A DNA stretch of 64,000 bases from Acidisarcina sp. (GTDB lineage: Bacteria > Acidobacteriota > Terriglobia > Terriglobales > Acidobacteriaceae): the NCBI GenBank assembly GCA_035539175.1, contig DATLIY010000009.1, positions 124,001 through 188,000 on the forward strand, given 5' to 3'. The notes below the pieces were generated by a model that saw only the letters and a program-made list of their open reading frames with translations, did no database searches and had not been told where the DNA came from. The number at the start of each line of letters is the position of its first letter. Position 1 is the stretch's first letter. This document shows, in pieces, positions 1 through 64,000 of the stretch. The position numbers and the translations under genes were made by a program.

Positions 1-186
1 AGCACCGAAGGGTGTACCGGTAGTCGAGGGCCTGCCGCCAGTCTAAAATTTTTGGAACCGGAATTCTGGAGCCGAATTCTGGAACTCCGGAATTTGCGAG
101 TGCAGCCAACCTGCGCGCGTCCTGTCCCCGCGACGTTTGTAGCCTCTCCTGGCTCCTTTGCGTTATGTTCTCCGAGGGCTTTTGCC

Positions 187-1341
187 ATGGACTGCGCCCG
201 TATCCTGCTTGCTGCCGTTCTCGCCGCCGCTTCCCTGCCTGCCTGCGCGCAGTGGGAGATGCAGCAGTCGCACACGCAGGCGGACCTGCGCGGCATCCAC
301 GCCGCCGGCAATGGAGTGGCCTGGGCCAGCGGCAATCATGGCACCGTCCTGCGCACCGAAGACGGCGGTTATCTGTGGCAGGTCTGCTCCGTGCCTCCCG
401 GCGCGGAGACGCTGGATTTTCGCAGCATCGTCGCCTGGGACGCGCAGACCGCAATGGTGATGTCCTCCGGACGCGGAGAGGAATCGCGCCTCTACAAGAC
501 CACCGACGGCTGCGTTACCTGGAAGCCGCTCTACACCAATCCCGACCCCAAGGGCTTCTGGGACGCGATTGCCTTTACCAGCAGGAAGCATGGCGTGATT
601 CTCGGTGACCCAGTCGATGGCAGGTTCGTCATCTTCCGGACGGAAGACGGCGGGCTGCACTGGAGAAGAGTGGATGACCCCGCCCTGGCTGCGGATCCAC
701 ACGGCGAGGGCGCCTTTGCCGCCAGCAATTCTTCCTACGTCGCCATCCCCTTCACCGGCAAGTACACCCTGGATACGCCGCTGGGAGCGGCTCTGGACTT
801 CTTCGGTACGAGCGGACCCGGCGGCCCGCGCGTCTTTTATTTGGCAATGCGAGATAAAGAATCCCCGGCAAAAAACTTGTCAAAAAACTCGGCAAGAGGC
901 TCAAAGACGGCCCGTGCGAAGACGGCGGAGCCGAAGGTGTCCCTGAGATGGATGAGCGCAGCGGTTCCCATGGCGAAGACTGCGCCCTCGATGGGCATCT
1001 TCTCCCTGGCCTTTCGCGACGCCTCCAGCGGCGTTGCCGTTGGAGGAGATTACCTGCAGCCCGGCGAAAGCTCTGGCACCGCAGCGTTTACCGTGGATAA
1101 TGGCCAGACATGGACGAAGGCTGCGCGGCCTCCGCATGGCTACCGCTCCTCGGTTGCATGGAGCGCCGCAGACAACGCCTGGGTCGCCGTCGGGACCAAT
1201 GGCGCAGACATAAGCCGCGACGACGGCAACACATGGCAGCCCACAGTGATCGCAGCCGATGGCGGCCCGTGGAATGCGCTGGGCCTGCCCTGGGTCGTCG
1301 GTCCCAAAGGCCGGATCGCGAAGCTGATATCGTTGAAATAA
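187..1341 (+). CDS. Secreted YCF48/BNR-type beta-propeller protein
   Basis: A protein of about 384 residues with a signal peptide (MDCARILLAAVLAAASLPACAQ) followed by repeats of the type GNHGTVLRTEDGG.LW, SRLYKTTDGCVTW, VIFRTEDGGLHW and ADISRDDGNTW. These are the Asp-box turns of BNR/YCF48 (Hcf136-like) propellers. The reading frame is open further upstream, but the ATG at 187 begins the signal peptide and is the likely start. YCF48-like proteins outside phototrophs are mostly periplasmic or exported and of unknown role; a sialidase-like activity cannot be deduced from the repeats. It lies 93 bp before the pilus assembly operon in the same direction, and cotranscription is possible but not shown. 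The fold is fairly sure; the function is unknown. Confidence 0.75.
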   Translation: MDCARILLAAVLAAASLPACAQWEMQQSHTQADLRGIHAAGNGVAWASGNHGTVLRTEDGGYLWQVCSVPPGAETLDFRSIVAWDAQTAMVMSSGRGEESRLYKTTDGCVTWKPLYTNPDPKGFWDAIAFTSRKHGVILGDPVDGRFVIFRTEDGGLHWRRVDDPALAADPHGEGAFAASNSSYVAIPFTGKYTLDTPLGAALDFFGTSGPGGPRVFYLAMRDKESPAKNLSKNSARGSKTARAKTAEPKVSLRWMSAAVPMAKTAPSMGIFSLAFRDASSGVAVGGDYLQPGESSGTAAFTVDNGQTWTKAARPPHGYRSSVAWSAADNAWVAVGTNGADISRDDGNTWQPTVIAADGGPWNALGLPWVVGPKGRIAKLISLK

Positions 1342-1434
1342 TAAGTGCCCGAAAGCATGCCGCGCTGCAGGAGCAGGCGGCAGAACCACAACCACCAACT
1401 GGAGAATCGCTGGAAACACTTCGGCAGGGGAACG

Positions 1435-2634
1435 ATGGCGGAGTTTGTCATTAAGCTGGCGGATGAACGAGGCAGGATCTCGGAGCAGATTCAGGCTGCC
1501 TCGTCTGCGGAGGAGCTGAGGCAGCGCTTCACGCAGTCGGGCTACTTCGTCTACTCGGTGCGCCCCCATGGCTTCGCCTCCAACCTGCGGAAGAAGGTCA
1601 AGCTCGAAACCTTCCTCATCTTTAACCAGCAATTCCTCACCCTCATCCGCGCCGGAATGCCCATCCTCGGCTCCCTGGATATGCTGGCCAGCGGACAGAA
1701 GAACGCAACCTTCGCTGCCCAGCTCCACGACGTCACCACCCGCGTACGCACCGGCGAGTCGCTTTCCGGAGCCTTTACGGCGCAGGGTGGCTTTCCGCTC
1801 ATCTACACCACGACGATTCTCGCTGGCGAGCGCAGCGGCAATCTGGAAGAAGTGCTTGGCCGGTATCTCGCCTTCCAGCGCATCTCGCTGACCTTCCGCA
1901 AGAAGCTGCAGGCATCGCTCATTTATCCGGCGCTGCTTATCTGCATCGTCATCGGCCTGTTCATCTTCCTGATCAGCTTCGTGGTCCCGCGCTTCGCCAC
2001 CCTCTACGACCAGATCGGCACCAAGCTGCCCGCCCTGACGATGATGCTGCTGGCGGTGGGCACCCATGCGCAGAGATACCTCCTTTACGTGCTGCCAGTC
2101 GTAGCCGCGGTGGGCTACCTGCTCTATCGCTGGAGCAAGACGCCCAGCGGAGCCGACAGCATCGATGGCATCCGCATTCAGCTTCCCGTCTTCGGGAAGA
2201 TCTGGATCAAATACCAGGTGGCGCTCTTCGCCCGCACCCTTTCCACCCTGCTCACAGGCGGATTGCCCCTGGTTCCCTCGCTGGAGACGGCGGCGCGCAG
2301 CATTTCGAGCGGACGCATCGCCAAGGCCGTCTTTTCTTCAGTGACCAGCGTGCGAGAAGGCACCGGGCTGGCCAAGAGCCTGCGCGGAACCAAGGTCTTC
2401 CCCGAGTTATCGGTCGAGATGATCGAGGTAGGCGAGTCCACCGGCGCATTGCCGCAAATGCTCAACTCCGTCGCCGAGTTTTTTGAGGAGGACGTGCAGA
2501 CCGCGCTCACCGCATCGCTCGCTTTGATCGAACCCGCCATCCTGATTGTGATGGGCGTGGTTGTTGTCGTTATTTTGATTGCGCTCTACCTGCCCATCTT
2601 CTCGCTGGGGCAGGCAAGCAGCGTCGGAAGGTAG
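1435..2634 (+). CDS. pilC: Type II secretion / type IV pilus inner-membrane platform protein (GspF/PilC)
   Basis: This polytopic platform protein links the cytoplasmic ATPase to pseudopilus or pilus assembly. Two T2SSF domains are visible. The first runs at roughly residues 40-170 (FNQQFLTLIRAGMPI, ending in LAGERSGNLEEVL). The second is near 240-360 (FARTLSTLLTGGLPLVPSLE, then MIEVGESTGALPQML). Hydrophobic membrane segments follow each domain, the last being ILIVMGVVVVVILIALYLP. The ATG at 1435 sits behind an AGGGG ribosome site and gives about 399 residues, the usual family length; codons upstream in frame are probably untranslated. First gene of an apparent operon, with the ATPase gene 5 bp downstream. 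Whether the machine is a pilus or a secretion system cannot be settled from this gene alone. Confidence 0.93.
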   Translation: MAEFVIKLADERGRISEQIQAASSAEELRQRFTQSGYFVYSVRPHGFASNLRKKVKLETFLIFNQQFLTLIRAGMPILGSLDMLASGQKNATFAAQLHDVTTRVRTGESLSGAFTAQGGFPLIYTTTILAGERSGNLEEVLGRYLAFQRISLTFRKKLQASLIYPALLICIVIGLFIFLISFVVPRFATLYDQIGTKLPALTMMLLAVGTHAQRYLLYVLPVVAAVGYLLYRWSKTPSGADSIDGIRIQLPVFGKIWIKYQVALFARTLSTLLTGGLPLVPSLETAARSISSGRIAKAVFSSVTSVREGTGLAKSLRGTKVFPELSVEMIEVGESTGALPQMLNSVAEFFEEDVQTALTASLALIEPAILIVMGVVVVVILIALYLPIFSLGQASSVGR

Positions 2635-2639
2635 GAGCC

Positions 2640-4262
2640 ATGGCAGATACGCCCATCGCGTTGCCCATCGAATTCGACGAACCGGCTCATGCGCAGTCGC
2701 TCGCCCGGCGTTACCGGTGCGATTTCGTCGACCTCAAGAATTTCCGCATCCAGCATGACCTCTTCCGCACCGTGCCAGTGGACATGATGTTCCGGTACAA
2801 TTTTGTTCCCCTGGAGCAAAAGGAAGATCACCTTGTCATTGCGGTCAGCGACCCCAGCCGCCTGATGACCATTGATGAGATTTCGGGCCTGCTGGGCCAG
2901 CGCGTTGTCACCTGCGTCGCAACGCTAAGCCAGATCACCGACCTGCTGAAGAAAACCGAGCAGTCGCAGCGCGTGCTGGACGAGGCTACCGAAGGATTGA
3001 CCTTCGACGTCCTCCCGGAAGAGAATGCCGACGAGAACATCTCGATTGAGAAGCTCACGTCGGAAGAAGACATCAGCCCCATCATCCGGCTGGTGGACAC
3101 CACCATCTTTACCGCACTCGAACGCCGCGCCTCCGACATCCATATCGAGACCTACGATGATTCCCTGATCATCAAGTACCGCATCGACGGCGTGCTGCAG
3201 GCGGCCATGGCGCCGATCGCGCGCGAACATCATTCGACGATCCTTTCGCGCATCAAGGTGATGAGCGAGCTCGATATCGCAGAGCGCCGCGTGCCTCAGG
3301 ATGGCCGCTTCCGCGTGCGCTACAAGGGCCGCCTTATCGACTTCCGCGTATCCATCATGCCGACGGTGCATGGCGAGAACGCCGTGCTGCGCGTACTCGA
3401 CAAGGAATCGATGAGCGAGAAGTTCCACAAGCTCACGCTGGATGTGGTGGGCTTTGGCGAAGACGATATTCGCCGCTTCCGCCGCTACATTCGCGAGCCG
3501 TACGGCATGGTGCTGGTCACCGGACCCACCGGCTCCGGCAAAACCACGACGCTCTACGCCGCGCTCAATGAGATTAAGAGCGACGAAGACAAGATCATCA
3601 CCATCGAAGATCCGGTCGAGTACCAGATTCGCGGTATTACGCAGATTCCGGTGAACGAGAAGAAGGGCCTCACCTTCGCCCGCGGCCTGCGCTCCATCCT
3701 CCGCCACGACCCGGACAAGATTCTGGTCGGCGAGATCCGCGATACGGAGACGGCGCAGATTGCGATCCAGTCCGCGCTCACGGGGCACCTTGTCTTTACC
3801 ACGGTGCACGCAAATAATGTGGTCGATGTGATTGGGCGATTCCTCAACATGGGCGTCGAGCCCTATAACTTTGTCTCGGCACTCAACTGCATCCTTGCCC
3901 AGAGGCTGGTGCGCACCATCTGCGAATACTGCGACAGGCCCGTCCGCCATGACCGGGATTTTCTTACCGCCAGCGGGCTGGACTACGACGAGTGGAAGGA
4001 CTTTGAATTTCACGAGGGCATCGGCTGCATCGAGTGTGGCGGCACCGGCTATCGAGGACGAACCGCGATCCACGAGCTGCTCGACCTTACCGACTCGATC
4101 CGCGAACTGATTCTTGAGAAGAAGCCAAGCTCGGAGATTCGCCGCGCCGCCCAGGCCGAGGGCATGAACTTCCTGCGTGAGTCCGCATTGCAGCGAGTTC
4201 GGGCAGGACTGACTACACTGAAGGAGATCAACAAAGTCACCTTCATCGAGGCGAGCCGATAG
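2640..4262 (+). CDS. pilB: Type IV pilus / type II secretion assembly ATPase (GspE/PilB)
   Basis: A hexameric secretion ATPase that powers pilus or pseudopilus extension from the cytoplasm. An N-terminal MshEN/GspE_N-type domain (about residues 1-150) is followed by the catalytic domain, with Walker A GPTGSGKTT, an Asp box (ITIEDPVEYQI), Walker B ILVGEIRD and a His box (TGHLVFTTVHANN). Near the C terminus two CxxC pairs (CEYC, CIEC followed by GGTGYRGR) form the zinc-binding C-M domain typical of PilB/GspE and absent from PilT retraction ATPases. Length is 540 residues. The start is preceded by a GGAG-type site. Its TAG stop overlaps by one base the GTG start of the next gene, which suggests translational coupling. 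Confidence 0.95.
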   Translation: MADTPIALPIEFDEPAHAQSLARRYRCDFVDLKNFRIQHDLFRTVPVDMMFRYNFVPLEQKEDHLVIAVSDPSRLMTIDEISGLLGQRVVTCVATLSQITDLLKKTEQSQRVLDEATEGLTFDVLPEENADENISIEKLTSEEDISPIIRLVDTTIFTALERRASDIHIETYDDSLIIKYRIDGVLQAAMAPIAREHHSTILSRIKVMSELDIAERRVPQDGRFRVRYKGRLIDFRVSIMPTVHGENAVLRVLDKESMSEKFHKLTLDVVGFGEDDIRRFRRYIREPYGMVLVTGPTGSGKTTTLYAALNEIKSDEDKIITIEDPVEYQIRGITQIPVNEKKGLTFARGLRSILRHDPDKILVGEIRDTETAQIAIQSALTGHLVFTTVHANNVVDVIGRFLNMGVEPYNFVSALNCILAQRLVRTICEYCDRPVRHDRDFLTASGLDYDEWKDFEFHEGIGCIECGGTGYRGRTAIHELLDLTDSIRELILEKKPSSEIRRAAQAEGMNFLRESALQRVRAGLTTLKEINKVTFIEASR

Positions 4263-5179
4263 TGGCGAACATCCTGCGTTTCCTTGCGCCAAACTCTGCC
4301 GTGACGCTGCGCCCCCGTCTGGCCTGCGAGATCCTGCCGGAAGGTGTCGTTGCCGCACGCCGGGAGGGCTCTGTGGAGGACAGCGTCCTGGCCACCTACG
4401 CACCGCTTGCCCCCGGTTCAGCTACAGCGGCGCTCCATACCCCGAATCTAGCCAACCGGCAGGCCGTGGTTGCCTCCCTTCGCAAGGCGTTGGACGAGGT
4501 AGCCTCCCGCGACCGGCATCTCACGCTCGTGATACCGGATGCCGCCGTACGTGTGCTGATTCTTGACTTTGACACGCTGCCGTCGAAGGCCGCCGAAGTA
4601 TTGCCGGTGATTCGCTTTCGCCTGCGCAAGCTGGTGCCTTTCGAAGTAGAGCATGCATCGATCAGCTACCAGGTGGTAAGTGCAGCGGATGCATCGCTGG
4701 TTCGCGTTCTGGTCGCGATCATGCCGCAGGACGTGCTCGCGGAATACGAATCAGCGGTTAGCGAGGCGGGATATGAGCCGGGCGTGGTGCTCTCCAGCAG
4801 CCTGGCCGCGGCGGCTGCCGTCTCCTCCAGCGAGCCCGCACTCGTCCTGAACCGTAACGGCAACACCGTGACCACCGTTATCACCGTTGCCGACGACATT
4901 TTGCTGCACCGCACGCTGGAGTTGCCTGCCGTGGAGAGTGAGGCGGTATCTGAGTTGCAACGAACCGTCAGCGTAGCAATGGCATACTTTGAAGACGCGC
5001 TGCACACCAGGCCACAAAGCCTGTTCTATGCCGGGCCGGGTGGCGCTCCGGCCTTGGCTCCGATGGTGGAGGAGGAAGGACTTCGGGTGCGCGATCTGGT
5101 TCCTGCGCCCGCAACCGGAGCCACCAGCGCGGTGCCGAAGGGCCTGTTGTCCGGAGTTGTGGGTGCGCTTTCGAACTAA
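4262..5179 (+). CDS. PilM-like pilus assembly protein
   Basis: A 305-residue protein starting with GTG that overlaps the pilB stop. In this position between the ATPase and PilN genes it corresponds to PilM, the actin-like cytoplasmic protein that binds the PilN N terminus. Visible PilM/GspL-type features include the short strand TLVIPDAAVRVLILDFDTLP, the stretch VIRFRLRKLVPFEVEHASISYQ (the PilM RYELEKYIPF-like region) and the later block ALVLNRNGNTVTTVITV. Sequence match to classical PilM looks weak, as is common for acidobacterial copies, so the call rests partly on gene order. No signal peptide or membrane span is visible, in line with a cytoplasmic location. Confidence 0.75.
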   Translation: MANILRFLAPNSAVTLRPRLACEILPEGVVAARREGSVEDSVLATYAPLAPGSATAALHTPNLANRQAVVASLRKALDEVASRDRHLTLVIPDAAVRVLILDFDTLPSKAAEVLPVIRFRLRKLVPFEVEHASISYQVVSAADASLVRVLVAIMPQDVLAEYESAVSEAGYEPGVVLSSSLAAAAAVSSSEPALVLNRNGNTVTTVITVADDILLHRTLELPAVESEAVSELQRTVSVAMAYFEDALHTRPQSLFYAGPGGAPALAPMVEEEGLRVRDLVPAPATGATSAVPKGLLSGVVGALSN

Positions 5180-5279
5180 GTGTTGGCCTGCTCCACGAGG
5201 AGCAGGAGTGGATGTGTCAGGAGCAAGAGGCGTGGGGTATTCGGAAGTGATGAACGACGAACGGCAGAATGGGTTCTAG

Positions 5280-6017
5280 ATGCGCATAACCCTCAATCTC
5301 GCGTCACGGCCCTTCATCGAGCTGCGGCCCCTCTACTCCCGCCTGCGCCTGTGGATGGTGCTGCTGGCGCTGGCTGCCATTCCCCTGTGGCTGCTGCTGC
5401 GCGTGGAAGAGCGGCGGTCCGCCGAGGCGCAAGCACAACAGAACGTCCTCACCAGCAACATGCAGAAGCTGCGGCAGGAGCAGCAGTCTTACCGGCAGCA
5501 GATGCAGCAGCCGGCAAACGCCGCCGTGCTCACGCAATCGGAGTTTCTCAACCAGATCTATAAGCGCAAGTCTTTTTCCTGGACTGCCGTAATGATGGAT
5601 CTCGAGACGGTTCTGCCGGCAGGTGTCCAGGTCATGAATCTGGAGCCGATCACCGCCCCGGATGGGCATGTGACGATCCGCATGCGCGTCAGCGGACAGC
5701 GAGACCGCGCCGTGGAGCTGGTTCGCAACCTGGAGCACTCGCGCCGCTTCCAGTCTCCGCGGCTGGCAGGAGAAACCGCCGAGACAACTGGCGCCGCCAG
5801 TCAAGCGGCCCTGCAACCGGTAAGCGCCTCCAGCGGCGTCAGCTTTGACGTCCTGGCGGACTACAATCCGTTGTCTCGCAGCGTCAGCAAGGCGCAGAGT
5901 GCGGATCACGCATCTTCTCAGGAGCAGGCGGCCACTTCATCAGCGAATCCTGCTTCATCAGCGAAATCTGCTTCCGCGTCATCCGCCACGCGACGCCCCC
6001 GCGGAGGTGCACGATGA
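5280..6017 (+). CDS. PilN-like fimbrial assembly protein
   Basis: A 245-residue bitopic protein. The N terminus begins with MRITLNLASRPFIELRPLY, a PilN-type cytoplasmic motif (INLLP-like) thought to bind PilM. One membrane span follows (WMVLLALAAIPLWLLL, about 24-40), then a Gln-rich coiled coil (45-85) and a periplasmic ferredoxin-like domain. The C-terminal 50 residues are low-complexity Ser/Ala. A gap of 100 bp separates it from the PilM-like gene, and no credible gene fits there. Its stop overlaps the following pilO-like start (ATGA), which supports coupled translation of the PilN/PilO partners. Confidence 0.8.
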   Translation: MRITLNLASRPFIELRPLYSRLRLWMVLLALAAIPLWLLLRVEERRSAEAQAQQNVLTSNMQKLRQEQQSYRQQMQQPANAAVLTQSEFLNQIYKRKSFSWTAVMMDLETVLPAGVQVMNLEPITAPDGHVTIRMRVSGQRDRAVELVRNLEHSRRFQSPRLAGETAETTGAASQAALQPVSASSGVSFDVLADYNPLSRSVSKAQSADHASSQEQAATSSANPASSAKSASASSATRRPRGGAR

Positions 6018-6595
6018 AATTGCGTTTGCCTGAAAACGTGCTGACGGGGCTCAACCTGCATATCGCGGGAGTGGTACTGCTAGCCGCGCTCAATCTCTTC
6101 CTGGCCGCAAGGCTGGCTCTTGCATGGCACAATGCCAACGCGCAGCGACCCGAGGTGGTGCAGGAGCAGCAACTCGCCTACAAAACGCTGGAACTGCAGA
6201 CCGCTCCCCTGCGCGGCCTGTCAGGGAAGGTGGAGCAGGCGCGCAGCGATGCCGATAAGTTCTACGCGCAACGGATTCCTGCCACCTACTCCTCCATTGC
6301 GGCGGAGCTGGGGTCGCTGGCGGTGAAGAACGGCATCCGCCTCACGCGGGTTCAGTACACACAGACCCCGGCGCTCGCAGGGCTGGCGGAGATTCGCATG
6401 GATGCCTCGCTCAGCGGAGAGTATCCCGGGCTTATGCGGTTCATCAACGGACTGGAACGGGACAAGAGCTTCTTCCTCATTAGCGGGCTGACGTTGACCG
6501 GACAACAGGGCGGAGTGGTGAACCTGCGCCTGCGCGTGATTACCTATCTGCGCGCAGCCGATGCCGTCGCTGTGCCTGTTGCGGAGGCGAAATAG
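6014..6595 (+). CDS. PilO-like pilus assembly protein
   Basis: A 193-residue inner-membrane protein with one N-terminal span (HIAGVVLLAALNLFLAARLAL, about 14-34), a coiled-coil linker and a periplasmic domain. The segment YPGLMRFINGLERDKSFFLISGL matches the conserved PilO/GspM core (family form: y..l..fl..l...r.i..i..l). PilO pairs with PilN in the alignment subcomplex. The start overlaps the PilN stop by 4 nt. The PilP-like start follows the stop by one base, so this cluster is very tightly packed. Confidence 0.8.
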   Translation: MKLRLPENVLTGLNLHIAGVVLLAALNLFLAARLALAWHNANAQRPEVVQEQQLAYKTLELQTAPLRGLSGKVEQARSDADKFYAQRIPATYSSIAAELGSLAVKNGIRLTRVQYTQTPALAGLAEIRMDASLSGEYPGLMRFINGLERDKSFFLISGLTLTGQQGGVVNLRLRVITYLRAADAVAVPVAEAK

Positions 6596-6596
6596 T

Positions 6597-7214
6597 ATGG
6601 CTCTGCGCATGGGAGCGGAAGATAAGAAGAAAGTCGCCATCGCCGGAGTGCTGGGCGTGATCGTGCTCATTCTCGGCGGCAGAACGCTGATGGATACCTT
6701 CAGCACCCCGGCGCCCGCGCCGGTTCCGCCTGCCGTGGTAACGACGCAGCAGGCACCTGCCAACGCTGGCGGTACGGGGGGCAGCACAGTGAGCCCAGGC
6801 CATCCCGCGACGAAGCTTGCCTCCACAAATCTTGATCCGACACTGCATCCGGAGTGGATGGCAGCGACCGAATCCATGACCTACTCCGGGACGGGCCGTA
6901 ACATCTTTTCGCAGCTCTCCGCCCCGGCGGCGATTGAGAAGCCCAAAGCCTCCGCCAGGCCCGTGAAAGTCGTGAATGCAGGCCCACCCCCACCCCCTCC
7001 TCCTCCGCCGATTGACCTGAAGTTTTTCGGTTTTTCCGCGACGAAGAGTGGCTTGCATAAGGCATTTCTGCTGCATGGAGAAGACGTCTTTATTGCCGCG
7101 GAAGGCGACGTAGTGGACCGCCGCTATCGAGTGGTCAAGATTCTCCCCTTCTCCGTGCAAGTGGAGGACCTGCCTTACAGGAACACGCAGACGCTCCCCT
7201 TACTCAAGAATTAG
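6597..7214 (+). CDS. PilP-like pilus assembly protein
   Basis: About 205 residues starting at the ATG at 6597. A membrane span (VAIAGVLGVIVLILGGRTLMDTF, about 14-36) is followed by a Pro/Ala-rich linker that includes a run of nine or more prolines near residue 125. A C-terminal small beta domain (LKFFGFSATKSGLHKAFLLHGEDVFIAAEGDVVDRRYRVVKI) resembles PilP/GspC homology regions, which contact the secretin. It is anchored by a span rather than a lipobox, so it is more GspC-like than classical lipoprotein PilP. Position after PilO supports the call. Confidence in the exact family is moderate. Confidence 0.7.
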   Translation: MALRMGAEDKKKVAIAGVLGVIVLILGGRTLMDTFSTPAPAPVPPAVVTTQQAPANAGGTGGSTVSPGHPATKLASTNLDPTLHPEWMAATESMTYSGTGRNIFSQLSAPAAIEKPKASARPVKVVNAGPPPPPPPPPIDLKFFGFSATKSGLHKAFLLHGEDVFIAAEGDVVDRRYRVVKILPFSVQVEDLPYRNTQTLPLLKN

Positions 7215-7246
7215 CCGATGAACGAGGTTTTACGTCCAATTCATAG

Positions 7247-8227
7247 ATGCTGAATCATCGTGCCAACCCGTCAACGACTCCGGCCTCTTCGCAAGGCATT
7301 GCCGAGGAGGGCTACATTCTGATCGGCGTCCTGGTGCTGGTGGCGCTGGTGCTCATCGCCCTGGCAGCCGCTGCGCCACGCGTCGCAACGGATCTGCAAC
7401 GCGATAAAGAAGACGAGCTGATGCATCGCGGAATGCAGTACACCCGCGCGATTCGCCTCTACTACAGGAAATTCGGGCGATTCCCTTCGAATCTTGATCA
7501 GCTTGAAAATACCAATGAGATCCGCTTTCTACGGAAACGCTACAAGGATCCGGTATCGGGAAAGGACGAGTGGCGGCTCATCCACTTCGGAGAAGCGAAG
7601 GTCAAGCCGACAGGTCTCTTCGGGCAACCGTTTGCCAGTGTGGGTGCTGCTCCGGGAGCCTCCGCCACCGGTACGAGCACGCCGCAAACGGGCTTCATGA
7701 GCTCGACGTTCGGATCCTCATCGTCCTCATCCTTCGGGTCTTCGGGGACGGGGTTGGGCAACTCGCCAGGCCTGAGCTTCGGTCCGGGCACCGGCTCGCC
7801 ATCGGATAGCAGTGGCGGCAGCGCCTTCGGGTCCTCCAGTCCAACGCCAACGGGAGGAACAGGTGCGACCGGCGAAGCAGGTTCCACCGGGTCTGCCACC
7901 TCGGGGATTGGCGGCAGCGGTATTGGCGGCCAGACATTCGGAGGAGGCGGCATTGTGGGCGTCTCCAGCACCAGCACCAAGGCATCCATTCGGGAGTTCA
8001 AGAAACAGAAGCACTACAACGAATGGGAGTTTGTCTACAACCCCCTGCAGGACCAGAACGGATTGGGCGGCCAGAACGGCACCGGCATCCAGCAACAACC
8101 GGGAGCCAACAATCCGAATAGCTCGTTTGGCTCAGGCACCACGGACCTAGGGACCAGCCCCATTGGCGGCGCAACATCGCCGACGCCGACGCCTGCCCCA
8201 TCACCAGCCCCAACCCCACAGCAGTAG
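7247..8227 (+). CDS. Type II secretion-type pseudopilin with long Gly/Ser/Pro tail
   Basis: A 326-residue protein with a class III (prepilin) signal. Residues 17-27 read GIAEEGYILIG, followed by a long hydrophobic helix (VLVLVALVLIALAAAAPRVA) and the amphipathic N-terminal pseudopilin helix containing MQYTRAIRLYYRKFGRFP. Predicted cleavage after Gly22 would leave Tyr1 and Gly at mature position 5, where pilins usually have Glu. After a compact core ending near residue 130, the rest is low-complexity Gly/Ser/Thr/Pro, apart from a short KQKHYNEWEFVYNPL segment near 255. The codon before the ATG is TAG, so no earlier start exists, and no ribosome site is obvious. It closes the assembly operon and is followed by a terminator. 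Confidence 0.8.
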   Translation: MLNHRANPSTTPASSQGIAEEGYILIGVLVLVALVLIALAAAAPRVATDLQRDKEDELMHRGMQYTRAIRLYYRKFGRFPSNLDQLENTNEIRFLRKRYKDPVSGKDEWRLIHFGEAKVKPTGLFGQPFASVGAAPGASATGTSTPQTGFMSSTFGSSSSSSFGSSGTGLGNSPGLSFGPGTGSPSDSSGGSAFGSSSPTPTGGTGATGEAGSTGSATSGIGGSGIGGQTFGGGGIVGVSSTSTKASIREFKKQKHYNEWEFVYNPLQDQNGLGGQNGTGIQQQPGANNPNSSFGSGTTDLGTSPIGGATSPTPTPAPSPAPTPQQ

Positions 8228-8273
8228 ATCCCACACGCACCGCATAGATCCCGACGCTCGACGGTGCAACAGG

Positions 8274-8307
8274 AAAAGGCCCCGCCAGTTGTGGCGAGGC
8301 CTTTTTT
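8274..8307. terminator. Bidirectional intrinsic terminator
   Basis: A 12-bp stem with one mismatch (AAGGCCCCGCCA / TGGCGAGGCCTT), a GTTG loop and a T6 run on the plus strand. The minus strand also carries a short T run. It lies between the convergent pilus operon and the erpA-type gene and probably ends both. Confidence 0.85.
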
Positions 8308-8337
8308 GAATGCGCGGGATCAGATCCCTTGGAAATT

Positions 8338-8709
8338 CTACGCGCTGAAGGAAGATCCGCAGCCGCAGGTGCTCTTGACCTGTGGATTGTCGAACTTGAA
8401 GCCGGCAGCCTCCAGCGTTTCCACGTAGTCGACCGTGCAGCCCTTCAAATACATCAGCGAGGTCGCATCGACGAAGACCTTGAGATCTTCAAAGTTAAAT
8501 ACCTTATCCATCATCCCGCTCTCGTTCTCGAAGGACATGGAGTATTGGAAGCCGGAGCAACCGCCGCCTACTACGCCGATGCGGAGACCCGCTGGCAACG
8601 GATCCTGTGTCGCCATAATCTCGCGAACCTTGGCAATGGCGGAGGGCGTCATGTTCAGCGGTGCGGTCTGGGTGCTTTCAGCAGGTACGGGTGTGGTCGT
8701 GGTTGCCAT
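8338..8709 (-). CDS. erpA: A-type iron-sulfur cluster carrier (ErpA/IscA/HesB family)
   Basis: A protein of about 123 residues of the HesB/IscA fold that delivers Fe-S clusters to target apoproteins. The three conserved cysteines are present: GGGCSGFQYSMSF in the middle and STCGCGSSFSA at the C terminus (CxC). A poorly conserved Thr/Pro-rich leader of about 20 residues precedes LNMTPSAIAKVREIM. The ATG at 8709 follows a GAGGGAG ribosome site with about 9 nt spacing and is preferred over an in-frame TTG upstream. No other Fe-S assembly genes are adjacent, so ErpA versus IscA cannot be decided; erpA is the more common name for a solitary copy. Confidence 0.9.
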   Translation of the reverse strand: MATTTTPVPAESTQTAPLNMTPSAIAKVREIMATQDPLPAGLRIGVVGGGCSGFQYSMSFENESGMMDKVFNFEDLKVFVDATSLMYLKGCTVDYVETLEAAGFKFDNPQVKSTCGCGSSFSA

Positions 8710-8829
8710 TGTGTAGATCTCCCTCAATAAGAATCCGCTTTTAGTTTAACTCCCGCCGCAGCGGCACAACAAGCGGAGAAACCGTCTCTCCAGTGGATGC
8801 GGGTGCAAGCCGTTTCGACTCAGAGTCTT

Positions 8830-9282
8830 TTATCGCGCCGTGATCTGACTCGAAATTCGCTCATATTGAGACTCCGTCAAAATCCCCCGGACCACCAGGT
8901 CATGCGTCGATTCATAGGGCCTGGCCTTCACGATCTGCTCCGCTTTCGCCTTGCTGATCCCCGGCAACGACGCCACCTTTTCAACCGTCGCAGTGTTCAG
9001 GTCCAGGCGATCCGGATTGGTCTGCAGGCCCTCTTTTACGCCTGCGGCCACCGCATTCAGTTTGCGCTGCGCGTCCGCCGTAGCCTCTTTCGTCTTGGAA
9101 GCAGCTTCCTGGGCGCCCTCTTTGATCTTGACCGTAGCCTCAGCCGATTTCTGCTGGATCTCCCTGTCCTGCTGCTCCGCTGTTTTGGGCTTCTCCTGGC
9201 AGGCCCCAATTCCAAAGACCAGGGGAAGCAGCAGAGCTCCCGCTTGAAGTATTCGTAGATGTTTGGCGCGTAATCTCTTCAT
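8830..9282 (-). CDS. Lipoprotein with C-terminal helix-hairpin-helix (ComEA-type) domain
   Basis: A 150-residue protein. The N terminus is a lipoprotein signal (ILQAGALLLPLVFGIGAC, lipid Cys about residue 28). A charged Lys/Glu/Ala helix (AEATVKIKEGAQEAASKTKEAT) resembles CsbD/late-embryogenesis-like helices. The C-terminal part is a ComEA-like HhH region (DLNTATVEKVASLPGISKAKAEQIVKARPY, about residues 93-123). In ComEA this domain binds DNA in the periplasm during uptake. An outer-surface DNA-uptake or envelope role is therefore possible, especially near a pilus operon, but this is inference. The domain call is secure; the function is not. Confidence 0.75.
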   Translation of the reverse strand: MKRLRAKHLRILQAGALLLPLVFGIGACQEKPKTAEQQDREIQQKSAEATVKIKEGAQEAASKTKEATADAQRKLNAVAAGVKEGLQTNPDRLDLNTATVEKVASLPGISKAKAEQIVKARPYESTHDLVVRGILTESQYERISSQITAR

Positions 9283-9525
9283 TTAGCGATCCTTACACTT
9301 AATCTAGCGGAGAGCGGCGGCCGCGTACATCAACCCCATAGAGAGATTGACAGGATCATCCTCAGGTTGCCCAATTTGGCCGTGTCGCAAAAAATAAATA
9401 TGTGTTCACGTACCACTTTTTGGGGATAACATAATCCGCGGACGGCCCCATCTACTGCGGGCCTGGCGAATCTTGGCCATGCCCGTGGCGATGAGATCGG
9501 CTCAAAGCGGCACCTGAGGTGATGT

Positions 9526-9801
9526 ATGAGCATCATTCCTCTTATGTGGGCCCTATGGGCAGGACTAACAACTCTCCTGTTGATTCTCCTGCTCTATCGC
9601 AGCAACCTCACGCGCTACGAAGAGGACCAGGTCTTTCTCGATGAATCTTCGGAGCACCATAACCAGGATAACCAGGCATTGCTGAGGAAGGTCAATCGCG
9701 TAACTCCCCTCGTGAAGATTGTTACGGTCTGCACCTGCGTGATGACAGCAGCGATTCTGGGGTTCTATGTGTGGGACGCTGTAAAGCAGTTCTACATGTA
9801 A
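9526..9801 (+). CDS. Small two-span membrane protein, unknown
   Basis: A 91-residue protein preceded by a GAGGTGATGT-type ribosome site. The first span is IPLMWALWAGLTTLLLILLLY (about 4-24) and the second VKIVTVCTCVMTAAILGFYVW (about 63-83). A polar, acidic linker between them contains RYEEDQVFLDESSEHHNQDNQ. No family is recognised. It is monocistronic, with hairpins downstream. Confidence 0.65.
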   Translation: MSIIPLMWALWAGLTTLLLILLLYRSNLTRYEEDQVFLDESSEHHNQDNQALLRKVNRVTPLVKIVTVCTCVMTAAILGFYVWDAVKQFYM

Positions 9802-9850
9802 CCAGATGTAACCAAGGATACGGAACCAGCGGCAAGTATCCAGAGATTTC

Positions 9851-9924
9851 GCATCGCCGGGATTTCCCCTCCCGGCGATGCACAACTAGCTCGGAGTTCT
9901 ACCAACCTCTGATTTTCAGAGGTT
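9851..9924. terminator. Two consecutive strong hairpins between convergent genes
   Basis: The first hairpin, at 9851-9881, has a perfect 12-bp stem (GCATCGCCGGGA / TCCCGGCGATGC) with a 7-nt loop. The second, at 9904-9924, has a perfect 9-bp stem (AACCTCTGA / TCAGAGGTT) with a TTT loop. Neither has a clean T tract. They separate the small membrane gene from the convergent yceI gene and may end or stabilise transcripts. Confidence 0.5.
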
Positions 9925-9966
9925 GCTAGCGTGTTGTCATTTCCCCAGATTCTGCCTTGAATCAGC

Positions 9967-10557
9967 TTAGTGAGCGGCCTCGATCGTGCCGTGCGTCACG
10001 ACGTCCACGTCTACTTGTTTGCCCGCCTTCAGCACAAAGTTGCTGGGATCTTTCATTCCCCAGTCCACATAGGGAACCACAAAGTGAGTGGTGGCAGCGA
10101 TCTTGTCTCCGTCCATCTGAACCTTCAGCCCCATGCGCAAGGCATGATCCGCACCGTGAATATTGAATGTGCCATCTACGGTCACATCCTGCATGCTGGC
10201 TGGCTTCGGCTCTCCTGCAATCTTTGCGGCGCGAAAGGATATCAGTGGATATCGATCGGTCTGCAGAACCTTCTTCTTCATCACCCCGTCGCGCATCGAG
10301 CTGCCGCTATCCCCGCTATCCGCATCCACCAGGAACTCGCCCTCCGCAAGGCCAACCGCCGGATCGAAGCTCATCTTTCCGGTCTTGAGCTTGAATGTCC
10401 CGTGGATGTTGTGCAGCGTGTCCGTCAACTTCCAGCGGATCTCCGTCTGCGCAGGATCCAGGCGAACCGTCATCTTTTGCGCATGCAACGCAGACCCAAA
10501 AGCAAGGAACAGCACGACAGCAGTCACAGGATAAAAATAGCGAGCAAAAGTTTTCAT
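9967..10557 (-). CDS. YceI family periplasmic lipid-binding protein (copy 1)
   Basis: About 196 residues with a signal peptide (ending FGSALHAQ) and the YceI lipocalin-like beta barrel: RLDPAQTEIRWKLTDTLHNIHGTFKLKTG, then MKKKVLQTDRYPLISFRA and GTFNIHGADHALRMGLKV. YceI proteins bind long isoprenoids or quinone-like lipids. Start chosen at the ATG at 10557, where the signal peptide begins. It lies 37 bp downstream of the FAD oxidoreductase gene on the same strand, so it is plausibly the last gene of the polyketide operon and could bind its amphiphilic product. That link is inference from order. A second YceI gene is at 23074. Confidence 0.88.
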   Translation of the reverse strand: MKTFARYFYPVTAVVLFLAFGSALHAQKMTVRLDPAQTEIRWKLTDTLHNIHGTFKLKTGKMSFDPAVGLAEGEFLVDADSGDSGSSMRDGVMKKKVLQTDRYPLISFRAAKIAGEPKPASMQDVTVDGTFNIHGADHALRMGLKVQMDGDKIAATTHFVVPYVDWGMKDPSNFVLKAGKQVDVDVVTHGTIEAAH

Positions 10558-10594
10558 GGATCTAACCTTGGTCAAGTGTACAAGCAGCGCGGTT

Positions 10595-11746
10595 CTACGT
10601 GCGTGCCGCCGAGGGTACCAGCATTCTCCAGCCCAGGTGCAGCCCGTCCTGCCGGACGAACCGCGGCAACGACTCCGCTCCCATGTGAACCTCGAGCAGC
10701 CGGGAAAACAATGCCGGTTCGCTGGCCAGTACCCGCATGGCACGGTTGCGAAAGAGCGGCCACCGATCCATCAGCAGCATCATTCGAGCCATCGTCATAG
10801 GCAGGTGCAGAATCGCCGGATGCCCCGCAGCATAGTGGGAGAGGTTGCCAACCTCTATCGCATCCGCAAGCAGTTGTGCCTGGCGAAAGACCATCGCCAG
10901 GCCCTCGCCGGTGATGGCATCGGCCGAGCCGGAGGCATCGCCGATCAGGGCTACCCGATCTCGTGCCACGCATCGCAACCGGCGTGTTGTGGTAATGGCT
11001 CCCCGCTGCTGGCTGGTTGTGTCCTGCCCCCGCAGCGCTTCGCGCAGATATGGGATGGAGTCCACCACCTGAACCATTCGCACCTGCGGATCGCTGGCGA
11101 TGGTTGCAACGCAGAGCTCCTCTTCTCCCACCGGCGTAACATAGGCCTGCCCGCACGCTCCCCAGTGAACCTCGACATTCTCGCTCCATGGCCGAACGCG
11201 AAAGTGGCGCCGGAAGCCGAAGCGTCTGCTGATGGTCGATCCAGCCTCCAGTCGAGCCCAGCGCCGCACGCCGGAGGCCTGGCCGTCGGCCCCGACAAGA
11301 TATCCGTACGCGCAGGGCCTGCCGTCCACTTGCACCTCTCCGCGCTGGCGAAGTTCCACGTGGACGCCCCACCGCAATTGGACTCCCAGAGCCAGGGCGC
11401 GTTCGATCAGAGCCTCGTGAAGGCGCACCCTGCGAACTCCCAGGCCGGCACCGTTGGCGAACTGTGCGGTGACGCAGTCCGTCCGGCCGCTGTTGCGATT
11501 GGCAAAGTGAATGCCGCGAAATTCCTTTCCATCCGCGGGTCCCAGGCTGATTCCGAGGCTGGCTAATTCTCCGCGAGAATCCGGCATCAGCCCCTCTCCA
11601 CAGGCCTTGTCGATCGGAGGGCGCAGGGCATCCACAACCACGACATCCACGCCCCTCTGTCGCAGCGCGATGGCAGCCGACAAGCCGGCGGGACCGCCGC
11701 CAACCACCAGCACCTCCGCACAGTTTGGAATCTGAGAGTCGCTCAT
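10595..11746 (-). CDS. FAD-dependent oxidoreductase/hydroxylase (geranylgeranyl-reductase-like)
   Basis: About 383 residues of the para-hydroxybenzoate hydroxylase-type flavoprotein fold. The N-terminal dinucleotide motif is EVLVVGGGPAGLSAAIAL. Then come DKACGEGLMPDSR, typical of geranylgeranyl-reductase-like enzymes, and YLVGADGQASGVRRW. The second FAD motif is RVALIGDASGSADAITGEGL near residue 295. The start ATG (11746) shares one base with the polyketide synthase stop (TGATG), so translation is coupled. In known bacterial type III polyketide operons a flavoprotein hydroxylates alkylresorcinols to quinols (Streptomyces srs type); that role is inferred here from position. The substrate is unknown. 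Confidence 0.85.
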   Translation of the reverse strand: MSDSQIPNCAEVLVVGGGPAGLSAAIALRQRGVDVVVVDALRPPIDKACGEGLMPDSRGELASLGISLGPADGKEFRGIHFANRNSGRTDCVTAQFANGAGLGVRRVRLHEALIERALALGVQLRWGVHVELRQRGEVQVDGRPCAYGYLVGADGQASGVRRWARLEAGSTISRRFGFRRHFRVRPWSENVEVHWGACGQAYVTPVGEEELCVATIASDPQVRMVQVVDSIPYLREALRGQDTTSQQRGAITTTRRLRCVARDRVALIGDASGSADAITGEGLAMVFRQAQLLADAIEVGNLSHYAAGHPAILHLPMTMARMMLLMDRWPLFRNRAMRVLASEPALFSRLLEVHMGAESLPRFVRQDGLHLGWRMLVPSAART

Positions 11747-12795
11747 CACCATTCCAGTAGCAGGATCTCCGCGCAAAAGCCCGGCCCCATGGCTGCAAGT
11801 ACGCTGCGAGTTCCCTTTGCAGGACGCTTGTGCTTCATGACGCCATCCAGAACAGTCAGCACTGAGGCCGACGACAAATTGCCGATCCGGCGCAAGGACG
11901 CCCAGGAATCGTCAAGCGCATTCTCCGTCAATCCTAGTGCTTCGGCCGTCGCATCCAGAACCTTGGGGCCTCCGGTGTGCATAATCCAGGTTCCGATGTC
12001 GGAGCGCTTCAACCCCTGCGTTGCCAGAAAAGCGTCCACGTCCCGGCCGAGGTTCTCCCGGACCACGTTGGGAACATCGGGCGAGAGCACCAGGTTGAAA
12101 CCTTTCTCCGAAATGTCCCAGCCCATGACCCGTTCCGTATTGGGGTAGAAGGAGGAGGTGCTGGCAACAATCTTCGGTCCCCGCAGCTTCGTTTCCTCGC
12201 CTGCTACCAGCACTGCCGCAGCGCCATCGCCGAAGAGGCCCGAACCGATCATGTTCGCCACGGTGAGGTCGTCCCGCTGCCAGGTAAGCGAGCACAGTTC
12301 CACACTGAGCAGGATCGCAACCTGGTCAGGATAGGCACGCACATAGTCCGCCGCACGGGCCAGGCCCGCCGCTCCCGCGACGCAGCCCAATCCGAAGATC
12401 GGATTGCGCTTGATATGCGGATTCAGGCTCATCTTATTGACCAGTCGTGCATCGATGGAGGGGCTGGCCACGCCGGTGACACTCACGAAGTAAAGAGCGC
12501 CCACGCGGTCCCGCCCTATGCCTGCCTGCTGCAGAACGCAATCGATCGCCTGCTCGCCAAGCTTCAGCGCCACCTCAATCCAGACATCGTTCGTTTTTCC
12601 CCAGGTATCCAGGGCGTAGTAGTCCTCCAATGGCCGCGCAAAATAGCGCCCATCTACACCAGTCCGCGAGAACAGGCGCTCCAGAACCGCCGCGTTCTCC
12701 ATTCCCTTATCCCAGTACTTTTCCAGTGCCGCTACGACTTCCTGCTGCGTGAAGTAGTGTGGTGGAAACGCTGTAGCAGTGGCTGCAATGCGCAT
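11746..12795 (-). CDS. Type III polyketide synthase (chalcone/stilbene synthase family)
   Basis: A 349-residue homodimeric ketosynthase that extends an acyl-CoA starter with malonyl-CoA without an acyl carrier protein. The catalytic triad is visible: Cys near residue 137 (FGLGCVAGAAG), His near 271 (IMHTGGPKV) and Asn near 306 (GNLSSASV). The C-terminal GPGFCAEILLLEW strand is typical of the family. The ATG at 12795 has a GAGAGG site 5 nt away and gives the usual length; in-frame codons further upstream are not used. It resembles bacterial alkylpyrone/alkylresorcinol synthases more than plant chalcone synthases, but product identity cannot be read from sequence. Coupled to the downstream FAD gene. 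Confidence 0.93.
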   Translation of the reverse strand: MRIAATATAFPPHYFTQQEVVAALEKYWDKGMENAAVLERLFSRTGVDGRYFARPLEDYYALDTWGKTNDVWIEVALKLGEQAIDCVLQQAGIGRDRVGALYFVSVTGVASPSIDARLVNKMSLNPHIKRNPIFGLGCVAGAAGLARAADYVRAYPDQVAILLSVELCSLTWQRDDLTVANMIGSGLFGDGAAAVLVAGEETKLRGPKIVASTSSFYPNTERVMGWDISEKGFNLVLSPDVPNVVRENLGRDVDAFLATQGLKRSDIGTWIMHTGGPKVLDATAEALGLTENALDDSWASLRRIGNLSSASVLTVLDGVMKHKRPAKGTRSVLAAMGPGFCAEILLLEW

Positions 12796-12963
12796 GTCCC
12801 TCTCGATCTTTCTTAACCCGATGAATCCTTCAGCATACGAGCACGGAGCAACCGCGACCTCCCGTGCGACCAATCGCGTTTCTTGCCATCAAACAACGGA
12901 AAACAGGAGCACAACCGAAAAACAGAACCGCAACTCATCCGGCCTGTCGCGGGCACAACTTTT

Positions 12964-14379
12964 TTAGATACTGGCCGCACGTCCCGCAAGTGCCAGTGCA
13001 TCTTTCCAGAACTGGAGCGAGGAATGCACCGCATCCATTACTTCTACGATGGCTGTGACGAACGCATCCAGGCTCTCTTCGCTAGCATTCAGGGGTGGGG
13101 CTGCTTTCAACACCAGGAAATTATTCCCGCATATCTGGGTCAGGATTCCATGTTCCCGATAGAGGCGCATCACCAGCATCTGGCCGAACATCGCAGGGTG
13201 CACGCGTGTAAATGCCTCAAAGGAGAGCCGCAACGTGAGCGACCTGGGCGGAGCAAACACGATACCGGAGAAGAATCCGGCGCCGCGCACCTCCGCAACC
13301 ATCTCGTAACCGGCAAGGGCCTCCCGCAGCCGCTGCCGAAACAGCTCGCCGAGTTCCATCGCGCGTTCGCCCAGAGCCTCGTCGTCGAGCACCTGCAAAG
13401 TGGCCAGTCCGGCGCGCATTGCCAGGCTATTTTCGCTGTAGGTGGAGGTGTGAACGATCGCCCGACGCAACGAGCCGTAGACACGCTCGTAGACTTCGTC
13501 GGTCATCAACACCGCGCCCGCCGGCACCAGTCCCCCGCTCATGGCTTTGGCCAGAATCACCATGTCCGGATCAAGCCCGTACTGCTGGCTCGCAAGAAAC
13601 GTGCCGGCACGATAGAGGCCGGTCTGCACCTCGTCCATCACCAGCAGGGTTCCATATTTGCGGCAGAGTGCCTGGGCGCCCTCCAGATAGCCCTTCGGAG
13701 GCAGAACAATCCCGCCTTCTCCCTGGATCGGTTCGAGGAAGAGCGCGGCAAACTTTTTAGTCTTCAGCAGTTTTTCGAGCGTGGCGAGATCCCCGAAGTT
13801 GACGAACGAGACCTCGGGCAGAAGCGGGCCGAATCCATCCGACCAGAAGCCGTGATCCATCAGCGACAATGCGCCGCACGACAGGCCGTGGAATGCCGCC
13901 TTTGCCGCCAGCAAGCCATTTCTCCGCGTAAAGGCACGCGAAAACTTGATTGCCGTCTCCACGCCCTCGCTGCCGGAACTGCAGAAATACGCCTTATTCA
14001 GGCGGCCTCCGGCCTTGCGGCAGAGGACCTCCGCAAGCTCGCCCGCGGTCTCGGCCACATGACTCTGAAGCATCGATGGGCCGTTGCGATCCAGCTCGCG
14101 ATGCAGCGCATCGAGGATCGCCGGATGATTATGCCCAACGTTGTACACGCAGTAGCCGGAGAGGAAGTCCAGGATGGTGCGTCCATCCTCGGTGAAGAGC
14201 TTCTCTCCGCGGCACTCGACGTACCGCGTATTCATTCCCAGCAGCTCGAGCAGCCGAACCCATTGCGGATTGACATGCGCGCCGTAATTCCCATTGGGAT
14301 CTGCATTTCCTTTAGGATTTGCGCTCGGGGTCACCTGCTTGGAAGGCGAGGAGGGCGTCCGGGCTGCGGAGTTTGGCAT
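12964..14379 (-). CDS. Class III PLP-dependent aminotransferase
   Basis: A 471-residue fold-type I enzyme of the ornithine/acetylornithine/4-aminobutyrate aminotransferase group. Visible motifs include FLSGYCVYNVGHNHP, YFCSSGSEGVETAIK (cofactor phosphate site), EPIQGEGGI, LVMDEVQTGLYRAG and ILAKAMSGGLVPAGA with the Schiff-base Lys near residue 277. The frame stays open for another 780 nt upstream, antisense to crcB, but the ATG at 14379 directly follows the operator-bearing promoter and is the natural start. The first 40 residues are a low-complexity Ser/Pro/Asn leader. It is 168 bp upstream of the polyketide synthase on the same strand and is probably cotranscribed; it may supply an amino or keto building block. 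The substrate is not deducible. Confidence 0.85.
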   Translation of the reverse strand: MPNSAARTPSSPSKQVTPSANPKGNADPNGNYGAHVNPQWVRLLELLGMNTRYVECRGEKLFTEDGRTILDFLSGYCVYNVGHNHPAILDALHRELDRNGPSMLQSHVAETAGELAEVLCRKAGGRLNKAYFCSSGSEGVETAIKFSRAFTRRNGLLAAKAAFHGLSCGALSLMDHGFWSDGFGPLLPEVSFVNFGDLATLEKLLKTKKFAALFLEPIQGEGGIVLPPKGYLEGAQALCRKYGTLLVMDEVQTGLYRAGTFLASQQYGLDPDMVILAKAMSGGLVPAGAVLMTDEVYERVYGSLRRAIVHTSTYSENSLAMRAGLATLQVLDDEALGERAMELGELFRQRLREALAGYEMVAEVRGAGFFSGIVFAPPRSLTLRLSFEAFTRVHPAMFGQMLVMRLYREHGILTQICGNNFLVLKAAPPLNASEESLDAFVTAIVEVMDAVHSSLQFWKDALALAGRAASI

Positions 14380-14406
14380 GTGGATTCGGTTTCCCCCGTC
14401 TGAATA

Positions 14407-14435
14407 AATATATGTGACAACAAATATTTTGTAAG
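14407..14435 (-). promoter_or_regulatory. Predicted promoter with MarR-type operator for the aminotransferase-PKS operon
   Basis: Inverted repeat ATATTTGT-TGTC-ACATATAT at 14408-14427 (7 of 8 arm positions match). It overlaps a candidate promoter: CTTACA (14435-14430), 17-nt spacer, TATATT (14412-14407), read on the minus strand. The 15-mer ACAAAATATTTGTTG (14432-14418) recurs exactly upstream of yceI at 22949-22963, where the inverted repeat has the same arm length and spacing. The site ends 28 nt before the ATG at 14379. Confidence 0.6.
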
Positions 14436-14550
14436 ACGTTTGGATTTCGTCTTCGTCAACCGGTTTGGAGGAGAATCGATGGGATAATTTTGTGAGAACA
14501 CCCGGGACGCGGCCATGCAAGGTATTGAGGCTGCGGGGAGTAAGTCGGAA

Positions 14551-14928
14551 ATGTCGAAATATCTTTGGGTGGGCATCGGCGGCTTTGCCGGCTCCATTGC
14601 ACGCTATGCCCTGGGAGTCTGGGTCTACAGCCGTATGGGCACTCGATTCCCCTACGGCACATTTGTCATAAATATTTCCGGCTGCTTTCTGATCGGCGCC
14701 ATCCTCACGGTGTTGGATGCGCGCATCGGGCTTTCTCCAGCGTGGAGGCTCGCGATTCCTATTGGCTTCATCGGAGCCTACACCACGTTTTCCACCTTCG
14801 AGTACGAGACGATACGGCTGGCACAGGCAGGAGAGACACAACTCGCTCTGCTGAACATTGCACTCAGCACCGTAGTGGGCTATTTTGCTGTGTGGATTGG
14901 CGTAATGGTCGGCCGAGTGCTGGCCTAG
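14551..14928 (+). CDS. crcB: Fluoride exporter CrcB (Fluc)
   Basis: About 125 residues with four hydrophobic helices forming a dual-topology dimeric fluoride channel. Signature segments are GGFAGSIARYALGVWV, FPYGTFVINISGCFLIGA (the pore Asn/Gly region) and GAYTTFSTFEYET (TTFSTF, the sodium/Phe-box motif). The ATG at 14551 has GGGGAG about 10 nt upstream and removes a 12-residue non-conserved extension. I looked for the fluoride riboswitch in the leader and did not find its conserved pattern. A DUF190 gene follows after 33 bp, a common crcB partner. Confidence 0.92.
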   Translation: MSKYLWVGIGGFAGSIARYALGVWVYSRMGTRFPYGTFVINISGCFLIGAILTVLDARIGLSPAWRLAIPIGFIGAYTTFSTFEYETIRLAQAGETQLALLNIALSTVVGYFAVWIGVMVGRVLA

Positions 14929-14961
14929 CCTCTCCCCCAGCCTCTCGTTAGGAGCGTACCT

Positions 14962-15306
14962 ATGCTCATGCCAGTCAAGGCGATCCGCGTCACCATGTAT
15001 CTGAAGGAAGACCGCGTTCCAGCCGTCCTTGATTTCCTGTTCCACCACGAGGTCGCGGGAGCAACTGCGGTACATGCGTTTGCCGGATTCGGGAGCCATC
15101 ACCACATGCACACCTCGGCTCTGGTTGACCTTTCGGTCGATCTTCCTGTCATTCTGCAATTTGTCGATACGCCGGATAAACTGGAACAGTGGTTTCCCAA
15201 ACTGGCCGAGACGGTCAAGGGCGGTTTGCTCTCCACGCAGGAAGTGCTGATCTTCCGTCCCCCGCCGCCCAAGCCTTCAGAGGACAGCGGTTCTCTGTTG
15301 AAGTGA
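14962..15306 (+). CDS. DUF190 family protein
   Basis: A 114-residue cytoplasmic protein with the DUF190 pattern: AIRVTMYLKEDRVPAVLDFLFHHEVAGATAVHAFAGFGSHHHMHT, then VILQFVDTPDKLEQW. The fold is PII-like (alpha-beta). DUF190 genes are often next to crcB and may help fluoride export or signal for it, but the biochemical role is unknown. The ribosome site is TAGGAG. Likely cotranscribed with crcB. Confidence 0.85.
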   Translation: MLMPVKAIRVTMYLKEDRVPAVLDFLFHHEVAGATAVHAFAGFGSHHHMHTSALVDLSVDLPVILQFVDTPDKLEQWFPKLAETVKGGLLSTQEVLIFRPPPPKPSEDSGSLLK

Positions 15307-15464
15307 ATGCAGGGTGAATTTCGCAAGGCGGTCGATTCCCCGCCAGACACAAGTTGACAAGGAGTGACGTTGCACACATCGCCCCGGAACGCCCCGGAGC
15401 AAAATAGGGAGGCTGGCAATCCAGGCTTCGTGCAATTCATTCGCCGATTGAGGAGTAAAAGCTA

Positions 15465-16451
15465 ATGAGTGATCTGGCTCCCCTTGCCGAGGGCGGTGTG
15501 GCTGAACCGCTGGTTGTGCATCCGCCCGACTTTCACGTCTTTGACAAGTTTCTCGTCCGCTGCAAGGACCTGCCCGCGATCAACGTGGCCGTCTGCTGGC
15601 CGCTCACCGATGTGGCCCTTTCTGGCGCGACGGAGGCCGCGGATGAGGGATTGATCGTGCCCGTCCTTGTGGGCCCGTTGGAACAGATGGAGGCGCTCGC
15701 CCGGTCGCTTAATCTGGACATCAGCAAATATCGCCTGATAAATGCCGCCAGTGAGAGCGAGGCAGCTACCAGGTCGGTGGCCCTCTGCCGCTCTGGCGAG
15801 TGCCAGGCGCTGATGAAGGGCAGCCTGCACACCGACGAACTGATTCAAGCCTGCCTGGACAAGGATCTGGGCCTGCGAGCCGGGCGGCTGATCAGCCATG
15901 TCTTCCTGCTGGATACGCCAGCTTACAATCGCACCCTCCTCATCACGGATGCTGCCATCAACATCTATCCCACGCTGGTGGACAAGGTTGATATCGTGCA
16001 AAACTGCATTAACCTGGCCCACGCTCTCGGCATCCCGGAACCGAAGGTCGCTCTGCTCTCCGCCGTAGAGACGGTAAGCCCAAAGATTCTCTCCACTCTG
16101 GATGCAGCCTCCCTCTGCAAGATGGCGGATCGCGGCCAGATCACGGGCGGTATCCTCGATGGCCCACTCGCCTTCGATACCGCGGTGAGCGCCCAGGCAG
16201 CAAAGATCAAGGGACTCGTCTCCAGCGTTGCCGGGGAGGCGGATATTCTCATGGTGCCCGATGTGGAATCGGGAAATATGCTTGCCAAGCAGTTGGAGTA
16301 TCTTGGCGGCGCCCAGTTAGCAGGCATCGTCGTCGGTAGCCGGGTGCCGATCATCCTCACCAGTCGCGCTGACTCCGCAGAGGCGAGACTCGCCTCGACA
16401 GCAGTCGCAGTCCTTCTCCACTATGCGAGTCTGGCAGCGCCGAAGGCCTAA
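15465..16451 (+). CDS. Phosphate acetyl/butyryltransferase
   Basis: A 328-residue short-type phosphotransacylase that interconverts acyl-CoA and acyl phosphate. Visible features: ALMKGSLHTDELIQA near the middle, VALLSAVETVSPKI, then GQITGGILDGPLAFDTAVS and ADILMVPDVESGNMLAKQL, all hallmarks of the PTA_PTB family. The first 30 residues carry no regulatory DRTGG domain. The usual kinase partner (ackA or buk) is not adjacent, so acetyl versus butyryl specificity is open. A strong hairpin follows the stop. Confidence 0.9.
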   Translation: MSDLAPLAEGGVAEPLVVHPPDFHVFDKFLVRCKDLPAINVAVCWPLTDVALSGATEAADEGLIVPVLVGPLEQMEALARSLNLDISKYRLINAASESEAATRSVALCRSGECQALMKGSLHTDELIQACLDKDLGLRAGRLISHVFLLDTPAYNRTLLITDAAINIYPTLVDKVDIVQNCINLAHALGIPEPKVALLSAVETVSPKILSTLDAASLCKMADRGQITGGILDGPLAFDTAVSAQAAKIKGLVSSVAGEADILMVPDVESGNMLAKQLEYLGGAQLAGIVVGSRVPIILTSRADSAEARLASTAVAVLLHYASLAAPKA

Positions 16452-16454
16452 GAG

Positions 16455-16483
16455 GATAGGGCCTCCGAAATGGAGGCCCTATC
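16455..16483 (+). terminator. Hairpin after the phosphotransacylase gene
   Basis: A perfect 12-bp stem (GATAGGGCCTCC / GGAGGCCCTATC) with a GAAAT loop begins four bases after the stop codon. There is no T tract, so it may act as a transcript stabiliser or weak terminator. Confidence 0.55.
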
Positions 16484-16562
16484 GGAATGAGACTGGGTTC
16501 GTGGCATGCCTGCAACATGCTGCTGCGGTGCTGTGTTGTCGTGGTAAAAGCAGGTCCTTCGC

Positions 16563-16622
16563 TTCGCTCAGGATGACAATAGTGGTGCGTTTCGCTAGTG
16601 GTGCGTTTCGCTCAGGATGACA
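16563..16622. repeat. Short intergenic repeat with TTCGCTCAGGATGACA motif
   Basis: TTCGCTCAGGATGACA occurs at 16563-16578 and 16607-16622. Between and overlapping them the 16-mer TAGTGGTGCGTTTCGC is tandemly duplicated at 16580-16595 and 16596-16611. A degenerate relative (CTTCGCTTAGGACGACA) lies near 37556. This looks like a dispersed intergenic element; no coding potential. Confidence 0.6.
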
Positions 16623-16659
16623 ACCTCAGCGGGAGTGCCGCCGACTACGTGTCCATCTG

Positions 16660-17373
16660 CTAGTCAATCGCCAGGCTGAGCTGGTGGCGGATATCCGCGC
16701 CGCGCACCCAGAAGATGACGTCCGTCGCGATATTGGTGGCGTGATCGGCGATCCGCTCCAGGCTGCGTGCGATCAGGATAGAGTTCAGCGCCTGCATCGT
16801 ATAGTCCGGCTGCTTCTGAATCACCTGGAGCAGTTCGCTGTGGGCTGCGCGGTTCATCCGGTCGATCTCGTCGTCCATCTCCAGAACCGAATCGGCGACT
16901 TGGGCATCCGCATTCAGCAGCGCCTGAATCGATGTGCGGATCATCCGCCCGGCAAACTCACCCATCCCGCCAAAATCCACAGGCAGTTCGACTTCCGGCA
17001 TCTTGATCATCTCCTGCGTGCGGATGGCAATGCTCATCGACTGGTCTCCGATGCGCTCCAGGTCGCCATTGATCTTGATCACCGCAAGAATGAAGCGCAA
17101 GTCGATCGCCATGGGCTGCTCCTTTGCGAGCAGTTCATACGCCATCTCGTCCAGATCGCGCTGCGCACTATTAATCGCCGTCTCGTTCTCGCGAACATAC
17201 TCGCAAAGCTTTGGATCACGGCGCAGGTTCGCTTCGACTGCGGACTCGACGGCCTGCTGGGCAAGAGCAGCCATCGCAAGAAGCTTGTCTTTCAATTCAG
17301 CCAGTTGCTGCTGGAAGTGAATGCGTGGCAAATTCGGAATCTCCAACTTGAATTGTGCATCAATCACTGTCAC
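16660..17373 (-). CDS. phoU: Phosphate signalling/transport accessory protein PhoU
   Basis: A 237-residue all-helical protein with two PhoU repeats. The metal-binding motifs appear twice: ELLAKEQPMAIDLRFILAVIKINGDLERIGDQS and ILIARSLERIADHATNIATDVIFWVRG. PhoU connects the PstSCAB transporter to the PhoR kinase and restrains phosphate uptake. No pst or phoB/R genes are adjacent, so this is a detached copy in this window. Start taken as GTG at 17373 (a second in-frame GTG is two codons later); no ATG gives a full first repeat. Confidence 0.93.
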   Translation of the reverse strand: MTVIDAQFKLEIPNLPRIHFQQQLAELKDKLLAMAALAQQAVESAVEANLRRDPKLCEYVRENETAINSAQRDLDEMAYELLAKEQPMAIDLRFILAVIKINGDLERIGDQSMSIAIRTQEMIKMPEVELPVDFGGMGEFAGRMIRTSIQALLNADAQVADSVLEMDDEIDRMNRAAHSELLQVIQKQPDYTMQALNSILIARSLERIADHATNIATDVIFWVRGADIRHQLSLAID

Positions 17374-17689
17374 AAAGTCGCTAATTTTGACAGTTTGAAT
17401 CCCTCGGCCTATTCGGAGTCACGGTCTACGCCATGGGGATAGAACCAGAAAACTCCTCTAAATGGGCTATAACTGGCAAAATCGGGGATCGCCTGCACAT
17501 AAGAACTTGGAATGCTGGAACTCTCCTGCATCCAGCGCGGGTGATATGGGACGCGCTGCCCCGGCTCAGAACCCGGCATCGACCAATGCCACGCGAGATG
17601 GCCCGTCTCCATCTGCCAACGGGATCTCATTGTAACTACCTCCGTAGCATCAGCGTGCCTACCTTTTCGCTGCGGCACGCGAAAACCTG
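17374..17689. other. Intergenic stretch between phoU and phhA
   Basis: It contains the phoU upstream region. Open frames on both strands show no family features, signal peptide or ribosome site. I see no repeat, RNA gene or clear promoter consensus in it. Confidence 0.4.
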
Positions 17690-18499
17690 TCAGCCAAGCC
17701 GTGATTCGGCCTGCTGGGCTGCCTGGTAAATCTCGTCGAACGACTCCACCGCGTAGAGCACCGGCTGCATTTCCGAGGTGGAAAAGCGCTGCTCCATCAC
17801 CTGGTCCAGATTGAAGTCGCGAATCTCCGGGCCGCCGCGAACGACATGCTCGGACTCTCCCTGCGAGGAGATCAGCCCGCTGCCGTAAAGCCGGATCGCT
17901 CCCTCCTGCCGTATCACCCCAAACTCGACCGTGAACCAGAAGAGCCGCCCCATGCGCTCCAGATCCTCATGGTTGGTGAGCGCTGCGCAGACCCTGCCGT
18001 AATGCTGCAGAAAATCTGCAAATACCGGGTGGGCGTGCATCGGAACATGCCCAAAGACGTCATGAAAGATATCGGGCTCGGGAGTATAGTCCAGCGATTC
18101 CCGGCTGCGCAGATATGTGGTCGTCGGAAACTGCCGCGCCGCCAGCATCTCAAAGAATGCATCGGGAGGCAGGAAGCCGCTCACCGGGGTGGCGCGCCAG
18201 CCCGTGCGTGGCTGCAGGCGCTCATTCACATCCGCCAGGTTCGGAATCGAATCCTCACGCAGCCCAATCACTTCGAACCCTTGCAGGTACTCGCGGCAGG
18301 CATGCTGACGCAGTTGCGTCATGCGCCGGCGCACAAGCTCGGCCCACACCGCATGCTGATCCTGCGTGTACGCGCACCAATCCTGCTGGATAAGATATTG
18401 TCCAGCAATCGGGAGGCTCTTGCGGTCAATCTCTGCAGCCGGCCTCTGGCTGGCAAGGTACCCTTCTCTTCCGTGATTCTTCACGACCTCGGGATTCAT
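17690..18499 (-). CDS. phhA: Phenylalanine 4-monooxygenase
   Basis: A tetrahydrobiopterin-dependent iron enzyme that converts phenylalanine to tyrosine. The catalytic core is intact: GFLPPDAFFEMLAARQFPTTTYLRS, the two iron His in DIFHDVFGHVPMHAHP (about residues 146-151), and the iron Glu in RLFWFTVEFGVI (near 190), followed by LYGSGLISSQGES. Length is about 269 residues from the ATG at 18499; an upstream in-frame ATG at 18565 would add 22 non-conserved residues and cannot be excluded. It diverges from hppD and feeds tyrosine towards the homogentisate route encoded there. No pterin carbinolamine dehydratase (phhB) is adjacent. Confidence 0.93.
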   Translation of the reverse strand: MNPEVVKNHGREGYLASQRPAAEIDRKSLPIAGQYLIQQDWCAYTQDQHAVWAELVRRRMTQLRQHACREYLQGFEVIGLREDSIPNLADVNERLQPRTGWRATPVSGFLPPDAFFEMLAARQFPTTTYLRSRESLDYTPEPDIFHDVFGHVPMHAHPVFADFLQHYGRVCAALTNHEDLERMGRLFWFTVEFGVIRQEGAIRLYGSGLISSQGESEHVVRGGPEIRDFNLDQVMEQRFSTSEMQPVLYAVESFDEIYQAAQQAESRLG

Positions 18500-18665
18500 G
18501 GCATATACCCCGACACAAGCTGCGAAACCTCCGCAACTTTGCGCCTTATGTTCATCCGATGTCAATCAGGCCAGGCGGGGCTGGGAATGAGTTTCACATT
18601 ACTGAATTGCAGCTTCCACCGGGAAGCCTGCCAGCACATTGCTCCAGGGTGTATCGTATGTGGTC

Positions 18666-18690
18666 GTTGGGGCCAGATGCTGACCCCAAC
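18666..18690 (+). promoter_or_regulatory. Hairpin in the phhA-hppD divergent region
   Basis: Inverted repeat GTTGGGG-c-CAG-atg-CTG-a-CCCCAAC (10 pairs, one mismatch) lies 32 nt before the hppD ATG. It could be a dyad operator serving both divergent genes or a leader hairpin. No T tract follows. Confidence 0.4.
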
Positions 18691-18722
18691 CGATGCATCT
18701 TAAACGTGGGGAGTATTACACC

Positions 18723-19853
18723 ATGTCCACGCTTACACATCCCGAAGTAGAAACCAGGCATGACTTTCTGCCCCTGAATGGTACCGATCATATTGAGTTG
18801 TACGTGGGTAATGCGCGCCAGGCTGCCTATTACTACCGAGTTGCGTTTGGCATGACTCTGGTCGCGTATGCCGGACCTGAGACAGGACTTCGCACCCGCG
18901 CCTCCTACGTCGTCCAGCAAGGCAAGATCCGCTTCGTCCTCACCACTCCGCTGCGCCCCGACGGCGAAATAGCAGAACACATCCACCGCCATGGAGACGG
19001 CGTGCGTGACATAGCCCTGTGGGTTGATGACGCCAGGCAGGCATGGAAGGAAACAACCAAACGTGGCGCCCGCAGTGTTCTCGAACCTACGGAACTGAGA
19101 GATGAATATGGCATCGTCCATATTGCGTCGATCGCTACGTATGGAGACACGGTTCACACCTTCGTCGAGCGCCGCCGCTACTATGGCCCATTTCTCCCTG
19201 GCTATCGCGCCATCGCGAACGATCCCCAGGCGCGCCCTGCCGGTTTGCAGCATGTCGATCACGTGGTGGGAAATGTGGGCTGGCACGAAATGGACCGCTG
19301 GGTTGACTTCTACCGGAACGTCATGGGGTTCGAGCTATACCAGCACTTTGACGACAAGGATATTTCGACCGAGTACTCCGCACTGATGTCCAAGGTGATG
19401 AGCAACGGGAACGGCCGCGTCAAGTTTCCAATCAATGAGCCGGCAGAGGGCCGTAGGAAGTCGCAGATCGAGGAGTACCTTGAGTACTACCATGGATCCG
19501 GGGTCCAACATATCGCTATGGCAACCAGCGACATTCTGGCGACTGTGGCCTTGCTGAAGCAGCAGGGGGTTGAGTTTCTCTCCATACCGCACGCTTACTA
19601 TTCCGCGCTGGAGAGCCGCGTTGGCCGCATCGATGAGCCACTGGAAGAGTTGGAGAAGCTGGGGATTCTCGTCGATCGAGATGAGGAAGGCTACATGCTC
19701 CAGATCTTTACGCGCCCTGTCGAGGATCGGCCCACGCTCTTCTTTGAGATCATCCAGCGCAAAGGCAGCCGGAGTTTTGGCAAAGGAAACTTCAAAGCGC
19801 TCTTCGAGGCCATTGAGCGCGAGCAGGCGGCACGTGGAAATCTATTAAGGTAA
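18723..19853 (+). CDS. hppD: 4-hydroxyphenylpyruvate dioxygenase
   Basis: A 376-residue Fe(II) enzyme that converts 4-hydroxyphenylpyruvate to homogentisate. Two vicinal-oxygen-chelate domains are seen: the N-terminal one begins GTDHIELYVGNARQAAYYY, and the catalytic C-terminal one begins LQHVDHVVGNVG. The iron ligands are His in DHVVGN, His in GVQHIAMAT and Glu in LFFEIIQRKG. The C-terminal helix (GSRSFGKGNFKALFEAIEREQ) is the family's gating helix. The ATG at 18723 has GGGGAG at 9 nt and removes ten upstream codons. First gene of a four-gene catabolic operon; the FAH gene starts 4 bp after its stop. Confidence 0.96.
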   Translation: MSTLTHPEVETRHDFLPLNGTDHIELYVGNARQAAYYYRVAFGMTLVAYAGPETGLRTRASYVVQQGKIRFVLTTPLRPDGEIAEHIHRHGDGVRDIALWVDDARQAWKETTKRGARSVLEPTELRDEYGIVHIASIATYGDTVHTFVERRRYYGPFLPGYRAIANDPQARPAGLQHVDHVVGNVGWHEMDRWVDFYRNVMGFELYQHFDDKDISTEYSALMSKVMSNGNGRVKFPINEPAEGRRKSQIEEYLEYYHGSGVQHIAMATSDILATVALLKQQGVEFLSIPHAYYSALESRVGRIDEPLEELEKLGILVDRDEEGYMLQIFTRPVEDRPTLFFEIIQRKGSRSFGKGNFKALFEAIEREQAARGNLLR

Positions 19854-19857
19854 GCGC

Positions 19858-20814
19858 ATGAAGCTGTGCACGTTCGAAGTGCAGACCCATTTAGGAAGCT
19901 TTCGCCGGCTCGGCGCCGTCTGTTCCGACAGCGTCATCGACCTTAACTTTGCAGCGGCATTGCACCTGGAGAATTCGCGGCACGCCGATGCCCTGGTGCC
20001 GCCTTCGCTGCTTGCGTGGCTCGAAGGCGGCACGCTCACGCACAAGACAACCCTGGACGCCATCGCCTATCTTCCTGCGCATCTGTGGCAGGGCAAGCAC
20101 GGCGAGACGCTCCGGTATCGCCATGATGAAATCCGGATGCTGACGCCGCTGCCGGATGCGCGTTCCCTGCGCGACTTCTACGCCTTTGAGGCCCACGTCC
20201 AGAGCGGCTTTGAGAAGCGCAATGAGGCCATGCCGAAGGAGTGGTACGAGATACCCGTCTACTACCAGACAGGCCACCACAACCTTATCGGCTCCGACCA
20301 GGACGTGCTGTGGCCGAGCTTTACGGAGCGATTTGACTATGAGCTGGAACTGGCCGCTATCATCGGGCGGGAAGGCCGCAATATCAAGGCCGAAGAGGCA
20401 CGCCAGTACATCGCTGGATACACCATCCTGAATGACTTCAGCGCGCGGGATATGCAAAAGCGCGAGATGAAAGTTCGCCTCGGACCTGCGAAGGGAAAGC
20501 ACTGGTGCTCTGGACTGGGACCATGGATGGTGACCGCCGATGAACTGACCAATCCCTACGACCTGGTGATGACCGCACGCGTGAACGGCGAAGAATGGTC
20601 TCGTGGCTACTCCGGCGATCTGCATTGGAAATTTGAACAGATGATTGAGTTCCTCACCCTGGATGACACCATCTATCCCGGCGACATCATCGGCTCGGGA
20701 ACCGTAGGAACGGGCTGCGGACTGGAGTTGGACAAGTGGGTTCAGCCGGGCGACACACTCGAACTGGAAATCGAAAAGATAGGAGTACTGCGCAATCGCG
20801 TAGTGCGAAAGTAA
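19858..20814 (+). CDS. Fumarylacetoacetate hydrolase family protein
   Basis: A 318-residue FAH-fold hydrolase. Metal-binding acidic residues and the fold core are visible in TERFDYELELAAIIGREGRNI, GYTILNDFSARDMQKREM and TLDDTIYPGDIIGSGTVGTGCG. In this operon it most likely cleaves fumarylacetoacetate (or maleylacetoacetate) to fumarate and acetoacetate, the last step of homogentisate breakdown. It is shorter than the eukaryotic-type fumarylacetoacetase (about 420 residues), so the exact substrate is inferred from context. No maleylacetoacetate isomerase gene is present nearby. Confidence 0.9.
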   Translation: MKLCTFEVQTHLGSFRRLGAVCSDSVIDLNFAAALHLENSRHADALVPPSLLAWLEGGTLTHKTTLDAIAYLPAHLWQGKHGETLRYRHDEIRMLTPLPDARSLRDFYAFEAHVQSGFEKRNEAMPKEWYEIPVYYQTGHHNLIGSDQDVLWPSFTERFDYELELAAIIGREGRNIKAEEARQYIAGYTILNDFSARDMQKREMKVRLGPAKGKHWCSGLGPWMVTADELTNPYDLVMTARVNGEEWSRGYSGDLHWKFEQMIEFLTLDDTIYPGDIIGSGTVGTGCGLELDKWVQPGDTLELEIEKIGVLRNRVVRK

Positions 20815-20840
20815 GCGGAGCCACAAACGGAGAGTGCCCT

Positions 20841-21989
20841 ATGTTTCCCCTGAAAAAAGGCAAGACCGCACAACAAGCGCACGTTGGACTACCGCAGGGT
20901 ACTTACGAAGAAGAACATGGGCGCAAAGGTTTCTACGGAAAAGCCGCGCACCTTTACCACACACATCCGCCGACAGACTGGATTCGCTTCGAGGGGAAAC
21001 TCCGGCCGCATCTTTTCGATCTGAACAAGCTGGAGCCAGGCGACCATAAAGACCCGGCAGGAGGGCCGGAGACCTTTCTCCACAACCAGGATGTGCTCCT
21101 CTCCGTGTCCCGTCGGTCCCGGCCCATGCCGTTTTATTTTCGTAACAGTGATGGAGACGAATTGTACTTTGTCCATCGCGGACATGGCAGCATCGAGACG
21201 GACTTTGGTCCGCTGGAGTACGAGAAGGGCGATTACATCGTGCTTCCCCGCTCCGTTACCTACCGCGTGGTGCCGGCGGTGGAGGATAATTTCTTCCTCA
21301 TCATCCAATCGAAGGCGGAGTTCAATCAGCCGGAGCGCGGCCTTCTCGGTCAGCATGCTCTCTACGATCCTGCGGTCATTGTCGTGCCTGAGCCCTCGCC
21401 GCTTTCCTCGAAGGCCGAGGATCGCGACGAGTGGGAGGTGCGCATCCGCTGTGAAGGCGAGCACTCCAAGGTCTTCTACCCCTTCAACCCTATTGACGTC
21501 ATCGGGTGGAAGGGCGACTTGACGGCATGGAAGATCAACCTGCGCGACATTCGTCCGGTGATGAGCCATCGGGCCCATCTACCACCGAGCGCACACACCA
21601 CGTTCGTCACCGAGGGAGCCGTGGTTTGCAGCTTTGTTCCGCGCCCGCTGGAGCAGGAGGCCGACGCGATGAAGGTCCCCTTCTTCCACCGCAATACGGA
21701 TTACGACGAATTCATCTTCTACCACGATGGAGACTTCTTCAGTAAGGACAACATCGAGCCCGGTTATGCCACGCTGCACCCTCGCGGAATCCACCACGGC
21801 CCCCACCCCAAGGCGCTTGCGAATCAGGGGAAGAAGACGCACACCGACGAGTACGCGGTCATGTTGGACGGCCTGAACCCCATCCATGTGCTACCCGCGG
21901 GAGAGCAGGTGGAGTGGGCAGATTACTGGGCAAGCTGGGGCGCCGCAGCACGAAACAAAAAACGCCGGCAAACGGAAACGGTACCATAA
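20841..21989 (+). CDS. hmgA: Homogentisate 1,2-dioxygenase
   Basis: A 382-residue cupin-fold iron enzyme that opens the homogentisate ring to maleylacetoacetate. Visible are HTHPPTDWIRFEG near the N terminus, FRNSDGDELYFVHRGHGSIET, RPVMSHRAHLPPSAHTTF, the ligand segment NTDYDEFIFYHDGDFFS with the iron Glu, and HPRGIHHGPHPKAL with the ligand His. The ATG at 20841 follows a CGGAGAG site; the longer open frame overlaps the FAH gene and is not used. It is shorter than the human enzyme (445) but matches the compact bacterial form found in hpp/fah/hmg clusters. Confidence 0.93.
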   Translation: MFPLKKGKTAQQAHVGLPQGTYEEEHGRKGFYGKAAHLYHTHPPTDWIRFEGKLRPHLFDLNKLEPGDHKDPAGGPETFLHNQDVLLSVSRRSRPMPFYFRNSDGDELYFVHRGHGSIETDFGPLEYEKGDYIVLPRSVTYRVVPAVEDNFFLIIQSKAEFNQPERGLLGQHALYDPAVIVVPEPSPLSSKAEDRDEWEVRIRCEGEHSKVFYPFNPIDVIGWKGDLTAWKINLRDIRPVMSHRAHLPPSAHTTFVTEGAVVCSFVPRPLEQEADAMKVPFFHRNTDYDEFIFYHDGDFFSKDNIEPGYATLHPRGIHHGPHPKALANQGKKTHTDEYAVMLDGLNPIHVLPAGEQVEWADYWASWGAAARNKKRRQTETVP

Positions 21990-21993
21990 GAAC

Positions 21994-22629
21994 ATGCCTG
22001 AGCAAGACTCCCAAGACATGCTGACTTTCGATCCCGCGAACTATGCCCCACAGGACATCTATAAATTGATGGTGGGATCGATTGTGCCGCGCCCCATCGC
22101 ATTTGTATCTACCGTGGATGCAAATGGAGTTGGCAACCTGGCTCCCTTCAGCTTCTTTACAGCGGCCAGCGCCAATCCCCCGGTCGTCTGCTTCTGCCCC
22201 ATGCTTCGCCGTGTCGGTCCGCCGGAAAAGGATACTCTGCGCAATGTGGAGGCTACTCGTGAGTTCGTCGTCAACATCGTTTCCGAGGAGTTTGCGGAAC
22301 GGATGAACCTTTGTTCCGCCGAGGTGCCGCCGGAGGTCAATGAATTTGATATCTCCGGGCTCACTCCGCTCGCCAGCGAACTGGTTCGTCCCCCTCGCGT
22401 TGCGGAGTCGCATGTGCAGATGGAGTGCCGCCTGCTGCAGGTAGTCCGAGTCAGCGACAAGCCAATGGGAGGGGTGCTCGTGCTGGGCGAGGTGCTGCGC
22501 TTCCACGTCCGCGAGGGATTGGTCGCCGAGTTTCGCATCGATCCTGCCAAGCTGAAGGCCATCGGTCGCATGGCCGGGACCACGTACGTCCGTACCACCG
22601 ACCGTTTTGACATGGATCGGCCGCACTGA
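21994..22629 (+). CDS. Flavin reductase domain protein (FMN-binding split barrel)
   Basis: About 211 residues of the flavin-reductase-like split barrel: MVGSIVPRPIAFVSTVDANGVGNLAPFSFFTAASANPPVVCF, then ATREFVVNIVSEEFAERMNL. Such proteins bind FMN and reduce it, or act as flavin-dependent oxidoreductases with unknown substrate. It begins 4 bp after hmgA, so it belongs to the homogentisate operon, but none of the classical steps needs a flavin reductase. It may support a side reaction or detoxify a quinone such as benzoquinone acetate; this is speculation. Confidence 0.85.
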   Translation: MPEQDSQDMLTFDPANYAPQDIYKLMVGSIVPRPIAFVSTVDANGVGNLAPFSFFTAASANPPVVCFCPMLRRVGPPEKDTLRNVEATREFVVNIVSEEFAERMNLCSAEVPPEVNEFDISGLTPLASELVRPPRVAESHVQMECRLLQVVRVSDKPMGGVLVLGEVLRFHVREGLVAEFRIDPAKLKAIGRMAGTTYVRTTDRFDMDRPH

Positions 22630-22706
22630 CCGCTCCACGCTACCCATCGCTGGAAATTCATGTTTGCCCAATCTGAGAATCAGAAAACATAAAGGCAGGT
22701 CCATCG

Positions 22707-22877
22707 TTGAATCGCATTCTTGACTTCCTTGTGGAAACGTTCATCGCGACTTTTGGGATCACCCGACCCAGGCCAGAACAGCAGCAACTCGTCCGCTTTC
22801 TGCTCGGCGGATTTATTCTTGGCGCGATCCTGCTAGCTGTTGGTATAGTCGTTTTCTTCTGGTTTCAGCTTCGCTAG
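22707..22877 (+). CDS. Small single-span membrane protein, TTG start
   Basis: A 56-residue frame from TTG at 22707 to TAG at 22877: N-terminal MNRILDFLVETFIATFGI, a polar loop TRPRPEQQQ, then a clear membrane span LLGGFILGAILLAVGIVVFFW. An AGG-containing weak ribosome site is upstream. It lies in a gap between the catabolic operon and yceI. The coherent hydrophobic pattern favours a real gene, but there is no family match I recognise and the start is unusual. Confidence 0.45.
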   Translation: MNRILDFLVETFIATFGITRPRPEQQQLVRFLLGGFILGAILLAVGIVVFFWFQLR

Positions 22878-22953
22878 ACCGGAGGCGGTGATTCTGCCGA
22901 GGGCAAACCTGCTCTCAAGCTGCAGATTTTTCAGCAAATTCTAAAAAAACAAA

Positions 22954-22986
22954 ATATTTGTTGCAACGAATATCTCGCTGTATCAT
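22954..22986 (+). promoter_or_regulatory. Predicted yceI promoter with MarR-type operator
   Basis: Inverted repeat ATATTTGT-TGCA-ACGAATAT at 22954-22973, with GTTGCAAC as its perfect core. It overlaps the -35 box of a candidate promoter: TTGTTG (22958-22963), 17-nt spacer, TATCAT (22981-22986). The same operator architecture precedes the polyketide operon at 14408-14427. The marR gene two genes downstream is the likely source of the regulator. Confidence 0.65.
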
Positions 22987-23073
22987 CCATTTAAGTGGAG
23001 CTTGTTCACGGCCAGCTTGGCGCAGGAAAGCTCGACAACCAGCAGCAGCAGCTTCCCAAGAGGAGATTGATCG

Positions 23074-23646
23074 ATGAAGTTCAAGGCATTGGCAGTAGCG
23101 ACAGTATTGGCAGTAGGTGCTTCCCTAGCGAGCGCCCAGACTTCGACATGGAAGTTCGATTCGGCGCACAGCTCCGCTGATTTCGTAATTCGCCACATGG
23201 GCATTTCGAATGTGCATGGACACTTCGGCAATGTGAGTGGAACCATCAACCTGGACGACAAGGACATCACCAAGTCCTCTGTTAAGGCCACCGTGGATAC
23301 CACGACTGTCGACACCGGCGTCGAGCAACGCAACACCCACTTGAAGAGCGCTGACTTCTTCGATGTGGCAAAGTATCCTGATATGACCTTTGTGAGCAAG
23401 CAGTTGGTGAAGAAGGATGGCAAACTGGAGCTGATCGGCGACCTCACCATGCACGGAGTGACCAAGAGCGTGACTCTCGATCTGGATGGCCCCAGCCAGG
23501 TTATGGTCGATCCGAAGGGTGTCTCGCACCGCGGATTCTCTGCCACCACCAGCATTCACCGCGCCGACTTCGGACTCACTTACGGAAACGGAATCCTGGG
23601 AGACGATGTGAAGGTCTCTCTCGACGTGGAAGCAATCAAGCAGTAA
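23074..23646 (+). CDS. YceI family periplasmic lipid-binding protein (copy 2)
   Basis: A 190-residue protein with a signal peptide (MKFKALAVATVLAVGASLASAQ) and a full YceI barrel: WKFDSAHSSADFVIRHMGISNVHGHF, RNTHLKSADFFDVAKYPDMTF and DLTMHGVTKSVTLDLD. This is closer to canonical YceI than the copy at 9967. It has a strong AGAGGAG ribosome site and a MarR-type operator about 100 nt upstream, with the marR gene following in the same direction, the usual arrangement of a MarR-controlled stress-inducible yceI. Confidence 0.93.
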   Translation: MKFKALAVATVLAVGASLASAQTSTWKFDSAHSSADFVIRHMGISNVHGHFGNVSGTINLDDKDITKSSVKATVDTTTVDTGVEQRNTHLKSADFFDVAKYPDMTFVSKQLVKKDGKLELIGDLTMHGVTKSVTLDLDGPSQVMVDPKGVSHRGFSATTSIHRADFGLTYGNGILGDDVKVSLDVEAIKQ

Positions 23647-23732
23647 AAGATACGGCAGGGACAATCGCAGGGGGGATGCGCTCGGAAGCACTTGAGGCGC
23701 ATTCCTCCAGCACGTCTCTGCGGGGTGGATCT

Positions 23733-24248
23733 ATGGTCAGGAAGCTCCAAGAGGAGATTAAACAGTCACTACCCTTCTCCACGCTGGAAGAAGAAGCGAT
23801 GCTGAACCTGTCACGGACAGCAGACCGTTTGCAGAGCTCCTTTCGACAGATGCTGAAGCAGTATGCGCTTACCCCGGCACAATACAACGTGCTCCGCATC
23901 CTGCGGGGCGCCGCGCCGTCGGGACTGACCTGCAATGATCTGGGTTCGCGGATGATCAGCGAAGACCCGGACATCACCCGGCTGCTGGATCGGCTGACCA
24001 AGCAGAATCTGGTTCGCCGGCGCCGGGATCAGACCGATCGCCGCGTGATTTATACCTGGATCACTCCAGCGGGACTGGAGAAATTGAAAGAGCTGGATCC
24101 CCTGGTAATCAGCTATATCCAGAATCAGGTGAAACATATGAGCCAGGAGCGGCTCCTGTTGCTTATCGATCTGCTGGAGGAGGCTCGCCAGTCAGCCGAC
24201 ACTCCTGTAGAGAATGCTCCGGCTGCGGCACACACACTCCACGAATAG
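23733..24248 (+). CDS. MarR family transcriptional regulator
   Basis: About 171 residues with a winged helix: LTPAQYNVLRILRGAAPSGLTCNDLGSRMISEDPDITRLLDRL, and the wing LVRRRRDQTDRRVIYTWITPAGLEKL with the DRR signature. The ATG at 23733 begins VRKLQEEIKQ, a frequent start for acidobacterial MarR proteins; an ATG at 23676 would add 19 residues but its G-rich site is too close to serve. MarR dimers bind 16-20 bp pseudopalindromes and are released by phenolic or lipophilic ligands. The likely targets are the sites at 22954 and 14408. Confidence 0.9.
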   Translation: MVRKLQEEIKQSLPFSTLEEEAMLNLSRTADRLQSSFRQMLKQYALTPAQYNVLRILRGAAPSGLTCNDLGSRMISEDPDITRLLDRLTKQNLVRRRRDQTDRRVIYTWITPAGLEKLKELDPLVISYIQNQVKHMSQERLLLLIDLLEEARQSADTPVENAPAAAHTLHE

Positions 24249-24300
24249 TCCCAGAGAATCCGGCTTCGATTCCGCAGGTTGAGCGGCAGGATTCCCCTGG

Positions 24301-25128
24301 TTAGTGACTCACATCCTCGGTAAGGGACGCGGGCGCGTGGCCGTTTGTCTTTCCGCCTTCGAGAGCCTCGCTGGTTATGGTAGTGGAGCCTCCAGCCGCC
24401 TCTGGGGAAGATTTGTGCAGCTCATGGTGCAAGCAATAGAGCGCCAGCTCGAGTCTGTCCGAGACGCCCAGCTTGTCATACACCTTGCGCAGATAATTCT
24501 TGATCACCTGCTCGGTGGTTCCGAGCTGATAGGCAATTTCCTTATTTCTCTTACCCTGGGTGATGCAGGTGATGATTGCCAGCTCCTTGGGGGAGAGACG
24601 AGGCTGGGTACGGGAGCTGGTCGGATTCATCGCCTGCGACCGATACGCTTCGATGACCCAGTTGACCGACTGATTGTCGATCCAGGTCTCACCCGCAGCG
24701 ATCTTCCGCACGCACTTTACCAGCAGATCGGGGGAGATGGACCGCGGAATGATTCCACGCACTCCACGACGATACAGCTCCACTGTGTTCGATTCATCCG
24801 ACGCCATGGTCTGAATGATGATCTTGACGTTGGGGGCGCGGCGTACGATCTCCGGAATCGCGTCTGTGGTGCCGCTCAGCAGGTTCCCCTCAAGCATCAC
24901 GATGTCGCAGGGAAAGCGCTCGACAGCCTCATGAAGACCGGCGATGGAATCCACCTGAGATACGACGCGTATGTCGTCCTCAAGAGCGAATATTTTGCGC
25001 ATGCCAACGCGGTAGATTGCCTGGGAATCCGCCAGGAGAACACGGATGACAGCGTGGGTTGCGGCTGTATCTGCCTCGGGCTGCTCAGATTCGGGTTCTT
25101 CAAAAAAATTGGATTTGGCAGGAACCAT
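24301..25128 (-). CDS. LuxR/NarL-type response regulator with degenerate receiver
   Basis: 275 residues. The receiver-like domain (about 28-145) aligns with NarL, but key residues differ. The acidic pair is D34-S35 (ADSQ). The phosphoacceptor Asp is Glu80 (CDIVMLEGNLL). The conserved Lys is replaced by Arg129 (GIIPRS). The HTH is normal: LSPKELAIITCITQGKRNKEIAYQLGTTEQVIKNYLRKVYDKLGVSDR. The domain is therefore probably not controlled by ordinary Asp phosphorylation; Glu can mimic the active state. It follows a PilZ gene by 6 bp, so the pair is almost surely cotranscribed, hinting at a c-di-GMP link. No kinase is nearby. Confidence 0.9.
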   Translation of the reverse strand: MVPAKSNFFEEPESEQPEADTAATHAVIRVLLADSQAIYRVGMRKIFALEDDIRVVSQVDSIAGLHEAVERFPCDIVMLEGNLLSGTTDAIPEIVRRAPNVKIIIQTMASDESNTVELYRRGVRGIIPRSISPDLLVKCVRKIAAGETWIDNQSVNWVIEAYRSQAMNPTSSRTQPRLSPKELAIITCITQGKRNKEIAYQLGTTEQVIKNYLRKVYDKLGVSDRLELALYCLHHELHKSSPEAAGGSTTITSEALEGGKTNGHAPASLTEDVSH

Positions 25129-25134
25129 AAGTAT

Positions 25135-25473
25135 TCATTCCGTGAAGCGATATTCATCAATGACAGCCGCCGCATGACACCTTGGCGGGCTTGCGTAGGA
25201 GCGCACCACGTGGCCTACACAATGAATAATCACGTCAGCCGATGTTCCCAGCGTGACAGCAGGCATAGTCAAAGCAAATTGGAGACGCGCGTGAATCGGT
25301 AGAAGCTGGTCGCTCTCAAAGAGAACACCACTCGACGAAATATTTGCGGTTACCGTCTCCATAATCCCGTGGTCAGTGATAACCCTCATCGGTAAGCGAA
25401 GCGGAAACCGCACTGCCGACCTGTCTTCGGTCACGGAACGGTTGCGCTTCACGGGATGATCAGCACTCCCCAT
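25135..25473 (-). CDS. PilZ domain protein (c-di-GMP receptor)
   Basis: 112 residues forming a single PilZ domain. The c-di-GMP motif RxxxR appears as RSAVRFP at about residues 18-24, and the second motif (D/N)xSxxG as NISSSG (TANISSSGVLFES). Strands after it (RLQFALTMP, IIHCVGHVVRSYASPP, HAAAVIDEYRF) complete the barrel. Both motifs are intact, so nucleotide binding is expected. The ATG at 25473 lacks a good ribosome site. It is the first gene of a two-gene unit with the degenerate-receiver regulator. Confidence 0.85.
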   Translation of the reverse strand: MGSADHPVKRNRSVTEDRSAVRFPLRLPMRVITDHGIMETVTANISSSGVLFESDQLLPIHARLQFALTMPAVTLGTSADVIIHCVGHVVRSYASPPRCHAAAVIDEYRFTE

Positions 25474-26287
25474 GGGGAAAGGCGTCCGAAAAATGTCTTC
25501 CTACAAGTCTGGAAGTTTCTACACAATAGCGCGAAATTTCGGAATTTGCACGTGACTAAAGTTTGAAATAACACCAAAGTGTTAATCGAGTCGTCACTTT
25601 TCTGCACAAATCCCTGATTACCGCAAAGAAACCACCCCATAGCCAGCGGCATTGGCTGCTAACTAAAGAGGTTCTGTGAAAATGTCGCAAACGGGAACCC
25701 GAAGAGTACCTATCCCGGAATTACCTCTGAAGAAATTACGTGCCGCGGACCAGGGATCGACAGGTTGCTGCCAGCCAAACCTGCTGCGGCTTCATCGCCC
25801 CCGTTAGGGAGCAGCTCAGCTCAATGGGCACGCAAAGCGTGATCCGCCGTTTCGTTCAGCAAAACGAAATCGCGATCGCTGTGTCTCGACAATTGGCCGC
25901 CTATTTCTTCGTGAAGTCCGCGCCAATCGCGGTAATTCCCCTTGTTCGCCCGTTGGGAAGGCTACATGGTTGGACGGCGGGATTCCTTGTCAAGACCCAG
26001 CACGAGGGTTACTAAGTGGCTATTAAAAATGGCACTTCGGGCCCCGATTCGAATCTGCCTTAGATCTGGAAAGGCCTCTCACGGGCTTGGCTGCGATGCG
26101 AATCGCCGATGAAAATCTAAACCGTGACTTTAGGTAATCCCGCCCAGGCAAAGGTACAACAGGGCAAAGTCACAAAAAAACAATCGATTTATAACCAAAA
26201 AGTTGTAGCTGATAGAGAGAAATCGGTCTACCCTGCCCTTAACACATGAATACCTCACTCTGAATTTCCTACTCTAGGAGCCTGTTT
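25474..26287. other. Long non-coding stretch of about 800 bp upstream of the repeat-protein gene
   Basis: It is lower in GC at its left end. A 91-codon GTG frame at 25740-26015 has no recognisable features and is not called. At 26124-26173 an 8-bp stem (GTGACTTT / AAAGTCAC) encloses a 4-bp stem (GCCC 26142-26145 / GGGC 26162-26165), followed by an A-rich run. This resembles a structured leader, but I cannot match it to a known riboswitch. A TAGGAG ribosome site stands at 26276 before the ATG at 26288. Confidence 0.4.
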
Positions 26288-26689
26288 ATGACCGCGCTGT
26301 CCTACAAGTCTGCCGCCCTGGTTACCGCCCTAATCATGACGATTGCAACAACGTCTTTCGCTTCGACCCACAGCCCTAGTGCACCGCAACCGATTCCTCC
26401 TGCTGGAGACTCCTTTGCCGCTCTCCGCAGCCCCAGCGCTCCTCAGCCCATTCCTCCCGCTGGTGATTCATTCCGCAGCCCAAGCGCACCGCAACCGATT
26501 CCTCCTGCCGGAGACTCCTTTGCCGCTCTCCGCAGCCCAAGCGCACCGCAGCCCATTCCTCCTGCTGGAGACTCCTTTGCCGCTCTCCGCAGCCCCAGCG
26601 CTCCGCAGCCCATTCCCCCGGCTGGCGATTCGTTCCGCAGTCCAAGTGCACCGCAACCCATTCCTCCTGCCGGGGACTCGCTAGCTTAG
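26288..26689 (+). CDS. Secreted tandem-repeat protein (SPSAPQPIPPAGDS repeats)
   Basis: 133 residues: a signal peptide (1-25, ALVTALIMTIATTSFA) followed only by six repeats of SPSAPQPIPPAGDSF ending in AALR or R, with unit lengths 19, 16, 19, 19, 16 and 16 residues. No other domain, cysteine or anchor is present. The mature protein is Pro-rich with one Asp per unit and an Arg between units, probably extended and disordered (polyproline-like). TAGGAG ribosome site at good spacing. Two membrane-protein genes follow in the same direction. Function is unknown; a surface spacer, matrix component or binding peptide are all possible. Confidence 0.75.
   Translation: MTALSYKSAALVTALIMTIATTSFASTHSPSAPQPIPPAGDSFAALRSPSAPQPIPPAGDSFRSPSAPQPIPPAGDSFAALRSPSAPQPIPPAGDSFAALRSPSAPQPIPPAGDSFRSPSAPQPIPPAGDSLA
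26372..26686 (+). repeat. In-frame coding tandem repeat, 57/48-bp units
   Basis: Six in-frame units of 57, 48, 57, 57, 48 and 48 bp encode the SPSAPQPIPPAGDS array. Units differ mainly at silent positions (for example GCTCCTCAGCCC versus GCACCGCAACCG), so the peptide is better conserved than the DNA. This suggests selection on the peptide rather than only recent duplication. Confidence 0.85.
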
Positions 26690-26758
26690 GAGGTGGTTGT
26701 GCAGGTTTTTACCTCAAAGGGCTGGCGGCTAAGTTATTCTGCAACCGGAAGGTGAACA

Positions 26759-27550
26759 GTGAGCCTGCCTGGCATCGATAGTTTGTTGTGGGTGGCGGGC
26801 TACGGCGCGACGGCGATCCTGATCGTCGCCATTTTTTCGCGTGGTCTGCACCGGACCTTCCCTATCTTCACCGGCTATTTAATATCCGCGCTTGTCACAG
26901 ACCCGCTCTTATATTGGGTTCATTCTCAATTTCCCACGCGATATTTCGACTCGTACTTCGCCATGAATGGAGTTGACTACCTCTTTCAATTGGCGCTGCT
27001 GTTTGAGATCGGGGCGAATATTGTGCGGCCGGTGCGGAAGTCTTTGCCGGCCGGAGTCGTGTGGCTCCTGGCTGGCTTTCTTGTTGCGGCTGCCACGGTG
27101 ACCGCAATCTTTGCCTTTTACTCCACCCCTCATTCCCTTTCCCATCTCGGCGTTATCTTCGTAAAGATGAACCTGGGAATGGCAGTCCTCCGATTGGGTA
27201 TTTTTGTATCGATCGCAGCGTTTGCCCAGATGCTGGGGATTGGCTGGAAGAGCCATGTGCTGCAACTGGCTACAGGCCTGGCCTTCTACTCTGCGATCAG
27301 CCTGATCGTCGCCAGCGCACAGAGCAGTACGGGCTTAACCCATTTGTTTCACCCACTTGCACAGATACAGGTCGCAAGTTACGTGGGTACCCTGGCTTTC
27401 TGGATCTGGTCCTTTGCCCGTGAAGAAGCGCCGAGGAAAGAATTTAGTCCACAAATGGAAAATTTTCTGCTATCTATAGCAGGAAGTACACGGTCTGAGC
27501 GTTTAGCTCTTCAAGCGGGAATCGACAAACCCAGGAATCGAGAGCGATAA
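26759..27550 (+). CDS. Multi-pass membrane protein, unknown
   Basis: 263 residues from a GTG start with a GGAAGG site. About seven hydrophobic helices are visible, among them WVAGYGATAILIVAIF, VVWLLAGFLVAAATVTAIFAFY, LRLGIFVSIAAFAQMLGI and VASYVGTLAFWIW. The C-terminal 45 residues are polar and cytoplasmic-looking. No enzyme motif is recognised; similar seven-helix proteins of unknown role are frequent in acidobacterial genomes. The next gene starts 2 bp after its stop, so the two are an operon. Confidence 0.7.
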   Translation: MSLPGIDSLLWVAGYGATAILIVAIFSRGLHRTFPIFTGYLISALVTDPLLYWVHSQFPTRYFDSYFAMNGVDYLFQLALLFEIGANIVRPVRKSLPAGVVWLLAGFLVAAATVTAIFAFYSTPHSLSHLGVIFVKMNLGMAVLRLGIFVSIAAFAQMLGIGWKSHVLQLATGLAFYSAISLIVASAQSSTGLTHLFHPLAQIQVASYVGTLAFWIWSFAREEAPRKEFSPQMENFLLSIAGSTRSERLALQAGIDKPRNRER

Positions 27551-27552
27551 CA

Positions 27553-28074
27553 ATGGTCCTCCCTCTGCTTCAGGTTTTGGTCACGATGCTGCTACTGCTT
27601 TATGCAGGCCGATGGCGGCGGAATCAGGTAAAAAAGGCCAATGAGAGCTGGGAATCTATCGTGGCCCGGCTTCGCGCCAACGACTGGGGGCTCGAAGAGG
27701 TTTCCGAGCGTTATCTCTATAGCGGAGCGATCAAGGCGACCACGCATGGAATCTGGGCAAAGATCGACGGCGCCAAGGGCCTGTGGGCGATGTACTGCAA
27801 CGCCCCGGTTCTGATTCAGCTTGCCGATTATGCTGCCGAGCACGGCGATGGCGTCTCGGAAGAGATTCTGGAATCACTCCGCAGCGATGCATTTCAAATT
27901 CGGATTTGTGTTCTTATGGCGCTTGCGCAGCATGTCCTGTCGCGGTCCTCAGTCGCTGCCGAGGTCAATGCTCACCGCGCGACGGAAATCTATAGCGCGA
28001 TGCTGCACCGCTTGACGATGCTGTTTCAGGATCACTCCACCATGCTCTTTCCGCGCTTCCTGGCGGCGATGTAG
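27553..28074 (+). CDS. Membrane-anchored helical protein, unknown
   Basis: 173 residues. A single N-terminal span (VLPLLQVLVTMLLLLYAG) is followed by a soluble, mostly helical region with NESWESIVARLRANDWGLEEVSERYL, a Trp/Gly segment HGIWAKIDGAKGLWAMYCN, and ends in MLFPRFLAAM. No domain is recognised. The gene follows the seven-helix membrane gene by 2 bp and is followed by a strong bidirectional terminator. Confidence 0.65.
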   Translation: MVLPLLQVLVTMLLLLYAGRWRRNQVKKANESWESIVARLRANDWGLEEVSERYLYSGAIKATTHGIWAKIDGAKGLWAMYCNAPVLIQLADYAAEHGDGVSEEILESLRSDAFQIRICVLMALAQHVLSRSSVAAEVNAHRATEIYSAMLHRLTMLFQDHSTMLFPRFLAAM

Positions 28075-28090
28075 TTCGAGACCGGATCGT

Positions 28091-28121
28091 AAAAAGCGCG
28101 TCTCCTGGAGACGCGCTTTTT
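28091..28121. terminator. Bidirectional intrinsic terminator
   Basis: A perfect 15-bp inverted repeat (AAAAAGCGCGTCTCC / GGAGACGCGCTTTTT) with A5 and T5 ends. It serves both the membrane-protein operon (plus) and the aldo/keto reductase gene (minus). Confidence 0.92.
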
Positions 28122-28145
28122 CATTGCCTCCAAGTCTGTAAATCC

Positions 28146-29126
28146 TTAGGCAGGATTCTCCTCCACAGAAGCGGTAATGCGGGTAAACTCGTCCTCCGTC
28201 AGCCGGAATGTCATTGCCTTCACCGTTCCCTCAATCTGGGCTGGCCGGCGTGCGCCGACGATTGCTGCTGTCACCGCAGGGTTGTGGAGTGTCCATGCGA
28301 TGGCGACCACTCCGGGCTCGACACCATGGCTGTTACCAATCTCCCGGAGTAATTCGACCAGCTTGAGGTTGCGAGAAAGCTTCGGCTCGTTGAACTGTGG
28401 CGCCTTGCGCCGCCAATCATCCGCCGGGAGCTTCTGGATCCGCTCCGCAGTCATCTTGCCGGTCAATAGCCCGGAGGCCATCGGCGAGTAATTGATGACG
28501 CCAATTCCATGCTTCTGACAGAACGGCAAAAGCTCTGCCTCAACTCCGCGGTTCAGCAGAGAGTAGGGCGGCTGCAGGGAGGTGATCGGCGCAATCCGCA
28601 GGACTCGCTCCATTTGCTCCACGCTGAAGTTCGATACGCCGATGTATCGCACCTTCCCTTGCTGCTGGAAGCGAGCCAATGTCTCCCAGCCTTCCTCAAT
28701 CTCGGCCTCGGGATTAGGCCAGTGAATCTGATAGAGATCGATGACATCGACATTCAGGCGGCGGAGTGAGCTCTCCAACTCCTCCTGCAGAGAGGCGGCC
28801 TTCAGGCTGCGATAGATCTTGCGATCCTCATGCCAGCGCATGGAGCACTTGGTAAAGATGTATGGCTTTTTCGACCGCCCCTTCAGCGCCTTGGCAACCA
28901 TCTCTTCTGAGTGGCCCAGGCCATAGATGGCAGCCGTGTCAATCCAGTTCACACCGAGGTCGAGAGCTCGCTGGATCGCGGCGATCGATTCTGAATCGTC
29001 CTGGGCGCCCCAGGCAAACTCCCAGTTGCCGCCACCGATGGCCCACGCGCCAAAACCGATAGGGGTAAGTTGCAGATCAGAGTTGCCAAGAGAACGGGTA
29101 GAGATAAGAGTAGAAGTCGTAGACAT
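28146..29126 (-). CDS. Aldo/keto reductase
   Basis: 326 residues of the AKR TIM barrel, an NADPH-dependent carbonyl reductase. Catalytic tetrad residues are visible: Asp in VNWIDTAAIYG, Tyr in the same segment (AAIYGLGHSEEMV), Lys in YIFTKCSM and His in LYQIHWPNP. Cofactor-binding segments are INYSPMASGLLTGKM and VAIAWTLHNPAVTAAIVGARRP. It follows the NUDIX gene by 9 bp. Substrate unknown; it resembles general stress-type or sugar-aldehyde AKRs. Confidence 0.92.
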   Translation of the reverse strand: MSTTSTLISTRSLGNSDLQLTPIGFGAWAIGGGNWEFAWGAQDDSESIAAIQRALDLGVNWIDTAAIYGLGHSEEMVAKALKGRSKKPYIFTKCSMRWHEDRKIYRSLKAASLQEELESSLRRLNVDVIDLYQIHWPNPEAEIEEGWETLARFQQQGKVRYIGVSNFSVEQMERVLRIAPITSLQPPYSLLNRGVEAELLPFCQKHGIGVINYSPMASGLLTGKMTAERIQKLPADDWRRKAPQFNEPKLSRNLKLVELLREIGNSHGVEPGVVAIAWTLHNPAVTAAIVGARRPAQIEGTVKAMTFRLTEDEFTRITASVEENPA

Positions 29127-29135
29127 GATGCTGAA

Positions 29136-29684
29136 TTAGATGCGTTCACCCCCAGGGCGGGCTTCGTACATTTTCAGCAGCATCCAGGCAGAGATCGTGC
29201 CGGCGTCCTTGATGCCGCCGCTTTGGATCATCGATTCGAACTCCGCGATGGTCACGCGCTTGACGGTTAGGTCCTGCTCTTCCGGCTCCAGGCTGGGCTC
29301 GCCCTGTGTAAGGCCGGTGGCGCGAAATATGTGGAAGCCCTGGTTCGACATTCCATAGGCGATATAGAGGTGGCCGAGATAGTCCATCCGATCCGCTAAC
29401 AGGCCCGTCTCTTCCTGCAACTCGCCGCGAGCCACATCTGCCGGGTCCGCAGTGGGGTTTTGCTCCCATGTGCCCTGCGGAAACTCCAGAAAGCGCGCTC
29501 CAACCGGATAGCGAAGCTGCTCGACCAGATAAACGTGCTCCTCCTCGATGGGGATAATCAGCGCAAAATCCGGCTTTTCGATAACTCCATAAATACCTGC
29601 GGTGCCGTCCGCGCGCTCAATCGCGTCCTCCCGCACACGCATCCAGCGGTTCTCATAAACAATGCGGCTTGAGATGGTCTTCAT
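29136..29684 (-). CDS. NUDIX hydrolase, ADP-ribose pyrophosphatase-like
   Basis: 182 residues with the NUDIX box near residues 78-100: FPQGTWEQNPTADPADVARG followed by ELQEETGLLAD, where RGELQEETGL carries the REUxEExGU core. The preceding ERADGTAGIYGVIEKPDFALIIP and VYLVEQLRYPVG are typical of ADP-ribose pyrophosphatases, which hydrolyse ADP-ribose to AMP and ribose 5-phosphate. The ATG at 29684 follows AAGAGGA and removes 22 upstream codons. First gene of a two-gene unit with the aldo/keto reductase. Confidence 0.9.
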   Translation of the reverse strand: MKTISSRIVYENRWMRVREDAIERADGTAGIYGVIEKPDFALIIPIEEEHVYLVEQLRYPVGARFLEFPQGTWEQNPTADPADVARGELQEETGLLADRMDYLGHLYIAYGMSNQGFHIFRATGLTQGEPSLEPEEQDLTVKRVTIAEFESMIQSGGIKDAGTISAWMLLKMYEARPGGERI

Positions 29685-29831
29685 CGGTCCTCTTGAACCT
29701 GTCATGAATCTAGCATCCATACGCTGTGTCGTGCCCGGCCTCTCTCTCAAGGTTCGCTGTCATCGGTTTGCTGCCACCTCTGTGACTTTGGTCGATTGCG
29801 GCGGCACATAGCCGTGTTACGCTGCGATCAA

Positions 29832-30785
29832 ATGGCAAACCAACGGACCAACAAGATCGGAATCATTGGCGCGGGTAGCGTAGGCGCAACCATCGCCTAT
29901 GCGTGCATGCTACGCGGAGTCAGCCAACGCATCAGCCTCTTCGACGTCAATCAGGAAAAGGTGAATGCCGAAGTACTGGATCTGAATCACGGGCTGCAAT
30001 TTGTCCCCGTCGCTGAGGTGAATGGCTCCGATGACATGAATGTGCTGGAAGGCTCCGATGTGATCGTCATGACGGCCGGCGCGAAACAGAAGCCGGGCCA
30101 GACGCGCATGGACCTAGCCGAAGCCAACGCAAACATCTGCCGCAAGATCATTCCCGAGGTGTTGCGCGTGGCTCCGGATGCCGTTCTGCTCATGGTCACC
30201 AACCCGGTAGACGTGATGACCTACATTGCTCAAAAACTGAGCGGCCTGCCGGCAAACCAGGTGCTGGGCAGCGGAACGGTCCTCGATAGCTCACGGTTTC
30301 GCTATCTGATCGCGAAGCGCTGCGCTGTCGCTGTGCCGAATGTGCATGCCTACATTGTTGGCGAGCATGGGGACAGCGAAATCCCGCTGTGGTCGAGCGC
30401 AAGCATTGGCGCAGTTCCTCTGGATCAATGGGCGGTCCCCGGCCATGGCCAACTGACCGGCAATGATCGCACGCATATCTTTGAAAGCGTACGCACCGCG
30501 GCAGACCAGGTAATTGCCGGTAAGGGCGCAACGAATTACGCCATCGGGCTCGCCGCGAGCAGCATCCTTGAAGCCATCCTGAACGATGCGAACCGTGTAT
30601 TGCCGGTTAGTTCCCTGCTCACCGAATATCGCGGAATTTCCGGCGTATGTCTTTCGATTCCCTGTATCGTCAACCGGCGCGGTGTGGAAGCCGCACTCCC
30701 TGTGCCCATGAATGTGGACGAGATGGAGGGTTTGAAGGCGAGCGCTGACAGGATCTGCGAGGTCGTTCATTCGCTGGGATTCTAG
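29832..30785 (+). CDS. ldh: L-lactate dehydrogenase
   Basis: 317 residues of the LDH/MDH family. The NAD motif is KIGIIGAGSVGATIAY. The substrate-specificity loop reads GAKQKPGQTRMDL, where Gln marks lactate rather than malate dehydrogenase (Arg). Further motifs are VTNPVDVMTY and the catalytic segment IVGEHGDSEIPLWS with His. It reduces pyruvate to L-lactate with NADH. The ATG at 29832 gives the family length; an upstream alternative start adds 12 residues. Monocistronic; a structured intergenic element follows. Confidence 0.94.
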   Translation: MANQRTNKIGIIGAGSVGATIAYACMLRGVSQRISLFDVNQEKVNAEVLDLNHGLQFVPVAEVNGSDDMNVLEGSDVIVMTAGAKQKPGQTRMDLAEANANICRKIIPEVLRVAPDAVLLMVTNPVDVMTYIAQKLSGLPANQVLGSGTVLDSSRFRYLIAKRCAVAVPNVHAYIVGEHGDSEIPLWSSASIGAVPLDQWAVPGHGQLTGNDRTHIFESVRTAADQVIAGKGATNYAIGLAASSILEAILNDANRVLPVSSLLTEYRGISGVCLSIPCIVNRRGVEAALPVPMNVDEMEGLKASADRICEVVHSLGF

Positions 30786-30870
30786 AAGGTTTGCGCGAAT
30801 TCTCAGAACGATACTGCTGCCTAAACCAACAGCATCGCGAATTGATGCATCTCTTGCTTAAGAAGGTCAT

Positions 30871-30957
30871 GGTTGGCGGAGGAGCGCGGGTTTTCGCGAT
30901 TTCCTCCGCTTGCTATCGGCGAAGGAGAATCGCGCCAGCCGATAGACTTCGCCAACC
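30871..30957. other. Predicted three-way-junction structured element
   Basis: Closing stem GGTTGGCG (30871-30878) / CGCCAACC (30950-30957). Inside it are a hairpin GAGGA (30879-30883) / TCCTC (30902-30906) with inner CGCG/CGCG pairing, and a hairpin CTATCGGC (30913-30920) / GCCGATAG (30938-30945). It lies between convergent ldh and ATP-grasp genes. No T tract. It could be an RNA or a palindromic intergenic repeat. Confidence 0.45.
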
Positions 30958-31056
30958 GCTGATTTTGGAGTTCACCGCGAATACCTGCTCCGGCCTCAAC
31001 ACCTGGAGCCGCGGCGAAGTTTGTCTCAAACCGCCTTGCAGCTGCCGCAGATAATC

Positions 31057-32106
31057 TTACGTGTGCGGTTCCTCAACAGCAATCGAGGCTGGCGGTTGCG
31101 ATGCAGCCTTCTTTGCAGAGGATTTTTTCGCAGCCGACTTCTTCGCCGAGGACTTCTTTCTGGCTGACGGCTTCGGCGCGGCTCCTAAGAGCTGTGCCCA
31201 CCGGCACTCCGGCTTATGTGGTGCAGCCTTTGCTTTTTTCACCGCGAGTTGGGCAACGGCGTTCACAATCCACTCAAAGCTCTCGGCTCCTACTGAGTTC
31301 AAATCTGCATCCGGCGCGGGATTCATGAAGTCGATGGCATAAGGCACTCCATCCTCGACGGCAAACTCCACCGTGTTGAAGTCGTAACCGAGAGCGCGGC
31401 AGAGTGTAACGGCATCCCGCCTCACTCTCGCGATCAGCTTCCTGTCGTAAGCCGGAGGATCCTGCACATACCGCTCTGCATGCGGCCGGCGCGGATCGTA
31501 AGGCATCACGCGTACATGCTCCTGGCCCACAACGTAGCAGCGGAAATATTCCTTGAAGTGCACGGCCCGCTGCAGGACCATGCAGAGGTCGCGGCTCTGA
31601 TCGTAGGCGTTGAAGAACTCGTCGCGATTGTGTACGTGAAACACATCCCGCCAGCCTCCACCATCGATGGGCTTGAGGAAGCTGGGAAAGCCGATGGAGT
31701 CAAACAGATCATCCCACTTCAACGGATACTCCAGATTGCGCATGGAGCGGTCCGTCGTGCCGATGGGATGCTTCTTGTGCGGCAGAATCGCCGTCCTGGG
31801 CACAGCTACCCCCAGTTTGTCCGCCAGAGCGTAATTGAAAAACTTATCGTCTGCCGACCACCAGAAGGGATTGTTGATGACGTATGTGCCGTGCAGTACC
31901 GCGAACTTAAGAAAAGCACGGTAGAAGGGAATGTCATGCGAAACGCGATCGACAATGACGGAGTAGGCCGGAGGTTTGTCGAGCCGCACTGCACCTGTCT
32001 CTACAAACTCCGCGTGCACATCCTCGTGGCCCAGGGAGTTGATCCGTTCGACCAACGCGCCGGGAAAGCTATTCTCCATGCCAAAAAGGACCCCGATTGT
32101 CTTCAC
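31057..32106 (-). CDS. ATP-grasp enzyme with Lys/Ser/Ala-rich histone-like tail
   Basis: 349 residues from a GTG start with an AGGGGAG site. The ATP-grasp fold is indicated by GFPSFLKPIDGGGWRDVFHV (nucleotide-binding strand and Gly loop), CMVLQRAVHFKEYFRCYVVG and the metal-binding strand VPYAIDFMNPAPDAD, where Asp stands for the more usual Glu before Asn. Such RimK-like enzymes ligate a carboxylate to an amine. The C terminus (about residues 315-342) is a run of AKK/SAKK/AAKK repeats, like histone H1 tails, which could bind nucleic acid or polyanions. It lies 168 bp downstream of the amidotransferase gene, same strand. Substrate unknown. Confidence 0.8.
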   Translation of the reverse strand: MKTIGVLFGMENSFPGALVERINSLGHEDVHAEFVETGAVRLDKPPAYSVIVDRVSHDIPFYRAFLKFAVLHGTYVINNPFWWSADDKFFNYALADKLGVAVPRTAILPHKKHPIGTTDRSMRNLEYPLKWDDLFDSIGFPSFLKPIDGGGWRDVFHVHNRDEFFNAYDQSRDLCMVLQRAVHFKEYFRCYVVGQEHVRVMPYDPRRPHAERYVQDPPAYDRKLIARVRRDAVTLCRALGYDFNTVEFAVEDGVPYAIDFMNPAPDADLNSVGAESFEWIVNAVAQLAVKKAKAAPHKPECRWAQLLGAAPKPSARKKSSAKKSAAKKSSAKKAASQPPASIAVEEPHT

Positions 32107-32274
32107 GTTCGTCTCCCCTATAAAAAATCAGGTGAACGTACAATACCTGGTCAGATGAACCGCAGAGAGCCGCCTGGCGCGTTGCTCTCACCTTAGCCCA
32201 GTAAAGCGCAAACTGGTCCGGCGATGTGTAAAAATCTTCGCCCAAGGCTCGGAGATACCGGCACGCGTTCTGGC

Positions 32275-32982
32275 CTAAACGAGACCCATCTGGCGCAACC
32301 ATTCCTCCAGACAGCTTTGTCCTGCGGCTTCGAGTGCCGCACTCAGGGTCTGCGTCTCTCGTCGAATCGTGGATGGCTGGACGCTGTTCTGCGCAAGCTC
32401 ACATGCGTGACCGAGCAGCCACGGCTCGATGCGCGCTCCAACCAGTTCAGGATGACACTGAAAGGCCAGTGCATGGCTCCCCCAGGAGTACGCCTGGTTC
32501 GCGCAAATATCGGTCGAAGCCAGCAGGGTTGCGCCCGACGGCAGATCGAAGGTATCGCCGTGCCAGTGGAACATGCTGGTTGCCGTGGGCGATAGATGCC
32601 GCACTGGCGACGACAGGCGGGCAGCCGTGAGCGTCAGCGGCTTCCAGCCGATCTCCTTCCGCGGTCCGGGATACACACACGCTCCCAGAGCACGAGCCAT
32701 GATTTGCGCTCCCAGGCAGATGCCGAGAAGAGGAAGATCCTTCTTAAGGCGCGCTTCCGCGATCCGCAGCTCGTCCAGCACGAAAGGGTACTCGGCCTCA
32801 TCGCAAGCACCGATTGGCCCCCCAAGCAGGACGACGAGATCTGGCTCCTCCGCCGAAAGCCGCTTCAGGTCGTCGGTTCCCGCGTCGCGGTAGGAAACCT
32901 CAAAACCCAGCCTGCCGAACGGGACCGCAAAACTGCCAACGTCCTCAAAAGCAACATGGCGAATCGCCAGAATCTTCTTCAT
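32275..32982 (-). CDS. Class I glutamine amidotransferase (GMP-synthase-like)
   Basis: 235 residues of the triad GATase fold. The nucleophile elbow is LLGICLGAQIMA with Cys near residue 89, and the His-Glu pair is in LAFQCHPEL near 175. Oxyanion segment: LVVLLGGPIGACDE. These solitary GATases hydrolyse glutamine or gamma-glutamyl amides for a partner enzyme. The neighbouring ATP-grasp gene is the likely partner: the pair could make and break, or supply ammonia for, an amide-bonded metabolite. That is inference from adjacency. No synthetase domain is fused. Confidence 0.88.
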   Translation of the reverse strand: MKKILAIRHVAFEDVGSFAVPFGRLGFEVSYRDAGTDDLKRLSAEEPDLVVLLGGPIGACDEAEYPFVLDELRIAEARLKKDLPLLGICLGAQIMARALGACVYPGPRKEIGWKPLTLTAARLSSPVRHLSPTATSMFHWHGDTFDLPSGATLLASTDICANQAYSWGSHALAFQCHPELVGARIEPWLLGHACELAQNSVQPSTIRRETQTLSAALEAAGQSCLEEWLRQMGLV

Positions 32983-33171
32983 ACATTCAGATTCCGACAG
33001 GATCGCGCAACTTTCAACCTCTGAGGGAATGGTTGCAATGGGAATGTGCGGTTGCTGCTACTGTAAGAGCAAAGGATCTACGAACGGGGATCTACGATGC
33101 CGGGCGCTGAGGATGGCGCAGCGGAATCTCGCAGGAGACTGTGTTTCGCGATTTTGGAGATAGATTCAACG

Positions 33172-33981
33172 ATGCACCCCGGCCTCTATCCCTCGTCCGC
33201 TGGCGAGGGTCGCAACTCGCGGCTGCAGATCCATCGCAGGTGGCACAGCCACTTTCTTCCGGAGCGCGACATCGTCGTCTATCTGCCTCCCGGCTACGAG
33301 GAAGATGCGGAGCGGCGCTATCCCGTGCTTTACCTGCATGACGGACAAAATCTGTTCGACCCGGAGACTTCCTTCATTCCCGGCAAAACGTGGCAGGTAC
33401 GCGAGCGTGCCGATGCCGAGATTGTTGCAGGCCGCGTTGCGCCACTCATCATCGTGGGCATATACCATGCCGGTGCGCAGCGGCTGTCGGAGTACACCCA
33501 CATTCCCGACGCGAAGATGGGCGGAGGGAATGCGGATCTTTACGGCAACCTGATCATGCGAGAGCTGATCCCCTTCATCGATCGCACGTATCGAACCCGA
33601 ACGAACCGCGACAGCACCGGCATGGGTGGTTCCTCGCTCGGTGGCTTGGTGACGCTGTACCTGGGTCTGAAGTATCCGGAGAAATTTGGCAATCTGGCGG
33701 TGCTGTCGCCTGCAATCTGGTGGAGCCACCAAAACATCGTGGAATATGTGCAAAAAGTTGCACAGCGGCATCCTCTGCGGCCCCGCATCTGGCTCGACAT
33801 TGGAGATGCCGAAGGCAGGCGGGCTTTCGAGGAAGCGGAGTTGCTCCACCGCAAGCTGGCCGCTAACGGATGGCGCGGGGACCACGATCTTCATTTTGAA
33901 CTGGTCCGCGGAGGCACCCATGATGAAACGGCATGGGCAGGCCGCGTAGCTCCGATGCTGCGCTTCCTCTTTCCTGCATAG
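33172..33981 (+). CDS. Alpha/beta-hydrolase, esterase D/Fes family
   Basis: 269 residues of the putative esterase family (PF00756 type). The core is RDIVVYLPPGYEEDAERRYPVLYLHDGQNLF, the nucleophile elbow GMGGSSLGGLVTLYLG with the catalytic Ser, VLSPAIWW, Asp in IWLDIGDAEG and His in GGTHDETAW. No signal peptide is seen, so it is probably cytoplasmic. Start at ATG 33172 behind GGAGATAG; the longer frame upstream has no support. It diverges from the amidotransferase gene, and this ATP-grasp / GATase / esterase grouping suggests synthesis and hydrolysis of a small peptide- or ester-linked compound. Confidence 0.87.
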   Translation: MHPGLYPSSAGEGRNSRLQIHRRWHSHFLPERDIVVYLPPGYEEDAERRYPVLYLHDGQNLFDPETSFIPGKTWQVRERADAEIVAGRVAPLIIVGIYHAGAQRLSEYTHIPDAKMGGGNADLYGNLIMRELIPFIDRTYRTRTNRDSTGMGGSSLGGLVTLYLGLKYPEKFGNLAVLSPAIWWSHQNIVEYVQKVAQRHPLRPRIWLDIGDAEGRRAFEEAELLHRKLAANGWRGDHDLHFELVRGGTHDETAWAGRVAPMLRFLFPA

Positions 33982-34155
33982 AGTTGAAAAGCCCGCATGC
34001 TGCGCTGCAAATCAGCTGATGCGGGTTGCGGAAAGCTCTGATTTCGGCAATACTTAGGAGTTGGGAAATGTGTGGCCGGGCTGTTCAGCTTGACCCTGGA
34101 GCTCTTTTCCTGAATGGCTTAAGCCCTACATACAAGTTTGAAAGGATTTTGACCT

Positions 34156-34407
34156 GTGCTGATGATTCGTTTGGCGCGCTTTGGTGCGCGTAAGCAGCCG
34201 TACTATCGAGTAGTGGTAATTGAGAAGGACCGCGCCCGCAACGGCCGCTCCATTGAAGTGGTGGGCACGTACAATCCCCGCACCAGCCCCGCGACTCTGG
34301 ACTTCAAGCGCGAGCGCATTGATTACTGGACCAGCAAGGGCGCCCAGCTCTCGGAACGGGTAGCCAAGCTGTTAAAGACTCTGCCTGCGGAGACTGCGGC
34401 CGCCTGA
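34156..34407 (+). CDS. rpsP: 30S ribosomal protein S16
   Basis: 83 residues: MLMIRLARFGARKQPYYRVVVIEKDRARNGRSIEVVGTYNP is diagnostic of S16, a 16S rRNA-binding assembly protein. Start GTG at 34156 with a GGAT-type site; the ATG two codons later (34162) is an alternative. First gene of the rpsP-khpA-rimM-trmD-rplS cluster, a conserved bacterial arrangement. Confidence 0.97.
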   Translation: MLMIRLARFGARKQPYYRVVVIEKDRARNGRSIEVVGTYNPRTSPATLDFKRERIDYWTSKGAQLSERVAKLLKTLPAETAAA

Positions 34408-34632
34408 CGCCCCGGTTCCCAGGGCTTGCTGTACCTGTGAAGTTCCAAGAAGACAGCGAGGCCGGACAAGAGTTTCTCAGCCGGCCAACGCAATACTCCT
34501 CCCCCATGACTGACGCACGATCCATGGCAGGTTGACGAGTGTACTTTCTCGGACAATCCCACTGTTGTTCCTGCGTCGGGACTGCTACTATTGCGCTGCC
34601 TTAGGCGGCTGGTTTCCGTTGGGGGGCGAACG

Positions 34633-34911
34633 ATGACAAAAGCAGAGAATATGCAAGAACTAGTGGCCGAAATTGCACGCGCGCTCGTCGATGATCCCGG
34701 CGCGGTCGTGGTTGAATCTGTCCAGCACGATGAGAATACGATCTTGAAGCTGCGCGTTGCCCCGCAGGATGTGGGCAAAGTGATCGGCAAGCAGGGCCGC
34801 ACGGCGCGGTCGATGCGAACGATCCTGGGCGCGGTGAGTATGAAGCTGCATCACCGATTTACCCTGGATATTCTGGAAGAAGACAAGACTCCGGCGGCTC
34901 CGGCCGAGTGA
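34633..34911 (+). CDS. khpA: KH-domain RNA-binding protein KhpA
   Basis: 92 residues with a single KH domain. The GxxG loop is GKQG in VGKVIGKQGRTARSMRTIL; the preceding strands are AVVVESVQHDENTILKLRV. KhpA binds RNA globally and pairs with KhpB/Jag in many bacteria. The ATG at 34633 is preferred over an in-frame start 42 nt upstream. It sits in its usual place between rpsP and rimM. Confidence 0.93.
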   Translation: MTKAENMQELVAEIARALVDDPGAVVVESVQHDENTILKLRVAPQDVGKVIGKQGRTARSMRTILGAVSMKLHHRFTLDILEEDKTPAAPAE

Positions 34912-34958
34912 CAGGATCACCCGGATGGCCGTCTCAGGTAAGGTAACGGGCCTCACGG

Positions 34959-35582
34959 ATGGCTGAAGAAACATGGGTATTACTGGCACGATTGGTTCGC
35001 CCGCAGGGACGCCGAGGCGAAGTGCTTGCCGATCTGCTGACCGATTTTCCTGAAAAATTCCATGAGCGCAACAGAGTTTTTCTTTTGCCTCCAACGATTG
35101 CAAAAAAGCCTGTCGCGCCTCGCGAGATGGAGTTGCAGGAGCATTGGCTGCACAAGGGGCGAGTCGTGCTCAAGTTCGCCGGCATAGACTCGATCAGCGA
35201 TGCCGAGACGCTCCGCGGAATGGAAGTAGCCATCCCCCGCGAAGAGCGTGCCGCTCTTGCGGAAGATGAAGCCTACATCAGCGAATTGATCGGGTGCCAC
35301 GTCTTTGCCGGGGAGAGCCTGGAAGACATTGGCGAGATCACTGACGTCGACATGGACTCCACCTCCGTGCCGCTGTTGATTGTGCGACGCCCACGCGGCG
35401 AGGAAGCGCTCATCCCCTTTGCCAAAGATTTTCTAAAGCGAATGGACGTTGCCGAAAAGCGCATTGAGATGACTCTGCCCGATGGCTTGCTGGAAATCAA
35501 CGCTCCCCTGACCGAGGCCGAGCGCGCCGCGATGCAACACGAGGCAGAATCCGAGGCCTCTGCGGAAGAGCCAAATAGTTAA
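34959..35582 (+). CDS. rimM: 16S rRNA processing protein RimM
   Basis: 207 residues with the N-terminal RimM barrel (TWVLLARLVRPQGRRGEVLADLLTDFPEKF) and the C-terminal PRC-type barrel (EDEAYISELIGCHVFAGE, then VDMDSTSVPLLIVRRPRGEEALIPFAKDFL). RimM binds S19 in 30S maturation. The C-terminal 25 residues are acidic and Ala-rich beyond the usual end. A perfect 8-bp hairpin (GTTAAAGC / GCTTTAAC, 35578-35596) overlaps the stop codon. Confidence 0.95.
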   Translation: MAEETWVLLARLVRPQGRRGEVLADLLTDFPEKFHERNRVFLLPPTIAKKPVAPREMELQEHWLHKGRVVLKFAGIDSISDAETLRGMEVAIPREERAALAEDEAYISELIGCHVFAGESLEDIGEITDVDMDSTSVPLLIVRRPRGEEALIPFAKDFLKRMDVAEKRIEMTLPDGLLEINAPLTEAERAAMQHEAESEASAEEPNS

Positions 35583-35807
35583 AGCTCAGCTTTAACAAAT
35601 TCGCCCGCACTCCGCTTGATTGTTCAAGTACTTGTCGAGGGTTTCGGTTCATGTCTCGGTTTAGGTATTTATAGCAAGCGATTGATTTTAAACAGCAACA
35701 GCTTTTCCATGAGCCTCTTGCGGCAGCGAAAAGTAGAATCGCAGCAAAGGGATAGTACAACCGAGGAAGACCGCGGCTCCGAATCGCGGCAGGGATAGAC
35801 AGTTCGC

Positions 35808-36629
35808 ATGCGCTTTGACATCATCACCATTTTTCCAGGCTTCTTCACCGGCATCCTTGAGAACGGCGTGATGAAGCGCGCCATCTCGACGGGGCTTATC
35901 GATGTGGGCATCCATGATCTGCGGAACTTTACGCACGACCGTCATCGCACGGTGGACGACCGGCCCTTTGGCGGAGGCGAAGGCATGGTTTTAAAGCCCG
36001 AGCCTCTGGCCGAAGCGGTTGAATCTCTCGGCATCGCCGCAAAGGAAGGACGCGATACCAGCCGGGAGACGGTGGTCCTGCTCTCCGCCCAGGGCAAGCG
36101 GTATACCCAGGCCACGGCACGCGAGTTCTCGGCGATGGAGCGCGTGGTGATGCTATGCGGGCGCTATGAAGGCGTGGACGAGCGCGTGAGCGAGGCGCTG
36201 GCTGACCGCGAGCTATCGATCGGCGACTATGTGCTGTCCGGCGGAGAACTGGGCGCGGCTGTCATCATGGATTCGACCATGCGCCTGCTGCCCGGTGTGC
36301 TGGGGAACGAGGCATCGAGCGAGTTTGAGAGCTTTGGACGGGCCGATGGGCTGATGCCGCCATGCGACGAAGGCGGGCCGCCACGCTCCACGCATGGCGC
36401 CGGGGGATTGCTCGATTATCCGCATTACACGCGCCCGGCAGAGTTTCGCGGACGGACCGTTCCCGAGGTTCTCTATGGGGGAAATCACGAACAGATCCGT
36501 AAATGGCGCAGAGAACAGGCTCTGGAAAAGACTCTGCGCAATCGTCCGGATCTGCTGGAGCACGCGGAGCTGACGCCGGAAGACCGACGATTCCTCGCCT
36601 CCCTCAAGGCAAAAATCCACAGGGCGTAA
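35808..36629 (+). CDS. trmD: tRNA (guanine-N1-)-methyltransferase
   Basis: 273 residues of the SPOUT trefoil-knot methyltransferase that makes m1G37. Signature blocks: MRFDIITIFPGFF, RHRTVDDRPFGGGEGMVLKPEPL, MLCGRYEGVDERVSE and IGDYVLSGGELGA (knot), then the C-terminal domain with HYTRPAEFRGRTVPEVLYGGNHEQIRKWR. About 225 nt separate it from rimM, and no credible gene fits there. Confidence 0.97.
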   Translation: MRFDIITIFPGFFTGILENGVMKRAISTGLIDVGIHDLRNFTHDRHRTVDDRPFGGGEGMVLKPEPLAEAVESLGIAAKEGRDTSRETVVLLSAQGKRYTQATAREFSAMERVVMLCGRYEGVDERVSEALADRELSIGDYVLSGGELGAAVIMDSTMRLLPGVLGNEASSEFESFGRADGLMPPCDEGGPPRSTHGAGGLLDYPHYTRPAEFRGRTVPEVLYGGNHEQIRKWRREQALEKTLRNRPDLLEHAELTPEDRRFLASLKAKIHRA

Positions 36630-36710
36630 GATGCTCGATCTATCTGGCGGTGTTTGCGATATGATTCTGCTTCCATTCCCTTCTTCCATTCCCATGACTG
36701 GAGAAATCCA

Positions 36711-37505
36711 TTGGAACGCCGCCGCTTTCTCAGTTCGTCGCTTGCCGCATCGGCCCTTGCCATGACAAATCCTTCCTGGTCGCAGGGTACTTCCGGCAAG
36801 CCGCGCGAGTTCTATGAACTTCGCAAGTATTACCTGCAGTCGGGTCCGCAAACCAGGCTCACGGAGAGCTATCTGGCTGATGCTCTTCTCCCTGCGCTGA
36901 ACCGGCTCGGCATTGCACCGGTGGGAGCCTTCCGGCTCGACATTGGGCCTGAGACCCCAACCCTGTATCTGCTGCTTCCCTGCACCGCGCTTGAAACGCT
37001 GGTTACCGCGGAGCTGCGCCTGGGGCGCGACGAGCAGTTTCTTAAGGCTGCCGAGCCGTTCTGGAATGCGCCCGCTACCGCGCCTGCCTACGTGCGCGTG
37101 GAGAGCTCTCTGCTGATTGCATTTGAAGGCTGGCCGAAGCTGGTCGCTCCAACAAAAGGCGAACATCCCGAGAAGCGCATCTTCCAGCTACGGATCTATG
37201 AGAGCCCCAGCAACCAGGACCACGTCCGCAAGATTGAGATGTTCCACAGTGGCGAGTTCGAGATCTTCCAGAAGGCCGGCTTTGCGCAGGTCTTTTATGG
37301 CGATACGTTGATTGGGCCGCGACTGCCCAACCTAACCTACATGCTGAGCTTTGCGGATCAGACGGAACTGAATGCCCGGTGGAATACCTTCCGCAACGAT
37401 CCGGCGTGGAAGAAGTTGTCCGGGTCGCCCAGATACAACTTCGAATCCATCGTGAGCAATATCTCGAACTTGATCCTGAGCCCAACGTCTTTTTCGCAGA
37501 TCTAG
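36711..37505 (+). CDS. NIPSNAP family protein with Tat-type signal
   Basis: About 264 residues from a TTG start behind CTGGAG. The N terminus LERRRFLSSSLAASALAM is a Tat-like signal (RRRFL). Two NIPSNAP-type ferredoxin-like halves follow: FYELRKYYLQSGPQTRLTESYLADALLPAL, and later IFQLRIYESPSNQDHVRKIEMF with LTYMLSFADQTELNARWNTFRNDPAWKKL. NIPSNAP domains are dimeric alpha-beta barrels of uncertain function. It is inserted between trmD and rplS, where no gene is usual, and may not share their function. A more upstream TTG start (36654) would bury the signal. Confidence 0.82.
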   Translation: MERRRFLSSSLAASALAMTNPSWSQGTSGKPREFYELRKYYLQSGPQTRLTESYLADALLPALNRLGIAPVGAFRLDIGPETPTLYLLLPCTALETLVTAELRLGRDEQFLKAAEPFWNAPATAPAYVRVESSLLIAFEGWPKLVAPTKGEHPEKRIFQLRIYESPSNQDHVRKIEMFHSGEFEIFQKAGFAQVFYGDTLIGPRLPNLTYMLSFADQTELNARWNTFRNDPAWKKLSGSPRYNFESIVSNISNLILSPTSFSQI

Positions 37506-37685
37506 TAATGGTTCTCAGATCTGGCGCGGGGAGTTTGGGTAGTGGGGTCAGATCCTTCGCTTAGGACGACAAGACTGAGTGGCGGGCAGGGAGAGGTTGG
37601 AAACTGACCGGCCTTTGACACAGTTTCGCGAATCTGCGAATTCCGTGTAAACTAAAGATTCTGAATTAACGACTAGGAATCAGTT

Positions 37686-38039
37686 ATGTCTATTCATCCA
37701 ATAATGCAGCGGCTGGCCGACAAGCTCCAGCGCACAGATATTCCCGCGTTTGCCGCTGGCGACACCGTCCGCGTGCAAGTCAAGATCAAAGAAGGCGAAA
37801 AAGAGCGTCTACAGGCTTTCGAAGGCGTCGTGATTGCAACCAGGAAGGGCCCAGAAGGCAGCTTCACGGTTCGCAAGATGAGCTTTGGCCAGGGTGTTGA
37901 GCGCATCTTCCCTTATAACTCCAAGGTTATCGACAAGGTTGAGAAGGTTCGCTCCGCTCGCGTACGCCGCGCCAAGCTCTTCTATCTCCGTGGCCTGCGT
38001 GGCAAGGCTGCCCGCCTGAAGGAAGTCGAGCGCACGTAG
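37686..38039 (+). CDS. rplS: 50S ribosomal protein L19
   Basis: 117 residues: [33 protein letters not shown] and [21 protein letters not shown] are diagnostic of L19, which sits at the 30S/50S interface. It has its own upstream gap of 180 bp containing a TTGACA hexamer at 37615-37620, so a separate promoter is possible, although no good -10 box follows at standard spacing. Confidence 0.97.
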
Positions 38040-38076
38040 TTCGTCCTCGGCCATATTCATCAAGGCTCCAGATCAG

Positions 38077-38108
38077 ACGCCCCGGAACTGCCATCGCAAC
38101 CGGGGCGT
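38077..38108 (+). terminator. Hairpin downstream of rplS
   Basis: A 9-bp perfect stem (ACGCCCCGG / CCGGGGCGT) with a 14-nt loop begins 38 nt after the rplS stop; only scattered T residues follow. Probable weak terminator before rnhB. Confidence 0.5.
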
Positions 38109-38238
38109 TGCTGCGTTGTCGCCATGGCGGCCCATCTATTGCTGCGGCATTGTGTTGCTGCGGCCGCATCCTTCGTATTGACTCGTCAGGCTCGCTGTTT
38201 TGCACAGCGGCAATGTGCACTAGACTTGTCCTTGGATC

Positions 38239-38967
38239 ATGCCTTCCAATCCCAACGCGGTCGATCTGGAGCTTGAGTGCCTCGATGAGGAACCTGAGGT
38301 CTCGGCGGCAACGCTGAAGCTGCGCATGCTGCGGAAGCTGGTGTGTGGCAACAAGTATGAGCGGGCCGCACGAGCTGCTGGTGCGACGGTGATTGCCGGA
38401 GTCGACGAGGTAGGCCGTGGCGCCCTGTTTGGCCCGGTGGTTGCAGCCGCAGTCATACTCCCGGAGGGATGCAGAATCCGTGGCTTGCGCGACTCCAAGC
38501 AGTTGACGCGGGAGGAGCGCGAGCGCATGGCGTCGATCGTCGAGCGCAAGGCCATTTGCATCGCGATCGAAGAGGTAGACTCCGCGACGATCGATCGCGT
38601 GAACATCTACCAGGCCACACGCATCGCCATGACGGCCGCGGTTTCGCGGCTTTCCCCTGCTCCGGATCATCTTCTGATCGACGCCATGCGATTGGACCTT
38701 GCTTGTGCGCAGACCAGCATCATCTATGGCGACAGCCTGAGCGTTTCCATCGCGGCGGCATCTGTGGTCGCGAAGGTCTACCGCGACAACGTCCTCCGAG
38801 AGCTGGACCGCAAATATCCGCAATATGGGCTGGCCTCACACAAGGGATATGGGACGCCAGACCACCGGGCAGCCTTGTTGCGCTATGGGCCAAGCGATCT
38901 CCACCGCCGCAGCTTTCGCCCGGTAGCGGAGTCTTCGCAGGCATGGGGTGAACCTTCCGAATCCTGA
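38239..38967 (+). CDS. rnhB: Ribonuclease HII
   Basis: 242 residues. The catalytic acidic residues are in VIAGVDEVGRGALFGPVVAAAV (Asp, Glu), LLIDAMRLD (Asp) and VVAKVYRDN (Asp); GLRDSKQLTREER and LASHKGYGTPDHRAAL are further RNase HII signatures. It cleaves RNA in RNA-DNA hybrids and at single ribonucleotides. About 45 extra N-terminal residues precede the domain. It follows rplS as in many bacteria. Confidence 0.96.
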   Translation: MPSNPNAVDLELECLDEEPEVSAATLKLRMLRKLVCGNKYERAARAAGATVIAGVDEVGRGALFGPVVAAAVILPEGCRIRGLRDSKQLTREERERMASIVERKAICIAIEEVDSATIDRVNIYQATRIAMTAAVSRLSPAPDHLLIDAMRLDLACAQTSIIYGDSLSVSIAAASVVAKVYRDNVLRELDRKYPQYGLASHKGYGTPDHRAALLRYGPSDLHRRSFRPVAESSQAWGEPSES

Positions 38968-38994
38968 GCCGCGTCTAATTCTGAGGAGAACAAC

Positions 38995-39741
38995 TTGGGA
39001 TTGAGACTGATGTGTACCACCGCGCATCCTGACGACGAGAGCGCCGCGTTTGGCGGCTCTCTGCTGATGGCACACGAGCAGGGCGTCGAAACCAGCGTCA
39101 TCTGCATGACGGATGGCAATGCGGCAACCTTTCGCGGCGAGGCGAAGAATGCGGCGGAGCTGGCAGCGATGCGACGGAAGGAGTTTGCCGCAGCCTGCAA
39201 TCAACTGGGCGTGGCACATGGCGAAGTGCTCGACCTGCAGGATGGCCAGTTGCCACACGCTGACTTCTACCAGGCTGCCGGGGAGCTGGTGCAGCGCATC
39301 CGGCGTTACCGTCCCCAGGTAATCCTCACCTTTGGCAGCGAAGGCGGCGTGAATCTGCACCGTGACCACACGATGGTCAGCTTGATGACGACGGCGGCAT
39401 TCCATTGGGCTGGCCGCAGCGCTTATTTCCCGGAGCAGATTGCTCAGGGATTCGCCGCCTATGCGCCGCAGAAGCTGTATGTGTTGCAGGCTCCCTTTCT
39501 TGCTTCGCGTGAGGCGGAGAGAACGACGGCAATCACTCCCTGCTCGTTGAGGCTGGACCTTGACCAATACAAACAGAAGAAGCTCGATGCTTTTCTTATG
39601 CACTCCACCCAACGAGGCGTGGTGGACCGCGTGCGAGACGAATTTGACAAGCATGGCGGGCAGGAATGTTATCTGCTGGTGGCCAGCCGGATAGACGGCT
39701 GCAGCGACACCTCCTTGTTCGGTGGAGTGCAGGAAGACTAG
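38995..39741 (+). CDS. PIG-L/LmbE family deacetylase
   Basis: 248 residues from a TTG start with a strong TGAGGAG site. The zinc site is formed by CTTAHPDDESAAFGGSL and LHRDHTMVS, as in GlcNAc-deacetylases of bacillithiol, mycothiol and GPI synthesis. The general base Asp of AHPDD is present. No bshA or bshC gene is nearby, so a bacillithiol role is not supported by context. A second, much larger PIG-L protein is encoded at 45101. Confidence 0.88.
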   Translation: MGLRLMCTTAHPDDESAAFGGSLLMAHEQGVETSVICMTDGNAATFRGEAKNAAELAAMRRKEFAAACNQLGVAHGEVLDLQDGQLPHADFYQAAGELVQRIRRYRPQVILTFGSEGGVNLHRDHTMVSLMTTAAFHWAGRSAYFPEQIAQGFAAYAPQKLYVLQAPFLASREAERTTAITPCSLRLDLDQYKQKKLDAFLMHSTQRGVVDRVRDEFDKHGGQECYLLVASRIDGCSDTSLFGGVQED

Positions 39742-39750
39742 GGGAAGCTT

Positions 39751-40911
39751 GTGTGCAAGAGCACCAGGTTGTCGCGAGAAGGAACAGCGCGGAAGGCGCT
39801 CCCGCTCCTGCTGGCCTGCTGCTGTTCGATTCTGGCGATGTGGGCATGCGTGGGAGCAAACGCGCAGGAGCAAGGCGAGATCACCCCGGGCAACGGCTCC
39901 GTGGCAGGTCACGTCTTCTGCTCGGACACGCAGAAACCGGCCCGCTTTGCGCAGGTACGCTTGATTCGCGCAGCCGATGGAGCGCGCGGCTTCGGCGGTG
40001 GCAACACTGGAGTGACCACCGCAGACGGCAGCTTCTCGATCGGCAATGTTCCGCCGGGAGACTACTTCGTCAGCGCGCAGATGCCTGGGTATATTGATCC
40101 TCTGCGAAGCCTTGGACTGCGTGGATTGCGGCAAGGCGCTGCGTTGCCAGAGGCCGTCAAGGCCATGCTCACCAAGGTTACGGTGGCAGCGGATCAGTCA
40201 GCAACGGTACAGGTGACCGCCTTCCGTGGCGCGGTGCTTGCCGGCACCCTCACCTACGACGATGGAACACCAGCCGCCGGAATTCCCGTCTCCGCCCAGC
40301 GTATGGAAGACTCGAACGCTGACGGAGATATCTCAGAATCAGGAGGCCGGGACCTTGCCTTTACGAACAGCGGCGATCGTGGCGACTTCCGCCTGGGAGG
40401 GCTGCCGGATGGCGTATACATCCTGAGAGCGCGGCCGCGTGGCTCCAATGGGCCGGGAACGCTGCCCATCTACTATGGGAACACCTTGCGAAAGAGCGAG
40501 GCCAGGCGCCTGGAGATCAAGGCGGGCGAAGAACGCTCCGGGCTCGACATACAGATTCCCGCACTGAGCCTTCGGCAGGTCAGCGGTGTAGTCCAGGCTG
40601 CTAAGGATGGCCACGGAATCGGGCGGGCGACGGTCTCGCTCACGTTAAACGGCGAATCGAGCGAGGCCTTGAACACGATCTCCGGCCCGGACGGAGGATT
40701 CCGCTTCGTGGGTGTGCCCAATGGCAAGTTCACGGTGCGCGTCAGCGGCGCCTCCGATGCGGCGGCAGGACATGGTGCAGCGGGAGACACGACCGAGAGC
40801 GTCGTTCCCTACGGCCCGGACGAGCAGAACATTGAGTTGAACGGGAGCGATGTGGACCACGTGATCCTGAGCCTTCCAGCGCTGAACGCGCAGGGCTCTG
40901 CGAATCCCTAG
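39751..40911 (+). CDS. Secreted carboxypeptidase-regulatory-like (Ig-like) repeat protein
   Basis: 386 residues from GTG with an AGGGGA site. The signal peptide is PLLLACCCSILAMWACVGANAQ. Three CarboxypepD_reg/transthyretin-like beta-sandwich modules are visible: GSVAGHVFCSDTQKPARFAQV with FSIGNVPPGDYFVSAQ, then GAVLAGTLTYDDGTPAAGI with FRLGGLPDGVYILRARP, then RQVSGVVQAAKDGHGIG with FRFVGVPNGKFTVRV. Common in acidobacterial surface and TonB-linked proteins. No catalytic domain. It is 9 bp after the PIG-L gene, so the two are likely cotranscribed. Confidence 0.82.
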   Translation: MCKSTRLSREGTARKALPLLLACCCSILAMWACVGANAQEQGEITPGNGSVAGHVFCSDTQKPARFAQVRLIRAADGARGFGGGNTGVTTADGSFSIGNVPPGDYFVSAQMPGYIDPLRSLGLRGLRQGAALPEAVKAMLTKVTVAADQSATVQVTAFRGAVLAGTLTYDDGTPAAGIPVSAQRMEDSNADGDISESGGRDLAFTNSGDRGDFRLGGLPDGVYILRARPRGSNGPGTLPIYYGNTLRKSEARRLEIKAGEERSGLDIQIPALSLRQVSGVVQAAKDGHGIGRATVSLTLNGESSEALNTISGPDGGFRFVGVPNGKFTVRVSGASDAAAGHGAAGDTTESVVPYGPDEQNIELNGSDVDHVILSLPALNAQGSANP

Positions 40912-40931
40912 CTCTTCCCCGAAGCGAAAAT

Positions 40932-41555
40932 CTACGTGCTTACGCTGACGGCAGCGGCGCGGGAGCGATGCTTGATCCGCGCGGTAAGAGGCCGCGCGAG
41001 AAGCACGATCGCCAAAATCACGGTAATGGTGAGTGGAGTTCTCACTCCTGCCTTCACCAGCCACCAGTAATGAATCACGCCGAGGATGGCTGCTGCGTAT
41101 ACCAGGCGATGAAGCTTCTGCCAGTTTTTGCCGAGCTTGCGAATCGACCATTTGGTTGATGTGAGCGCCAGCGGCAGCAGCAGGAGCCACGCCGAGATGC
41201 CCGCAGTCACGTAACGCCGCTTCAGAATGTCCGCTGCCATAGCCTTCAGGTCGAAGTAAGAGTAGAGGCCGACGTAGGTAAGCAGATGCAGCGATGCATA
41301 GAAGAAGGCGAACAGACCCAGCAGCCTGCGAAAGCGTATCAACCAGGAGAGACGCGGGGAGAGCCGTCGCAGAGGCGTGATGGCGAGCGAAATCACCAGC
41401 AGCCGGATGGTCGCCAGTCCGGTGCAATAAGTAATGGTGCGTGTGGGGTCCGGCCCTAAAGAGGTGAACACGGCGCGATACACCAGGCTGGCCAACGGGT
41501 AGAGGCAAGCCATCCAAACCAGCACCTTGAGCACTACGATCTTGCGATTCGACAT
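40932..41555 (-). CDS. msrQ: MsrQ, haem-binding subunit of the MsrPQ methionine sulfoxide reductase
   Basis: 207 residues with about six membrane helices of the ferric-reductase-like family. Haem-ligand His candidates are in FYASLHLLTYVGLYSYFD, WQKLHRLVYAAAILGVIHYWWLVK; also TYCTGLATIRLLVISLAITPLRRL. MsrQ passes electrons from the quinone pool to periplasmic MsrP. It follows msrP by 36 bp on the same strand. Confidence 0.94.
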   Translation of the reverse strand: MSNRKIVVLKVLVWMACLYPLASLVYRAVFTSLGPDPTRTITYCTGLATIRLLVISLAITPLRRLSPRLSWLIRFRRLLGLFAFFYASLHLLTYVGLYSYFDLKAMAADILKRRYVTAGISAWLLLLPLALTSTKWSIRKLGKNWQKLHRLVYAAAILGVIHYWWLVKAGVRTPLTITVILAIVLLARPLTARIKHRSRAAAVSVST

Positions 41556-41591
41556 GCGTTGCCGTCCATCGCGCAGGCACCCTGCGCTGCA

Positions 41592-42563
41592 TTAATAATT
41601 TTTCTTCAGATCCATGCCGGCATAGAGATGCGCGACCTGATCGCCATAGCCGTTGAACATTAGAGTGGGGCGGCGCTGCTTGTAGAAAGGCTCCCCGATC
41701 CGCCGCTCATATTTCTGCGTCCATCGCGGGTGATCGACATTCGGGTTGACGTTGGAGTAGAAGCCATATTCGCCCGGAGTCATATCATTCCACGCGGTAT
41801 GCGGCTGCTGGGCAACAAAGCGCACCTTGACGATTGACTTGGCAGACTTGAATCCATACTTCCACGGCACGACTACGCGAACCGGAGCGCCATCCTGATT
41901 GGGCAGCACTTCGCCATACAGGCCGAAGGTCAGCAACGTCAGGGGATGCATCGCTTCATCCATGCGCAGTCCCTCCGAGTATGGCCAGTTCAGGGAGACC
42001 ATCTTGAGGTACGGCATTTGTTTGGGGTCGTCGAGCGTCAGGAACTGAACATACTTCGCGGTGCTGAGCGGCTCGCATCGCTTGATGAACTCCGATAGTG
42101 AGTATCCCACCCAGGGAATCACCATGCTCCACGCTTCCACGCAGCGAAGCCGATAGACACGCTCTTCGAGAGGAACCAGCTTCAGCAACGTATCGATATC
42201 GAAGGTCTTCTTATTCTTAACGAGGCCATCTACGGTGATGGTCCAGGGACGGGTCTGCAGCTTTCCGGCATAGCGGGCCGGGTCGCCCTTGTCCGTGCCA
42301 AACTCATAAAAATTGTTGTAGGTGGTGATGTCTTTCAGGGTGGTCAGCTTTTCTCCGGTGGTGGAGAGGGGGCTGCTCACGGTCGCCAGTTTTGTTCCTG
42401 CATGTACTACGGAAGACGAATCGACCAGGCGCCTCACACGGTCCGCCCCCAGCGCCATCGCACCCGCTGCCACCGCTGCCCCAATAAAATTGCGGCGGTT
42501 GAGATAGGCGGAGTGAGGCGTAATGTCGGAAGATGGAATGTCGTTGGGTTTGCGGATGAGCAT
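41592..42563 (-). CDS. msrP: MsrP, periplasmic protein-methionine-sulfoxide reductase catalytic subunit
   Basis: 323 residues with a Tat signal ([20 protein letters not shown]) for folded export of the molybdopterin enzyme. The SUOX-fold core includes [31 protein letters not shown] with the molybdenum-binding Cys, and [20 protein letters not shown]. It repairs oxidised methionines in envelope proteins. A GAGAGG site precedes the ATG. Operon msrP-msrQ. Confidence 0.95.
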
Positions 42564-42704
42564 GGACGCTACCTCTCAAAGATCTTAGACGTAACTGCGA
42601 GCCGAAGATTACCGCCCGGGATTATAGTCAGATTCAGCGACCCTTCACGAGGACTCATTCCTTTAACGGAGTGAGATGAATTTGAATTCATAAAGAGAGA
42701 CGGA

Positions 42705-43496
42705 ATGATAGACGACAAGAGTGCGAACCCGCAGGACCGCGACCGCATGCGGCAGGCAGCCGAACTTCTGCTGAAAGCCAGGCGCACCGGCAATCCCATA
42801 GACGAGCTGCCGGAAGCCTTGCGCCCCCACACGCAGGAGGAGGCCTACGCTCTGCAGGACACCATTGCGGAAGCGCTTGGGGCGATTGGCGGCTGGAAGA
42901 TTGGAGTGCCGAATCCGCAAGCGACTCCGCTCTTTGGCCCTATGCCGCTGATGGGCGGCTTCGCCCGCTCGGGTGACACGCTGGCCGAGGACTATCGGCG
43001 TCTGCGCGGACTGGAGGCGGAGATTGCGTTCCGCTTTGGCCGTGACTTGCCGGTGCGCCCGCAGCCGTATTCGCGAGAAGAGGTTCTCGCCGCAATCGAA
43101 AGCTGCCATCCGGCGATTGAGGTGCTGGAGTCCGGCTTCACCGATCCGGACAAAGTGGACCGCCTGTCGATGATTGGCGATCTGCAGATGAACGGTGGAT
43201 TTGTCTATGGCGAGTCCTTGCCGCACTGGCGCGACATCGACTTCGGAGCCGAGGGAGTCACAATCTCAGTGGACGGCGCGGTGCGCGTTGAGGCACGAGG
43301 CTCATGTGGCGCCGGAAGCGACCTGGTGCACCTGCTGGTGTGGCTGGCGAATGAAGGGCAATATCGAACCGGAGGCCTGAATGCCGGGGACTGGGTGACG
43401 ACGGGCAGTTGGACGGGCAAAACTATGGCCGAGGCGCACTCGGAGGCAGTGGTGCATTTCGAGCATTTCGGATCGGTGTCGATTCGGTTTGCTTGA
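42705..43496 (+). CDS. 2-keto-4-pentenoate hydratase / FAH-fold family protein
   Basis: 263 residues of the hydratase/decarboxylase branch of the FAH superfamily: LPEALRPHTQEEAYALQDTI, IGGWKIGVPNPQATPLFGPM, then LEAEIAFRFGRDLP and CHPAIEVLESGFTD with metal-binding Glu residues, and WTGKTMAEAHSEAVVHFEHFGSV. Such enzymes hydrate 2-hydroxypentadienoates in meta-cleavage pathways, but no dioxygenase partner is adjacent. It diverges from msrP. Substrate unknown. Confidence 0.85.
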   Translation: MIDDKSANPQDRDRMRQAAELLLKARRTGNPIDELPEALRPHTQEEAYALQDTIAEALGAIGGWKIGVPNPQATPLFGPMPLMGGFARSGDTLAEDYRRLRGLEAEIAFRFGRDLPVRPQPYSREEVLAAIESCHPAIEVLESGFTDPDKVDRLSMIGDLQMNGGFVYGESLPHWRDIDFGAEGVTISVDGAVRVEARGSCGAGSDLVHLLVWLANEGQYRTGGLNAGDWVTTGSWTGKTMAEAHSEAVVHFEHFGSVSIRFA

Positions 43497-43549
43497 GGCT
43501 CTGACCAGGGGATCGGTCTGACTAGGAACGGGCTCGACTACGATCCGAG

Positions 43550-45019
43550 TCAGCTAAGGGTCTTTTCCGAATTTGCTACTGTTGCAGATGCAAATGGCCA
43601 TTCTCCGCGGATGCGGGAGCGGATCAGGAAGATCACCGTGCCCGAGATGGCAACGGCAGCGGCGTAGGAGAATTCCCGCATCGCCTCGTGCCGCGATAGA
43701 AGGATAAAGAGGAAGCCGGCAAAGGCGAGAATGGGCGGCAGCGGATAGAGCCATATGCGAAATGGCCGCGGCCGCTCCGGCTCGCGAATGCGCAGAAGGA
43801 TGACGCCCACCTGCTGCAACAGGAACTGGAGAACGATGCGGATGGCCACCAGAGCCGCGATTACATGCGGCAGGTCAAAGAAACAAAAGATGGTTGCAAC
43901 GCCGCCCAGCGCAATCAGCGAGCGGTAGGGAAAGTGATGCACCGGGTGCAATTTGGCGAAGAAGCGGAAGTAATTGCCGTCTAGCGCAGCGGCATAGGGT
44001 ACTCGCGAGTAGCCAAGCACCAGGGAGAAGACCGAGGCGAACGCGGTCCATATAACCAGGCCGGCGATTGCATGGGCGGCAAACGTTCCGAAGGTCCTCT
44101 GCATCACCACGGCAACCACAGCGAGCTTGGAACTGATGTCTGCGCCGGAGCGCAACTCCTGCCACGGCACCACGCCCAGCACGCTGAGATTCATCAGCAG
44201 GTAGAGGGCCGCCACCAGCACAACCGAGAGCAGGATGGCACGAGGAATATTGCGTCCGGGATTCTTGATCTCCGCCCCCAGAAAGCTGACGTTGTAATAG
44301 CCCCAGTAGCAATATGTAGCCAGCAGCGTAGCGGCGCCCAGCCCTTCAAAGAAGGAGCGATCCATGCGGAATGCCCCCGGTGGTAGCGTGAACGCCAGCG
44401 CGGGATGAAAGTGTGTGAAGCCGGCAACAATTACGGCGGAGATGGTAAACACCACACCTGCCCACAGCACCCACGCCAGATACGTGATGGAGCGGACATT
44501 GCGGTAGAGCAACACGACGACCAGTACGCAGGAGCCCGCCGCCGAGAGGCTCGTATAGTGCAGAAATCCCAGCGCAGGAATGGCGGGAAAGACCTTCGCG
44601 GCCAGGGGAGGCCAGAGGTAGGCAGCGTATTGCGACAGTCCAATGCAGCCTGAAGCGATGGAGAGCGGGGCGCTGAATCCCACCTGCCAGACGTAAAGAA
44701 ACGAGAAGAGGCGCCCGAGGCCCTGCGGTCCATAAATCTCGCGAAGAAATGCGTAGGACCCGCCGGCCTTCGGCATGGACGCGCCCAGCTCCGCCCACAC
44801 CAGCCCATCGCAGATCGCAATCAGGGCGCCCAATACCCAGCCCAGCATAGCTTGCGGGCCGCCCATGGCGATGATGATGAGCGGCATGGCGATGAAGGGG
44901 CCGACGCCGATCATGTTCAGCATGTTCAGGGAGACAGCGCTGCCCAGGCCAATCTGCCGCGAAAGCTGCGGTGCGGCAGCAGAATCACTCTCGGGTTGGG
45001 ATGAATTTACGTCGGACAT
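43550..45019 (-). CDS. APC superfamily amino acid permease
   Basis: About 489 residues with twelve hydrophobic helices. The first helix carries the unwound-segment signature (LNMLNMIGVGPFIAMPLIII), followed by VWAELGASMPKAGGSYAFLREIYG, the APC substrate-path motif. The C-terminal half includes ASVFSLVLGYSRVPYAAALDGN. It imports or exchanges amino acids or amines; the specificity cannot be read. Start at ATG 45019, although no clear ribosome site is seen. Divergent from the large PIG-L gene. Confidence 0.92.
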   Translation of the reverse strand: MSDVNSSQPESDSAAAPQLSRQIGLGSAVSLNMLNMIGVGPFIAMPLIIIAMGGPQAMLGWVLGALIAICDGLVWAELGASMPKAGGSYAFLREIYGPQGLGRLFSFLYVWQVGFSAPLSIASGCIGLSQYAAYLWPPLAAKVFPAIPALGFLHYTSLSAAGSCVLVVVLLYRNVRSITYLAWVLWAGVVFTISAVIVAGFTHFHPALAFTLPPGAFRMDRSFFEGLGAATLLATYCYWGYYNVSFLGAEIKNPGRNIPRAILLSVVLVAALYLLMNLSVLGVVPWQELRSGADISSKLAVVAVVMQRTFGTFAAHAIAGLVIWTAFASVFSLVLGYSRVPYAAALDGNYFRFFAKLHPVHHFPYRSLIALGGVATIFCFFDLPHVIAALVAIRIVLQFLLQQVGVILLRIREPERPRPFRIWLYPLPPILAFAGFLFILLSRHEAMREFSYAAAVAISGTVIFLIRSRIRGEWPFASATVANSEKTLS

Positions 45020-45100
45020 CGAGGATTGCAACAGCGAACGGGTGAAACTGGATTGTACACTGGCAATACATTTCAGGCGGCCACGCGGGAAGCGGAGTCA

Positions 45101-48028
45101 ATGATCTTTCGAACCAACGATGGATGGGGATTTGCCGAAATTCGAAGCAGATTCTTTGGGGCTCAATCCGGAGTACAAGCAAGGAAGAACAACACGAAGT
45201 ATGGCCTGGTGCTCGCTACCACGGCCTGTCTTATCCTCTCCCAGTCCAGTGCTGCACCGTTCGCCGCGGCACAGGCCGTTCCCTACGCCACCACAATCCG
45301 CCCGGCAACTTCGCAGGAGAGCGTTCCGGAGGATCGCGGCGCCGCGGGCCTGTGGCAGACGCTGCGCAAGCTCGACACCTGGGCCAGCCTGATGATGATT
45401 ACCGCCCATCCGGATGACGAGGACGGCGGCATGCTGACCTATGAGTCTCGCGGCGCTGGCGTGCGTACTTCCCTGCTCTCGCTGACCCGCGGCGAAGGCG
45501 GGCAGAATGCCATGTCCGGGGAATCCTATGACGCGCTCGGCCTGTTGCGGACGCAGGAGCTGCTGCGCGCGGATCAGTTCTATGGAACGGAGCAGATGTG
45601 GACCCGCGTCGCCGATTTCGGCTTCTCCAAGACCGCGGATGAGGCCTCTGCTCGATGGGGACGCGATCGCGTTCTCTACGATGTGGTTCGCGCCGTACGC
45701 ATCCAGCGGCCACTGGTGGTCACGGCAGTCTTCATCGGAGGCATTACGGACGGCCACGGCCAGCACCAGGTCTCCGGCGAAGTTGCCCAGGAGATCTTCC
45801 ACGCTGCGGGAGATCCCAACGTCTTTCCTGACCAGATCCAGGCCGGGCTCCGCCCCTGGGCTCCCCTTAAGGTATATGCGCGCGTGCCCACCTACTCCAT
45901 AAGCGCAAAGGGCATGTATGACTACGCCACGGGAAAGTGGGCCGCACCGCGCTTCTACGATTATGTCGACCAGAAGTGGAGCGATCAGGCTCCCGAAACC
46001 AACGTCGAGATTGCCGAGGGCGTTTATGACCCGGTGTTGGGCCGCTCCTATGCGCAGATTTCCAGACAGGGATGGGGTGAGCAGAAATCTCAGAATGGCG
46101 GCGCCACCACTCCCCTGCCGGGCACAGTGACGGTTCCCTACCATCTCTATGGCTCTTATGTTCCGGTGCTGCCTAAGGAGCGCTCGTACTTCGACGGAAT
46201 CGACACTTCGCTGGTTGGCATCGCGATGCTGGCGCATGGCGATCGGACCGCAGTCGAAACGGGACTGAAGGAGATCCGTCAGCACGTCAACAATGCGATG
46301 CTTGGCTATCTCCCCTCTTCTCCAGAGAAGATCGCTCCGGAGTTGCACGCCGGATATTTGAGTACCCGGAAGCTGATGCAGCAGGTAAGCGACAGCGCGC
46401 TCTCTGCGGACGACAAGGCGAATATCAACCACGAACTCGGCATCAAGCTGGTGCAGTTCAACACGGCCTTGGCGATGACCCTCGGACTCGACCTCCGCGC
46501 CCTCGTGACTCCACAGAAAAACGTCAATCCCGCGGCTGCGCTGCCTTTGGCTCCGGAGGAAACGATCCGCGCAGTTACCCCGGGGCAGGATCTGCGCGTC
46601 CGCGTACACGTCAGCACGGGAATCGGCCAGGCGCGGTTGGTCAAGGTGTGGCTTACCTCTCCCGAAAAGGAGACGTGGAACATTACGCGCGTCGGTGCAC
46701 CCGGGCTGGATGATCCCTCGACGACTGCTGGTGACACGGTCTTTCGTGTCAGCGTGCCGCTGAATGCCGCTGCTACCCGGCCTTACTTTACGCGTCCGAA
46801 TACCGAGCAGCCCTACTACGACCTGCTGGACGATCGTTGGTTGAATGAATCGTTCGCGCCATATCCCCTGACGGGATGGGCGGAGTTTGATTACGACGGC
46901 GTCCCGGTGCGGCTCGGACAAGTGGTGCAGACGGTCCATCGCGTACATGGTACGGGTGCCGTCTACGAGCCTCTTATGGTTACGCCTGAGGTTTCCGTGA
47001 TGCTGGACCCGCCGTCCGCTATTGTTCCCCTGCCGGGCGCAGACTTTCCCGTACACGTCACGCTGCATAGCGAAGCGGATGAGCCGGCCCTAGGAACACT
47101 GCGCCTCCAGCTTCCGGAGCAATGGACGGCAACACCGGATACGGCTCCCTTCCGCCTCACCACCGGCGAGGATCAGACCGTCACCTTCACGGTTCATCCG
47201 AAGGGATTGGCGCCGCAGCTATACACCATCAAAGCGATAGCACGCAGCGGCAATTACGACTATAGCGAAGGCTTCCAGAAAGTCGGCTATACAGGACTGC
47301 TGCCCTACAACCTGTATCGCCCTGCCATCTATGCAGTCCGCGGAGTCGACGTAAAAGTTGCTCCCCGGCTGAAGGTCGCGTACCTGATGGGTACGGGCGA
47401 TCAAGTGCCTCAGGCGCTTGCCAATCTCGGCGTGGAGGCTCACCTGCTCAATACACAGGAGTTGGCTACGGCGGATCTGAGCCGCTATGACACCATCGTG
47501 CTCGGCATCCGCGCGTATGCGGCCCAGCCCGAACTGCCGCGCTGGAATCGGCGTCTCCTCGACTACGTGCGCAATGGTGGCTGCCTGGTGGTGCAGTACA
47601 ACAGCGGCGAGTACGACCACGGATACGGGCCATATCCCTACACACTGGGACGCTCGCCGGAGAAGGTCGTCGACGAAAAAGCCCCGGTCACTCTGACCGA
47701 CCCAGGTAACCCGGTATTGAGCACGCCGAACCGCATTACCTCTGCCGATTTTGACAACTGGGTGGAAGAGCGCGGTCACTCCTTCATGGAGTCCTGGGAT
47801 CCAAATTTCGTCGCGCCTACGGAGACGCACGACGAAGGTCAGGATCCACAAAAGGGCGGTCTCCTCACCGCGCATTATGGCAAGGGCGTCTATATCTATG
47901 TGGCGTTTGCGCTGTATCGCCAGCTACCGGAGGGGGTGCCTGGAGCCTATCGCCTGCTGGCAAATCTTATCAGCGCCGGAAAAACCGCGGCGCCTGCTTC
48001 GGCCAATCCTCCGACTGAATCAAAATAA
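45101..48028 (+). CDS. Large secreted PIG-L family deacetylase with C-terminal accessory domains
   Basis: 975 residues. A membrane/signal segment (GLVLATTACLILSQSSAAPFAAAQA) lies unusually far in, about residues 35-60, after a charged leader. The PIG-L domain follows: LMMITAHPDDEDGGMLTYES near residue 102, and TDGHGQHQVSGEV as the second zinc site. The middle part has NEW3-like beta-sandwich sequence (VSVMLDPPSAIVPLPGADFPV and LRLQLPEQWTATPDTAPFRL). The C-terminal part is a ThuA/GATase-like alpha-beta fold (YDTIVLGIRAYAAQPELPRWN, YVRNGGCLVVQYNSGEY, FVAPTETHDEGQDP). GGAG site 4 nt before the ATG. It probably deacetylates an exported glycan; substrate unknown. Confidence 0.85.
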   Translation: MIFRTNDGWGFAEIRSRFFGAQSGVQARKNNTKYGLVLATTACLILSQSSAAPFAAAQAVPYATTIRPATSQESVPEDRGAAGLWQTLRKLDTWASLMMITAHPDDEDGGMLTYESRGAGVRTSLLSLTRGEGGQNAMSGESYDALGLLRTQELLRADQFYGTEQMWTRVADFGFSKTADEASARWGRDRVLYDVVRAVRIQRPLVVTAVFIGGITDGHGQHQVSGEVAQEIFHAAGDPNVFPDQIQAGLRPWAPLKVYARVPTYSISAKGMYDYATGKWAAPRFYDYVDQKWSDQAPETNVEIAEGVYDPVLGRSYAQISRQGWGEQKSQNGGATTPLPGTVTVPYHLYGSYVPVLPKERSYFDGIDTSLVGIAMLAHGDRTAVETGLKEIRQHVNNAMLGYLPSSPEKIAPELHAGYLSTRKLMQQVSDSALSADDKANINHELGIKLVQFNTALAMTLGLDLRALVTPQKNVNPAAALPLAPEETIRAVTPGQDLRVRVHVSTGIGQARLVKVWLTSPEKETWNITRVGAPGLDDPSTTAGDTVFRVSVPLNAAATRPYFTRPNTEQPYYDLLDDRWLNESFAPYPLTGWAEFDYDGVPVRLGQVVQTVHRVHGTGAVYEPLMVTPEVSVMLDPPSAIVPLPGADFPVHVTLHSEADEPALGTLRLQLPEQWTATPDTAPFRLTTGEDQTVTFTVHPKGLAPQLYTIKAIARSGNYDYSEGFQKVGYTGLLPYNLYRPAIYAVRGVDVKVAPRLKVAYLMGTGDQVPQALANLGVEAHLLNTQELATADLSRYDTIVLGIRAYAAQPELPRWNRRLLDYVRNGGCLVVQYNSGEYDHGYGPYPYTLGRSPEKVVDEKAPVTLTDPGNPVLSTPNRITSADFDNWVEERGHSFMESWDPNFVAPTETHDEGQDPQKGGLLTAHYGKGVYIYVAFALYRQLPEGVPGAYRLLANLISAGKTAAPASANPPTESK

Positions 48029-48053
48029 CCCGCAACAATAGATTTCCACACTT

Positions 48054-48080
48054 GGCGAAGGCCTGCAGCAGGCCTTCGCC
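48054..48080 (+). terminator. Hairpin after the large PIG-L gene
   Basis: A 12-bp perfect stem (GGCGAAGGCCTG / CAGGCCTTCGCC) with a CAG loop, 25 nt after the stop. There is no T tract; likely a weak terminator or 3' stabiliser. Confidence 0.55.
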
Positions 48081-48380
48081 ATACCCCATACGCTTCCCTC
48101 CCGCACTGGAAATGGCGATATGTAGCCTTTAGCCGCGCCCATTCAAGGGTTATTCATCTTAAATTGGTCAAATTTTCACCATTGTCTGCGACCTTTGAGT
48201 CATGCGCATTCAAGAGGGAAGCGGTTTAGTCACTCGGTGGGCTGCGCCGAAATTACAGTCGCCCCACGGGTTCGCCGTTGCTCCTCCAAGCACGCCAAGC
48301 ACCGATCCTGGCGCTCTGGCATGCGAATCGCATTCGATGCACGATCGAAATCTTGCACCTACATACCTAAGAGAGGCCAA
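48081..48380. other. Leader region of the porin gene
   Basis: About 300 bp without a credible gene. An AT-richer patch around 48150-48180 (TTCATCTTAAATTGG) may hold the porin promoter. The porin frame is open upstream from 48195, but that extension has no signal peptide and is taken as untranslated. No RNA motif is recognised. Confidence 0.4.
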
Positions 48381-50186
48381 ATGAACAGTCACCTTAAGGC
48401 GCTGGCCAGTCTTATGCTTGCAACGGCTCTTGTAGCCGGACAAGCACAGACAACAGCGAGCGGGACAACACGCACCACCACCAAAACTGCGAAGAAGAGA
48501 GCGGCGAAGAAGCCCGTTAAGCCTTCTCTCGCCACGCAGATCGAGCAGCTTCGCACCGACATGCAGAATCAGATTCAGGGACTGAAGCAGCAGCTGTCGG
48601 AGCGCGACCAGCAGTTGAACCAGGCCCAGCAGGCGGCGTCAGCAGCTCAGGCGGCGGCAGCACGGGCCCAGGAGGCTGCGGACAGCCAGCAGAAGACTCT
48701 GACGGATAATAGCCAGGCTGTGTCGAATCTTGAGGGTGCAGTATCTGACCTGAAGACCAATACAACCTCTCTGGTCACCACCATCCAGGAAGACCAGACC
48801 AAGACGAAGGCCGCAATCGAAAACCCGACCGCCCTGCACTACAAGGGAATCAACCTTACGCCGGGTGGGTTTGTGGCGGCTGAAACAGTGTGGCGCAGCT
48901 CCGCAACTGGCGGCGACATCCCGACTGCCTTCAGTGGCCTGCCGTTCGATCACACTGCCCAGGGGCATATGAGCGAGTTCTACGGTACTGCCCGTCAGTC
49001 CCGCCTTTCGCTCATGGCCGAAGGCAAGCTGTCGAATGCTACCTTGCGTGGCTACTATGAGGCTGACTTCCTTGGAACCGGCATCACCTCCAACAACAAC
49101 CAGAGCAACAGCTACGTCATGCGCCAGCGCACCATCTGGGCGCAAGCTGAGCTGCAGAGCGGCTGGACACTTACCGGTGGACAGATGTGGTCCCTGGCAA
49201 CCGAAGCAAAGAAGGGTCTCTCGACCCTCTCCGGCGATGTGGCATCTCCACAAACCATCGATCCGAATTACGTAACGGGCTTTGTGTGGGCTCGTCAGTA
49301 TGGCTTCCGCGTGACCAAGAAGATCGGCAACAGCTTCTTCATGGGCGCTTCGGTAGAGAATCCTGAGACGCTCAATGTCGGTGGCCGCGGCTTTCCGACG
49401 AACTTCCTGATTGGCTCGGGCGGCACGGGCGGCGGTAACTACAACTCGACTGCCAACTACTCCTTCAACCTCGCTCCCGACGTCGTTGCCAAGATTGCAT
49501 TCGAGCCCGGCTTCGGTCACTACGAGGTTTACGGAATCGGCCGCTTCTTCCGCAATCGTGTCTATCCCAACTACACTGCAACTACCGCAGCGGCTCAGTC
49601 GGCTGGCGCGTACAACGATTCAACCGTTGGCGGCGCGGTCGGCGGCAGCTTCCGCATTCCGATCAAGAAGCTAGTTGACATTGGCGCTAAGGGCCAGTGG
49701 GGACAGGGTGCGGGCCGCTACGGCGACACGACTCTGGCCGACACCACGATCGACCCGTTCGGCCGTCTGGCGTTGCTGCACTCCTTCTCGGGAATCGGCA
49801 CGGTTGAGGTCCATGCAACCCCGCGTCTCGATGTCTACTTCAACTACGGTGGAGACTACGTTGGCCGCAGAGCTTATCTGAATGCTGCCGGCAAACCGGT
49901 TGGCTACGGTTCCCGGCTCTTCGACAACTCTGGTTGCAACATCGAGCCCCTTCCGGGTTCGGGTGGCTTCTCCCCTTCGGGCCTTTCCAAGTGTGCCGGC
50001 GACAACCGCGATGTGCAGGAAGGCACCGTGGGCTACTGGTACGACTTCTACAAGGGACCCAAGGGCCGTCTCCGTCAGGGCGCGCAGTATGCCCACACCA
50101 TTCGCCAGACCTGGGCTGGTGTTGGCGGAAACCCACAGTCGAACGCGGACATGTTCTGGACATCCTTCCGCTACTACCTGCCGTAA
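48381..50186 (+). CDS. Outer-membrane porin with periplasmic coiled coil
   Basis: 601 residues. Signal peptide (MNSHLKALASLMLATALVAGQAQ); a Lys-rich stretch (TKTAKKRAAKKPVKPS), possibly peptidoglycan- or LPS-interacting; a coiled coil at about residues 50-140 rich in Gln/Ala (QLSERDQQLNQAQQAASAAQ); then a beta barrel ending in MFWTSFRYYLP with the terminal aromatic typical of BamA substrates. The domain order recalls SLH/OprP-like trimeric porins. Preceded by GAGAGG and followed by a good terminator, so it is monocistronic and probably well expressed. Specificity unknown. Confidence 0.82.
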   Translation: MNSHLKALASLMLATALVAGQAQTTASGTTRTTTKTAKKRAAKKPVKPSLATQIEQLRTDMQNQIQGLKQQLSERDQQLNQAQQAASAAQAAAARAQEAADSQQKTLTDNSQAVSNLEGAVSDLKTNTTSLVTTIQEDQTKTKAAIENPTALHYKGINLTPGGFVAAETVWRSSATGGDIPTAFSGLPFDHTAQGHMSEFYGTARQSRLSLMAEGKLSNATLRGYYEADFLGTGITSNNNQSNSYVMRQRTIWAQAELQSGWTLTGGQMWSLATEAKKGLSTLSGDVASPQTIDPNYVTGFVWARQYGFRVTKKIGNSFFMGASVENPETLNVGGRGFPTNFLIGSGGTGGGNYNSTANYSFNLAPDVVAKIAFEPGFGHYEVYGIGRFFRNRVYPNYTATTAAAQSAGAYNDSTVGGAVGGSFRIPIKKLVDIGAKGQWGQGAGRYGDTTLADTTIDPFGRLALLHSFSGIGTVEVHATPRLDVYFNYGGDYVGRRAYLNAAGKPVGYGSRLFDNSGCNIEPLPGSGGFSPSGLSKCAGDNRDVQEGTVGYWYDFYKGPKGRLRQGAQYAHTIRQTWAGVGGNPQSNADMFWTSFRYYLP

Positions 50187-50209
50187 AACGTTGCACCAAT
50201 CCAAACAAG

Positions 50210-50237
50210 AAGGGCATCCGCAATGGATGCCCTTTTT
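50210..50237 (+). terminator. Intrinsic terminator of the porin gene
   Basis: A 10-bp perfect stem (AAGGGCATCC / GGATGCCCTT) with a GCAAT loop and a T5 run, 24 nt after the stop codon. Confidence 0.9.
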
Positions 50238-50271
50238 GCTGCCCGCTTGACGCCGCCGCTGATACCGAAGC

Positions 50272-50817
50272 CTATAGTGCGCGCTGAAGACGTCTTGCTG
50301 CCAGGCTGATCATCAAGCGCGTCCATCCGGTAATCATCATATCGATGCCTACCAACGTCCCAATTACCCATAGAGAACTGGATGGCCACTGCTTCCAAAC
50401 CAGAACGCCAAGGATGAGGGTCACGATTCCGTCGAACAGGATCCAGCCCGACCCGCTGATGCTTCGAGTCTGAAAATATGCGATGAGATCCACGATGCCC
50501 TCCGCCACAAAGAAGACGGCCAGAACCAGGGTAATTCCAGCCACGCCACTCATCGGGTGCAACAGAAGGCTCAAGCCAACAACGAAATAGAGCGCAGACA
50601 CCAGCAGCTTCCACAGAACGCTGCCAACGCCCTTTGAATGGAAAGCATAGAGAAGCTGCAATCCACCGCTGAAGATGAGCAACCATCCAAGAATCAGGAC
50701 TACGCCGAGCGACGTAGCGAAGGGCAGCGCAATGGCCAGGAAACCAAATATGATGAGGAAAATTGCCCAGACGATGGACTTTCCTGATCCCAGGTTAAGA
50801 ACGTTCGACTCGACCAT
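50272..50817 (-). CDS. HdeD family membrane protein (DUF308)
   Basis: 181 residues with six hydrophobic helices in three pairs (IVWAIFLIIFGFLAIALPF, LGVVLILGWLLIFSGGLQLL, GWILFDGIVTLILGVLVWKQWP), the repeat pattern of HdeD/DUF308, with WPSSSLWVIGTLVGIDMMITG near the end. HdeD is linked to acid resistance at high density in enterobacteria; that role is plausible in an acid-tolerant organism but not shown here. Strong GGAGGG ribosome site. Confidence 0.9.
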   Translation of the reverse strand: MVESNVLNLGSGKSIVWAIFLIIFGFLAIALPFATSLGVVLILGWLLIFSGGLQLLYAFHSKGVGSVLWKLLVSALYFVVGLSLLLHPMSGVAGITLVLAVFFVAEGIVDLIAYFQTRSISGSGWILFDGIVTLILGVLVWKQWPSSSLWVIGTLVGIDMMITGWTRLMISLAARRLQRAL

Positions 50818-51095
50818 GATGGAACCCTCCTGCGTGCTGGATTATTACCTCGGTCGTGCGTGCACATCTTACTCCAAGACATTTCACCTTTGAACTTGAT
50901 TCTGTCCTCCGGAGGCAGAGGCCGCGATTTGGACCTGCTGCTCACTCTTCCCATGTCAAACACTTGCAGGTTGTCGTGAGCAATCGCCGTAATGTACAAG
51001 TGTTACTGATTCCGAAATCGGTATAACAATCGGGCTGGTGGTGGCGTAAGAAGAATGCGCTCAAGAATTGCGACATCGTGTGAGGTGAAGGAAGC

Positions 51096-52424
51096 ATGAA
51101 GTCTGCAACAGCATGGAAGTCCGCTTCCCAGGATGAAGAGTCCGAGCATCCGCTCTTTGCAAGAAGATACTTGTGGCCCTTCGTCCTGGTGACCTCTCTC
51201 TTTTTCCTGTGGGGAATCCCGAATAATCTCAACGATGTTTTGATTCGTCAGTTTATGAAGTCGTTCGAGATTACGCGCTTCAAGGCAGGACTGGTCCAGT
51301 CCGCGTTCTATCTTGGATATTTTCTTCTCTCCATGCCGGCCGCTCTGCTGATGCGCAGATATGGCTACAAGACAGGGCTGGTAACGGGACTGTTGCTCTA
51401 CAGTGCGGGAACACTTCTGTTTTGGCCAGCGGCGGCTGTGGGAAGCTACTCCTTCTTTCTATTCGCGCTCTTCGTCATTGCCATGGGCCTGTCCTTCCTG
51501 GAGACAGGCGCGAATCCTTTCATTGCTCAACTGGGCGAGTCCGAGACGTCGGAGAGGCGGCTGACCTTTTCCCAGGCGTTCAATCCATTGGGCTCTGTAA
51601 CCGGCGCGGTGATCGGCACAACCTTCATCTTCTCCGGGATTGAGTTGACCAAGGCCCAGGTCGTCGCAATGAAGGCTTCAGGAACCTATGCGGCCTATCT
51701 GCGCCACGAGACACTTCGGGTCACCACTCCCTACCTCGTGCTGGGCTGCATTGCCCTGTTGGCAGCGTTCCTCGTCGCGAAAACAAAATTCCCCAGCGCT
51801 GAAGGGCCAAGCCAAACCGTCATCAGCCTGGAGGAAGGAAGATTTCTCGATCTCTTCAGGTATCCACATTTCATCCAAGCGGTGCTCGCGCAGTTCTTCT
51901 ATGTGGGTGCGCAGGTTGGAACCTGGAGCTACTTCATTCAGTATGCGCAGGATTATGTCCATGCCTCGGAGAAGACAGCCGGATTCTTTCTGACAGGCAC
52001 TCTGGTTGCTTTTGGAGTGGGCAGGTTCAGCGCGACCTATCTGATGAGGTTTGTGAGGCCCAACCGGCTGATGGGAATTTATAGCGTTATCAACGTTGCG
52101 CTGGTGGCAGTTGGAGTCCTCTTCCCAGGGCGGATCGGATTGTGGTCCATCTTCTTCACCAGTTTCTTCATGTCCGTGATGTTCCCGACGATCTTCGCTC
52201 TTGGTCTAAAGGAACTGGGGCCGAATACCAAACTAGGTGGATCGCTGATCGTCATGGCCATCATTGGCGGTGCGGTGTTCACGCCCTTGATGGGCCTGCT
52301 GTTCGAGGCTACAAAGAGCATGGCCGAAGCGATGCTGATCCCTCTGGGATGCTATCTCTTCATCGCCTACTTTGCCTTCATCGGTTCCCGGGTGAGGGTG
52401 CCGGTGATGCGCAGAGTGGCGTGA
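51096..52424 (+). CDS. Sugar:H+ symporter of the FucP family (MFS)
   Basis: 442 residues with twelve helices. FucP-type signatures: FPFVLVTSLFFLWGIPNNL-like first helix (FVLVTSLFFLWGIPNNLND), FYLGYFLLSMPAALLMRRYGYKTG, and SFLETGANPFIAQLGESETSERRLTFSQAFNPLGS, which includes the ETGANP and FNPLGS motifs of L-fucose/glucose permeases. A start with AGGAAG site. No fucose catabolic genes are adjacent, so the sugar is uncertain. Confidence 0.92.
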   Translation: MKSATAWKSASQDEESEHPLFARRYLWPFVLVTSLFFLWGIPNNLNDVLIRQFMKSFEITRFKAGLVQSAFYLGYFLLSMPAALLMRRYGYKTGLVTGLLLYSAGTLLFWPAAAVGSYSFFLFALFVIAMGLSFLETGANPFIAQLGESETSERRLTFSQAFNPLGSVTGAVIGTTFIFSGIELTKAQVVAMKASGTYAAYLRHETLRVTTPYLVLGCIALLAAFLVAKTKFPSAEGPSQTVISLEEGRFLDLFRYPHFIQAVLAQFFYVGAQVGTWSYFIQYAQDYVHASEKTAGFFLTGTLVAFGVGRFSATYLMRFVRPNRLMGIYSVINVALVAVGVLFPGRIGLWSIFFTSFFMSVMFPTIFALGLKELGPNTKLGGSLIVMAIIGGAVFTPLMGLLFEATKSMAEAMLIPLGCYLFIAYFAFIGSRVRVPVMRRVA

Positions 52425-52497
52425 GTTGTTTGATCTATCGCAGCGAGGTGAAAGGCCCTTAGCCTCTTCCCCTCGCTTGTCCTATACTTCGTTCCTT

Positions 52498-54300
52498 TTA
52501 CTTCGTAGCCGATGCAATTGCTGCCTCGGATGGCGTGCGATGCAGCAGTTCGATGATCGCCTGATACAACCGGTTGCGCATCTCAAAGCGAGCACTGGCC
52601 CTCGTGACATACCGCACGATGACATCGGTGCCGGAAGCAGCGGGACGAAGATCTACTGCTGGGCTGGCAGTGAACTGTCGCAGGAAATTCTGCTTGGCGA
52701 CTCGCTGCCACTCTGCTTCTGCAAGCTTGGCGTCCTGCTCCGTCTCCCGGTTCACAGCCTCGTGGATGAGGTCGATCAGCTCGCGAGTATCGGGGGCCGG
52801 TGGAATGTTAACCGTGATCTCGTCCCACATCCACTGGCCAGTTGTAGAGAAATTGAAATATTGGCCTGCGATGGCGAACTTGTTGAGAAAGGTGACTCGC
52901 CTTCCAGTGGGATGGCCCCTGTCGGTCCAGTTGCCGGTCTCCAACATCGATGTGCGAAAGAGTCCAATTTCAACGACCTCTCCACCAACGCCATTGATTT
53001 CAACCCAATCGCCAACGCGGATTCCATGCTTGCCCATCAGGACAAACCAGCCAAGGAACGCAATGATGAAATCCTGAAATGCCACTGTTAACCCGGCGGT
53101 AGCCAGCCCGACGATGGTAGGCACTTGCTTCGGCGAGCCGAAGATAACGAGAAGCACGCAGAAGAGCGTAAGAACTTGCGTCGCCATCAGAAAAATCGTC
53201 TGTAGAGTGTGCTTGCGCCGGAGATCCATCTTCGGTCGATCCAACACAACCTGCACCAGCGAGGTGACGATTCCGCCTAATAAGACGATGAATGCGATCC
53301 ATGCGAACGACTTGAGCATCAGGTGCCAGACAATTCGGTGCTGCAGCATGACCTGCGCGGCCCACTTGTCGTAAACCCCGCAAAGTTGCTGTTCGGCCTG
53401 AAGGCGATCTCCCAGCAGCCCTAAAATACTGCTCTGTTCCGACAGCCGCTTGAGCGACTGCAGTCGAGTCAACTTAGCCTGGGTGGGCGGCGGCGTTGTC
53501 GCCGATGCACCCGCCGAACCGGCTCGCCCCTGCGTCCCGGAATTAACCGCGACCTCCAGTTGTGCGTACTGTGCTTTGAGCGAGAGAACATCTCTATCGG
53601 TCTGCTGTTTGGCCTGCACGATCGAGGTATAGCGGTCGCGCTGGTTGAGCCACGCAGTCAAACGGCGATAGAGTGTCTGGTCCCGCTTCGCCGAGAGGAC
53701 GGCTACTTGTCCGCCAGTCGCTGCCTGCTCGTCATACGAGTGCATCGATGCCTCGTGCGCCGCGAGTTCCTGCTGGATCAAGCTGCGTTTGTCTCCACTC
53801 TGACGAGCAAGATCTGCCACCGCATCATTGAGTACATCGTTGTCCAGAGCAAGCTGTGCCTTTGCGACCTCCAGGTCATCGCTCGCTGTGGCAGGGTTCG
53901 GCGCCTTCGCCTGCTGAGTCAGACTATCGATATGCGCCTGATCCTCTTTGATGGTCTTCTGTAGATCCTCGACCTTCTTCGAAAGAGTCAGCGCCTCGCC
54001 GGTCAGCACGCGTGTCTCAGCATCAATATTGGCCTGGCGAAGAGCCATGGCAAATGCCTGGTCCACTTCATGGTCCGCAAGTTGCTGGGCCTGCCGGGCA
54101 TAGCGTTGTTCCTCTGCCGACACAGCCAGGGGAGCCAGCGATTCCGCGGTTTTCCAAGGGGATTGATCGACAAGGCCCTGGGACGCACTGAGCCGCGGCA
54201 AGTTGGCCATCGAGTCACGCGTCCAGTAGATGCCAATCAGACACAAGGCCAGCACGACTGCCGGGATAGAGATCACCAGCGCGCGTCCATCCGTGAACAT
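52498..54300 (-). CDS. MscS family mechanosensitive channel with long periplasmic coiled coil
   Basis: About 600 residues. An N-terminal span (VISIPAVVLALCLIGIYW) precedes a coiled-coil region (about residues 90-280, with EDLQKTIKEDQAHIDSLTQQ). Membrane helices near 315-410 follow, then the MscS pore helix and beta domain: GLATAGLTVAFQDFIIAFLGWFVL, GIRVGDWVEINGVGGEVVEIGLFRTSMLE and KFAIAGQYFNFS. It protects against osmotic downshock. The ATG at 54300 begins the first span; no clear ribosome site is seen, and in-frame codons upstream (to 54525) lack a signal. Larger than E. coli MscS, closer in plan to MscK-type proteins. Confidence 0.9.
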   Translation of the reverse strand: MFTDGRALVISIPAVVLALCLIGIYWTRDSMANLPRLSASQGLVDQSPWKTAESLAPLAVSAEEQRYARQAQQLADHEVDQAFAMALRQANIDAETRVLTGEALTLSKKVEDLQKTIKEDQAHIDSLTQQAKAPNPATASDDLEVAKAQLALDNDVLNDAVADLARQSGDKRSLIQQELAAHEASMHSYDEQAATGGQVAVLSAKRDQTLYRRLTAWLNQRDRYTSIVQAKQQTDRDVLSLKAQYAQLEVAVNSGTQGRAGSAGASATTPPPTQAKLTRLQSLKRLSEQSSILGLLGDRLQAEQQLCGVYDKWAAQVMLQHRIVWHLMLKSFAWIAFIVLLGGIVTSLVQVVLDRPKMDLRRKHTLQTIFLMATQVLTLFCVLLVIFGSPKQVPTIVGLATAGLTVAFQDFIIAFLGWFVLMGKHGIRVGDWVEINGVGGEVVEIGLFRTSMLETGNWTDRGHPTGRRVTFLNKFAIAGQYFNFSTTGQWMWDEITVNIPPAPDTRELIDLIHEAVNRETEQDAKLAEAEWQRVAKQNFLRQFTASPAVDLRPAASGTDVIVRYVTRASARFEMRNRLYQAIIELLHRTPSEAAIASATK

Positions 54301-54655
54301 GCGAGTAAGAAACCTACGATCGTTGATAGAAATTTCCCCTGATAAAAAAAAGATGCGTTGTCTGCTAATGGTTTGTACCGCACAGCAGCTGCTGCAACCG
54401 CTTCGATATACGCAGTTCTGCCAAACTGCTGTGGACCTATGACTCCATAGTATGACGGGCCAGGAATGGAACCAAGCTCTGCGCGGGTTGAAGCTGTACC
54501 ACTTCCGATGCAGCATGAGCCGCATGAAATTTTCACACGCAGAGGATGCATTATCTACACACGTCCAGGGAGTGCGGCATGCTCAACAAGCCGCTCGGGA
54601 TCGTGGGCAGAGCTGCTATCACAATGAATCTGCGTTACAGCAAATGGAGCACAGA
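54301..54655. other. Intergenic stretch between mscS and the cytochrome c gene
   Basis: About 355 bp that should hold the mscS promoter. Open frames here lack any family feature. A GC palindrome CAGCAGCTGCTG lies at 54383-54394. No RNA gene is recognised. Confidence 0.4.
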
Positions 54656-54943
54656 TTATTTCAATGTCTTCACAAAGTCTGCGACAGCCTTCGCCTGCTC
54701 CGCAGTCAAGCTCATAGATTTAAGATGTGGTGCTTTTGCCCCGCCGCCCTTTGTGAGAAGAGCTACGATGTCCGCTTCGCTTTTGGACGTAGCCGCCAAC
54801 TTCGGAGCGACCTGCGGCTTCCCCTGTCCTTGCGCGCCGTGACAGGTAGCACACTTGGTTTTATACAAGGCGCCTGCATCCTGCGCCAGTGCGGTCGTGC
54901 ACATTGCAGACAACAAAATGATGGATGCTGAACGAAATCTCAT
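54656..54943 (-). CDS. Small class I c-type cytochrome
   Basis: 95 residues with a signal peptide (SASIILLSAMCTTALAQ), one haem motif CATCH in LYKTKCATCHGAQGQGKP, and the Met axial ligand in HLKSMSLTAEQAKAVADFVKTL. A single-haem periplasmic electron carrier, last gene of the three-gene module after cytochrome b, 46 bp downstream. AGAGGAT ribosome site. It may shuttle electrons between the multihaem protein and an oxidase. Confidence 0.92.
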   Translation of the reverse strand: MRFRSASIILLSAMCTTALAQDAGALYKTKCATCHGAQGQGKPQVAPKLAATSKSEADIVALLTKGGGAKAPHLKSMSLTAEQAKAVADFVKTLK

Positions 54944-54989
54944 GAATTTATCCTCTTTTCTGTCTTCTGAATATTCCTCTTATCTCAAA

Positions 54990-55838
54990 TCATTCCTGAG
55001 GCGGCACCTCAGGCTTCGTAGGTGTATCCGTATCGAATCCTTCTGCTGTAGTGGTTGCCGCTTGTGCTCCCGCCTCTGCCAATGTCTCTGTGTCCAATCC
55101 ATGCTCTTCGCGATAGCGCTCGACCGGCATGCTGCCGTCCTTCCACGCCCAGTTCATCGGGTATACATCGGGATCGAAAAATACCTGGTAGAAATGCCAG
55201 ACGAGAATCGCCAGCGTCGCCAGCACTGCTTCATAAAAGTGCACTGCAGTGGCAACATCCAGCCACCATCGCGCCAGCAGGTTTCCAACAAAGACCTTGG
55301 CCCAAAGCATGATGCCCGTGGCTGCCATTAACGCTGTGCCCCATACCAGCGCCCAGTACTCTGCCTTCTCCGCATAATTGAAGCGACCGAATTTTGGCTT
55401 TGTGCGATTCAGTCCCAGGTAATATCGCATGGTCCCCCAGGCATCGAACGCATCCTTAGGCTTAGGCGCAAAATCACGAATCAATCTTCGCCCATCTCTT
55501 GTCATCGCGATGTAGATAAGGTGGTAGGCGCCGGCACCAATCAGAATCGCTCCTGCGATGCGATGCGTGATGCTGCGCAACCTCTCTCCCATTCCAAGCA
55601 CCTCTGCAAACCAGGAGTTGGGATACTTAAGGGCAAATCCCGTCAGCACAAGGACGATAAAGCTGACGAACAAAAGAGCGTGTTGCCAGCGCTGGCTGCT
55701 GGTCATGCGAGGCACTGTCTGACCTTGCGCCTTGTGCCGTGCAATCGCTTTGCTGCGCCAGACGATGAGGTTATGAAGAAACATCGCTCCGATCACCACG
55801 AAGATCAATGCGAGATAGACTCGCCTGACCCATCGCAC
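54990..55838 (-). CDS. Membrane di-haem cytochrome b (FdnI/HydC-like)
   Basis: 282 residues with about five spans and paired His ligands: GAMFLHNLIVW, RWQHALLFVSFIVLVLTG, ITHRIAGAILIGAGAYHLIYI and AVHFYEAVLATLAILVWHFYQ. This is the quinone-side b subunit type of formate dehydrogenases and multihaem quinol oxidoreductases. The formal start is GTG at 55838, without a convincing ribosome site, inside the multihaem gene in the -1 frame. In that frame the sequence stays open upstream (SDIGTVAVRWVRRVY), so it may be translated as a fusion. See the heptamer at 55883. Confidence 0.88.
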   Translation of the reverse strand: MRWVRRVYLALIFVVIGAMFLHNLIVWRSKAIARHKAQGQTVPRMTSSQRWQHALLFVSFIVLVLTGFALKYPNSWFAEVLGMGERLRSITHRIAGAILIGAGAYHLIYIAMTRDGRRLIRDFAPKPKDAFDAWGTMRYYLGLNRTKPKFGRFNYAEKAEYWALVWGTALMAATGIMLWAKVFVGNLLARWWLDVATAVHFYEAVLATLAILVWHFYQVFFDPDVYPMNWAWKDGSMPVERYREEHGLDTETLAEAGAQAATTTAEGFDTDTPTKPEVPPQE

Positions 55839-56977
55839 CGCAACCGTGCCGATATCGCTGTGTTGCCATCCAGATGTACCTTGTTTAAAGTGAACCGCTG
55901 CGTTACTCCTTTATGGCACTGCCCACAGGTTGCATTGAGATTCGCGCGGTTGATGGTGGAGTTGGGATCGCTTGACGGCAATATGTTGTGCACGCCGTGG
56001 CAACTCGCGCAGTTGGCCACGACTACCGAGCCTCCCTTGGAAGCAAGCCCGTGGTAGCTGTCCAGGTAGGTGGAGACTCGACTGCCAGCCACTCCAAATT
56101 CCTGCGAAAGCCGAACGCCCTCGTGGCAGCGTGCACACGTGGCACCTGCCAGGTTTTGCTCGGAGACAGGCGAATCCGGGTCCAGATGAGCTTTGATGGA
56201 GTGGATTCCGTGACAGTCAGTGCAGACAGGAGCGAGTCCATTGCCTCGCGTTATCGCCTGCCCGTGAATGCTCTGCCGAAAAACCTGTTCCACCGCACCA
56301 TGGCATTTGCCACAGGTGCCGGGGACATTGAATTTATAGATCGGCGATCTGGCATCGTTCGCTGGAAGGATCTCATGCCAACCGTGACAATCCGTGCAGA
56401 CTGCCGCACCATCGGCACCACGCTCGATCGCGCGCCCATGAACGCTCGCCTGATAGGAGACAAAAGGTTGAACGCTTTCTCCGCTGGCCTTCATCAGAAA
56501 CTTCTGTCCGTGGCATCGGCCGCATGTCGCGGGAATGTTGGCGTGATTCACCGGCGACGCAGCAACGCTGGCGGGAAGAATTTCATGAACGGGTCCATGG
56601 CAATCCACGCAGGTTGCAGCACTTGTTCCACCAGGCTTATTCGCGCGGGCATGATAGCTTTGCCGATAGGCTTGTTCCGCCTCCGCATGGCATTGGCCGC
56701 AGGAGATCTTTGCAGGAGGCGTCTCATGCAACGAGGCCTCCACGTCTTTATGACAATCTACGCAGGTGAACATGCCGCCGTGGATCGACTTTTTTAATTT
56801 CGCCTCGTTGATATAGAGACTGACGCTCTTACCATCAGCTTCTTTCGTCAAGCTGGAATCGGAGTGGCACGCAAGACAATCTTCGTCCTTGGGCTTGCGC
56901 GCGGCATGAGCTGCGCAGGCCAACGAAAACAGGGTGAGCACCAAAACTTGAGCGCACAACTTCCCTGCTATTTTCAT
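55805..56977 (-). CDS. Periplasmic 11-haem cytochrome c (cytochrome c3/NapC-NrfH-like multihaem family)
   Basis: 390 residues with a signal peptide (LVLTLFSLACAAHA) and eleven CxxCH motifs: CLACH, CVDCH, CGQCH, CVDCH, CGRCH, CTDCH, CGKCH, CTDCH, CARCH, CASCH and CGQCH. Many extra His (HGRAIERG, SYHGLASKG) offer distal ligands. No active-site motif of nitrite or tetrathionate reductases is evident, so it most likely conducts electrons between the inner-membrane b subunit and a periplasmic or outer acceptor. The last 15 residues, after KVHLDGNTA, overlap the cytochrome b gene and look non-conserved. No obvious ribosome site precedes the ATG. Confidence 0.9.
   Translation of the reverse strand: MKIAGKLCAQVLVLTLFSLACAAHAARKPKDEDCLACHSDSSLTKEADGKSVSLYINEAKLKKSIHGGMFTCVDCHKDVEASLHETPPAKISCGQCHAEAEQAYRQSYHARANKPGGTSAATCVDCHGPVHEILPASVAASPVNHANIPATCGRCHGQKFLMKASGESVQPFVSYQASVHGRAIERGADGAAVCTDCHGWHEILPANDARSPIYKFNVPGTCGKCHGAVEQVFRQSIHGQAITRGNGLAPVCTDCHGIHSIKAHLDPDSPVSEQNLAGATCARCHEGVRLSQEFGVAGSRVSTYLDSYHGLASKGGSVVVANCASCHGVHNILPSSDPNSTINRANLNATCGQCHKGVTQRFTLNKVHLDGNTAISARLRCDGSGESISH
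55883..55889 (-). promoter_or_regulatory. Candidate -1 frameshift heptamer T-TTA-AAC
   Basis: The multihaem frame reads ACT TTA AAC AAG, so TTTAAAC has the exact X-XXY-YYZ phase of a canonical -1 slippery site. Slippage would continue CAA GGT ACA TCT in the cytochrome b frame, which is open without a stop to and through the GTG at 55838. It lies 45 nt upstream of that GTG. The site is seen; its use is inference. Confidence 0.4.
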
Positions 56978-57024
56978 ACGGGGGAGGAGTACGCTCGTTC
57001 ACGGAATGATGGCTGTGACAGTGG

Positions 57025-59619
57025 TCACAAGGTCGTGTTAATCCGCGATCCCAAGCGACTCACAACATCTTCCAACGCGTGCGTGAGCGAAACTGGATCC
57101 GCCGCTTCCGCGAAAGGCAATACGGTTCCCACGTGGATGACCAATCTTCCAGAGCGAAACCATGAGACGGTGCCCACCTTCAACTCTGCCAATCCCTTCA
57201 GCGCAACGGGAAGAATAGGCACTCGCGATTCCTGTGCGAGCAGGCCGATGCCCGCACGAAACGCCTGCAGTCTTCCGTCAGGCGACCGTTGCCCTTCCGG
57301 AAAGATGAGGACCGAGTAACCACGATCCAGCGCCTCGCCTGCGTGGGCAAAGCTGCGACGCACGCTGAGCCGTGGCAATGGAAACACATTGAACAGCGCA
57401 GTGAGGAGCCAATACTCCACCGGCCCAAGGAGATTCAGAATCCAGTTCCCCTGATTGCGCGCCTTGCGAAGATCGAGCAGCATTTCTCCCGACATGGCAA
57501 TTGCCACGCGCCGTCGCAGCTTCGCAGGCAAAGCATACAGGACCAGTGCGCCATCGAGCGCGGTAACGTGATTCGCTATCACCAACAATGGCTGGTCCGG
57601 GATGCTGCTTGTGTCACGAACCACGCGCGGCGCAGCCAGCAGCCATACCAGGGGGCGCATCACAGCCTCAAGAAACAGAGTGCGCAGGATTCGCACCGGC
57701 AGCGACCACGGCCAATGGGGATACGTATATTCCTCGCGGATGACGGATGACGCGGGCACAGCCTGCGATGATCCTGCTGCCGAGGCAACGGGAGGAACAA
57801 CAGAGCTGGTCACGCCAAGCAGACTCCGCAACTCACCTACGGTTTGCAGATTTTCGATGGCGTTGTCCCGAAGCTCGATGCCAAGCTTCTCTTCCAGCGC
57901 GGACTGCAACTGCATTCGTCCCAGACTATCCAGATGCAGATCTTCTGAGAGCAACGACGCATCTGTAGTGCCCGCGATGCTCTCTCCGGTGAGGCGGAAG
58001 ATCAACTGCAGAAGAGGATCCTCTGTCGGCGCGACGTCCTTGTTGCTCGGGTGGCTGCGTTCGCTTAGGGCCGCGCACGCCCACTCCGCGATGGTGCGGC
58101 GAAGCAGTTTGCCGGTTGAAGTTCGCGGTAGATCGAGTTGCGGCCACCGCAGCCAGCGACGAATCTGCTGGTGACTCGCTAAGTGGCTATTTGCATTGCG
58201 AACGGCGGCGAGTAGTTGGTCGTCGTCACCGGAGAAGAGCACCACCGCTACGGGCTCCATGCCGCCCGGCACGGGACACGCCACAACAGCACAGCCGCGC
58301 ATGCCGGGCTCTCCCGCCAAAGCTGCTTCCAGATCCGCGGGATGAATGTTCATGCCTGAGGGAGAGACGATCACGTCGCCTTTTCTCCCCTTGAAGCGAA
58401 GCTGGCCGGATGCATCCTGCTCCGCCAGATCGCCGGTCGCGAACCATTCCTCATGGCGCGGTTGAAGCTTCCCTCCCTGCCACGTCGCGGAAGACAGCAT
58501 CTCTCCGCGCACCAGTATCTCTCCATCTTCACGAATACGGACTTCGCGCCCGGGCAAAGGTTTGCCAATCGTGCCGCGCCCGATGTGAAAGGGATGATTG
58601 AGAGTAATCAGAGCGGCTGTCTCTGTAAGGCCATAGCCCTGGATAAGCGCAAAGCCAAGCGCGCTCCAGAAGTGCTCAAGATCCGCCGGAAGCGAAGCAC
58701 CGCCGCATACGAGTGCCCAGAATTTAAGTCCGAAGGCGCGATGGACTTTACGAAATCGCCACCAGCGCTGTCCGATCGAATCTGCTTGAGCGGCAGCGAT
58801 CTGTCTTTCGAGGGAGGGATCGTCGTTCAGCAGATGTGTGCGTAAGATCTCCAGCACACGCGGCACGGCCGCAAGCAGGGAGATGCGTTCGCGACGGATT
58901 GTTTCCACCAGGCGCGCAGGCTCCAGTTGCGAATCGAAGTGAACCTCCGCGGCAAGCAGAGCGGGAATCCAGAGCCCCATGAACTGGCCAAAAACGTGGC
59001 TGAGAGGGAGGCTGTGGAGAAAGCGCAGTGGATGGACAAAACGCTCATACTTCCTGTACTTCTCTATCTCCCGCTCAATGGGCTCCAGGCTTGCCAGTAC
59101 GTTGCGATGAGTATGGACAATGCCTTTCGGCTCAGCAGTGGTCCCGGAGGTGAAGATGATCTGTAGCGGAGTTTGCGCGGAGACCGACGTGTCGACGAGG
59201 AAGAGCGGCGATGCGGGGAGAGATGCGGCGAGATCCGCGAAGCGCAATTGTGGCGCCTTCGCTGGCAACGCGTTGAACAATTCCCTATCGCCAACGATCA
59301 GTTGCGGCCGAACATCCGCGATTACGCGGCTGGCGAATTCACTGGAGCCTGCGGCATCCAAGGGAACCGCGATTACACCTCGCAACAGGCAGCCGAAGAA
59401 CGCTGCAATCCACTCAGCGGAATTCGCGCCCCACAGTACAACACGCTCTCCGGGATGAACTCCGCGGCGCGCAAGCTCCGCCGAGAAGCGCCCAGCGAGC
59501 GACGCCAACTCGGTATAGGTAGTTGCATAACGCCGGTTGCCACGATAGACGACAACCGCGATCTGTGAACCGTGGCGGCGAAAATCCTCGACGAGACTTG
59601 CCAAATGGAAGCGCTGCAT
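57025..59619 (-). CDS. Tri-domain AMP-ligase / acyl carrier / PlsC acyltransferase fusion
   Basis: 864 residues. An acyl-adenylating domain (about 1-520) has IIFTSGTTAEPKGIVHTHRN near 156, GYGLTETAALITLNHP, WFATGDLAEQD and the C-terminal Lys in RTSTGKLLRR. A phosphopantetheine carrier domain (about 530-600) has LHLDSLGRMQLQSALE with Ser near 563. A PlsC acyltransferase (about 650-864) has the HX4D box in NHVTALDGAL near 683 and FPEGQRSPDG near 772. It probably activates a fatty acid, holds it on its own carrier and transfers it to a lysophospholipid or other acceptor, a variant of the Aas plan with ACP built in. Downstream of the GH13 gene by 60 bp. Confidence 0.9.
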   Translation of the reverse strand: MQRFHLASLVEDFRRHGSQIAVVVYRGNRRYATTYTELASLAGRFSAELARRGVHPGERVVLWGANSAEWIAAFFGCLLRGVIAVPLDAAGSSEFASRVIADVRPQLIVGDRELFNALPAKAPQLRFADLAASLPASPLFLVDTSVSAQTPLQIIFTSGTTAEPKGIVHTHRNVLASLEPIEREIEKYRKYERFVHPLRFLHSLPLSHVFGQFMGLWIPALLAAEVHFDSQLEPARLVETIRRERISLLAAVPRVLEILRTHLLNDDPSLERQIAAAQADSIGQRWWRFRKVHRAFGLKFWALVCGGASLPADLEHFWSALGFALIQGYGLTETAALITLNHPFHIGRGTIGKPLPGREVRIREDGEILVRGEMLSSATWQGGKLQPRHEEWFATGDLAEQDASGQLRFKGRKGDVIVSPSGMNIHPADLEAALAGEPGMRGCAVVACPVPGGMEPVAVVLFSGDDDQLLAAVRNANSHLASHQQIRRWLRWPQLDLPRTSTGKLLRRTIAEWACAALSERSHPSNKDVAPTEDPLLQLIFRLTGESIAGTTDASLLSEDLHLDSLGRMQLQSALEEKLGIELRDNAIENLQTVGELRSLLGVTSSVVPPVASAAGSSQAVPASSVIREEYTYPHWPWSLPVRILRTLFLEAVMRPLVWLLAAPRVVRDTSSIPDQPLLVIANHVTALDGALVLYALPAKLRRRVAIAMSGEMLLDLRKARNQGNWILNLLGPVEYWLLTALFNVFPLPRLSVRRSFAHAGEALDRGYSVLIFPEGQRSPDGRLQAFRAGIGLLAQESRVPILPVALKGLAELKVGTVSWFRSGRLVIHVGTVLPFAEAADPVSLTHALEDVVSRLGSRINTTL

Positions 59620-59679
59620 GACCGGGGCCTAGCCTATCCAACGCATGGCGGATGGGAGCGGCCTGCAATCGCAGCAGGA

Positions 59680-62600
59680 TTATGGCAGCTCCTCAATGTT
59701 CTCCGTCCTCCGCTGCGACACAATGGTAGTCTCCTCTTCCAGCGCCTGATCCTTCGCACCCTTGGCTACCCTCTCGCTATCGGTTTGCTGAGCGGCTTGC
59801 TTCTCTTCGGCCAACTCTGCTCCTGCCTCTTCAGACGAAACCTCCTCCTCTTTCAACAGCACATCCAGGCGATAGCCCGCAGCGGCAGCGGCCTGCAGTG
59901 AGTCGCTGATGGCCTTGCTTATCTCGGCGATGGTTGCGCGATCGGGCGCGGGCTGGGCCGCCAACTTGCACAATGCCGGCAACTGCAGCCACCACAGCAG
60001 ATCCTCATACTGCTCCTGCACAAAATAGGAGTGGCCCGATGCTTCATGCATGCCGGTGAGCCAGCCTACATCCGGGTCCTGCCACAGCACCGGGGGAAGA
60101 ACCGGCTCCATAGCTTCCTTCGCGGTGCTTGCAGGCGGGTTTCGATCTGGAACTGCCGCGGCAAGAGCCTTCTCCGCACCCTCGGCCTGAGGCGAATGTT
60201 CTTCATCCGATCCGGCTGGGGTCTGCTTGCTTGCGCCAACCAACAGGAGGACCTTGATGCGAGCCGCTGCACGCCAGCCATCCTCCCCCTCGAAACCTAG
60301 AGCTGTGAAGGCCTGGCCCAACGGCTGCCGCAGGCGCAAGCGGTCAAACAGATCGACTGCGGTGTGCTCGGGATCTTCGGAGTTCAGCGACACTGCCAGC
60401 AATTCAAGGACGCTCCAGCTGAATACCGGTCCCCAGACCGCAGCGGCCGTCAACTGTGGACTGTGGCTCGGCAAAACGCGCCGGGCTCCGGCTGTCCATG
60501 AACTGGGGAAGCAGCTCTCCAACTCGGGAAGGCGCAACGCAGCGCGCAAACCTTCACGGAACTTCTCTGCCAGTGAAGCAGGATACGGCAGCTTGTCCCG
60601 CAAGAGGCGGCCGGAATGCGCGCGATAGGCAATCTGCGCCTCTCGCAGGAAGGTCTGCGTATGCTCCCACGCCTCCTCAATAAGGGCGTTTCGCTGGGGT
60701 TCGTGATTCTGATACTTCTCCGCTCCCTGGGTAGCCCGGGGATGCTCGGCAAGATGCGCCAGGGATCGTACCAATACCGGATCCAGCAGAGCGCGTAACG
60801 CATCATGCACAGGGCGCAGTTCCAGGTTGATGAGCGCATCGTCAAGATTGGGAACCCCGGTGCCATGCAACTGGTCGCACAAACGGTCCCATGGCTTCTC
60901 GGCGGATGCGCGCAACTCGTGCCAGTCCATAAAAATGTGGCACTGGTACGCATGCAGCTCAAGGCTCAGTCCCTGCTCGGCGATCTGCGAAGCACGGCGG
61001 AGGTAATGCAACCCGGTGAGGGAGTCGCGGTATGCGAGGATGATCGACGAGTCGGCTGTCAGCTCCAGCCCTTCGCGCAATTGTTGCTGGCGAAGCTGCC
61101 CGGATCCCTTATCGGCATAGGCCGCTGAGTTGTGAATGGTTCCCCGCGTCGTGGAGTAGCGGTTGTTATAGATCACCAGCCCTCGCTGGCCTCCTCGCCG
61201 GTTCGAGTAGGCGAAGACGTTCTCATCCACCGTTCCATCGTCCTGGAAAAAATCGTACAGCAGGAAGTTGCTGCTCTCCGCAAAGAGCGCGCGATTGTGC
61301 AGCAGCGGAGCGATCTCGCGCTGGTGGCGCTCTACCAGCCATGGATCCGGATTCTCGTCATAGCGAGGCCGGCGGTACTCCATCCCGTACTTCTCGGTAT
61401 AGCCTTCGACCTGGCCATGGCCGAACATCGGCAGACCCGGTAGAGTCGCCATCATCGCCGTAACTCCGAAGCACTTGTCGCCTGTGCCGAACTGGTCGAT
61501 TGCGGTACGTTCGTCGGGATTGCTCATGAAGTTTACATAGCGCTTCATGATGTCGGGATCGAATTCCAAAGTGTTCTTGATGACCGAGCGATACTTCGCG
61601 TTCTGCTCATCGCGCATCATGTTCATGAATGCGCTGTTGTACACCCGGTGCATGCCGAGAGTACGGACAAAGTAACCCTCCATCAGCCAGAAGGCCTCCG
61701 CCAGCAGCAGCGTGCCAGGGACTTCGGCGGCGACGCGGTCCACAACCTCGCGCCAGAATTCATGCGGCATCAGCCGGTTAAACTCGGCGTCACTCATTCC
61801 GTACTCGGCACGGGATGGAATCGCTCCGCTGCTCCCCGGGCCGGGAAACCACAAGCGATGAAAGTGGCGTTTGGCCAGCGTCATCGCTGCGTCAAAGCGG
61901 ATCAGCGGAAAGAGCCGCGCCACATGCAGAATCGTCTGGATGACCTGCTCCCGCACCGCTGGATTCAGATAATCAAGCTGTGCCGTGTCGTTCCACGGAA
62001 AACTGGTGCCGTCATTGCCGTGGTAGATGTAGCGCGTCTCTCCCGTGGCGCGGTCGCGCCGTTGAAAGACAACCGCAGCATCGGTCTGGTCGAAGTAGTG
62101 GTTCTCGATCTTGATCTCGACACGCGGATCATGCGCAAGATCCGGACCGTCGAAGTTGTACGAGGGATAGGGTGGATCCGGGCGTGAGATAAACCATTCG
62201 GGATGCTCGATGACCCACGGCGAATCAATGCCCATGTGGTTGGGCACCATGTCGCTGGCAAGTCGAATGCCGCGTGCGTAGGCGCGATCCCGCAGATTGA
62301 TGTAGGCCGGTTCCCCGCCCAGATCATCGGCAATGCGGTAGTCAAAGAGTGAGTAGGCGGACGCTACGGCATCGGCGTTTCCGCAGAGTTGCTTGATGGT
62401 CTTCGATGCACGGCTGCGTTCCCAGACTCCGATCAGCCAGAGAGAATTCATCCCCCGGCGCGCAAGCGTGTCCAGCTCTTCGTCAGGAATCTGGTCCAGC
62501 CGTTCGATGGCTCTTCCATACTGCCTGGAGAGCTGCGCCAGCCATACATACGTGCTCTTGGCAATCAGTACCGCAGTCGGCATCCAGTCGCGATCGGGGC

Positions 62601-63549
62601 TGAACTTCTCGTATTCATGGGCTGCGTCGCCAAACTCCGGAACCTCGGACTGGCTCGTCAACGAAGGCCATTGCTGCTCTCCCCTCTCGCGGCGTCGCCG
62701 TGCGGCATCAGCAGCCCGGGCTGCCGCCTCCGCTTCGGCAGCGGCCTGCGACTCCGGCGTTGGCGGATGAAACTGGAACCAGATGGCCAGCTCCTCTTCA
62801 TGCAGGACATCGCCCGCAATCTGCAGAAAGCGATCCAGACTCGCCCCCAGCAGCGGCTTCCACGTCTTGCGAATCACAGCAAGCTGTTCGCTGAGAGATT
62901 CCGGAGCGGCCAGCGCGGGCGCCCGCAGCAGCTCAAAAAGGCTCATTCGCTGCGTTTCATCGACCTGGATCAGCGGACGCGTGGCAAAATATGCGGGCAG
63001 CTTCTCCCCAACCTGCTTGTATGCGGTTTGCTCTGCGAGACTCTTGTCGTCGAACAGCTCCTCAAATGGCCGGAATGCCTGGTTGCGATTGGCCATCCAG
63101 AGCAGCATCATCTCTTCCAGCGCGGCGGCCCGATGGGATGCGCCGTCTGTCGAGCCTGCCAGCCATTGCTTCGGGGTTTGCAGTCCCTGGTAGACCGTTG
63201 TTCCGGGAAATTGCTCCACGAAGGACAAGAGCATCCTGTCCAGTTCCTTCGGCCCGATCTGGCCGGAGATCCAGGCGAGTGCGTCCGTCATTACGGCAGG
63301 ATCCAACTGCTTCCGATAGCTGGCGATGACCGCATGGCTAGCCTCGTCAATCAGTCCCATGACATAAAGTGCGCCTGCATGCACCACACGCCGTGGATTC
63401 TTCTGCACGTCACGTATCTGGTTCATTCGATGGGCAAATTGGCGGCTGGCTGACAGATTCGCGAAGACCACGTTGCCTGTGAAAGAAAACAGGTTCCCCG
63501 CAAATTGATAGCGGTCGCGCGCGCCCTTAGAAATATGAAATTCCATCAT
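59680..63549 (-). CDS. Very large GH13 (alpha-amylase family) glycosidase
   Basis: 1289 residues, no signal peptide. About 350 N-terminal residues of unknown helical sequence precede the GH13 barrel. Conserved regions: I, GIRLASDMVPNHMG near 431; II, FPLIRFDAAMTLAKRH near 551 with the nucleophile Asp; III, GTLLLAEAFWLMEG near 615 with the acid Glu; IV, VNFMSNPDERTA near 675, where the usual NHD reads NPD. The C-terminal 400 residues are helical with a Glu/Lys-rich end. Intracellular alpha-glucan or trehalose-type substrate is likely but unresolved. The second of two tandem ATGs (63546) has the better ribosome spacing. Possibly cotranscribed with the acyl-ligase fusion. Confidence 0.88.
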   Translation of the reverse strand: MMEFHISKGARDRYQFAGNLFSFTGNVVFANLSASRQFAHRMNQIRDVQKNPRRVVHAGALYVMGLIDEASHAVIASYRKQLDPAVMTDALAWISGQIGPKELDRMLLSFVEQFPGTTVYQGLQTPKQWLAGSTDGASHRAAALEEMMLLWMANRNQAFRPFEELFDDKSLAEQTAYKQVGEKLPAYFATRPLIQVDETQRMSLFELLRAPALAAPESLSEQLAVIRKTWKPLLGASLDRFLQIAGDVLHEEELAIWFQFHPPTPESQAAAEAEAAARAADAARRRRERGEQQWPSLTSQSEVPEFGDAAHEYEKFSPDRDWMPTAVLIAKSTYVWLAQLSRQYGRAIERLDQIPDEELDTLARRGMNSLWLIGVWERSRASKTIKQLCGNADAVASAYSLFDYRIADDLGGEPAYINLRDRAYARGIRLASDMVPNHMGIDSPWVIEHPEWFISRPDPPYPSYNFDGPDLAHDPRVEIKIENHYFDQTDAAVVFQRRDRATGETRYIYHGNDGTSFPWNDTAQLDYLNPAVREQVIQTILHVARLFPLIRFDAAMTLAKRHFHRLWFPGPGSSGAIPSRAEYGMSDAEFNRLMPHEFWREVVDRVAAEVPGTLLLAEAFWLMEGYFVRTLGMHRVYNSAFMNMMRDEQNAKYRSVIKNTLEFDPDIMKRYVNFMSNPDERTAIDQFGTGDKCFGVTAMMATLPGLPMFGHGQVEGYTEKYGMEYRRPRYDENPDPWLVERHQREIAPLLHNRALFAESSNFLLYDFFQDDGTVDENVFAYSNRRGGQRGLVIYNNRYSTTRGTIHNSAAYADKGSGQLRQQQLREGLELTADSSIILAYRDSLTGLHYLRRASQIAEQGLSLELHAYQCHIFMDWHELRASAEKPWDRLCDQLHGTGVPNLDDALINLELRPVHDALRALLDPVLVRSLAHLAEHPRATQGAEKYQNHEPQRNALIEEAWEHTQTFLREAQIAYRAHSGRLLRDKLPYPASLAEKFREGLRAALRLPELESCFPSSWTAGARRVLPSHSPQLTAAAVWGPVFSWSVLELLAVSLNSEDPEHTAVDLFDRLRLRQPLGQAFTALGFEGEDGWRAAARIKVLLLVGASKQTPAGSDEEHSPQAEGAEKALAAAVPDRNPPASTAKEAMEPVLPPVLWQDPDVGWLTGMHEASGHSYFVQEQYEDLLWWLQLPALCKLAAQPAPDRATIAEISKAISDSLQAAAAAGYRLDVLLKEEEVSSEEAGAELAEEKQAAQQTDSERVAKGAKDQALEEETTIVSQRRTENIEELP

Positions 63550-63717
63550 TTGCCTGTCATCCCCGAATCAACCTGCCAACCATCATGCCAGATGGAACAC
63601 AATAACGGCATTCTGCGATTCTGCCCAGTGCTTTTCCGCCCTCATTGAAAGAGGGTGGCCACCAAGAAAATGCCTGCAGGAATCCTCCACGTTGCTCCCT
63701 GCATCAAAAATGATGGC

Positions 63718-63732
63718 ATAATGAATCATTAT
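63718..63732. promoter_or_regulatory. Palindromic operator before the antitoxin gene
   Basis: Perfect inverted repeat ATAATGA-A-TCATTAT lies just upstream of the GGAGG ribosome site (63734-63738) of the antitoxin. Toxin-antitoxin operons are usually autorepressed, and this dyad is in the right place. Confidence 0.6.
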
Positions 63733-63743
63733 TGGAGGTTGTG

Positions 63744-64000
63744 ATGTCCGCCGCCTTGATCCTCCCCAATGCTGTTGGATATGCCGTCGATGTCTCGGCA
63801 GATCTGTCTGATCCGAAGACGCAGAAACGCTTAAGCCCGGCTGCGATCAAAGGCTTTCTGCGGATAATGGAGAAATGGCGCATTAAGGACTCCGACGCGC
63901 GGAAGTTGCTCGGGGGGATGTCGACCGGGTCCTTTTATGGACTGAAAAAGGAAGCTGCCCCGCGCACGCTCGATCAGGATACGCTCACCCGCATCTCGCT
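63744..64000 (+). CDS. Xre/MbcA/ParS-type antitoxin, truncated by window end
   Basis: The first 85 residues are visible. The segment KRLSPAAIKGFLRIMEKWRI followed by KDSDARKLLGGMSTGSFYGLKK and RTLDQDTLTRISL is characteristic of Xre-like antitoxins that carry a DUF2384 toxin-binding end and pair with RES-domain NAD-degrading toxins. The conserved end and the expected RES toxin gene would lie beyond 64000. GGAGG site 5 nt before the ATG; a GTG one codon earlier is in frame. A palindrome upstream suggests autoregulation. Confidence 0.85.
   Translation, partial: MSAALILPNAVGYAVDVSADLSDPKTQKRLSPAAIKGFLRIMEKWRIKDSDARKLLGGMSTGSFYGLKKEAAPRTLDQDTLTRIS

Follow-up and report, generated by a model that had tools for sequence, protein, structure and literature searches.

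A putative MarR operator of a yceI-marR unit and its weaker, lineage-specific copy over a type III polyketide synthase promoter in an acidobacterial genome

A 20-bp palindrome lying upstream of a yceI-marR pair is, on strong comparative grounds, the operator of the MarR-family regulator encoded at position 23733 (hereafter MarR 23733), and a weaker copy of it probably brings an aminotransferase-polyketide synthase (PKS)-FAD-yceI operon under the same regulator in this species. The window, that is the whole stretch of 64,000 nucleotides analysed here (G000:C9:124001-188000), belongs to a 3.92-Mb genome that its nearest named relatives, among them Paracidobacterium, Silvibacterium and Acidicapsa, place in the Acidobacteriaceae. 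The initial annotation had described two palindromes sharing a 15-mer on opposite strands, one before each unit, and had proposed that the MarR protein may sense the polyketide or a related lipid quinone and control both units. Both palindromes are present where it had placed them (Table 1) and the 15-mer, ACAAAATATTTGTTG, is exact in the two sites, in opposite orientations, which confirms this two-site observation. The gene assignments (aminotransferase, type III PKS, FAD oxidoreductase and YceI in one unit, YceI and MarR in the other) hold as well.

The natural unit of these sites is a palindrome of 10+10 bp, whose arms match at 9 of 10 positions in site 2 and at 7 of 10 in site 1. One half-site of site 1 is identical to that of site 2 at all 10 positions, and the identity extends over 5 flanking bases. 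Site 2 is near the family consensus and site 1 is weaker (38.0 versus 22.1 bits with the larger matrix described below); the two sites thus share the 15-mer but neither strength nor arm symmetry. When up to 2 mismatches were allowed, the 15-mer matched the window twice, at sites 1 and 2, against 0.05 matches expected. Over the whole genome, with at most 1 mismatch, the same two copies were the only ones, and the reversed-pattern control gave 0. The 15-mer is therefore not a genome-wide repeat occurring at many unrelated positions, the argument that had been named in advance against a shared operator. A recent duplication of a promoter segment was also rejected, since the identity ends at 15 bp and no longer homology is seen.

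Table 1. Predicted operator sites and the genes of the two units (window positions, except for the azoR site, which is given in genome and locus coordinates).
Feature	Position	Strand	Remarks
Site 1	14408-14427	minus	ATATTTGTTGTCACATATAT; 20-bp imperfect palindrome; putative MarR operator of the aminotransferase-PKS operon
Site 2	22954-22973	plus	ATATTTGTTGCAACGAATAT; predicted operator of the yceI-marR operon
Third site	G000:C9:327178-327197 (L010:1501-1520)		same motif, before the FMN-NADH azoreductase gene azoR; 24.7 bits
Class III aminotransferase	12964..14379	minus	first gene behind site 1; Pfam Aminotran_3, 283.8 bits
Type III PKS	11746..12795	minus	Chal_sti_synt N and C domains
FAD-dependent oxidoreductase/hydroxylase	10595..11776	minus	geranylgeranyl reductase superfamily, UbiH-like
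yceI1	9967..10557	minus	last gene of the PKS operon; PF04264, 67.7 bits
yceI2	23074..23646	plus	first gene behind site 2; PF04264, 168.8 bits
MarR-family regulator	23733..24248	plus	PF01047, 42.2 bits (cut-off 24.6)

The best NCBIfam matches of the aminotransferase and of the PKS are PigE and DpgA, respectively, both under the cut-off. With a DpgA-like PKS and a UbiH-like FAD enzyme, the product of this operon is plausibly phenolic or quinonoid. A crcB-DUF190 pair (14515-15306) diverges from the operon; a fluoride riboswitch or other Rfam element before crcB was considered and rejected, as the region between the PKS operon and crcB gave no Rfam match. Between the two sites, at 17690-22629, lie genes for a phenylalanine hydroxylase, a 4-HPP dioxygenase, an FAH-like hydrolase, a homogentisate dioxygenase-like protein and a flavin reductase. 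The matrix scan detected no operator copy in this homogentisate/tyrosine degradation cluster, and no site is present at the third YceI gene of the genome (C10), so that control of either by MarR 23733 through this operator was rejected.

To which protein does the motif belong? Relatives of marR were retrieved by protein similarity alone, the motif being unused, which gave 29 loci besides that of the window. In this set, yceI adjoins marR in 10 loci and all 10 have a site of at least 30 bits, mostly before yceI but in L041 at the marR start; where yceI is absent, a related GTTATAAC palindrome is frequently found at the start of marR. A pattern search across 398 family genomes found matches in 95. 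The 110 distinct sites that were examined lie before yceI (71), pirin (15) and marR (13), which together account for 99, and before other genes (11). Several yceI-pirin units located away from marR (L098, L114, L115, L200, L303, L310, L313, L315, L334 and L335) have separate operator copies before yceI, and often before pirin too, and action in trans would thus be common. At site 2, a TTGCAA -35-like element is embedded in the palindrome; most of the yceI-marR relatives checked have this element too, with a YATCNN hexamer 17 nt further on, an arrangement expected of a repressor operator. The three other MarR proteins of the genome that are clearly above the Pfam cut-off have different and unrelated promoter palindromes.

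These phylogenetic footprints support the proposal that the motif is the operator of MarR 23733, and the case for this ownership is strong. A pseudo-palindromic operator of the 16-20 bp class in the regulator's own promoter, kept in 10/10 yceI-marR loci, is what characterizes a MarR autorepressor, and we read site 2 as a strong autoregulatory operator. YceI appears to be a core target of this type of regulator across the family, a link that exceeds the coincidence of two operons. The operator, its owner and the core regulon are all read from sequence comparison, which identifies them clearly. In the open-licence literature we found no earlier description of a MarR-YceI-pirin regulon, family-wide or other.

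Is site 1 a genuine copy of this operator? The scoring matrices were trained solely on other genomes, which avoids circularity. A 12-site matrix gave 37.1 bits to site 2, 24.5 to site 1 and 8.4 to the next position in the window, and a 103-site matrix gave 38.0, 22.1 and 0.4 bits, respectively; site 1 is thus the second-best position of the window with either. Sites scoring at least as high are expected by chance about 0.01-0.02 times per genome (0.024 with the 103-site matrix), and no off-target above 15.7 bits was found in 1.52 Mb of related DNA. When 3 mismatches at most were allowed, the relatives' consensus fell at three distinct places in the whole genome, site 2, site 1 and a position before azoR, the reversed control giving 2. 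A low-stringency pattern search (3 mismatches) was near background, with 13 matches versus 8 in its reversed control, and for this reason we limit the sites claimed to the three just named. As the initial annotation had suggested, site 1 overlaps a plausible promoter of the PKS operon: it lies 29 bp before the ATG of the aminotransferase gene and spans the spacer and the -10 element of CTTACA-17-TATATT (14435-14407, minus strand), the sole sigma-70-like promoter detected in this intergenic stretch. In the window species, the operon thus has over its promoter a site that stands above background at 22.1-24.5 bits, singled out by the sequence comparisons, and its score and position support the view that it is statistically real and placed to repress the operon. 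However, the core of site 1 reads GTTGtCAC versus GTTGcAAC (GTTGnAAC) in true sites, with a C where 99% of these have an A, and the share of true sites scoring below it is 1% with the 103-site matrix. Given this non-consensus C, which the congener shares, and the low score, binding at site 1 may be weak or even absent.

Many acidobacterial genomes have the same aminotransferase-PKS-FAD-yceI order. In 117 upstream regions of PKS operons from relatives (some of them duplicated), the best operator score was 13.2 bits, the true sites used scoring about 20 bits or more, and no relative, from an 87% identical PKS downwards, conserves the site. In six loci the yceI-marR pair even lies 4-9 kb from a PKS operon (L078, L089, L126, L135, L136 and L139) and has a near-perfect operator, yet the PKS/aminotransferase promoter has none. 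Co-conservation in relatives, on which the shared-operator proposal had also counted, therefore fails for site 1, which is absent from every other PKS/aminotransferase promoter examined. The PKS operon is ruled out as a conserved member of the MarR regulon, and the present form of site 1 is lineage-specific.

The only congener, G019, has lost marR and constitutes a natural comparison. Both operons are kept, with yceI2 (84%) on a different contig from the PKS operon and, between yceI2 and luxR, a marR remnant (L250:2180-2314, reverse complement; 39% over the last 48 residues). Both sites are decayed, site 2 to CTATTTGTTGCTACGGAATG (2.5 bits) and site 1 to GTAGTTGTTGCCACGCGCCT (2.1 bits, with the same non-consensus core C). 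That both sites decayed where the regulator was lost is consistent with a shared operator. It counts, however, as a single, soft event, since the genome is metagenome-assembled and the remaining intergenic sequence has diverged as well. The G019 aminotransferase gene (L074:9581-9910) is short of about 330 codons, which may reflect either a genuine deletion or faulty assembly, the PKS, FAD and yceI1 genes being intact; azoR is absent from G019 at the threshold used.

Taken on its own, the absence of site 1 from all other PKS operons examined would agree with a fortuitous match within an AT-rich promoter, the MarR operators being then site 2 (and the azoR site) only and the PKS being controlled otherwise. 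The broken near-invariant core base, in the same state in the congener, goes in the same direction, and an assumed 400 kb of AT-rich promoter would supply up to 0.07 matches like site 1 by chance. We nevertheless find this explanation rather unlikely, given the distance of site 1 from the next-best window position under both matrices, its genome-wide expectation of 0.01-0.02, its location over the promoter just before the start codon and the perfect half-site, with flanking bases, that it has in common with site 2. Of the MarR control first proposed for both units, the part that concerns site 2 stands firmly; for the PKS operon, with a statistically real site over the promoter that decayed where marR was lost but is not co-conserved, species-specific co-control through the weaker site is in our judgement likely, with appreciable doubt.

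The third site lies about 60 bp before the ATG of azoR. As the reversed control itself gives 2 matches at up to 3 mismatches, the weight of this site comes from its conservation and not from the count: sites precede azoR relatives in G118 (28.9 bits), G020 (23.5), G072 (23.1), G017 (17.8) and G085 (16.4), and G118 and G072 also have a regulator of the MarR 23733 type. Site 1 and the azoR site could in principle belong to a different regulator that recognizes similar sequences, either a MarR paralogue or an HxlR-type protein, because GTTGTAAC/GTTATAAC cores are common to several MarR sub-branches of the family and other bacteria often use a separate protein to regulate azoR. However, the unrelated palindromes of the three other MarR proteins and the coexistence, in G118 and G072, of the regulator with the same azoR site make this improbable. 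We retain MarR 23733 as the probable owner of all three sites. Azoreductases and ring-cleavage dioxygenases are classic members of the MhqR/YodB/QsrR quinone regulons (PMC6798810), and here an azoreductase is found under the same operator, both in the window genome and in relatives. In relatives the operator also precedes genes for luciferase-like oxidoreductases and, in two of them, LigB ring-opening dioxygenases; no LigB target was found in the window genome. A wider regulon of azoR, pirin, LigB and flavin oxidoreductases suggests quinone/phenol electrophiles in general as the signal.

The AF2 model of MarR 23733 (pLDDT 93.8) matches MarR structures, with HpaR, HosA, PcaV and NadR among the fold neighbours. 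In the fold comparison, the closest solved sequence (39% identity, nearly full length) is a MarR protein of Planctopirus (Planctomyces) limnophilus to which no function is assigned (PDB 3u2r); it is devoid of the cysteine of the GLxC motif, which MarR 23733 has. This single cysteine, C67 counting the Met (codon 23931-23933), opens helix a3 in the model and is invariant in 75/75 homologues, and its conservation makes it a candidate redox/electrophile sensor.

Alternatively, MarR 23733 could respond to an ordinary aromatic acid or to a lipid, in the manner of HpaR, HosA and PcaV, the cysteine being then structural. It has the MarR fold in common with these proteins, its best NCBIfam match is HpaR, and marR adjoins the tyrosine/homogentisate degradation cluster. 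On the other hand, MarR 23733 was rejected as an HpaR (TIGR02337, 58 bits versus an equivalog cut-off of 121.2), its targets, unlike those of HpaR/HosA, include no degradation operon, the adjoining cluster is without operator, the regulon (azoreductase, pirin, LigB, YceI) is not one catabolic pathway, and the cysteine is invariant. An aromatic acid or lipid signal is a serious possibility, but one that we place below an electrophile signal.

MhqR (MarR) and QsrR/YodB (DUF24) of Staphylococcus and Bacillus are likewise small repressors with pseudo-palindromic operators over promoters (PMC6798810, PMC12893000), and their targets, like those of MarR 23733, include an azoreductase; they also include ring-cleavage dioxygenases, whose counterparts here are the LigB targets of two relatives. 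The core targets YceI and pirin set MarR 23733 apart from these regulons, the MhqR operator TATCTCGAA-aTCGAaATA is unlike that of site 2, and MhqR senses without thiol chemistry whereas the cysteine with which a3 begins in MarR 23733 is invariant. Orthology to MhqR was rejected, with 17% identity in the fold match to the MhqR structure 9qdr, 27.5 bits in phmmer and different operators. The target set suggests that MarR 23733 works like MhqR and QsrR/YodB, its sequence and operator making it a member of neither. As regards the carriers, isoprenoids, ubiquinone-8 among them, are ligands of YceI lipocalins (PMC9113575). In the BcnA/LcoA system of Burkholderia covered there, YceI lipocalin genes are induced under oxidative or antibiotic stress and family members bind ubiquinone-8; the partner is a cytochrome b561, and the account consulted mentions no MarR operator of this kind.

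The explanation that we favour overall, with moderate confidence, combines an autorepressor, a quinone/phenol switch and the capture of the PKS operon. MarR 23733 would repress its own gene through ATATTTGTTGCAACAAATAT-type palindromes, with yceI, pirin and marR as core family targets, azoR as an addition and further targets, aromatic-ring dioxygenases and flavin oxidoreductases, in certain species. Its most likely role would be that of a quinone/phenolic-electrophile stress switch: a reactive aromatic would occupy the pocket, or attack the invariant cysteine next to the DNA-binding helix, and so free the protein from DNA, and the YceI lipocalin carriers and detoxifying enzymes would be induced. 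In the window species, the weaker operator copy over the PKS promoter would place phenolic polyketide synthesis and the operon's own YceI under the same repressor, and a phenolic or quinonoid product would explain this capture. From the placement of site 1 we infer binding there, with repression as its sign; the quinone or phenol signal and the role of the cysteine are suggested by regulon content and conservation. That the phenolic/quinone product of the PKS-FAD operon, or its oxidised form, itself releases MarR in a product-sensing circuit is doubtful; if true, a single new operator would have wired together polyketide synthesis, two YceI carriers and a quinone reductase.

The compact MarR-YceI-pirin-azoreductase regulon, defined from sequence alone, concerns a widespread and poorly understood soil family, and its exact operator and candidate sensing cysteine give YceI lipocalins a testable physiological context, quinone/phenol stress. 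Site 1 would illustrate how a stress regulator may capture a secondary-metabolite operon through one new operator. At 26288-26689, the window also encodes a small secreted-looking protein built of RSPSAPQPIPPAGDSFAAL repeats.
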